This document shows positions 1 to 32,994 of a stretch of DNA of 32,994 bases, piece by piece. The first letter of the stretch is position 1. Every line of letters begins with the position of its first letter. The notes beneath the pieces were generated by a model, which was not told the origin of the DNA, did not search any database, and saw only the letters and a list, made by a program, of their open reading frames with translations. The position numbers were made by a program, and so were the translations under genes. The DNA comes from a bacterium (GTDB lineage Bacteria > Vulcanimicrobiota > Vulcanimicrobiia > Vulcanimicrobiales > Vulcanimicrobiaceae): positions 1 to 32,994 of the forward strand of contig JAGWSR010000124.1 of NCBI GenBank assembly GCA_028869385.1, given 5' to 3'.

Positions 1-811
1 CCTTCTCGCCGAACTTCATCGTGCACGTCGGGTTGCCGTTGATGCCGAGCTTGTGCTCGATGCCGGCGCAGACGACGTCGTTGGGCTCGCCGAGTTTGCC
101 CGCGTCATCCACGAGAATCTTCGGCACGATGAACATCGAGATGCCCTTGGTGCCTTCGGGCGCGTCGGGAAGACGCGCGAGGACGAGGTGCACGATGTTC
201 TCCGCCATGTCGTGCTCGCCGAACGTGATGAAGATCTTCTCGCCGGTGATCAGATAGTGATCGCCTTCCGGGACGGCCTTGGCGCGCACCTTCGCGAGAT
301 CCGAGCCGGCCTGCGGCTCGGTGAGGTTCATCGTGCCGGTCCACTTGCCCGAGACGAGATTCGGGATCCACTTCTTCTTCTGTTCGTCGGAGCCGCAGAG
401 CTCGACCGCCTCGATCGCGCCCTGATTGAGCAGCGGACCGTTGGCGAAGCCGATGTTCGAGGCGTTCCACATCTCGAGCGTGGGCCCGAGCAGCAACTGC
501 GGCAGCCCTTGACCGCCGTACTCGGCGGGAACCGGAAGACCGATCCAACCGGCGTCGGCGAACTTTTTGTAGGCTTCTTTGAAGCCCTTGGGCGTGGTGA
601 CCTTACCGTCAACCCACGTGCAGCCTTCTTTATCGGCTACGCGATTGAGCGGATCGAGCACGCCGGATGCGAACGAGCCGGCCTCTTCGAGAATCGAATC
701 GACCACGTCGAGCGTGTCCTCGAATCCGGGAAGTTTGGCAACGTTCTCGATGTCGGCGAGTTCGTGCAGCACGAACTGCATGTCGCGTAGGGGGGCTTGA
801 TAGGTGCTCAT
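1..811 (-). CDS. Acyl-CoA dehydrogenase, DmdC-like (N-terminal part)
   Basis: The minus strand reads open from the ATG at 811 to the window edge, giving about 270 residues. The protein opens with YQAPLRDMQFVLHE, the characteristic start of the long (about 600 aa) acyl-CoA dehydrogenase group that includes the 3-methylmercaptopropionyl-CoA dehydrogenase DmdC. Further along are GWIGLPVPAEYGGQG, MNLTEPQAGSDL (the FAD/substrate-binding segment of the family) and ITGEKIFIT. These flavoenzymes make the alpha-beta double bond in acyl-CoA thioesters and pass electrons to ETF. The C-terminal half with the catalytic base lies outside the window, so substrate cannot be judged. A purine-rich stretch precedes the ATG. 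It follows the PadR gene by 30 bp on the same strand and is probably cotranscribed with it and regulated by it. Confidence 0.92.
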   Translation of the reverse strand, partial: MSTYQAPLRDMQFVLHELADIENVAKLPGFEDTLDVVDSILEEAGSFASGVLDPLNRVADKEGCTWVDGKVTTPKGFKEAYKKFADAGWIGLPVPAEYGGQGLPQLLLGPTLEMWNASNIGFANGPLLNQGAIEAVELCGSDEQKKKWIPNLVSGKWTGTMNLTEPQAGSDLAKVRAKAVPEGDHYLITGEKIFITFGEHDMAENIVHLVLARLPDAPEGTKGISMFIVPKILVDDAGKLGEPNDVVCAGIEHKLGINGNPTCTMKFGEK

Positions 812-841
812 CCTCGTCGTTCTCTTTCCGCTTGATCAGCT

Positions 842-1249
842 TTAGGCAGCGTCAACGTCGTAGAGCTCGCGTCGCAGTCGAGCGATCGACCCCGCGAGCA
901 TGTCGAGATAGGGAAGCATCCCCGCTTTGATGCGTTCGAGTCGTTCGCGTCCGGCATCGGTGATGCGATAGAAGCGGCGGGAGCGTTTGGTCGGGTGCTC
1001 CCACTCTCCGATGACGAATCCGCGTTCTTCCAAACGCCGCAACAGCGGATAGATGGTGTTGGTATTCACCGCGAGCAGGCCGGCGCAGAGCGCCTCGATG
1101 CGGGACATCAGGCCCGATCCGGTGTCGGGGGCATCGGCGAGCAGGTGCAGCACGAGGACGGGGAAGACCGTCTTCGACTTGATTGGCCCCTGGAGGAGTT
1201 CGGCCCAATCGGCTCCGGACGAGCCGTGGCCTGCTGCCTTTGTCGCCAT
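842..1249 (-). CDS. PadR family transcriptional regulator
   Basis: This 135-residue protein has the PadR-type winged helix. The helix-turn-helix is followed by the hallmark NTNTIYPLLRRLEERGFV, then a wing with RSRRFYRITDAGRERL and a short C-terminal dimerisation helix. PadR proteins are mostly repressors that respond to small aromatic or toxic ligands. I chose the ATG at 1249. A TTG at 1285 would add 12 residues, but that stretch is AT-rich and overlaps a good promoter, so the mRNA may be almost leaderless. The acyl-CoA dehydrogenase gene follows 30 bp downstream and is the likely regulated gene along with padR itself. The family is clear; the ligand is unknown. Confidence 0.93.
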   Translation of the reverse strand: MATKAAGHGSSGADWAELLQGPIKSKTVFPVLVLHLLADAPDTGSGLMSRIEALCAGLLAVNTNTIYPLLRRLEERGFVIGEWEHPTKRSRRFYRITDAGRERLERIKAGMLPYLDMLAGSIARLRRELYDVDAA

Positions 1250-1264
1250 GATAGATAGAACATT

Positions 1265-1293
1265 ATTAAAACTAATAAGCTCCAATCCTGCAA
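1265..1293 (-). promoter_or_regulatory. Putative sigma70-type promoter for the PadR operon
   Basis: On the minus strand TTGCAG (1293-1288) and TTTAAT (1270-1265) are separated by 17 bp. The -10 matches TATAAT at five of six positions, the -35 matches TTGACA at three. The stretch is clearly AT-rich in a GC-rich genome. A start about 7 bp after the -10 would lie only some 8-10 bases before the ATG at 1249, so the message would be nearly leaderless. Confidence 0.5.
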
Positions 1294-1355
1294 GGGGTGA
1301 GGCTTCTTCCTCCGGCGTTCCTGCTCCGGTAATGCCCAGGTGCTACCTCTAGGGA

Positions 1356-2024
1356 ATGGATCGCAGCCCCGGCATCTCGATTCCGGCCGACGGCGCGACC
1401 CTCCAGGGCGACCTGGAGGGCCCGCTCGATCCGCGCGGCCTGGTGATCTTCGTCCACGGGAGCGGGTCGAGCCGCTTCAGCGCTCGCAATCGCGCCGTGG
1501 CGCGGGTGGTGCGCGATGCGGGCTTCGCGACGCTGCTCGCCGACCTCCTGAGCCCGAGCGAAGAGGCCCTGGACCGCATGACCTCGGCGCTGCGCTTCGA
1601 CATTCCGCTGCTCGCCGAACGGACGCGCACGATGATCGGGTGGTGCGCGAGCCGTCCGCCCTTCGCCGCTGTTCCCATCGGGCTCTTCGGCGCGAGCACG
1701 GGCGCCGCCGCGGCGATCGTCGCCGCGAGCACGCAGCCCGAACGCGTGCGCGCCGTCGTCTCGCGCGGCGGGCGCATCGACCTCGCGGGCGACCACCTCG
1801 CCGCGCTCGACGCGCCGCTGCTGATGCTCGTGGGCGAGAACGACGAGCCGCTCGTCGAGCTACACGAGCGCAACATCCCGCGTCTGCGCTGCGCGCATCG
1901 CTACGTCGTCATTCCCGGCGCCTCACATCTCTTCGAAGAAACGGGGGCGCTCGAACGCGTGGCGTCGCTCGCCGCGGGCTGGTTCGACGAGCATCTCGCG
2001 CGCAAACGCATCGGGAGCACGTAG
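1356..2024 (+). CDS. Alpha/beta hydrolase (dienelactone-hydrolase-like)
   Basis: This 222-residue protein has the alpha/beta hydrolase fold. The oxyanion strand VIFVHGSGSS is at residues 30-39, the nucleophile elbow GASTG at 112-116 puts the catalytic Ser at 114, an acid follows in VGENDE (Asp163), and His191 lies in IPGASHLFEE. The triad is therefore complete. The substrate is not evident. The stop codon directly abuts the GTG of the phosphoribosyltransferase gene, so the two are translated as a pair. In some actinobacteria (for example the Mycobacterium Rv0571c type) the same two domains are fused in one chain, which supports a shared function. The start at 1356 has a weak AGGGA-like ribosome site. 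Confidence 0.88.
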   Translation: MDRSPGISIPADGATLQGDLEGPLDPRGLVIFVHGSGSSRFSARNRAVARVVRDAGFATLLADLLSPSEEALDRMTSALRFDIPLLAERTRTMIGWCASRPPFAAVPIGLFGASTGAAAAIVAASTQPERVRAVVSRGGRIDLAGDHLAALDAPLLMLVGENDEPLVELHERNIPRLRCAHRYVVIPGASHLFEETGALERVASLAAGWFDEHLARKRIGST

Positions 2025-2702
2025 GTGATCCCGGTACCGGCGCGATTCCGCGACCGTTTCACCGCCGGACGCGAGCTGGGCGATGCGCTCGCCGCGTACG
2101 CCGGGCGCGACGACGTCTGCGTGCTCGGACTCCCACGCGGCGGCGTGCCGGTTGCCTACGAAGTCGCGCGTCGTCTGCGCGCTCCGCTCGACAGCTATGC
2201 CGTCGTCAAGCTCGGGGTGCCGGGCCATGAGGAGCTCGCGATGGGTGCGCTCGCCGTGGACGGCACGTGCGTGCGGGACGAGCGCGTGATCGCCGCAACG
2301 GGCGTCACGCACGACGAATTCGAATCGGCGCGCTTGCGCGCGATGCGCGAAGTCGCGCGACGCGAGGCGCTCTACCGTCCGCAGCGCACGCCGCCCGACG
2401 TTCGCGATCGCGTCGCAATCGTGGTTGACGACGGGCTCGCGACCGGGGCCACGATGCGCGCGACGATCGCGGCACTACGCGCGCAGCATCCCGCGCGCAT
2501 CGTCGTCGCCGTACCGGTCGCGCCGCCCGAAACCTGCAGCGAACTACGCCACCTCGCCGACGAGGTCGTCGCGCTCCACGAACCGACGATCTTCCATTCC
2601 GTCGGCACGCACTACGACGATTTTACCCAGACCAGCGACGAGGACGTACGACGCCTGCTCGAGCGCGCCGCGGCCCCGCCGCGCGGCACCCCACTCGCTT
2701 GA
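2025..2702 (+). CDS. Phosphoribosyltransferase domain protein
   Basis: This 225-residue type I phosphoribosyltransferase fold protein has the PRPP loop VVDDGLATGATMR at residues 133-145. An N-terminal LGLPRGGVPVAYEVA (34-48) and VVKLGVPGHEELAMGA are typical of the stand-alone group found beside dienelactone-hydrolase-like proteins. The C-terminal half carries the conserved FHSVGTHYDDF. The base acceptor is unknown, and members of this group have no settled reaction. The GTG start follows the hydrolase stop with no gap. The BON protein follows 19 bp later, so a three-gene operon is likely. Confidence 0.9.
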   Translation: MIPVPARFRDRFTAGRELGDALAAYAGRDDVCVLGLPRGGVPVAYEVARRLRAPLDSYAVVKLGVPGHEELAMGALAVDGTCVRDERVIAATGVTHDEFESARLRAMREVARREALYRPQRTPPDVRDRVAIVVDDGLATGATMRATIAALRAQHPARIVVAVPVAPPETCSELRHLADEVVALHEPTIFHSVGTHYDDFTQTSDEDVRRLLERAAAPPRGTPLA

Positions 2703-2707
2703 TCCGT

Positions 2708-2714
2708 AAAGGAG
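2708..2714 (+). promoter_or_regulatory. Strong ribosome binding site for the BON gene
   Basis: AAAGGAG lies 7 bp before the ATG at 2722 and fixes that start over the second ATG at 2728. It is one of the few strong Shine-Dalgarno sites in the window. Confidence 0.75.
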
Positions 2715-2721
2715 CACGTTC

Positions 2722-3387
2722 ATGGCCATGACCGATATCGAACTCCACGAAGACGTCCTCGAAGAACTCGCCCTCGACCCACGCCTCGACGCCGACGACA
2801 TCGCGATCGGCGTGCGCGGCGGCGTCGTGACGCTGATGGGCAACGTCCCGAGCTTGCTGCAAAAATGGGAGGCCGAGGCCGCGGTCAAGCGCGTCAACGG
2901 CGTGCGCGCCATCGCGAACGAACTCCAGGTCGAGTTGCCCGGCATGCACGTTCGCGACGACGCCGACATCGCGCGCAGCGTCGAGATGCGCCTCTCTTCG
3001 AATCAGCTCATTCCCAACGGCGTACAAGCCGTCGTATCGAACGGGCACGTTACGCTGAGCGGCAACGTTCACTGGCATTACCAGTTGGAGGAAGCGGCGC
3101 TCGAAGTCTTTCGCACCGAAGGCGTGAAGGGACTCACCAACCTCATCGTCGTCGAATCCGACGCCGCGCCGAGCCCCGACGACGTGCAGCGCCGCATCCA
3201 CGGCGAACTGCAGCGCGCCGCCGATCTCGATGCGAAGCGCGTGCACGTGGCCGTCGAACGCGGCACGGTGCGCCTCTCGGGCTCGGTGCGGACGTGGCTC
3301 GAACACGACAAAGCCGTGCAGGCCGCGTGGAGCGTCGCGGGCGTGCGCAGCGTGGACGACCTGATCGCGGTCGAACCCGAGCGCTAG
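2722..3387 (+). CDS. Protein with three BON domains
   Basis: The 221-residue protein is made of three BON (bacterial OsmY and nodulation) modules in a row, roughly residues 5-75, 76-148 and 150-220. Each repeats the pattern of an N-terminal helix, then VTLMGNVPS, VTLSGNVHW or VRLSGSVRT, then a helix and a closing strand (ANELQVE, TNLIVVE, DDLIAVE). BON domains are thought to bind phospholipid or act in stress resistance. No signal peptide or transmembrane segment is visible, so this copy looks cytoplasmic. The stop overlaps the stop of the convergent stress-protein gene within the shared CTAG at 3384-3387. Confidence 0.92.
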   Translation: MAMTDIELHEDVLEELALDPRLDADDIAIGVRGGVVTLMGNVPSLLQKWEAEAAVKRVNGVRAIANELQVELPGMHVRDDADIARSVEMRLSSNQLIPNGVQAVVSNGHVTLSGNVHWHYQLEEAALEVFRTEGVKGLTNLIVVESDAAPSPDDVQRRIHGELQRAADLDAKRVHVAVERGTVRLSGSVRTWLEHDKAVQAAWSVAGVRSVDDLIAVEPER

Positions 3388-3824
3388 CTCACGTCCTCAC
3401 CGCGCACGGTCAAGACCGGAATCTCCGCCTGACGCACGAGCCGCTCGCAGGTACTCCCCACGAGCGCGCGCGCGAGGCCCTTGCGGCCGTGCGTTCCGGC
3501 GGCGATGAGATTCGCGCCGATGGATCGCGCGAATTCCAAGATCTGCACGCTTACGTGGCCGCGCAAGAGGTGCGCTTCGATTGTGAAGCCGCGCGCGGCC
3601 GCGATCTCGCACGCGACGTCGAGCGCGACGCGCGCTTCGTCGCCGAGCAGATCCGGTGCATCGGCGGGTGCCTTCGCGAGTCCCGCCGGCGGCATCGCGT
3701 AATCCGCGACGGCGACCGCGTGCAGTTCGGCCGGCGTTCGCATCTCGGCGGCGAGATCGAGCGCGGCCGCGAGCGCGTGCTTCGCGACGCGCGAACCGTC
3801 AATGGCGACGACGAACTTCATCAC
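3384..3824 (-). CDS. Universal stress protein, UspA family
   Basis: This single-domain Usp is about 146 residues long. It opens with KFVVAIDGSRVAKHAL and ends with the ATP-binding signature G-2X-G-9X-G(S/T), seen as GTHGRKGLARALVGST, so it should bind nucleotide. The GTG at 3824 lies 7 bp after AGAGGA and overlaps the stop of the upstream P-type ATPase gene; an ATG one codon later (3821) is an alternative. It is the last gene of the six-gene minus-strand operon. A Usp gene next to a P2-type ATPase also occurs in mycobacterial dormancy loci (Usp beside CtpF), which hints at a stress or low-oxygen role. That link is inference. Confidence 0.92.
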   Translation of the reverse strand: MMKFVVAIDGSRVAKHALAAALDLAAEMRTPAELHAVAVADYAMPPAGLAKAPADAPDLLGDEARVALDVACEIAAARGFTIEAHLLRGHVSVQILEFARSIGANLIAAGTHGRKGLARALVGSTCERLVRQAEIPVLTVRGEDVS

Positions 3825-6295
3825 GATCGATTCCTCTGCGCGCCGGCGCGCGCGACGATGGGTTTGAAGGGTTCGAACCAGAGCGTGCTCGCGAGCCCGA
3901 GCGCGGCCGCCGCGGCGAACTGCGCGAGCGAGGGCGGTGCGACGCGAAACGCGTCGGCGAGGATCGGCACGTACAGGATCGCGAGCACGAGCGCGAGGGT
4001 TGCCGCGAGAATCGGAATCAGCCGCGGGTTATCGGTCAGCGAACGACGCCAGCACGGCGCACTCGACGAGCGCTCGGCGACGACGATCGCCATCTCCCCG
4101 ACGAGCAGCGTCGCGAGGCCGATGCCGCGCGCGAGCGCCTCGCCATCGCCCGCGCGCAACGCCCAGAGATAGATCGCGAGCGACGCGAGCGCGAGGGTGG
4201 TTCCGAGCAGCATCGGCCGGAGCCAATCGCCGCGGCGCAGCAGCCCCGCGGCATTGCCGCGCGGCGCCTGCGCCATCACGTCCTCGCCGCCGTCATCGTT
4301 TTCGTACACCAACGCCGAGGTCGGATGCACGATCAGTTCCAGGCACACCATGTGCACCGGCAACAGAAAGAGCGGCACCCCGAGCGCGGGCGTCGCGACC
4401 GCCGCCACGATCAACGGCAGATGGAAGGCGTTGAGGTAGCGAAACGCGCGCCGCAGATTGCGAAAGATGCGCCGCCCGCCCGCGATCGCACCGACGATCG
4501 TCGCGAAATCGTCGTCGAGCAGCACGAGATCGGCGGCCGCGCGGGCGACCTCGGTGCCGCGCTCGCCCATGGCGACGCCGATATCCGCCTCGCGCAGCGC
4601 GAGCGCGTCGTTCGTACCGTCGCCCGTCATCGCCACCACGTCGCCGCGCACGTGCAACGCCTTGACGATGCGCAGCTTCTGCTCGGGTGCGATCCGCGCG
4701 AAGATGCGCGCCGTTGCCAGCGCTCGCGCGAGATCCGTATCGCTCATCGCGTCGAGCGCCTCGCCCGTGATGCTCTGCGAACTGCGCAGGCCGAGCGCGC
4801 GCGCCGTGGCCTCGGCCGTCGCGGGATGATCGCCCGTGATCATGATGACGACGATACGCGCGCGCTCGCATGCGGCGATCGCCGCGGGGACGTCCTCGCG
4901 CACGGGATCGCTGAGCGCGATGAACCCACAGAGATCCAGCCGAGCTTCGTCGTTCGCGCGCGTTCCGTCGCCTTCGGCGCGCACGGCGCGCGCGATTCCG
5001 ATCACGCGCATACCGTCGTTCGCGCAGCGCGCGACCTCGCGCGCGAATCGCTCTCTCGCCGCATCGTCCGCCGCCGAAAGACTCAAGATCGCCTCAGGCG
5101 CGCCCTTCGAGACGATCCGCACGCCGTCGCCGTCCGGCCACACCTTGGTCGCACGCCGATGCATGGCGTCGAACGCATAGGAGCGCCGCGGCCGGACGCG
5201 CGCGAGTTCCTCGACCGGACCGCCGTGCGCGCGTGCGTAGCGCACGATCGCCTGATCGAGCGGATCGAACGGATCGCGCTCGCACGCGCGAACCGCGGCG
5301 TCGAGCACCTCGGCCTCGCTCGCGCCCGGCATCGCGAAGATCTCGGCGACTTCGAGACGTCCGTAGGTCAGCGTGCCCGTCTTGTCGACGCAGATGACGT
5401 TCGCCGAACCGAGCGTTTCGACGCTCGCGAGGCGCCGCACGAGCGCGCGTTCGCGCGCCAGTCGCCATGCGCCGAGCGCGAGATAGAGCGTATAGACCGT
5501 CGGAAGTTCTTCGGGAAAGGCCGCCATCGCGAGGCTCACGCCGGCGATCAGCGCGGCGGGCCACGCGTGCGCGTGCGAGCGTTCGAGCGCGACGACGCCG
5601 AGGCAAAGCACGAGCACGCCCGCGCCGATCTGATAGACGATGCGACGAATCACGCGCTCGATCGGCGTCGGTGCCGGATGCATCTGCGCCATCAGCGTAC
5701 CGATGCGTCCGTAGCGCGTCGCGGCGCCGGTCGCGCTCACGAGCACCTCACCGCGCCCGCTGCGCAGTGCCGTGCCTGCGGAGACGTCGTCCTTTCCGGG
5801 CTCCTTTACGACCGGGTGCGACTCCCCGGTGAGCGCCGACTCGTCCACGATCAGCGCGTCGCCCGAAACGAGGACGCCGTCGGCAACGAAGACGTCGCCC
5901 TCCTGCACGAGCATCACGTCGCCGGGGACGATCTCGCGCGCGTCCACGATACGATCGTGCAGCCCGCGACGCACGCGCGCCGTGGGAAGCGCGACGCGTT
6001 TGAGGGCCTCGAGCGCGCGTTCGGAGCGGCGTTCGAGGACGGCGGTGATGAGAAAGATCGGCAGCAGCGCGACGAAGGCGACCGCCGCATCGAAGCGATC
6101 GCCGAGCGCGACGTAGGTTCCGCCGGCGACGATTAGGAGCGCGACCATCGGATCGGTGAAGAAACGCAGCAGCCACACGACCCCGAGCGTGCGTCGCTCC
6201 GGTACGAGAATGTTCGGTCCGTAGCGCGCTAAACGCCGCGCCGCCTCCTCATCGGAGAGCGGTTGCGCCATACGCTCGTCGCCGGAAATCACCAT
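3821..6295 (-). CDS. P-type cation-transporting ATPase (P2-like)
   Basis: The 824-residue protein has every element of a P-type pump. These are an N-terminal cation-ATPase motif (DEEAARRLARYGPN), the actuator LTGES near residue 156, the phosphorylation motif DKTGTLT with Asp304, KGAPE in the nucleotide domain, and MTGDGTNDA near residue 560. About eight to ten membrane helices are visible. The M4 helix reads FPEELP where Ca2+ pumps read PEGLP, and M6 has ELIVHPTSAL in place of the usual N-x-x-T-D. The ion therefore cannot be assumed to be calcium. The gene starts 9 bp after the HlyD-type gene and overlaps the Usp gene. It is a full-length inner-membrane pump. Confidence 0.93.
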   Translation of the reverse strand: MVISGDERMAQPLSDEEAARRLARYGPNILVPERRTLGVVWLLRFFTDPMVALLIVAGGTYVALGDRFDAAVAFVALLPIFLITAVLERRSERALEALKRVALPTARVRRGLHDRIVDAREIVPGDVMLVQEGDVFVADGVLVSGDALIVDESALTGESHPVVKEPGKDDVSAGTALRSGRGEVLVSATGAATRYGRIGTLMAQMHPAPTPIERVIRRIVYQIGAGVLVLCLGVVALERSHAHAWPAALIAGVSLAMAAFPEELPTVYTLYLALGAWRLARERALVRRLASVETLGSANVICVDKTGTLTYGRLEVAEIFAMPGASEAEVLDAAVRACERDPFDPLDQAIVRYARAHGGPVEELARVRPRRSYAFDAMHRRATKVWPDGDGVRIVSKGAPEAILSLSAADDAARERFAREVARCANDGMRVIGIARAVRAEGDGTRANDEARLDLCGFIALSDPVREDVPAAIAACERARIVVIMITGDHPATAEATARALGLRSSQSITGEALDAMSDTDLARALATARIFARIAPEQKLRIVKALHVRGDVVAMTGDGTNDALALREADIGVAMGERGTEVARAAADLVLLDDDFATIVGAIAGGRRIFRNLRRAFRYLNAFHLPLIVAAVATPALGVPLFLLPVHMVCLELIVHPTSALVYENDDGGEDVMAQAPRGNAAGLLRRGDWLRPMLLGTTLALASLAIYLWALRAGDGEALARGIGLATLLVGEMAIVVAERSSSAPCWRRSLTDNPRLIPILAATLALVLAILYVPILADAFRVAPPSLAQFAAAAALGLASTLWFEPFKPIVARAGAQRNRS

Positions 6296-6304
6296 GCCTC
6301 CATG

Positions 6305-7645
6305 TTACGGTTCGCTCGTGAATGTCGTGCGAACGGGCGTTCCATCGCCGATACGGTCGCTCGGGCGTAGAACGACGCGCTCGCCCGGATCGAGACCTCC
6401 GAGCACCTCGCTCGCCTCGTCGCCACGATGACCTACGCGAACGATCCTGCGCCGCGCGCGGTCACCGACGATCGCGAAGGCGCACCACGACTCGCCACAC
6501 CGAAAGAGCGCTGACGTCGGCACCAACACGACCGATGGCGAAGACCACGTAACGATGCGTACGTCGAGACGATAGCCGTCACCGAGCGCACCCGGGGGAT
6601 CAAGAAGATCACCGATCACGTTCACGCGCTGCTCCTCGATGCCGAGCGCCGAGACTTTCAGGTATCCGGCGGGTTCGATCGTGCGCACGCGAGCGCGGGG
6701 ATGACGGTCGCCGTCACCGCGTACCACCTCGATCCGATCGCCTCGCTTCACCCGCACAGCATCTTGCGAGAGTACGTCGCAGACCAGTTCGAGGCGGCGC
6801 GGATCGCCGAGTTCGAGCAGCGGCGTCCCGCCCGCCACGACGTGCTCGCTACGCTCCGGAACCCTCAACACCACCCCGGTGACGGGCGCGCGAATCGCCG
6901 AGCGCGCCGCGCGATCCTCGAGTTCGCGAAGCCGAGCGCTGACGCTCGCGATCTGCGCGCGATAGGCTCGGATCAGATAATCCGGATCGCTGCGCTTAGC
7001 CTCGGTCTCCAATAGCAGCGCGTGCGCCGCGTCGACCTCGGCGCTTGCGGCTCGTCGCGTCGCCTCGGCGGCGCCGAGCGCGCGTTGCGCGGCAGCGAGA
7101 TCGAGGTGCGCCGTTTCGACCTTCGCCGGCGCGATGTAGCCAGCGCGCCCGAGCTCGCTTGCGCGCGCGTCGTCCCGACGCGCCTGCTCGTATCCGGCTC
7201 GCGCGGCGGCGACCCGCTCGGCCGCGGCAGCCGCGGCAGCGCTCGCGCTCGCAACGTTCGCGCGCGCCTGGGCAAGCGTCGCATCCTTGGGCCGCAGCGT
7301 CTCGACGCCGGCCTCCTGGGCGCGCAGCGCAGCGATCTCGGCGAGCGCCTGCGCCACCGCAGCGTTCTGCGGCAACGGATCGATCTGCGCGACCACCGTG
7401 CCGACGGGAATGGTATCGCCTTCGCGCCACGTCATGCGTTCGACGCGTCCCGCGAACGGCGCGTCGATGACGTAGCGATCGCGTACGCGAGTCGTGGCCT
7501 CAACCTCAATACTCTCATCGAGCGCGCCTCGTGTGACCGTACCCGCGATCGCTGAGACCGCGCGAGGCCGCAGAGCGAAGAGCAGCACCACAACGACGAG
7601 CGCGAGCGCCGTCGCGACGAGCAGCCACGGTCGCAGGCGCGTCAT
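6305..7645 (-). CDS. HlyD/MacA-type membrane fusion protein
   Basis: The start is the ATG at 7645, which overlaps the permease stop in an ATGA; an upstream extension of the frame is only a shadow of the permease gene. The 446 residues begin with a signal anchor (about residues 4-25, LLVATALALVVVVLLFAL). A biotinyl-lipoyl-like strand (VIDAPFAGRVERMTWREGD) and an Ala- and Arg-rich coiled-coil hairpin follow. The chain returns to the lipoyl half (IRAPVTGVVLRVPERSEHV) and ends in beta-barrel domains. It would bridge an inner-membrane ABC permease to an outer-membrane channel, as MacA does for MacB. No TolC-like gene is in the window. Gene order is ATPase, permease, adaptor. Confidence 0.9.
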   Translation of the reverse strand: MTRLRPWLLVATALALVVVVLLFALRPRAVSAIAGTVTRGALDESIEVEATTRVRDRYVIDAPFAGRVERMTWREGDTIPVGTVVAQIDPLPQNAAVAQALAEIAALRAQEAGVETLRPKDATLAQARANVASASAAAAAAAERVAAARAGYEQARRDDARASELGRAGYIAPAKVETAHLDLAAAQRALGAAEATRRAASAEVDAAHALLLETEAKRSDPDYLIRAYRAQIASVSARLRELEDRAARSAIRAPVTGVVLRVPERSEHVVAGGTPLLELGDPRRLELVCDVLSQDAVRVKRGDRIEVVRGDGDRHPRARVRTIEPAGYLKVSALGIEEQRVNVIGDLLDPPGALGDGYRLDVRIVTWSSPSVVLVPTSALFRCGESWCAFAIVGDRARRRIVRVGHRGDEASEVLGGLDPGERVVLRPSDRIGDGTPVRTTFTSEP

Positions 7646-9998
7646 TCGCCGGCCTTCAACACGGCGAGGACGTCGAGCCGTCGAAGATCGCGCGAGAGCA
7701 GCGCCGAAGAGCCGAGCGCGCTCGCGGCAACGAAGAGTGCCGCAAAGGCATATGTCGCCGTAGAAACGACGACAGGGATTCGATAGGTCTCCGTCTCGTA
7801 CGCGGGAGCGAGTACGACGCAGAGCGCGTAGCCGAGCGCGCAGCCGAGCGGGACGGCCACGAGGGCCGGAACGCCAAGTTCTCCGAAGACGATTCCGGCG
7901 ATCTCGCGTCGCGTAGCGCCGAGGATGCGCAGCGTCGAGAGATCGCGCGCACGCTCGGAGAGGGAGATCCGGCCCGCGTCGTACATCACGCCGCACGCGA
8001 TCGAGGCCGCGAAGCCGAGCAGAAACGCAATCGAGATTCCCATTGTCTCGGCGATCGTTCGCTCGAACTGCTGCATCATCGAAGCGCGGTACCCGATTCC
8101 GGCGACCGCGGGCAATGCCTTCACACGGCGATCGAAGGCGTCGATGCGTGCGGGATCCACGGCGAGGAGCGCGCCCGAGATCGTGCCGCCTTCGTCGAGC
8201 AACCGATGCAGTGCATCGAGATTCATGTACGCATTGAGTCCGAGAACGTCGTCGACGACTCCCGAAACGACGAGTTCACGCGTCCGCGGGCGTCCCTCGA
8301 GAATGCGCGCTTCGATGCGATCCCCAGGTCGCACGCCGAGAATCTCGGCGAGCTTTGCACTCAGCAAGAGACCGGCGCGCGGGATTCTCCGTACGCGAAG
8401 CGTGCGATCCACCACGTGCGCGAGCGAGCCGGAATCCGGAAACCCGAGGATCGCGACGCGACGCGAATGCGTACCGCGCGAGAGCCGCGCTCCGATCGAA
8501 CGATAGACCTCGATCTCGCGCACCCCAGGCAACGATGCGAGTTCGAAGCGCGCGCGATTTCCGAGCGGGCGTACGAAGGCCAGGTTCACGTCCTCCCGCT
8601 GGACCATGCGAAATTGTACGTCGATCATGTAGGCGACGGCATCGGCACCGAAACGGCCGACGACGATCATCGCCACGGAGAACGCGACCGCGAGCGTCGT
8701 TCCGATCGCCGCACCGGAGCGGCGTTCTAGATCGCGCGCGACCATGCGAACGACGAGTGGGAGCCGTACGATCGCAGCCACGCGATCGAGCGCTGTCGGC
8801 CGATAGGTGGGCGGCGACGGCGGCCGCATCGCCTGCGCCGGCGCGAGCGCGGCGACGCGAGCGAGCGCGAGCGCCGCTCCGGCGAGCGTGGCGAGCGAGG
8901 CGATCGCGACGGCGAACGCGATCGCGCGTGCGTCGAGCCGATATGCGAGAAACGGAAAGTGAAAGAAGTGCGCGTAGAGCGCGGTCAAGCGCCAACCCAG
9001 CCAGGCACCCGCGAGCGTCCCGAACGCCGCGCCGAGCGCAACTACGAGGAGAACGAGCTTCGCGTAGTGCGCGAGGAGTGACGCATTGGCGTAGCCGAGC
9101 GCCTTGAGCACCGCGATCTGACTTCGCTGCGTGGCTACCAGGCGCGAGACCGCGATGTCGAGCAAAAACGCCGCGATGGCGAGAAAGATCGCCGGAATGA
9201 AGATCGCCTGAACCCGGAGTTGGCCGATCTCGTCCGAGAGAAATCGGTTGGAAACCTGATCGTGGGCGGCATAGGCTCCCGACGAACCGTATGGCGCGAG
9301 CAGCCGGTCGAGCGAGGCGATGACCGCGTCGACGTTCGCGGCGCGCGTATCCACCACGACGTCGTTGAAGGCATCGGTGAGGTCGAACGCGGCACCGAGC
9401 GTCTTGCGCCCGAGCCAAAGGACGCCGAAATGGCGATTGTCCGGCCAGATGTCGGTTGCGCCGCGAATCTCGTAGACGTACTCCGGCGATAGGCCGATGC
9501 CCACGATGCGAAAGCGATGGTAGCGCCTATTGATGACCGCCGCGATCCATTCGCCCACGCGCAGGCCGTTCGCCTGCGCGAACGCCTCGCTTGCAACGGC
9601 CTCGTCGGCGGACTCGGGCCGCGGCAACCGCCCGTCGCGCAGATACAGGTCGTTGATACCGGGCGTATTGCGCGTGGGGATCGAGACGAGCCTCGCGGTC
9701 ACCGCATCGGTGCGCCCCGGAAGATCCAGAGATACGTCGGAGACGACGCGCGTTTGGACCGCACGGACGCCGGGAATCGCCGCGATTCTCGACTCCAGAC
9801 TCTGCGGAGCTCGCGAGAGCGTCGCGAAGATCGCGGCGAAGCGAAACCGCTCGTAGTATTGCTCCTGCGTGAGGCGCAACGAATCGTACACGCTCTGCAT
9901 CGCCACAAAGGCCGCGATTCCGCACGCGACGATGAGGACGATCGCTGCGAGCGAGCCACGCCAAGCGACGATGTCGCGAAGCAGCTTTCGATCGAGCA

Positions 9999-10005
<7 letters not shown>
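7642..10005 (-). CDS. ABC transporter permease, FtsX/MacB-like
   Basis: The ATG at 10005 lies 5 bp after GGAG and overlaps the ATPase gene by 7 bp, giving 787 residues. The layout is two repeats of FtsX type. There is an N-terminal transmembrane helix ([19 protein letters not shown]), a large periplasmic domain (about 60-270), and a three-helix FtsX block containing [21 protein letters not shown] second anchor (about 445-465), a second periplasmic domain and a C-terminal FtsX block with [18 protein letters not shown] follow. The doubled FtsX arrangement is usual for large permeases that act with one LolD-type ATPase. The cargo is unknown. The adaptor gene overlaps its 3' end by 4 bp. Confidence 0.92.
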
Positions 10006-10751
<746 letters not shown>

Positions 10752-11194
10752 CGGCGACGTCGTCTAAGAACACCTTGACCGTCCGCTCCGCGATGAGATG
10801 ACCGATCGTCGCGTCGAACGCCGCGCCGACGAGGCGCCCGAGCGGCGGTTCGTACGTACCGTCCAGTTCGAGGTAGCAGCAACTCGGATCGTCCTCGGCC
10901 CACAGGATCATGTGGCCCTGAAAGTCGGGCAACGGCCCGTCGTCGGAGGCACGCCAGTCGATGGCGTACACCTCGTTGAGATTCTGCTCGTCGCGGCGCC
11001 GTTCGACGTGGATCTCGACCTGATGCTCCAGATCCACGTCGAGTGGGAGCCCGAAATCTTCGAGCGAGACGCGCAGCGGCCAACGAATCGTTCCCCGTGC
11101 GTCGCGGCGGCTCTCGAAGACCGCGGGCAGAGCGGTTTCGGCGTGCGATAGGGTACAGTCGAGCGCCACGGTGGCCCGCACTCGTTCCATGCTC

Positions 11195-11202
11195 TCCTCC
11201 TT
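11195..11202 (-). promoter_or_regulatory. Strong ribosome binding site for YEPP-motif gene 1
   Basis: AAGGAGGA on the minus strand, 4 bp before the ATG at 11190. It decides that start over the upstream in-frame ATG at 11241. Confidence 0.75.
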
Positions 11203-11252
11203 CGTGCTGGTCGAGAGCGTACCGCGGCCGCTACCTCGCATGAAGAAGAGCC

Positions 11253-11269
11253 GTGGAAGATGCTTTCAC
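11253..11269. promoter_or_regulatory. 17-bp inverted repeat, possible operator
   Basis: GTGGAAG-ATG-CTTTCAC: the arms match at six of seven positions. It lies in the 149-bp gap between YEPP-motif gene 1 (minus) and the Fur-family gene (plus), 62 bp and 70 bp from their starts, a natural place for an operator controlling both. No consensus Fur box is visible; the assignment to the adjacent Fur protein is inference. Confidence 0.4.
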
Positions 11270-11339
11270 TATCTCTTCCCCGCGCGCGTCTAGACTGCCG
11301 GAAACACCACCCACGACGACAGGATGGAACCACCGAGCA

Positions 11340-11759
11340 ATGACCGCACTCCTCGACGAGACCCGACTCTCGAAGAACCACCGCCTCGTGTACGAGATCG
11401 TTCAAGAGCAGGGCTATGGGCGTCACCTCCCGATGTCGGAGCTCTACGAACTCGCGCGCACGCGCCGCCCCGGTATCGGGTTCACCACGGTCTATCGCGC
11501 GCTCACGCGCCTGCGCGATCTCGGGATGGTCTCGGAGATCACGCTGCCCGGCGCCGACAGCGCCTACTACGAGGCGGCGGGGCCGGAGCATGCCCACTTT
11601 CGCTGCACCGAATGCGGCACGATCGACAACGTGAAGTTCTCGCTCCCGAGCGATCTCTCGACGCGCGTCGCGAGCGACCTCGGCGCCCACGTCACCGATT
11701 CGGTCGTTACCTTGCTCGGGCGCTGCCGCGCCTGCAGCACGGCGAGCGTTGCCATCTGA
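11340..11759 (+). CDS. Fur family metalloregulator
   Basis: The 139-residue protein has the Fur fold. A winged helix carries GIGFTTVYRALTRLRDLGMV (46-65). The dimerisation domain carries EHAHFRCTECGTI, with His84, His86, Cys89 and Cys92, and a second Cys pair CRAC (129, 132). The four cysteines would form the structural zinc site. The His pair and acidic residues are consistent with a regulatory metal, but Fur, PerR and Zur cannot be told apart from this. I chose the ATG at 11340; a GTG at 11253 would add an unlikely 29-residue leader that covers the inverted repeat. The next gene begins 10 bp after its stop. Confidence 0.93.
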   Translation: MTALLDETRLSKNHRLVYEIVQEQGYGRHLPMSELYELARTRRPGIGFTTVYRALTRLRDLGMVSEITLPGADSAYYEAAGPEHAHFRCTECGTIDNVKFSLPSDLSTRVASDLGAHVTDSVVTLLGRCRACSTASVAI

Positions 11760-11769
11760 AGGCGCCCGC

Positions 11770-12261
11770 ATGACCACCCTGCTCCAACGGTACTACCTGC
11801 ACTGCCCGTACGCGCGAGCGCGCACGCAGCTCGACCGCGTGCTTCGCGACCTCGCCGAGTCGGGCGAGACGCAGGTCATCCGTCTGCGCGTTCCGATCAA
11901 TCTCGAAGGATCGAAGACGACGGGGCTGCACAAAGATGTGGTGGTGCAGTACGGACAGGGTACCGATCCGCTGCACTTCGACCAGCCCTGGACGGTGCGC
12001 TGGACTCCGCACGAGGGCGGCCCGTATCCCGACTTCGACGGCACGTTGACCGTACGCGCCGATGAAGATTTCAACGCCTGCGTGCTCGAACTGCAAGGCC
12101 GTTACGAACCGCCCTTCGGCTTCGTCGGTGCCGCGTTCGACACCGTCCTCGGTTCGCGCATCGCGTCGGCGACCGCCCGCGAGTTCTTGCGCCGCATCGG
12201 ACGCGACATCGAGGCTCGTTACCATCGCGAAGAGCACGAGAAAGGTCACCGCGTCTCGTGA
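11770..12261 (+). CDS. YEPP-motif protein 2, possibly SRPBCC-like fold
   Basis: The function is not recognised. The 163-residue soluble protein starts with TTLLQRYYLHCPYARA and carries PDFDGTLTV, then LELQGRYEPPFG, then GAAFDTVLGSRIA, and a C-terminal helix ending in ARYHREEHE. It aligns along its length with the products of the genes at 10717 and 12258. It lies 10 bp after the Fur-family gene and overlaps the next gene by 4 bp (GTGA), so the three are one operon and this family is probably under the control of that regulator. Confidence 0.75.
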   Translation: MTTLLQRYYLHCPYARARTQLDRVLRDLAESGETQVIRLRVPINLEGSKTTGLHKDVVVQYGQGTDPLHFDQPWTVRWTPHEGGPYPDFDGTLTVRADEDFNACVLELQGRYEPPFGFVGAAFDTVLGSRIASATAREFLRRIGRDIEARYHREEHEKGHRVS

Positions 12262-12761
12262 GCAAGCAAAAGATCGAACTCTACGTGCCGCTGCACGTAT
12301 CCGCGGCGGCGGCACGCGACATCGCGATGCAGGTGCTCGACGCCGTCGCCAAACGACGTGCTCCCTACGAGCACGTGATGCTGACCGCGGGACTGCGGGA
12401 ACTCCACGTGCCGATGAGCGGCGTGGTGAGCGTACCGGTCAACGCGTCGGTCGATCCCCACCCGCTGCGCTGGGAGTGCGGCATCGTGCTCGAGGCCGAA
12501 AACAATCGTACGCTCTTTCCGCGCTTCGACGGCACGATCACGGTGACGCCGAACGGCACGGCCGAGGCCGAACTCTGGATGCAGGGTGCCTACGAGCCGC
12601 CCCTCGGCGCAATCGGAGCCGGAGCCGACGCCGCGCTGCTGCACGGAGCCGCGGAGGGAAGCCTACGCGCGTTCCTCACCTGGCTCGCGAGCGAGGTGCG
12701 TCGCCTGGTGGAAGAGCGCGAGCGCGAGACGATGCGCGCCGCGCGACAGACGCACTTCTAA
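12258..12761 (+). CDS. YEPP-motif protein 3, possibly SRPBCC-like fold
   Basis: The function is not recognised. The GTG at 12258 overlaps the previous stop and gives 167 residues. It keeps the family pattern PRFDGTITV, LWMQGAYEPPLG, GAGADAAL and a terminal helix (FLTWLASEVRRLVEERERE), but is the most divergent of the three: it lacks the GAAFD form of the last block. No signal peptide or membrane helix is seen. The stop overlaps the stop of the convergent kinase-like gene by 3 bp. Confidence 0.72.
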   Translation: MSKQKIELYVPLHVSAAAARDIAMQVLDAVAKRRAPYEHVMLTAGLRELHVPMSGVVSVPVNASVDPHPLRWECGIVLEAENNRTLFPRFDGTITVTPNGTAEAELWMQGAYEPPLGAIGAGADAALLHGAAEGSLRAFLTWLASEVRRLVEERERETMRAARQTHF

Positions 12762-13444
12762 TCCGCGACGAGCGGCAAGCGAATCTTCATCATCCGTTGC
12801 AGCGCTCCGACGCCGCCGCTCGATGCGTCGCGAATGGCGACCGCGAGTTGGTTGTCGCCGTGATGCACGGCGATCTCGACCGAACCGTGCGGCGGCGCAT
12901 AGCGCACCGCATCGATCACCGCTTTGCGTACCATGCGATGGACCTGGTTGGCATCGCCGCGGTGACTCCCGCCCTGCGAGGCACGATCGAAGAGCACGCG
13001 TACGCCCTTCGTGCTCGCGAGCCCGGCGATCGCCGCAATGTTTGCGTCGATGATCTCCGCGAGCGCGACCTCTTCGCCGCCGACGTCGTGGATGTCGTTG
13101 CGCGCGGGAACGCGACGCAATTCATCGAGGAGCGCGCCGACCGAGCGCAGCGATCGGAGCACGGCCTCCAACCGCTGCGGCGTTGCGTCGACGACGCGGT
13201 CGGCCATGCCCTCAAGGTTCGCTTGCGCGATCGAGAGCGCGTTGCCGATCTCGTGCCGCGTCACCGCGACCGCGCGCGAACGCGCCTGTTCGCGCTGCTC
13301 GAGCTCGCACACGAGCAGAAAGAGGCGACCCGCGACGGCGTCGTCGAGCGGCTCCAGAAGGCGCTTGGCTTCGTCGTACTCTTGCATCATCGCGAGGTCG
13401 AGCGCGTGCAGAACCGCGTCGCGGTCGCCGTTGCGCTCGCTCAC
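12758..13444 (-). CDS. Histidine-kinase-like protein with a reduced ATPase domain
   Basis: This 228-residue cytoplasmic protein has no sensor or membrane segment. A short N-terminal helical part (1-45) is followed by a HisKA-like hairpin with an H-box TRHEIGNALSIAQANLEGM (phosphoacceptor candidate His64). The last part resembles an HATPase domain: VRKAVIDAVRYAPPHGSVE stands where the N-box would be, but the key Asn is absent. AIRDASSGGVGALQ looks like the G1 and G2 boxes run together with the ATP lid missing. It may therefore act as a phosphotransferase or phosphatase rather than a kinase, like ChpT. The GTG start overlaps the stop of the OmpR-type regulator gene, its obvious partner. Confidence 0.7.
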   Translation of the reverse strand: MSERNGDRDAVLHALDLAMMQEYDEAKRLLEPLDDAVAGRLFLLVCELEQREQARSRAVAVTRHEIGNALSIAQANLEGMADRVVDATPQRLEAVLRSLRSVGALLDELRRVPARNDIHDVGGEEVALAEIIDANIAAIAGLASTKGVRVLFDRASQGGSHRGDANQVHRMVRKAVIDAVRYAPPHGSVEIAVHHGDNQLAVAIRDASSGGVGALQRMMKIRLPLVAD

Positions 13445-14157
13445 GGCTTCTTCATCTTGTAGCCCACGCCGTACACGGTGAGCACGTACTCGGGCTCCTG
13501 CGGACTCGGTTCGATCTTCTTGCGCAGGTTGTTGATGTGGCGATCGAGCGTACGCTCGAAGATCGAGCCGTCGTCGTGCAAGCGGTCGAGCAACTGCGCG
13601 CGCGTGAAGACCTGGCCCGGATGCTCTCCGAGGACGGTCAGGATGCGAAACTCCGAAGGCGTGAGGGTGACGCCCTTACCGCCGATGCGTACTTCGTGCG
13701 CGCCGAGATCGATCTCGAGTTCGCCGATGCGCAAGCGCGCCCCGGCCTCGCTCGCCCCGTTCCCGGCCGCGCCGGCGGCGCGACGCATGACGGCCCGGAC
13801 GCGCGCGACGACCTCGCGCGCCGAGAACGGCTTCGTAATGTAATCGTCGGCGCCGAGCTCGAGCCCGACGATGCGGTCGACCTCCTCGGCACGCGCCGTC
13901 AGCATGATGACCGGCACGCCGCGCTCTTGGACGGAGCGCAGAATGTCCAGGCCGCTGCCGTCGGGCAGGGTGATATCGAGGATCATCAGGTCGGGAAGTC
14001 CCGCTTCGAGCTCCGCGAGTGCCCCGGCAACCGACTCGCGCACGGCCGTTGCAAACCCCTCGCGCTCCAAGTACGCGCTCAGAACCTCGCCGATCTGCGG
14101 TTCGTCGTCCACGATCACGATGCGCTTCACCCCACGAGGCTTAGGGATGCTTCGCAC
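13441..14157 (-). CDS. OmpR/PhoB-type response regulator
   Basis: The 238-residue protein has a receiver domain (about 11-125) with the acidic pair VDDE, the phosphoacceptor Asp in MILDITLPDGSG, the Thr/Ser in IMLTARAEE and Lys in DDYITKPF. A winged-helix DNA-binding domain (about 140-235) follows, with LTPSEFRILTVLGEHPG and TLDRHINNLRKKI. All switch residues are present. The GTG at 14157 has a nearby AAGG; a GTG at 14130 is an alternative start. It is divergent from the oxidase operon, with a 90-bp gap holding an inverted repeat, so it may control the oxidase genes. Confidence 0.94.
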   Translation of the reverse strand: MRSIPKPRGVKRIVIVDDEPQIGEVLSAYLEREGFATAVRESVAGALAELEAGLPDLMILDITLPDGSGLDILRSVQERGVPVIMLTARAEEVDRIVGLELGADDYITKPFSAREVVARVRAVMRRAAGAAGNGASEAGARLRIGELEIDLGAHEVRIGGKGVTLTPSEFRILTVLGEHPGQVFTRAQLLDRLHDDGSIFERTLDRHINNLRKKIEPSPQEPEYVLTVYGVGYKMKKP

Positions 14158-14198
14158 CGGTACCTTCGCACGATGTTCCCAAACGCTTCACGCGGGGA

Positions 14199-14220
14199 AG
14201 CTAGCCTGGCATCGCTAGCT
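14199..14220. promoter_or_regulatory. Inverted repeat in the RR/oxidase intergenic region
   Basis: AGCTAGC and GCTAGCT are perfect 7-bp arms separated by 8 bp (14199-14205, 14214-14220). The site is 42 bp upstream of the first gene of the response regulator and 28 bp upstream of the oxidase subunit IIa start. It may be an operator for the divergent regulator or a 5' leader hairpin. No convincing -10/-35 pair was found here. Confidence 0.4.
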
Positions 14221-14247
14221 CTTGCTCTTTCTGGAGGTACTCTGTCG

Positions 14248-14373
14248 GTGAGCGACCGCGATGGCGATCACGAAATACCGCTCCCGGGGACACTCACGTT
14301 CGTCCTCGTGATGGGCGCGTGCTTCGTGATCGGCTGGTTCATTCTCTATTTCACGATGCTCGGGCGGTGGTGA
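14248..14373 (+). CDS. Cytochrome c oxidase subunit IIa-like small protein
   Basis: This is a 41-residue single-helix protein, easily missed. After a short acidic leader it has IPLPGTLTFVLVMGACFVIG and a hydrophobic run to the end (FILYFTMLGRW). Size, one membrane helix and position just before subunit II match subunit IIa (CbaD) of Thermus-type ba3 oxidase. The GTG start at 14248 follows GGAGG by about 11 bp. It ends 2 bp before the ATG of subunit II. Confidence 0.78.
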   Translation: MSDRDGDHEIPLPGTLTFVLVMGACFVIGWFILYFTMLGRW

Positions 14374-14375
14374 GC

Positions 14376-14843
14376 ATGCACGTTCACCGCTACGAACGCA
14401 TTTGGATCGCCTTCGGGGTGATCATGCTCGTCGTCTTTCTCTCCGCGATCGCCTTCGCGTCGGTCGCGGACAACATCAATCCGCCCTCCGGCATGCAAAC
14501 GATCGACCCGACCAAGGTCGCGCAGACGCCCCCCTTCGACCACCCGGGTCTGCGCAAGATCGGCGATGGACGCTACGAGGCCTACTACGTCGCCCAAGTC
14601 TTTCAATTCACCCCGAGTGACCTCAAGATTCCGGTCAACAGCACGGTCTCGTTCTATGTGACGAGTCCCGACGTCGTGCACGGCTTCTTCATTCCGAACA
14701 CCGACGTCAACATGATGGTGATTCCCGGTTGGGTCAACACCTCGACGCACACGTTCACCAAGCGAGGAACCTACTTGCTGATCTGTCACGAATACTGCGG
14801 CATCGGACATCAGAACATGTTCGGAAAGATCGAGGTGCAATGA
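14376..14843 (+). CDS. Cytochrome c oxidase subunit II, ba3 type (CuA)
   Basis: The 155-residue protein has one N-terminal membrane helix (about 8-28) and a periplasmic cupredoxin domain. The CuA site is complete: His102 (SPDVVHGFF), Cys137, Cys141, His145 and Met148 in CHEYCGIGHQNM. It is much shorter than the aa3-type subunit II and has only one helix, as in the B-family (ba3) enzymes. It accepts electrons from cytochrome c. I start at the ATG at 14376; GTG codons two and three codons upstream overlap the preceding gene. Its stop overlaps the start of subunit I. Confidence 0.93.
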   Translation: MHVHRYERIWIAFGVIMLVVFLSAIAFASVADNINPPSGMQTIDPTKVAQTPPFDHPGLRKIGDGRYEAYYVAQVFQFTPSDLKIPVNSTVSFYVTSPDVVHGFFIPNTDVNMMVIPGWVNTSTHTFTKRGTYLLICHEYCGIGHQNMFGKIEVQ

Positions 14844-16486
14844 CGATGTCACTCGCTGCAGAACGCTCGCTTCGGGCCGAGAATCGTCTCGTCATCGCGC
14901 ACGTGTACGCCGGGACCGTGGCGTTCGTGCTCGGCGCGCTCTTTGGACTGCTCCAAGCCTTCTCGCGCGCCGATGCGATATCGGCGCCGCCGTGGTTCGA
15001 CTACTATCGCATCCTCACCACGCACGGCGTGCTGATGGCGCTGGTCTTCACGACCTTCTTCATCACCGGACTCTCCACGTTCGTGACCTATCGCTCGATC
15101 CCGCGCGAGCGTTCGCTCGCGCTCGGATGGATCGGATGGGTCGTTATGCTCGTCGGCACGTTGATGGCGGCATACGAGATCCTCGCCGGAAACGCCACGG
15201 TGCTCTACACGTTCTACGCACCGCTCAAAGCCAGTCCGTGGTTCTACATCGGCGCCGCGCTGCTCGTCGTCGGCACGTGGGTCGTGGCGACGGATATCTT
15301 CGCGAACGTCATTTGGTGGCGGCGCAATCACCGCGGTGAGAAGCTTCCGCTGCCGGCCTTCTGCGCGGCGACCACGTTTTTGATGTGGTGGATCGCGACG
15401 CTCGGCGTCGCGACCGAGGTGCTCGTCTTTCTCGTCCCGTGGTCGTTCGGCTGGACGAGCGGCATCAACGTGATGCTCTCGCGCCTGCTCTTCTGGTACT
15501 TCGGGCATCCGCTCGTGTACTTCTGGATCATGGGTGCGTACATCGCCTGGTACAACATCGTACCGACGTACTACAAGGGCAAGCTCTTCTCCGACTCGCT
15601 CACGCGTCTGACGTTCATCATGCTGCTCCTGCTCTCGACGCCGGTCGGCATCCACCATCAGTTCATGGAGCCCGGCATCGCGGATCGCTGGAAGATGCTG
15701 CACACCGTCCTCACGTACGGCGTCGCGGTTCCGTCGTTCCTCACGGCGTTCGCGATCTTCGCGTCGTTCGAACTGAAGGCGCGCACGCTCGGCAAGTTCG
15801 GCTTCTGGGCCACGGCACGCTCGTTGCCGTGGGACAACCCCGCCTTCGCGGCGACCGGATACGCGATGCTGCTCTTCATCCTCGGCGGCTTCGGCGGCCT
15901 GGTGAACGCGTCGTACAACATGGACATGCTCGTGCACAACACGATCTGGATCGTCGGTCACTTCCACGTCACCGTGGGCGGACCGGCGGCGCTCACGTTC
16001 CTCGGAACCGCGTACTGGATGATCCCCAAACTCACCGGTCGCGAGCTGTGGTCGAAGAGCTGGGCGCTCTGGCAGGCGCGCTTGTGGTTCGTCGGCATGC
16101 TCGTGATGTCGATGGCGATGCATCTCGTCGGACTGCTCGGCGAACCGCGTCGTACGGCGAGCGTGGATTACCTCGGAACGGGCATCGCGCAGACGTGGGC
16201 TCCGTACAACCTGATGGCCGCGGCGGGCGGCACGATTCTCTTCGTGAGCGCGATGATGTTCGCGGTGGTCGCGATCGGCACGCTCGTCGCCAATCGCAAA
16301 ACGCAGCCGATGGACGCCGAGTTCTCCGAGCCCTCGGAAATCTCGGGGCCGACGCCGCGCTCGCTCGACACCATCTGGCGTTGGGGCGTCGTCGCCCTCG
16401 TGCTCGCGCTGCTCGCATACGCCGGTCCGCTGGCGGAACTCATCCATAATCCGGGGTATCTCGCCCCGGGCATGAGGACGTGGTGA
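14840..16486 (+). CDS. Cytochrome c oxidase subunit I, ba3 type
   Basis: This 548-residue integral membrane protein has about 13 helices. The heme-copper ligands are all present. His62 (ILTTHGVLM) and His376 bind the low-spin heme, and His374 (VGHFHVTVG) the high-spin heme. His223, His272 and His273 bind CuB, and Tyr227 in GHPLVYF is the cross-linked tyrosine. This makes it a functional terminal oxidase that reduces oxygen to water and pumps protons. Its B-family (ba3) type usually has high oxygen affinity. The ATG at 14840 overlaps the previous stop by 4 bp. The Usp gene starts 1 bp after its stop. No heme-synthesis or assembly genes are in the window. Confidence 0.95.
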   Translation: MTMSLAAERSLRAENRLVIAHVYAGTVAFVLGALFGLLQAFSRADAISAPPWFDYYRILTTHGVLMALVFTTFFITGLSTFVTYRSIPRERSLALGWIGWVVMLVGTLMAAYEILAGNATVLYTFYAPLKASPWFYIGAALLVVGTWVVATDIFANVIWWRRNHRGEKLPLPAFCAATTFLMWWIATLGVATEVLVFLVPWSFGWTSGINVMLSRLLFWYFGHPLVYFWIMGAYIAWYNIVPTYYKGKLFSDSLTRLTFIMLLLLSTPVGIHHQFMEPGIADRWKMLHTVLTYGVAVPSFLTAFAIFASFELKARTLGKFGFWATARSLPWDNPAFAATGYAMLLFILGGFGGLVNASYNMDMLVHNTIWIVGHFHVTVGGPAALTFLGTAYWMIPKLTGRELWSKSWALWQARLWFVGMLVMSMAMHLVGLLGEPRRTASVDYLGTGIAQTWAPYNLMAAAGGTILFVSAMMFAVVAIGTLVANRKTQPMDAEFSEPSEISGPTPRSLDTIWRWGVVALVLALLAYAGPLAELIHNPGYLAPGMRTW

Positions 16487-16487
16487 T

Positions 16488-16922
16488 ATGTTCGATTCGA
16501 TACTCGTCGCGGTCGATGCATCGGAGGCGGCTCAAGCCGCCCTCCGGCACGCCTGCGATCTCGCCAAGGCCGGAAACGCCAAGGTCACACTCGTGAACGT
16601 CGTGGACGTCTCGAAATTGCTCGCGGTGGCGGGCTATGAGACGCCCTATCCCGTGGATGCGATCGAGATCATGCGTAAAGACGGCCGCCAGATTCTCGAC
16701 GATGCGACCGCGATCTGTCGCGACTACGGCATCGTTCCCGCCACACAGAGCGGCGAGGGAGACGCCGTCGAGGAGATTCTCGACAGCGCGCAGCGCACCC
16801 ACGCGGATCTGATCGTGCTCGGAACGCACGGCCGCAAGGGACTCTCGCGCCTCTTCATCGGCAGCGTCGCGGAGGGCGTGCTCCGACGCGCCGACGTTCC
16901 CGTGCTCGTCGTGCGGCAGTAG
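16488..16922 (+). CDS. Universal stress protein, UspA family
   Basis: The 144-residue single-domain Usp begins with FDSILVAVDASEAAQAALRH and carries the ATP-binding signature GTHGRKGLSRLFIGSVAE, so it should bind nucleotide. It sits 1 bp after the oxidase subunit I stop and is the last gene of that operon. It is a paralogue of the protein encoded at 3384-3824. Linkage to a terminal oxidase suggests a role in respiratory or low-oxygen stress (inference). Confidence 0.94.
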   Translation: MFDSILVAVDASEAAQAALRHACDLAKAGNAKVTLVNVVDVSKLLAVAGYETPYPVDAIEIMRKDGRQILDDATAICRDYGIVPATQSGEGDAVEEILDSAQRTHADLIVLGTHGRKGLSRLFIGSVAEGVLRRADVPVLVVRQ

Positions 16923-16925
16923 CCG

Positions 16926-19900
16926 CTACTTCACCACGAGCGTCGCGGCCGCGCTGCGGCCGAAGGCTTCGGGCGCGTCGAGCAGATAGGCTCGCGCGCC
17001 CGGCCAGCGATAGGTTCCCGGCGTGACCGAACGCACGAGATAGTGCATTTCGTAGATGCCCGGGGTCAAGAGTGCCGCGAACGCCGTCACGCGATCGCGA
17101 TAGATCGTGCGATCCTCGAGTTCCCACGCGTCGCTCTGCGGCACCAGCGACTGCGGTGCCGTGACGAAGTCGCTATCCACCGCCTCGAGACCCGCGGGCA
17201 GCGGATCCTCGATCTCGAGCCGGCTCACCACGTGATCGACGACGATGCGCACGCCGACGTCGTACACGCGCCCCACACCGAGCGCGACATCGCCCGCGAG
17301 CGGGGCAAGATCCATCGTCGCGAGCGGATCGCTCGCGCCCACGTCGCGAACGCTGCGCGTGACCCGTAGCGCCGCGAGCGCGCCCGGCGCATTCGCGGAG
17401 ACCGGATACGTGTAGAGCACGAGCGCATGCACGGTACCGCCGCCGCTCGCGCTCATATGCAGCGCGCCGCCGTGCACGTCGGCGCTTGCGAACGTGACGC
17501 TCTGCTCCGACGCCCGCGCTCCAAAGTGAGCCGATGCGAGCGTACGGCCGTCGGCGCTCACGATTGCCGTCGTGGGCACGATGCGTTCGGTCGCCGTATA
17601 GGCGACGAGCGCGCGCATCGCCGCCGCGGCCGACGGCAGCGTGGGCCAGCCGCAGCGACACGGCTGCGCGACGAGCGCGCGCACCGCACCCGCGACGAGA
17701 TCGGGCGGGGCATGCCGCGCGAGCAAGAGCTGCAGCATCTGCGCCTGCGCGGTCACGACATCGTCGCGCCACGCCCAGGGATCGTTTTGATTCGCGACCG
17801 CGTAGCGGCCGCTCGCATAGAGCGTCTGCTGCAACGTCGCGGCAAGCGCGCTCCCTCGCGCTTCGTACCCGGGCGTCGCGAGCAGCAGTCGCGCGAGCCG
17901 GAGCCGCGACGCCGCATCGAACGCATCGGCCTGCGCGAGCACCTCGGGAACGAACGCCGTCGTACGCGCTCCGCTCGCCGCGAGCGCTTCGAGCATCGCG
18001 AGGCGCACCTGCGCCTTGCAGAGCGCTCGCGCGCACCAGTGGTAACGGCCGGGATTGGCCAGCGTCTGCGTGGCGTACGCCGACGCGCGCGCGAGCATCG
18101 TCGAGGAGACCTCGACGCCGTGCGCGCGTGCGAAGCCGAGTGCGTCGAGCGCGTAGCCGCTCGCGAATGGATCGCTCGCGCGGGCATTCGGCACGAATCC
18201 GAAGCCGCCGTCGCTGCGCTGCAGCGCCGCGAGCGCGGTGAGCGCCGCGGCGACCTGCGTCTTCGCATCGGCGGCGCTGCCGACGGCCTCGCCGTAGCGC
18301 GGCGCGAGTGCGAGCAACGCGCTCGCGACGGTCAGACGCGCGGCGCTCTCGCTCGCGTACGGCAGCGCGTCGTCGCGCAGCATGCGCTCCACCGGAACGG
18401 CGAACTGCGGCACGACCGAGTTGGCAAGGGTGATGCGCACGGTACCCGGACGATCGAAGGCGACCGGAAGATCCGTCGCGCGTGCGGTATCAGCGCTCGC
18501 GAAGACCGACTCGGTCGTGGCGCGATCGCGAATCTCGAACGGCACGCGAAACGCGTCGTTCGCGCCGCCGAGCGCGGCCCGCACTCCGAACCATGCCGGA
18601 GCCGGCGTTCCCGCCACCACGCTCGCGCGCTGCGCCGAGATACCGGTCGGCGCCTGCACGCGCATCTGCGCGTGCTGCGCGTCGCCCGACGCGAATCGCA
18701 GCGCCCCCTCGAGTTGCATCGCGAGATCGAGCGTGCCCGCGGAACCGGTTTGATTGAAGATCGAGGCACCCGCGTCGAAGGTATCTCCCGGGCGCGCGAA
18801 CTGCGGCAGCAGCGGGTTGGCCATGAGCGGCAGCGACGTGACGAAGGTGGCGTCGCTCGTCCCGAAGCGGCGATCGTCGCTCGCGATTGCAACCGCCATC
18901 ACGCGCCAGGTCGTAAGGTCGTCGGGCAGATCGAAGGTTACGCTCGCTTCACCGCGCGCGTCGCTGATCGCGCTGCCGTAATAGGCGAGCGGAAGGAAGT
19001 GCGTGCGCACGCGCGTGCTCGCGGCACCGGCGAGGAAGCCGCCGCCGTAGCCGAAGCCCTTCTCGACCGGAGCCTGCTGCGTCTGCAGCGTCACGTTCTC
19101 GCGATTGTCGGCAAAGCGCGTCGAGATCGGCTGATCGGCGAAGACCGTCGTCACCAGATCGGGCAGGCGGTATCCGCTCAACTGCAGGATCGCATCGTTG
19201 ACCGCCATCGCGATGATCTTGCCGCGCACCGGATGCCCTTGCGCATCGCGCAGCGTGAAGGTCACGCTCTGTCGCGCTCCGGGCGCGAGGTTCGCGTGCG
19301 CCGGAGCGACGTGCAACGAGAGCTCGCGATCCTTGAGGTCGAGATTGAAGCGCGCGAGACCGACGCGGGCGATACTGTCGAGGCTCCCCGGACGCACGTG
19401 CGCGAGCGGTTCGCCGCGCCGTACCACGACCGCCTCGAGCGCGGCGTTCGGGAACATCGCCGGCGTGATGCGGAACGAGACGTGCGGAACGCCCGAGACG
19501 TCGTGCAGGACGAAGCGCGAGATCACGTCGTGGCGCACGACCGAGACGTACACGTCGGCGTGCGCGTACGGCGACCCGATCACCGCGGTCGCCTCGTCGC
19601 CGACGCGATAGAGTTTCTTGTTGAGCGTCACCGGAACGCTCGCGGTATCTTGCGTGCCGAGATCGGCCTCGCCGGCGCCGAACGCGAACACCTGCAGGTC
19701 GGTCGCGCTCGCGGCGCTCGACGCGCCGGCGAAGTTCGCGCGCACGCGGTACGAGCCCGCGTCGGTCGGGGTGAGCGTCGCCGTGACCGGCGTCTTCGCC
19801 GAGGTCACGTCGGCACGCGCAACGGTGTCGAAGCGCACCGATTGCTGGGCTGCCTCGCCGCCATCGAGCGCTTGCGACGATGACACGTAGGTCATCTTCT

Positions 19901-22556
19901 GCAGTTCGAGATGCACCGCGCGACCGGGGAGCGGCGTGCCGTCGGCGTCGGTGACGATCACGCGCACCGGCATCGCGCTTCCCGCCGCGCCGACCGTATC
20001 GGATGCGAGTCCGATCACGCCGTCGGCGGGCAGCGCGAGCAGCGTCGTCGCATTCGAGACCGAGAGGTTCGAAACGTCGGTCGCCGTGGCTTCGACCGTA
20101 TAGGTGAGCGGCGCGGGCAGATCGCTGCCGATCGGCACGTCGAAACGCACGTTGCCGCTCGCGTCGAAGCGCATATCGCGCTGCAGCACGTCGGTCGTGA
20201 GCGACGGCTGCTGCTGCGGCCACAACCACGCGCGGCCGAACGCGAACGCGTCCCAGCCCTTCGGCGACACGCTCGCGTAATCGCGCGTGATCGTAACGTG
20301 GGCGTTGCCGCCTTCGAGCGGTGCGCCGAACAGATACGCGGCCGTGGCACGCGCGCCGACGCGTGCGCCCGGCCGCGCGCTCGCGGCATCGAGCGCGAGA
20401 TCGAGTTTGAAGTTCGGCGGCTTGAATTCGGCCACGCGGAAGCTGCCGACGATGGTCGCGCCGCTCGGCCCGCGTGCATCGAGCGTGTAGTACCCGAGCG
20501 CCTGATCCTTGGCGAAGGTGTAGGGATACGCGAAGGTGCCGTAGGCGTCGGTCGTCACGTTGCCGAGCGCGCGCTCCGCGCCGCTCGGATCCACGAGCGA
20601 GACGCGATAGCTGGCGTCGCGATCCGCCACGACCTCGCCGTTACGAACGATATAGGCGATGCCGGTGAATACGCCGCGCTCGCCCGGCTGATAGAGACTC
20701 CGATCGGAGAAGATCGTGCCCGCCGCGCGCGGCGCGCCGCCCGCCCAGCCGAAGGGAACGTCGTAGCGATAGATGCCGCTGTAATCTTCGACGCGCACCG
20801 TGGCGACGTCGCTTCCCGAGCGCACGATGACGCCGAGCGCGGGCATCGCATCGGGCGAAGCGCCCACGTAGCAGCTTTCGAGATCGATCCCCTGAAGCTG
20901 GAACGCGCCGCCGGCATCGGTGCTGCCGTTCGCGCAGTTCTGTACGCCTCCGGCGTCGGGGAGGCGATAGATGCCGACCGCGGCGTTCGCGACCGGCGCG
21001 CCGTCGCTCATGCGTTGCACGAGCACCTCGCCGTGCATCGGAAAGAATTGCGCGAACACGCCGAGATCGGTAAGGGTGACGCTGCCGAGCATCGTGTTGT
21101 CGCTGCTCGGCGTTCCGTCGGCCGCGAGCGGCGCGGCGACGCCGTACGCGAGCGTACCGAACGGAGCGCCGAGCCGCTGTTGCACCCGCATGCGCTCGAC
21201 GCTCTGCACGTTCGTCTTTGCGTTCGCGAGCGGCACGAGCGGCCAGGTTGCGGCGGGCGACGGCAGCACCGACGCCGCGTCGCTCCCGCCGAGCACCTGC
21301 TCCGGCGTCAGCGATGCGAAGGCGCTGCGGAAACGATTGCCCGGCAGGTTCGTGGCATAGAAGTTCACCGCGACGCCCGCGTCAGCGGCGATGAGGGTGG
21401 AACCTTGAGGAATCCACGCACCCGGCGCAAAGTCGCCCGTGTGCACCTGCACGGTTACCGGGCTCGCGAGCGATTGCCCGAAGACGTCGCGCACGCCCGT
21501 GCCGATGGTGACCGTATAGTCGCGATCCGGCGCGAGCGCGTAGGGATCGATCGCGATCTGCGCGTCGTTCGCGGCGATCTTCGGGGCGGGCGAGGGCTGC
21601 GGCGAGATCGTGACGTTGCCAGCGAGCGAATCGGGCGCGATCGGATTGTCGAAGGCGATAACGGGATCGCCCTGCGCGAAGCGCGCTCCCTCGTCGCCGC
21701 TCGGCGACGCGGTCGGGACCACGGCGAGACGATCGTACGTACGCACCGATCCGCTGAAGGCGCGCGCGCTCGCGACGTTGCCCACCGCGGGTTCGACGCC
21801 CGGCGCGATCGTGAGGTGGTAGAGCGTACCCTGCGCGAGCGTGGTGCGCGGGGTGAGCACGTACACCCAGGAGCGCTGCGAGGGATCGAAGGCGGTCGTC
21901 GCGTCGGGCGCGGTGCCGGGCGGCGGCGTCGGCGTCGGTTGGAGCGCCGCGTCGAGCGCGACGGGCGCTCCGCCCGCATCGAGCGTCGCGTGCGCGGCGA
22001 GCGAGCCCGCGTCAACGGCCGCGTTCGCGGTGACGAGCAGGTGGGGGCGCAGCGCGACCGGCGGCGGCGTCGGGTCATCCGGCGACGGGCTCGCATCGGG
22101 CAGATCGCTGAAGGCGAGCGGGGCCGTTTCGAACGTCCAGGCGAGATCCGCGCCGAGCGCGTCGCCGTCGAGATCGCGCAGCCCGCGCGTGAGCGTTACG
22201 CGGACGCGCGCGCCGACCGGGAGGGCCCGCTCGGCGACGAAGCCGATCATCTTCGGCGTCAGGAGCACGAAGTGCCCGGGGAGCGCCGGATCGATGCGCA
22301 GGTGATCGAGCACGGCGCGCGGCCCGTTGCCTTCGAGTGAGGAGACCGGCGCGACCGGCTTGGCAAAGATGACCCTGATCTGCGCGAGCGACTGCGCGCG
22401 CGCGGTCGGCGAGATCGAGGCGATCCAGGGAGGCAGCGTGGGGCGCGCGAGCGCCGACACGGGGGCGAGCTTGACGTTCGTCGAGCTCGCGTGCGAACAG
22501 GCGGCGAGAGCACACGCCGCGGCGGTCGCGAGCAGCGGAACGAACCGAGCGCGCAT
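16926..22556 (-). CDS. Alpha-2-macroglobulin family lipoprotein, no thioester
   Basis: This 1876-residue protein starts with a lipoprotein signal (LLATAAACALAAC, lipobox LAAC with Cys20), so it should be anchored in a membrane facing the periplasm. The N-terminal third contains Ig-like domains, with a proline-rich linker (PSPDDPTPPP). A MG3-like segment has RSLYQPGERGVFTGIAYIVR. The macroglobulin core has EASVTFDLPDDLTTWRVMAV near residue 1210, and a terpenoid-cyclase-like helical domain follows. Where bacterial thioester proteins have YGCxEQ, this one reads LPYASES near residue 1397. It therefore cannot trap proteases covalently and resembles the thioester-less YfaS type. It lies divergently 5 bp from pbpC, the usual partner of this family. 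Confidence 0.93.
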   Translation of the reverse strand: MRARFVPLLATAAACALAACSHASSTNVKLAPVSALARPTLPPWIASISPTARAQSLAQIRVIFAKPVAPVSSLEGNGPRAVLDHLRIDPALPGHFVLLTPKMIGFVAERALPVGARVRVTLTRGLRDLDGDALGADLAWTFETAPLAFSDLPDASPSPDDPTPPPVALRPHLLVTANAAVDAGSLAAHATLDAGGAPVALDAALQPTPTPPPGTAPDATTAFDPSQRSWVYVLTPRTTLAQGTLYHLTIAPGVEPAVGNVASARAFSGSVRTYDRLAVVPTASPSGDEGARFAQGDPVIAFDNPIAPDSLAGNVTISPQPSPAPKIAANDAQIAIDPYALAPDRDYTVTIGTGVRDVFGQSLASPVTVQVHTGDFAPGAWIPQGSTLIAADAGVAVNFYATNLPGNRFRSAFASLTPEQVLGGSDAASVLPSPAATWPLVPLANAKTNVQSVERMRVQQRLGAPFGTLAYGVAAPLAADGTPSSDNTMLGSVTLTDLGVFAQFFPMHGEVLVQRMSDGAPVANAAVGIYRLPDAGGVQNCANGSTDAGGAFQLQGIDLESCYVGASPDAMPALGVIVRSGSDVATVRVEDYSGIYRYDVPFGWAGGAPRAAGTIFSDRSLYQPGERGVFTGIAYIVRNGEVVADRDASYRVSLVDPSGAERALGNVTTDAYGTFAYPYTFAKDQALGYYTLDARGPSGATIVGSFRVAEFKPPNFKLDLALDAASARPGARVGARATAAYLFGAPLEGGNAHVTITRDYASVSPKGWDAFAFGRAWLWPQQQPSLTTDVLQRDMRFDASGNVRFDVPIGSDLPAPLTYTVEATATDVSNLSVSNATTLLALPADGVIGLASDTVGAAGSAMPVRVIVTDADGTPLPGRAVHLELQKMTYVSSSQALDGGEAAQQSVRFDTVARADVTSAKTPVTATLTPTDAGSYRVRANFAGASSAASATDLQVFAFGAGEADLGTQDTASVPVTLNKKLYRVGDEATAVIGSPYAHADVYVSVVRHDVISRFVLHDVSGVPHVSFRITPAMFPNAALEAVVVRRGEPLAHVRPGSLDSIARVGLARFNLDLKDRELSLHVAPAHANLAPGARQSVTFTLRDAQGHPVRGKIIAMAVNDAILQLSGYRLPDLVTTVFADQPISTRFADNRENVTLQTQQAPVEKGFGYGGGFLAGAASTRVRTHFLPLAYYGSAISDARGEASVTFDLPDDLTTWRVMAVAIASDDRRFGTSDATFVTSLPLMANPLLPQFARPGDTFDAGASIFNQTGSAGTLDLAMQLEGALRFASGDAQHAQMRVQAPTGISAQRASVVAGTPAPAWFGVRAALGGANDAFRVPFEIRDRATTESVFASADTARATDLPVAFDRPGTVRITLANSVVPQFAVPVERMLRDDALPYASESAARLTVASALLALAPRYGEAVGSAADAKTQVAAALTALAALQRSDGGFGFVPNARASDPFASGYALDALGFARAHGVEVSSTMLARASAYATQTLANPGRYHWCARALCKAQVRLAMLEALAASGARTTAFVPEVLAQADAFDAASRLRLARLLLATPGYEARGSALAATLQQTLYASGRYAVANQNDPWAWRDDVVTAQAQMLQLLLARHAPPDLVAGAVRALVAQPCRCGWPTLPSAAAAMRALVAYTATERIVPTTAIVSADGRTLASAHFGARASEQSVTFASADVHGGALHMSASGGGTVHALVLYTYPVSANAPGALAALRVTRSVRDVGASDPLATMDLAPLAGDVALGVGRVYDVGVRIVVDHVVSRLEIEDPLPAGLEAVDSDFVTAPQSLVPQSDAWELEDRTIYRDRVTAFAALLTPGIYEMHYLVRSVTPGTYRWPGARAYLLDAPEAFGRSAAATLVVK

Positions 22557-22559
22557 CGT

Positions 22560-22572
22560 GTATGCTACATAC
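22560..22572. promoter_or_regulatory. Perfect inverted repeat between divergent A2M and pbpC starts
   Basis: GTATG-CTA-CATAC, two perfect 5-bp arms with a 3-bp spacer, in the AT-rich patch that separates (and overlaps) the two divergent starts at 22556 and 22562. It could be an operator or part of back-to-back -10 elements (TATGTA on the minus strand, TATGCT on the plus strand). Confidence 0.35.
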
Positions 22573-24832
22573 GAATACCGTGCGCACCATCCTTCGCGTC
22601 GTGATCGGCCTCTGCGCCGCGGCCGTCGTGGCGGCCTACGCTCTCGGGCGCGACGTGGGCGCGCTCCCGCCCCCGCACGGCGCGGTGACCTTCCTCGACC
22701 GCGGCGGCGAACCGCTCGGCACCGTGCTCGCCTCCGACGCGAACGATGCCGTCGGCGTGCCCCTCGCGCGCGTCTCGCCCGCGTTTCTGCAAGCGATCGT
22801 CGCCGCCGAGGATGCCCGCTTCGAGCAACACGGCGCGCTCGATCTGCGCTCGCTCGCGCGCGCGGCGTACGAGTATGCGATCTACGGCGAACCGCGCAGC
22901 GGCGGCTCGACGATCGCGATGCAACTCGCGCGCCTGCTCCACCCGACGCCGAGCACGGTGCGCGGCAAGCTCGCGCAGATCGTCGCCGCCGAGCGGATCG
23001 CGATGCGTTCGAGCCACCGCGCGATCCTCGAAGCCTACGTCAATCGCGTGCCGATGGGCGGCAACTGCTACGGCGTGGAGTCGGCCGCACGCATCTACTT
23101 CGGCGAACCGGCGAGCGATCTCGATCTCGCCCAAGCGAGCATCCTGGCCGCGGTGCCGAACGATCCGCCGCGCCTCGCTCCCGACGAGCATCTCGCCGCC
23201 GCGCGCGCTCGCGCGCGCTACGTGCTCGCGCGCATGGTGGCAGACGGCAGCGCGAGCGCCGAGGATGCACGACGCGCGCGCGACGAACGCGTGCTCGTGG
23301 GCCGGCACGATGCCGGTGTGGGTGCGGCCGCGCACGCGCTCTTCTATCTCTTTCCGCGCGTGCGTGCGCGCGGTACCGTGCGCACGACGCTCGATCGCGA
23401 TCTGCAACGCTTCGTGCAGGCGCAACTCGTCGCGGTGCTCGGCGCGCTCGGCGGCCGCCACGTGACCGACGGCGCTGCGCTCGTCGTAGAGAATCGCACG
23501 GGTAACGTGCTCGCCTACGTCGGCTCACCGGATTATTTCTCCGACGCCGTGCTCGGACGCAACGACGGCGTGCAGGCCGCGCGCCAGCCCGGTTCGTCGC
23601 TCAAGCCCTTCATGTACGAACGCGCGCTCGAACGCGGAGCGATTCGCTCGACCACGATTCTCCCCGACGTTCCATCGGCGTTCGCGATTCCCGGCGGCAA
23701 GCTCTACCAACCCGCCGATTACAGCGGCACCTTCAGCGGCCCGGTTCGCGTGCGCTACGCGCTTGCGAACTCGCTCAACGTTCCCGCGGTGCGCGCGCTC
23801 TCGCGGCTCGGCACGAATGCGTTCCTCACCCGCCTGCGCGCGCTCGGCTTCGACGGGTTGACGCATCCCGCGTCGTTCTACGGGCTCGGTCTTACGCTCG
23901 GCGCGGGCGAGGTAACGCTTTGGCAGAACGCGCGCGCCTACGTCGCGATGGCGCGCGGCGGCAATCTGATCCCGTTGCGCCTGCTCGCCGACGATGCGCC
24001 GGTGCACGGCACGCAGGTCGGCGATCCCGCCACGTGGGCGCTCGTGACCGACATGCTCGCCGATCCGCACGCGCGCGAGTTCGGATTCGGACGCGGCTCC
24101 GTACTCGATCTACCATTTCCCGCCGCGGTGAAGACCGGCACCTCGTCGGATTTCCGCGACACGTGGACGATCGGCTTCACCCGCGATTACACGGTAGCGG
24201 TGTGGGTGGGCAACTTCGACGGCAGCGCGATGCGCGACGTCTCGGGCGTGACCGGCGCGGGCCCACTATGGAATCGCATCATGTTGCATCTCTACGGCAC
24301 GCACGACGCGCCGCCGTTCCCCGCGCCGCCCGGCTACGTGCGCGCGACGATCTGCGCGACCACCGGCCACGCGCCGACGCCCGCCTGTCACGCGATCGTG
24401 CGCGAGTGGGTACGCCCCCGCGATCTCGCCGACGTGCGCCGAGCCGTTCCGCTGCGGCTAGGCGCAACGTACGACGCGTGGCTCGCGACGCAGCCCGACG
24501 CACCCGGCGTGCGCGGCCTGCGCATCGTGGCACCGCGCGATGGCGAGATCGTCTATGCGCACGATCCGACGAACGCGCTCGCCCGCAGCGAACAGCAACT
24601 CGCGCTGCGTGCCGCAGGTGCCGATGGCCCGGTACGGTGGTACTACGATGGGCGCGCCCTCGCGCTCGATGCCGCGCAGCACGCGTTCGCGCCGGTGACA
24701 CTCGGCGAGCACACCATCGAAGCGCGCGATGCCGCACATCGCCGCGTCGTTCGCTTTCGCGTCGTTCCCGCACCCGAGCACGAACGCGCGGGATTCACCT
24801 TTTCGAACGGCGCGGCAGCCTCGCGGCCGTAA
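22562..24832 (+). CDS. pbpC: Penicillin-binding protein 1C
   Basis: The 756-residue bifunctional class A PBP has an N-terminal anchor (IGLCAAAVVAAYALG). Its glycosyltransferase domain has AIVAAEDARFEQHGALD, RSGGSTIAMQLARLLHP, VNRVPMGGNCYGVESAA and YFGEPASDLDLAQASILAAVP. The transpeptidase domain has catalytic Ser in PGSSLKPFMYERAL, SLN (residues 405-407, NSLNVPA) and the KTG triad (KTGTSSDFRDTWTIG). The C-terminal BiPBP-like domain carries RGLRIVAPRDGEI. It should make and cross-link peptidoglycan. PBP1C and the alpha-2-macroglobulin lipoprotein are a recurrent bacterial pair, thought to guard and repair the envelope. A GTG at 22580 is an alternative start and would leave room for a promoter. 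Confidence 0.95.
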   Translation: MLHTNTVRTILRVVIGLCAAAVVAAYALGRDVGALPPPHGAVTFLDRGGEPLGTVLASDANDAVGVPLARVSPAFLQAIVAAEDARFEQHGALDLRSLARAAYEYAIYGEPRSGGSTIAMQLARLLHPTPSTVRGKLAQIVAAERIAMRSSHRAILEAYVNRVPMGGNCYGVESAARIYFGEPASDLDLAQASILAAVPNDPPRLAPDEHLAAARARARYVLARMVADGSASAEDARRARDERVLVGRHDAGVGAAAHALFYLFPRVRARGTVRTTLDRDLQRFVQAQLVAVLGALGGRHVTDGAALVVENRTGNVLAYVGSPDYFSDAVLGRNDGVQAARQPGSSLKPFMYERALERGAIRSTTILPDVPSAFAIPGGKLYQPADYSGTFSGPVRVRYALANSLNVPAVRALSRLGTNAFLTRLRALGFDGLTHPASFYGLGLTLGAGEVTLWQNARAYVAMARGGNLIPLRLLADDAPVHGTQVGDPATWALVTDMLADPHAREFGFGRGSVLDLPFPAAVKTGTSSDFRDTWTIGFTRDYTVAVWVGNFDGSAMRDVSGVTGAGPLWNRIMLHLYGTHDAPPFPAPPGYVRATICATTGHAPTPACHAIVREWVRPRDLADVRRAVPLRLGATYDAWLATQPDAPGVRGLRIVAPRDGEIVYAHDPTNALARSEQQLALRAAGADGPVRWYYDGRALALDAAQHAFAPVTLGEHTIEARDAAHRRVVRFRVVPAPEHERAGFTFSNGAAASRP

Positions 24833-24849
24833 CGCGGCAACGCCGCGTT
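24831..24849 (+). terminator. Hairpin after pbpC, candidate terminator
   Basis: AACGCGGC-AAC-GCCGCGTT is a perfect 8-bp stem with a 3-nt loop, overlapping the pbpC stop. There is no T-run after it, so termination could be inefficient. It is the clearest hairpin of the chromosomal part. Confidence 0.5.
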
Positions 24850-24876
24850 CATCCGCGCCGCGTACGATCGCGGCCT

Positions 24877-25194
24877 ATGACGCCAACCCGCGCGCTCGCC
24901 GAACGCCTCATCACTCGCGCCGACGACGCATCGCTCTCGCTGATCTGCTCGACGCTCGAACGCTTCGGCGCGGGCGCGTTGCGCTTCGCGCTCGATGCCG
25001 GAACCCGCATCGTTCCGCTAACGCGCGGCGAGCGCTACAATGCCGCTTCACCCGCGATCGCGCGCCTCGGCATTGATGTCGACGCATGGCCCGCTCCGCC
25101 CGCCGGCCTCTTCGTCGTCGAAGAGCGCACGGTGTATGTGCGTTCGCGAAGCCCCATGACGGTCGCGCACGTTTTATACGCAGTAAGCTTGTAA
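24877..25194 (+). pseudogene. Truncated metallopeptidase-like protein at the island edge
   Basis: The 105-residue frame is GC-rich like its neighbours for about 95 codons, then changes abruptly to AT-rich sequence and stops. The last core block is PAGLFVVEERTVYVRSRSP followed by MTVAH. In a family of zinc metallopeptidase-like proteins (anthrax lethal-factor-like) this order of a strand with VEERTVYVRS, a loop and then MTVAHE-x-x-H continues into an HExxH helix. Here the sequence after the His reads VLYAVSL-stop, so the catalytic Glu and second His are missing. I infer that the gene was cut when the downstream island entered. It could also be a genuine short orphan protein. No ribosome site is obvious. 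Confidence 0.5.
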
Positions 25195-25222
25195 ACCGGA
25201 GCCTCCCGTTGCCTCGGCGTTT

Positions 25223-25271
25223 GGGCAGATCTTTCTGGTCGGTCTGCCCGGAGCTCGCCATGCGAATGGCG
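25223..25271. other. Two consecutive hairpins at the island edge
   Basis: GGGCAGA/TCTGCCC (25223-25229 and 25243-25249, 13-nt loop) is followed by CGCCAT-GCGA-ATGGCG (25256-25271). They lie between the broken gene and the 3' end of the membrane-protein gene. On the plus strand the second is followed by CACTCAACGTTTTT. They could be a terminator pair, a REP-like element, or part of an attachment region. No gene is seen in 25195-25333. Confidence 0.4.
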
Positions 25272-25333
25272 CACTCAACGTTTTTACGGTCACGAACTCC
25301 ATAACGGCACCGTTTGCGTACCTTCTGCGCGGC

Positions 25334-26017
25334 TTATTCCTGTCGTTCGACTTTATGCAACAACTCAACGGAACATTGGTCAAGATACGTTCTTGGATAA
25401 GCGAACGACCCGACCATGACGTTGTAAGGCAAAGTCCACTTAGAAGCCATCTCCTTTTGGTCTTTATCAAGGTGAGGCATCGCAAGAACATACCCCAACA
25501 ATTCGGGCTTACCGTCGAAACGTGGGGACAGTTGCAGAATCCGAACAACGGTATTGCGACCCTCTCTAATAATCCCTTGCTCATATAGTTGGGCCGTACC
25601 ACCCTCGGAAGAAAACATAAGAGGCGTACAAACCATGCTCGGAAACCGCACCTGAACCAAATAAGCGCGTTTATCTCTGCCTTTAACTCTGGCGTAAACA
25701 GGTACGTGGTACATCTTGCGTTCGGGATCGTAGAACGCAACACCGCGTCTACGTCTTCTCCCCGAAGGGTGGCAAGATACGTCAAACTCGATATTTGGAC
25801 GTATACCACCCACCGCACTACCTTCAACCGTCGTTGCCGGCTGAATCATTTGCCCGAGAAACCTAAACGGCCAACCTATTACTGACCGTAGCCAATGCCG
25901 GAAGTCGGGCAGCAGCCATGTAGTCAGCCACGTAAGAAGACCAAGAACGATAAGAATCCCGCCTTGCACCTCGGGCTTAAGGTGGATTAACTTGTCCCAC
26001 GCCTGCTGCGGATTCAT
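25334..26017 (-). CDS. Hypothetical single-helix membrane protein
   Basis: The function is not recognised. From the ATG at 26017 the product has 227 residues. It opens with a short cytoplasmic segment, one transmembrane helix (about residues 19-36, ILIVLGLLTWLTTWLLP), and then an amphipathic stretch. A globular, strand-rich domain with PERKMYHVPVYARVKG and YLVQVRFPS follows, with no signal peptide or recognisable motif. GC content and codon use match the island and not the chromosome. The gene is divergent from the TIR gene across a 300-bp gap. A membrane-bound partner or effector in defence is possible, but this rests only on position. Confidence 0.7.
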   Translation of the reverse strand: MNPQQAWDKLIHLKPEVQGGILIVLGLLTWLTTWLLPDFRHWLRSVIGWPFRFLGQMIQPATTVEGSAVGGIRPNIEFDVSCHPSGRRRRRGVAFYDPERKMYHVPVYARVKGRDKRAYLVQVRFPSMVCTPLMFSSEGGTAQLYEQGIIREGRNTVVRILQLSPRFDGKPELLGYVLAMPHLDKDQKEMASKWTLPYNVMVGSFAYPRTYLDQCSVELLHKVERQE

Positions 26018-26317
26018 CGCGTCTGAGCTTAGACGGGTTGCGGTGGCTCCCCTAGAACGACTCCGTACTTCGCGCTGCGGCGAACGCCGCGAGGGCGCAC
26101 GCAAAGCTTCACAGTACACCTGAGGCGATTAGTTAGAGCGCATGAGACGAACTTCAAGGCTAGCCACGATTCGGGCCCAGACGCGGGGCGCGACGTTCAC
26201 TTTGCCCAGCGGCGGGCCCTCGTCCGAGGCAAGCCTTGGGAGCATCTCGTACAAACAAAAGCGAGTAATGATCATTTCTTAGAGAGTGCCCCGACCGGAA
26301 CGAATGAGGACGCGAAC
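26018..26317. other. Gene-free 300-bp divergent intergenic region
   Basis: No supported gene lies here. It separates the membrane-protein gene (minus) from the TIR gene (plus). It holds the 10-bp palindrome AATGATCATT (26267-26276), 42 bp before the TTG start of the TIR gene, and a short GCGGCG-AA-CGCCGC hairpin (26077-26090) on the side of the minus-strand gene. The end near the TIR gene is AT-richer, and no clear -35/-10 pair could be chosen. Confidence 0.4.
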
Positions 26318-27220
26318 TTGGCTATATTTATCAGTTACTCACACGAAGACAAAGACTTTGTCGATCGCCTAGCGGTAGACATGGTCAAAAATCGCAGCAG
26401 CGTTTGGATTGACCGCTGGGAGCTGAATGTCGGCGATTCAATTATCGAACGCGTTCAAACGGCTCTGCTGGCCTCATCGGCAATCTTGATCGTACTCTCG
26501 AAAGCCTCTGTGGAATCCGAATGGTGTAAGAAAGAACTGTCTGCAGGCCTCATTCGTGAGCTAGATGAGAAGCGGGTTCTTGTGCTCCCGGTCCTAATTG
26601 ACGATTGCAACATTCCCCTTTTTCTGCGTGACAAGCTTTACGCTGATTTCAGAGTCGATTACGAAACAGGCTTGCGCGCCGTTCTCGACTCCACAGCAGC
26701 GGTGAGCAGCGCCGAGCAGAGCAGACTTCAGGATAAGGAACAAACACTCGACTGGGCTGAGGACTGGTGGTTTAACGAAAAGGACCTGTTAGTCGTCCGT
26801 TTCACGATAGTGGACACTCCGAGAGAGCTGCCACTGACAATTCTCACCGAAATTGTGGTGGAGGCGAATAAAGAAGCAACGCAGCGCTATCGCCAGTTTG
26901 AAGCCGCAGGGCTTGACTGGGCCGGGCGCCACGCGATCGCCGAGTTACTGTTCGACATAGGGGACACCAAAGAGCTGCATCTACCCTTGGATACACACTT
27001 TCCGCAATCACTGGAATTAGGTGCTGGCGATCAAAATCCAACTGGACGTGGATACAGCATCGTAGTTACTTCACGACGCCTTGGACAAGATACAGGAAAG
27101 ATTCAAGTCGTAAAGGTCAGCAACTATCTCCGCGCAATCCGGGAATACCTTAAAGAAACCCAGCGCCGTCCAACGAGTAATGAGCTGAAAGCAATATTGC
27201 GGATCATTGCTACTCGCTAA
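26318..27220 (+). CDS. TIR-domain protein
   Basis: This 300-residue protein begins with a TIR domain (about 1-130): IFISYSHEDKDFVDRLA, then WIDRWELNVGDSI, then ILIVLSKASVESEWCKKELSA. Glu73 in WCKKEL is the position of the catalytic glutamate of NAD-cleaving TIR domains, so enzymatic activity is plausible. The rest (about 140-300) has no recognised motif and may be the sensor or partner-binding part; it is mixed alpha/beta with a basic C-terminus. The start is TTG at 26318, preceded by TGAGGA at a 7-bp spacing. It ends 30 bp from the convergent UvrD-like gene. TIR effectors deplete NAD in several anti-phage systems; here this role is inferred from the domain and the neighbours. Confidence 0.85.
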   Translation: MAIFISYSHEDKDFVDRLAVDMVKNRSSVWIDRWELNVGDSIIERVQTALLASSAILIVLSKASVESEWCKKELSAGLIRELDEKRVLVLPVLIDDCNIPLFLRDKLYADFRVDYETGLRAVLDSTAAVSSAEQSRLQDKEQTLDWAEDWWFNEKDLLVVRFTIVDTPRELPLTILTEIVVEANKEATQRYRQFEAAGLDWAGRHAIAELLFDIGDTKELHLPLDTHFPQSLELGAGDQNPTGRGYSIVVTSRRLGQDTGKIQVVKVSNYLRAIREYLKETQRRPTSNELKAILRIIATR

Positions 27221-27250
27221 CCCGAGCCGCACGCTTTCCGCCGTCGTGCG

Positions 27251-29128
27251 TCAAGCCTTACTGGTAAGATCGCATATTTGCCATCCTTGCCTTTCAAGGG
27301 CATCTCTCAGCGCATCATTCACGCTGGCGGCGGTCGAGGCCAAGCACAGCAAACGGCTCGGCCGTGACATTGCTACAAAGAGGCGGCGGCGATGTCCAAT
27401 AAAGCGCGCTGTGTTCTTCCGCTTGCCTAGCGGGTCCGCCAACAGCGGCAAAATCTCGCTAATGTCGTGCTCATAGTATTGCGTCTCCAGCACAAGCGTC
27501 GCGTCATGCGTCTGACCCTTTACGGAATGGATCGTATCCAATTTTAACGGTAGCGCAAAAGCCTTTTCTTTTGGTGTGCCAAGCGTTTCACCACCATAGT
27601 CTTCAACGTATTCTAGATACCTTAGCGCGGCGATGCTCGCCTGACTTCCTATATTTTGCGCAATATAGTCCTTCAGCGGATCGATGATCTCCAACCACTT
27701 CGTCTCGCTACCTAAATCCGCCGAGGCAATGTTTAGAATTAATCGACCTAATTCTGCCCGGCTTTTCCAATCGCGACTAACGTCAGATAGGAATCGCCGC
27801 GCGCGCTCTCTGTCAGTCCACCTTGAGACTAATCTCTGAAACGCGGCAAAGAGCTCTGCAATGGGTTGAGCTGGCGCCTGAGCTGTTGCTTGCGACTGAA
27901 CTCTAAAAGCGGCGGCGATGAAACGATCAGCGTTTCCCCGTCTACCTTGCTTCGGATCAGCAGCGTCTTTAACGTAGTCACATAGCGAATGAGGAAACGT
28001 CCCACCGGTCTCAGATGGGCGCTTGCGTGTGGCGACAACGCGAACATCGGGCTGCTCTACGCCCGCCAGCTCGCGAGAAGCCAGTTCTGCAAATTTTTCC
28101 ACCACTTTATGGGCGGTTGCCTCATCAAAGAGGAAGATCGTGTGCGTTGCCGTCGGCGCGGATTCGTCACCTAGAATCGTTTGTCGCTGTGGCGCGATAG
28201 ATGCGATACTTCCAGCAATGAACTGCCCAAACCGACGGCTGCTACCAAGATATAAAATGGGCTCACAGGGAAAGCGCGTCACACAGTCTTCAGCCGACGC
28301 ATCGAATTCGTAGATCGCCTGATTTACGTCGCCGAATCGCTGGACGTCAACGCTTTCCGCAGGAAACATTCGATTTAACAGGCTCTCTTGACGAGTACTT
28401 GTATCTTGCATTTCGTCTAAGAGGACGACATCAAAGCGCCGCTGCAGCACCGATGCTGCCCACGGATACTCGTCCAAGTAGCGATTGGCGAAGAAATACA
28501 TGTCGGCGTGACGGAAAATGCCATTTTTGGACAACCTGGTCTTTAGGCTTTTGAGCTCTTTGTAGGCGTCCGTCGTTGGATCAACGAGACCGATTTTCTC
28601 GCCCTTGAAAGTCAGCGCCCCAGATCGGTGGTCATACTCGAGAACACGGTATGACGTAGCTTTCCCCTTGTTCCGCTTTAGCCAAGCTGCGAGCTTATGA
28701 TAGTCCCCTCTTTCAAGCTCCTCGGCAACGGCCGCTGAGAAGGCATCATCGTCAATCTGACTGATCGATCCGCCCTTGGCGCGGATGTAGGGCAACGCAA
28801 GAAACGTGTTTACAAACCCTTGTATCGTCCCGATGAAATGAGGGGCGGAAAGAGCGGCGCGACCAAGCTTAGAGCGCTGCAGTCTGCTTCGAATTTCCTC
28901 CACCGCGACGTTGGTGTGAGTCAATACGCAAAGACCACGCTTCCCCTCGCCTAGGAGTACAGATATTTTGGTGGCAACGACCGTTGTCTTTCCGCTGCCA
29001 GGGCACGCCTGAACGTCAAAGCTCCCGGTTTGCAGTAGCGCGTCGAGGATACCCGGCTTGCTAATATCACATCCTTCGTCGTGCGCAATTTGTTCGATCC
29101 TCTTGCGCCGCTCCGAATCATCAGCCAC
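27251..29128 (-). CDS. gajB: UvrD-like helicase, Gabija GajB type
   Basis: The 625-residue SF1A helicase has Walker A ACPGSGKTT (41-49), LTHTNVAVEEIRSRL (motif Ia), VVLLDEMQDTS (motif II, near residue 234), QRFGDVNQAIYEFD (motif III), LDTIHSVKGQTHDATLV (motif V, near 533) and RRLFVAMSRPSRLL (motif VI, near 581). All key motifs are intact. It directly follows the OLD-family gene: the TAG of that gene and the GTG start of this one share one base (TAGTG), a sign of coupled translation. An OLD nuclease followed by a UvrD-like protein is the defining gene pair of Gabija defence. It is somewhat longer than typical GajB (about 500 aa). Confidence 0.9.
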   Translation of the reverse strand: MADDSERRKRIEQIAHDEGCDISKPGILDALLQTGSFDVQACPGSGKTTVVATKISVLLGEGKRGLCVLTHTNVAVEEIRSRLQRSKLGRAALSAPHFIGTIQGFVNTFLALPYIRAKGGSISQIDDDAFSAAVAEELERGDYHKLAAWLKRNKGKATSYRVLEYDHRSGALTFKGEKIGLVDPTTDAYKELKSLKTRLSKNGIFRHADMYFFANRYLDEYPWAASVLQRRFDVVLLDEMQDTSTRQESLLNRMFPAESVDVQRFGDVNQAIYEFDASAEDCVTRFPCEPILYLGSSRRFGQFIAGSIASIAPQRQTILGDESAPTATHTIFLFDEATAHKVVEKFAELASRELAGVEQPDVRVVATRKRPSETGGTFPHSLCDYVKDAADPKQGRRGNADRFIAAAFRVQSQATAQAPAQPIAELFAAFQRLVSRWTDRERARRFLSDVSRDWKSRAELGRLILNIASADLGSETKWLEIIDPLKDYIAQNIGSQASIAALRYLEYVEDYGGETLGTPKEKAFALPLKLDTIHSVKGQTHDATLVLETQYYEHDISEILPLLADPLGKRKNTARFIGHRRRLFVAMSRPSRLLCLASTAASVNDALRDALERQGWQICDLTSKA

Positions 29129-31119
29129 TACGTGCTCTCATCAACGAAGGCTGACTCGTGCGGATCATCTGCAGAGGGATCGGTCTGATCTCTCATCGGC
29201 GCTTCCCGCTTGCCTACGACAAATTCGATTGCCTCAACGAGATAGTTCGGAAGACGTGAACGGAGCGTTACTTCGGTAAGTTTGCCCTCTTTGAAGCGCC
29301 TTGCGAGCAACTCTCCAAGCTGCGCTGCAGCTTCTGCTTTCGAAACCCGTCGCTTGCGGAGGGGCTCATATACAGCCTTGGCAATCGCATGCTTATCGCT
29401 AGCGCTCCCCCACTTTCTTGCAAATTCCGTATTTGCTGCTTCCAGAGCAGCGGCAGTTTCCGCTTCGTCTAAAGGGCCGCGTCGATTCCGCACCGCTAGG
29501 GCGATCTGAATCGCTTGATATAGCTCCAGCGCCAGCCCAGCATGTGCGAGGTCGTACTCAAGTGTCGTAAATGGCGAGACAAACGTGAATACGTTTCCCT
29601 TGTCGCCCATTTGACGTGCCGCTATGCGCGCAGCGCGCTTTTTCTCGCCGGCATTCCACGGAAGGTCAAGATCCGCAACTCGCGCAACACGGATCGGCAC
29701 TCTAGCGTTGCCTTCGGGGTCTTGAAATATTCTCGAGTATCGGAATAGGCCCGTGCTTCCAACCTTCACGATGGACACGCCGTGCTTGTTGAGGGGAAAG
29801 CCAAGGAGTTTCGCGATCACAGGCAATAGCAAATTCTCGGCATCGCCCTCCACGATAAGCACGCCTGTAGCAAAAAACAAATTCGATCGCGTGGCGTCAA
29901 GAAATCGCGCTAAGAAGCGGTAGTCATCATGTGCCAGCCTCGTATGCCCTTTTGCAAGCGGGTAAGCCTTGCCGCCCGCAACAAGAATAATCTTTCCAAT
30001 ATCGACTTGGGAGGCCAAAGTCGGACTATGGGTAGTCACAATCACTTGGAGCTGGAGGTTTCTTTTCTCTTGCCCCTCTTCGGCGGTAGCACTCTCTACA
30101 CTCAGCGCGTCTACCAGTTCATCGCTTTGCTCTCTCAGAAAATCGCCGACCAATAGCTGCAGCTGCGGGTGTAGGTGCGCCTCTGGCTCCTCTATGAGAA
30201 GCAGCGGAAGCCCATCGTCTCCCGATGCGCCGACAAGTAGCATCTCGGACGCCATATATAAGACGTTATTGGTGCCCAAGCCCTGATTGACTCTGCCACG
30301 CTGGCCAGCAAAGGCGTCGATCCAAAGCCCCAGCTTTTCTAAGATGTCGCGCAATTCAGAAGCTCGCGTTATGCCGACGGCACCTTCGAGTCGCGCACTA
30401 TCGATTGAGAGCTTGTCCAAAAATTGCGTATTCAGCTGACTGCGCGCCCATTCGATAGCTGCGTTGTTCTCGATACTATGCTCTGCAAGGCGCATAATAC
30501 CAACTAGCGTTTTCGGCAGCTCAATCTTTTTATCTTCGCCAATCAATGCCGGCTCGAAATCGGCTACCTTTTGACCACTAAACTTCGGATGCGCAAGCAA
30601 TATTTGCGAAAGGCGCGAACCTCTGCCAGCGCTGAGCTCGTCCACGGCATCACGGAGCGCTCGGAGATACGTTACAGCCATTAGCTCGCGCATCGTACCG
30701 TCCGGTCGCGGCCCATTGCCATCGGCACCGGTGGAAACTTCGACAACAATGCTTCGCTTCGGATTATCAGGCTGCCGAACTGCCGTCAACCCGATATGCA
30801 GCAGTGGTCCGGCCGGTGTTGGGGTTATGAATTGAAAGAACGGATGCGCTTCCGTCGGAACGCTAAATGCGAAGGTGCAATCAATGCGAAGAGAGGGAGC
30901 CCGCTCTGTTCCGTTGTGGTGAAAATCCTCTTCGTACAGCCTTACATAGTCGCGCGAAGTGGTGCCGAGTAGAACCCGGATGGCATCTATGATCGCTGTC
31001 TTTCCGCCGTCGTTTGGTCCTACCAGCACTGAAAGACCATTTGGAAATGTCAGGTCCAGCGCATCTACTCCCGCGCCGAAGATCCTGAAGTTCTCGATTC
31101 TAACGCGTTGCAGATACAT
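29128..31119 (-). CDS. gajA: OLD-family ATPase/nuclease, Gabija GajA type
   Basis: The 663-residue protein has an ABC-type ATPase domain with Walker A GPNDGGKTAIIDAI (34-47) and Walker B LLLIEEPEAHLHPQLQ (about 305-320). It also has VIVTTHSPTLASQ, and a C-terminal Toprim domain. The Toprim residues are visible: LIVEGDAEN (near 418), KVGSTG, and ARVADLDLP (near 484). This is the class 2 OLD nuclease layout. GajA of Gabija is a site-specific DNA nickase inhibited by nucleotides, and it is released when phage replication depletes them. The ATG at 31119 lies 8 bp after the HEPN-like gene. It is longer than the roughly 580-residue prototype. Confidence 0.9.
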   Translation of the reverse strand: MYLQRVRIENFRIFGAGVDALDLTFPNGLSVLVGPNDGGKTAIIDAIRVLLGTTSRDYVRLYEEDFHHNGTERAPSLRIDCTFAFSVPTEAHPFFQFITPTPAGPLLHIGLTAVRQPDNPKRSIVVEVSTGADGNGPRPDGTMRELMAVTYLRALRDAVDELSAGRGSRLSQILLAHPKFSGQKVADFEPALIGEDKKIELPKTLVGIMRLAEHSIENNAAIEWARSQLNTQFLDKLSIDSARLEGAVGITRASELRDILEKLGLWIDAFAGQRGRVNQGLGTNNVLYMASEMLLVGASGDDGLPLLLIEEPEAHLHPQLQLLVGDFLREQSDELVDALSVESATAEEGQEKRNLQLQVIVTTHSPTLASQVDIGKIILVAGGKAYPLAKGHTRLAHDDYRFLARFLDATRSNLFFATGVLIVEGDAENLLLPVIAKLLGFPLNKHGVSIVKVGSTGLFRYSRIFQDPEGNARVPIRVARVADLDLPWNAGEKKRAARIAARQMGDKGNVFTFVSPFTTLEYDLAHAGLALELYQAIQIALAVRNRRGPLDEAETAAALEAANTEFARKWGSASDKHAIAKAVYEPLRKRRVSKAEAAAQLGELLARRFKEGKLTEVTLRSRLPNYLVEAIEFVVGKREAPMRDQTDPSADDPHESAFVDEST

Positions 31120-31127
31120 CCAAACGC

Positions 31128-32030
31128 CTAAACAGAGACGCCGAGATCGCCTAGCGCGGCTTTCACAACTTCCCAGCAGATGGAAGCCAATGCCTTATCT
31201 AAACGATAGCCCCGAGTATAGGCGTTGAGAGGATGGACCATATTGCGGTACTCACGTAGCGTATCTGCAAAATCGTTCCGCGTTTTATGAATCCACTGAT
31301 TGTCGTCTGCAACCTCGATAAAATCGTTCAAGGACCACTGGCTGAAAGGCTTTGTTACGCCCTTCGCTTTCGGCGCGTGGGCGGACGCCATTGCGATCGC
31401 ATCGTTTTCGAGGCATTTTGCGAGAAGCGCGCCCTCCAGTAAGCTGCCGAGCATAACTACGGTCGATAGGTACGCATGTCCATCATGCGCCGTGACGGCC
31501 TCTTCCCAGAGACTTTCCAAATGTGTGCGAAGTTGATCATTCGTTGTGAGAGCTTGAAAAGACGGCACGGGCCTTACAGCCGCGCCCACAACGTGCACCC
31601 CTGCGGGCTCAGCTTCAAGGAGCTCAAGCTTTGCCAATTCCTCTTTGGCGGTGCGCTCATAAGAGCGGCTCATCGCAATACTTAGGTTGCCATCGCCCGG
31701 AATACCGAGCGAGTTTGTCGTTTGATAAATGAAGGATTCGAGAGCAGCCTGTTGCGGCTTAAGCTCTTCAAATAACGTACGAATCTCTTCCGCCGCCAGG
31801 GATACACGACGCGTTGAAATCACGTTACGGAGCGACTCGGCCGAGAGTACGATAAGACTCTCAACGTAGCTCGAAGCCGCCTTCGCGGCGCGCTTCGATA
31901 GCTCCCACTCCGGAAGAGGGTTAGGTCTTATCTTTAGATCACTCATTTCACCCTGAAAAGCGTCTCTCAGCTTGTCTCGCCTAGGGCCGATGATATTTTC
32001 ACAAAGCTGTCTTACGTCGCTCAAAACCAA
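31128..32030 (-). CDS. HEPN-like protein of the Gabija-type operon
   Basis: The 300-residue mainly helical protein is not assigned to a named family. Near residue 263 it has DTLREYRNMVHPLN. Here an Arg, a spacer and RNMVH fit the R-x(4-6)-H pattern of HEPN domains, which are often ribonucleases in toxin and abortive-infection systems. The preceding helix, AYLSTVVMLGSLLEGALL, suits a HEPN four-helix bundle. The first 150 residues are helical with no motif seen. The start is the TTG at 32030, with GAGG at a 6-bp spacing; it lies 7 bp after the 225-aa gene and 8 bp before gajA. A toxin or RNase role is inference. Confidence 0.7.
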   Translation of the reverse strand: MVLSDVRQLCENIIGPRRDKLRDAFQGEMSDLKIRPNPLPEWELSKRAAKAASSYVESLIVLSAESLRNVISTRRVSLAAEEIRTLFEELKPQQAALESFIYQTTNSLGIPGDGNLSIAMSRSYERTAKEELAKLELLEAEPAGVHVVGAAVRPVPSFQALTTNDQLRTHLESLWEEAVTAHDGHAYLSTVVMLGSLLEGALLAKCLENDAIAMASAHAPKAKGVTKPFSQWSLNDFIEVADDNQWIHKTRNDFADTLREYRNMVHPLNAYTRGYRLDKALASICWEVVKAALGDLGVSV

Positions 32031-32037
32031 CTAGGCC

Positions 32038-32715
32038 TCATAAACGTGGCCCTTCGTAGTCGTCACGTGGCTTGTTGAGATTCGGCTCATCTAAATCGAC
32101 CTCAGTCCACGGCTCCAGCTCTTTAACATGCTCAGCGCCCGGAACCTTAAATCGTTTCTTTAATTCATCCAGCGGAATGGAAAGCAGCGTTTCGACAAGC
32201 TCGCGCGTCTTGTTACGAAGCCCATGTCCAAACCGGCGAGCGCACTCAATCAGTAGCCATGACCCGGCCGCCTTCACAATCAGAAACGCATCGAGTCCAT
32301 GATGAACGAAGTAAACAAACCCGTGCTGAACACCACTCTCCAACAGTACGGCGACGTTATAGAGGCCAAGCGGCGATTGCTCAGTCGCTATTTTTGCGCG
32401 ACGTAGGAATTCCCCCGATACTTCCTGCGGATCAGCAAAACGAATATAAGGTGCGATTCCGGCATCGTGAAGCTCTCGCACTATGAGTGCTCGCTCAGTC
32501 TCGATGAGTCGCTGGATATAGTATCGCGCGTCTTGTAGCGACGTTGCCTTGGTCACTTCGTACCCGGCGAACATCTGTTCCAGCACAACGTTAATGCCTA
32601 GGTCGAGTGCCCCCGCTCCACCTGGTACCGCTGTCATGAGAAACATTGTGTCGAGCGTCCTGATCTCTGTGTAGTACGCTTCACCAGAGCTTTGCTCGTT
32701 CGAACTCACGCTCAT
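32038..32715 (-). CDS. Unknown protein, first gene of the Gabija-type operon
   Basis: The function is not recognised. The 225-residue protein begins at the ATG at 32715 and has no signal peptide. It contains helical stretches (YYIQRLIETERALIVREL; LLIECARRFGHGLRNK) and the hydrophobic VYFVHHGLDAFLIVKA. It ends in an acidic, proline-containing tail (VDLDEPNLNKPRDDYEGP). Codon use and GC match the island. It is followed by the HEPN-like gene after 7 bp and so is transcribed with gajA and gajB. It may be a partner, immunity or sensor protein of the operon; nothing in its sequence decides. Confidence 0.75.
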   Translation of the reverse strand: MSVSSNEQSSGEAYYTEIRTLDTMFLMTAVPGGAGALDLGINVVLEQMFAGYEVTKATSLQDARYYIQRLIETERALIVRELHDAGIAPYIRFADPQEVSGEFLRRAKIATEQSPLGLYNVAVLLESGVQHGFVYFVHHGLDAFLIVKAAGSWLLIECARRFGHGLRNKTRELVETLLSIPLDELKKRFKVPGAEHVKELEPWTEVDLDEPNLNKPRDDYEGPRL

Positions 32716-32773
32716 TCACCCGCCACAAACGAGCAACGCAATCATCAGCGCGCCGTTGCCCCCCTTTCGTGGC

Positions 32774-32787
32774 CTTCTGCGCAGAAG
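32774..32787. promoter_or_regulatory. 14-bp perfect palindrome upstream of the Gabija-type operon
   Basis: CTTCTGCGCAGAAG is a perfect palindrome ending 59 bp before the first start codon (32715). It is a candidate operator for the operon. No gene is seen in 32716-32854. Confidence 0.45.
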
Positions 32788-32854
32788 ACGCATTCCATGC
32801 CGCAATAAGCCCTAATAGGCCATTTGGCACAGCCGATTGGTGTAGCCCCAAGAG

Positions 32855-32994
32855 TTACGCCGCTTGAAATTGTGGGGTAGTGATGTCATGGGCTTCGCGG
32901 TACCGGCGTGCAAATGCTTCCGGCGTGAGGTATCCCAGCCGGCGTTGCGGTCGCCGCGTGTTGAAGTGGATGCGCCAGCGAGCGGCAGCGGAGC
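32855..32994 (-). mobile_element. IS3/IS481-type transposase, C-terminal part (cut by window)
   Basis: The frame runs from the window edge to a TAA at 32855-32857 and gives 46 residues. It contains RWRIHFNTRRPQRRLGYLTP, the end of the DDE integrase core of IS3/IS481 transposases (the FNxRRP-x-x-x-LGYxTP block), followed by EAFARRYREAH. The start is beyond the window. The nearby TGTAGCCCC at 32841 could be the element end, but one edge alone cannot prove it. GC is higher than in the adjacent island genes, so this is a separate insertion. Confidence 0.75.

Follow-up and report, generated by a model that had tools for sequence, protein, structure and literature searches.

The protein of 228 residues encoded beside an OmpR-type response regulator (RR) in the window, by which we mean the whole stretch of 32,994 nucleotides analysed (genome G000), is probably a histidine phosphotransferase derived from a former sensor-less cytosolic HisKA kinase; it would act in a relay that runs from a PAS-containing histidine kinase to a receiver (REC), from there to the DHp protein, and on to the RR. 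At the level of sequence, the argument consists of descent from a kinase, loss of the ATP-binding motifs, an H-E-x-x-N motif under purifying selection and acceptor sites that are intact in both the RR and the first REC, joined by co-occurrence, adjacency and fusion with the PAS kinase and REC.

A DHp protein that has lost its ATP-binding motifs

The open reading frame begins with GTG, and this codon overlaps the stop of the RR gene by 4 nt (Table 1). Alignment of the family places the invariant His64 in an H-box of the form RHEIGN. Among the hallmarks of an autokinase, the H-box with its His is present, while the N-box Asn, G1, G2 and the lid are wanting. When aligned with intact orthologues, the protein has K174 and D178 in place of their N-box Asn pair, keeps the G1 Asp as D206 within a DxGxG motif changed to DASSG, and is without the F-box, the ATP lid, the G2 box and the next helix. 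From D206 to the C-terminus it has 23 residues versus 67 in the orthologue L004, about 44 being missing.

Table 1. Coordinates of the DHp protein, its parts and its neighbours within the window
Feature	Position	Strand	Basis or remark
Kinase-derived DHp protein, 228 aa	12758..13444	-	Helical N-terminal segment, DHp hairpin with His64, lid-less ATPase-domain remnant
DHp segment, residues 54-110	13115..13285	-	HisKA match; tightest purifying selection among the three segments
His64 codon, presumed phospho-acceptor, motif H64-E-I-G-N68	13253..13255	-	Alignment; position computed from the start codon
Asn68 codon, H+4 residue on which phosphatase activity depends in other HisKA proteins	13241..13243	-	Alignment; role from PMC3510030
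Catalytic/ATP-binding domain remnant, residues 121-228	12761..13084	-	N-box Asn replaced, lid and G2 deleted; Pfam, alignment, structure model
OmpR-type RR, presumed phosphate recipient	13441..14157	-	Acid pair D17/D18, D61, T87, K109 intact
Cytochrome c oxidase subunit II, divergent neighbour	14319..14843	+	Pfam; candidate target by position only
Cytochrome oxidase subunit I	14729..16486	+	Pfam; longest ORF, true start probably further in
Paralogue of ~170 aa	10717..11241	-	No credible Pfam match
Paralogue of ~170 aa	11749..12261	+	No credible Pfam match
Paralogue of ~170 aa	12258..12761	+	No credible Pfam match
Very long ORF, 1876 aa	16926..22556	-	Lipoprotein-like signal at start
ABC transporter ATPase, then large permease	7642..10751	-	ATPase by Pfam

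The profile matches are correspondingly partial. HisKA scores 22.6 bits (cut-off 26.9), and HATPase_c scores 19.7 bits (cut-off 26.4) over positions 1-48 only of the 111 in the profile. The best NCBIfam matches are to BaeS/PhoR-type kinases, at 46.6 and 40.5 bits, far under the curated cut-offs. No match to a sensor domain turned up, and inspection of the sequence revealed no membrane segment. An AlphaFold2 model built with 42 family rows (pLDDT 88.9, pTM 0.53) predicts a DHp hairpin followed by a Bergerat fold, and its C-terminal part matches the CA domains of kinases with Z about 11 and rmsd 2.4-2.9 over some 100 residues, as in the match to 3a0x (Z 11.8, rmsd 2.9, 102 residues).

Most of what the first-pass annotation had read from the letters is upheld by these comparisons. 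The H-box with its His, the overlap with the RR gene and the absence of a sensor or membrane part all stand, and the N-box has lost not one Asn but both. The annotation had also described the G1 and G2 boxes as fused and the lid as deleted; the lid is indeed gone, but G2 is deleted rather than fused with G1, for which "fused" was a fair description. It had proposed alignment to HATPase_c and ChpT-type profiles, of which the former matches below its cut-off and the latter (PF10090) not at all at E<=1. A fold unlike HATPase had been named beforehand as counting against its reading; the predicted fold is still HATPase-like despite the lost lid.

Selection has not acted evenly along the protein. 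Across the three genomes of the window's genus (G000-G002), dN/dS is about 0.05-0.09 for the DHp and 0.25-0.40 for the ATPase remnant, and about 0.10-0.13 for the N-terminal segment in the two pairs with measurable dS. By these ratios, the DHp is guarded by selection, and the ATPase remnant is relaxed yet not free. The short form occurs in the other two genomes of the genus at 77-78% identity. Given that these two further genomes carry it and that its sequence is under purifying selection, an assembly or frame error behind the short form was rejected.

Descent from an intact kinase

A search with the 228-residue protein gave matches at E<=0.001 in 53 of 60 relatives, many of these being ordinary kinases matched at E values from 1e-3 down to 1e-9. 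Proteins that match closely adjoin the same kind of RR, and most of those within the family are complete soluble kinases with the motifs NAVRYTPPGG, DSGPGI and GSGLGL; an intact orthologue has BaeS as its best NCBIfam match (108 bits, below the curated cut-off). All three genomes of the window's genus carry the broken form. Its orthologues in other genera, encoded next to the same RR, are soluble and intact as kinases, which makes the protein a former kinase and supports the kinase derivation first proposed for it.

A DHp profile was then found to match in 66 of the 99 genomes of the family, and 94 DHp loci, from the family, from a sister family and from the class, were classified by script; families f2 and f3 (23 genomes outside f1) were searched with the 228-residue protein and the PAS kinase described below, rather than with the DHp profile used for stubs. 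The 94 loci comprise 40 intact kinases, 47 proteins that lack a functional ATPase half (10 degenerate, 2 truncated and 35 DHp-only stubs, the last class having 20 aa or fewer beyond the DHp) and 7 fused forms. Bare DHp hairpins stand in frames as short as 56-78 aa. Such stubs are easily missed, since searches of Pfam and NCBIfam, at the limits used, gave no match for one of them (78 aa).

The motif H-[E/D/Q]-x-x-N is retained in 40/40 intact, 7/7 fused and 44/47 non-fused ATPase-less proteins, and the His in all 41 ATPase-less proteins whose genome has a PAS kinase. The three exceptions to the motif are third-copy stubs of G037-G039. These sister-family genomes (L034, L035, L036) each have three tandem RR-DHp pairs, in which one copy is an intact kinase, one is ATPase-broken and one is a DHp-only stub that lacks the acceptor His; no PAS kinase of either type was found in these genomes at the thresholds used, so that their ATPase-less copies stand without either.

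A side observation concerns the intact kinases, 38/40 of which (e.g. L048, L051, L053) have two cysteines, spaced as C-x5-14-C, immediately ahead of the FxGD/RGD strand of the CA domain. The pair is kept in 2/10 degenerate proteins and is absent from the 228-residue protein. A redox or metal switch is one conceivable role for it in the intact kinases, which lie beside an oxidase and otherwise have no sensor.

A candidate upstream kinase and its receivers

A soluble PAS-HisKA-HATPase kinase adjoins the stub of G020. By score to this kinase, PAS kinases were sorted into type 1 (>300 bits) and type 2 (about 228-282 bits), and hits at 191 bits and lower were counted as neither. Among the loci read there are 31 type-1 kinases, and in 31/31 a REC match starts 12-29 bp past the end of the kinase match, with the acid pair (D/D or E/D), D, T and K complete in this first REC in every case. 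The more distant type 2 accompanies HEIRN-type stubs, with a REC match following within 1 kb in 15/16.

The first-pass annotation had supposed that the true kinase would lie elsewhere, and a candidate is indeed found on another contig than the 228-residue gene. The PAS kinase of the window's genome (G000:C11:17523-18599(-), 398 aa) is followed in its operon by two receiver proteins, REC-REC (262 aa) and REC (125 aa), in neither of which Pfam detects an output domain; across relatives, such kinases are associated with loss of the ATPase half, as set out below. As judged from the genes, a separate kinase and an output-less receiver are associated with the DHp protein, as a relay calls for. The PAS kinase core is most like those of BarA, TorS and HrmK (NCBIfam, all below the model cut-offs), which, partly going by the model descriptions, are receiver-carrying kinases.

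A DHp-only module is also found N-terminal to PAS kinase-REC, with both partners in one chain, at L045 and L131-L136 (six long frames and one short). In the one chain scanned (G031), the DHp is followed by Pfam matches to PAS, HisKA, HATPase and REC. Six of the seven fused frames extend about 650 aa past the DHp; the seventh (G021:C79:4491) runs only into a PAS segment, with kinase homology further downstream.

As for other histidine partners in G000, the single Hpt match (G000:C113) falls within a frame of 763 aa, which has a HATPase match as well and which we read as CheA-like, and a PF10090 search of the genome gave no ChpT-type locus over the cut-off. Hence the output-less receivers would have no known histidine partner except this DHp.

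Loss of the ATPase half tends to accompany the PAS kinase

A PAS kinase is present for 41/47 ATPase-less versus 7/40 intact loci (Fisher p=4.6e-11, uncorrected for relatedness). For the RHEIGN-type group of the family, the figures are 29/29 ATPase-less versus 1/18 intact genomes. The single intact genome of this group with a PAS kinase is G094, whose sister G093, of the same genus, is degenerate: both genomes hold the PAS-kinase operon, G094 together with an intact kinase and G093 with one whose ATPase half is broken.

To take account of relatedness, the RR gene tree was considered as the only phylogenetic control and dropped for want of supported contrasts; drawn without the G107 row, which has a long branch, and without the HEIRN-type group, it offers just 4 supported independent pairs, of which 2 agree and 0 oppose (not significant). 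Because of this shortage, a species tree was built from RpoB. It holds 48 genomes, leaving out several near-copies from genus g25 and those RHEIGN- and HEIRN-type genomes in which RpoB gave no usable match; rpoC, sought beside rpoB to lengthen the tree, was not found there, and RpoB alone was used. With G113 (intact, stub and fused copies) excluded from the count, the tree yields 9 independent pairs on supported branches, of which 7 agree, 0 oppose and 2 show no difference (p=0.0156); for the RHEIGN group alone, 5 agree, 0 oppose and 1 shows no difference (p=0.0625). The label intact or ATPase-less changes 6 times on the RR tree of 55 rows, at least 4 changes being forced by supported branches, and 10-11 times on the RpoB tree, a count that would include transfer of the locus between species.

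The association extends to position. A PAS kinase (>200 bits) lies within 1.5 kb of 19/47 and within 8 kb of 25/47 ATPase-less loci, and within 8 kb of 0/40 intact loci, many of which were read to 1.5 kb only; the PAS kinases of genomes with an intact locus map to other contigs or, in G021, 73 kb off. In the window's genus, where the operon is on a separate contig, the link to the kinase comes from relatives. Intact loci coexist with a type-1 kinase in 4/40 cases (G094, G043, G047 and G051) and with type 2 in three. Evidently, the presence of the kinase by itself does not entail loss of the ATPase.

Proposed relay and its alternatives

In the relay proposed, the PAS-HisKA-HATPase kinase would autophosphorylate and pass the phosphate to the output-less receiver encoded right behind it (the REC-REC or REC protein). 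This receiver would dock on the DHp bundle of the 228-residue protein, leading to phosphorylation of His64, from which the phosphate would move to D61 of the RR encoded by the overlapping gene. The DHp probably drains RR~P as well, by reverse transfer or via N68. We infer every one of these transfer steps, as well as the donor REC, dimerisation and the target genes. In HisKA kinases, according to PMC3510030, the acid after the His serves only the kinase reaction and the Thr/Asn at H+4 only the phosphatase reaction. Given that the family keeps both the acid and the H+4 residue, phosphatase activity alongside transfer is likely, and it might even be what the protein mainly does.

Of the two functions that the first-pass annotation had left side by side, a phosphotransferase as with ChpT or a phosphatase, the former is favoured by the sequences, although not as a member of the ChpT family by Pfam, and the two activities can coexist. 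That the protein is instead a dedicated RR phosphatase, one part of a split bifunctional kinase, with the PAS kinase or another donor phosphorylating the RR and the 228-residue protein dephosphorylating it via N68, we consider unlikely. The retained N68 fits such a role equally well, but nearly all ATPase-less members also keep the His and the adjacent acid, the latter being dispensable for phosphatase activity according to PMC3510030. Moreover, receivers without output domains are always present in the kinase operon, and a phosphatase would have no need of them.

Another alternative, which appears very improbable, would be a partner acting in trans, in the form of a heterodimer with, or trans-phosphorylation by, some other complete kinase, so that the DHp donates phosphate with no REC in between. 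As a rule, DHp domains form dimers, which is in keeping with such pairing, as are the ATPase-less copies in tandem with an intact RR-kinase pair in G037-G039. However, G000-G002 have no intact paralogue of the subfamily, the DHp profile at E<=1e-5 matching only the 228-residue protein or its orthologue in each genome, and the DHp of the PAS kinase belongs to another subfamily (best NCBIfam matches BarA/TorS versus BaeS). Least probable of all is that the protein takes no part in phosphotransfer and is simply carried along with the RR gene, either as a remnant in decay or as a scaffold that binds the RR without being an enzyme, since the faster evolution of the ATPase remnant relative to the DHp and the persistence of the His-less stub in G037-G039 are set against strong purifying selection on the DHp, a His kept in 44/47 ATPase-less members and intact phosphorylation sites in the RRs.

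Comparison with known systems

A phosphotransferase derived from a kinase is a kind of protein already known from ChpT, Spo0B and PhyT, and the present family lies outside their Pfam models. Membership of the ChpT, Spo0B or HPt families was rejected, as the 228-residue protein has no Pfam match at E<=1 to HPTransfase (PF10090), PF14689, PF14682 or PF01627. The Spo0B models PF14689 and PF14682 are poor markers according to PMC6136694, and the absence of ChpT and Spo0B among the structure-search matches listed excludes nothing.

ChpT of Caulobacter, as described in PMC3433190, combines a DHp hairpin carrying a phospho-accepting His with a Bergerat-like domain devoid of an ATP lid, as is predicted for the 228-residue protein, and is reported there to have no autokinase activity. 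It differs in that the H-box here is HisKA/BaeS-like and unmatched by PF10090, that the donors here are apparently free REC proteins rather than the REC of the hybrid CckA, and that a single family here includes everything from intact kinases to DHp-only relatives.

Nearest in logic is PhyT/PhyP-SdrG of the Sphingomonas general stress response, in which a degenerate kinase sits at the RR locus. PMC5898713 describes a relay Pak > SdrG > PhyT > PhyR, where a protein first taken for a phosphatase turned out to be a phosphotransferase; the same order of kinase, single-domain RR, phosphotransferase and RR is proposed here from sequence. Unlike the 228-residue protein, which is soluble by inspection, has HExxN (HEIGN) and is paired with an OmpR-type RR, PhyT is membrane-anchored and has HRxxN.

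The Spo0B/Spo0F/Spo0A system of Bacillus likewise has a free single-domain receiver and a dimeric DHp-type phosphotransferase before the RR (PMC3433190 and PMC6136694), but the protein here has no Spo0B Pfam match, and its recent descent from an intact kinase is readable from orthologues. Finally, BaeS/PhoR-type HisKA kinases are the best NCBIfam matches of both the 228-residue protein and an intact orthologue, from which type the former differs by the lack of a sensor or membrane part and by its lost ATP-binding motifs.

A broader reading may well hold, although we would call it no better than evenly balanced: that in Eremiobacterota the kinase of one RR/oxidase locus has become the phosphotransferase of a four-step relay many times independently, through the visible stages of intact kinase, lost lid, lost half-domain, bare hairpin and fusion to the new kinase. 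If so, the bare DHp hairpins would come close to being the smallest free phosphotransferases on record, and a two-component system could be followed along the series as it turns stepwise into a phosphorelay. At a single orthologous locus, living relatives, G094 and G093 of one genus among them, display the starting state, the intermediates and the end state; the locus lends itself to direct tests, and a candidate upstream kinase is named. In the literature searched, we found no description of a graded and repeated conversion to a bare DHp hairpin and kinase fusion, and, on two-component systems of Eremiobacterota, nothing on this RR/DHp family.

The response regulator and its neighbourhood

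The phosphorylation residues are intact in 46/46 RRs from ATPase-less loci. A short DNA search for the RR in plasmids turned up no more than weak pieces, in 3 records. Next to the RR/DHp genes, many relatives have COX2/COX1 together with paralogues of about 170 aa that are uncharacterised, and the RR probably controls genes of its own neighbourhood, such as the oxidase, the latter being a guess from position.

Three of the ~170-aa paralogues lie in the window (Table 1), and proteins of this kind recur by RR/DHp and oxidase genes in many Eremiobacterota. Elsewhere in the window, the 1876-aa product presumably resembles bacterial alpha-2-macroglobulin, and the large permease after the ABC transporter ATPase is one that we take to be FtsX/MacB-like.
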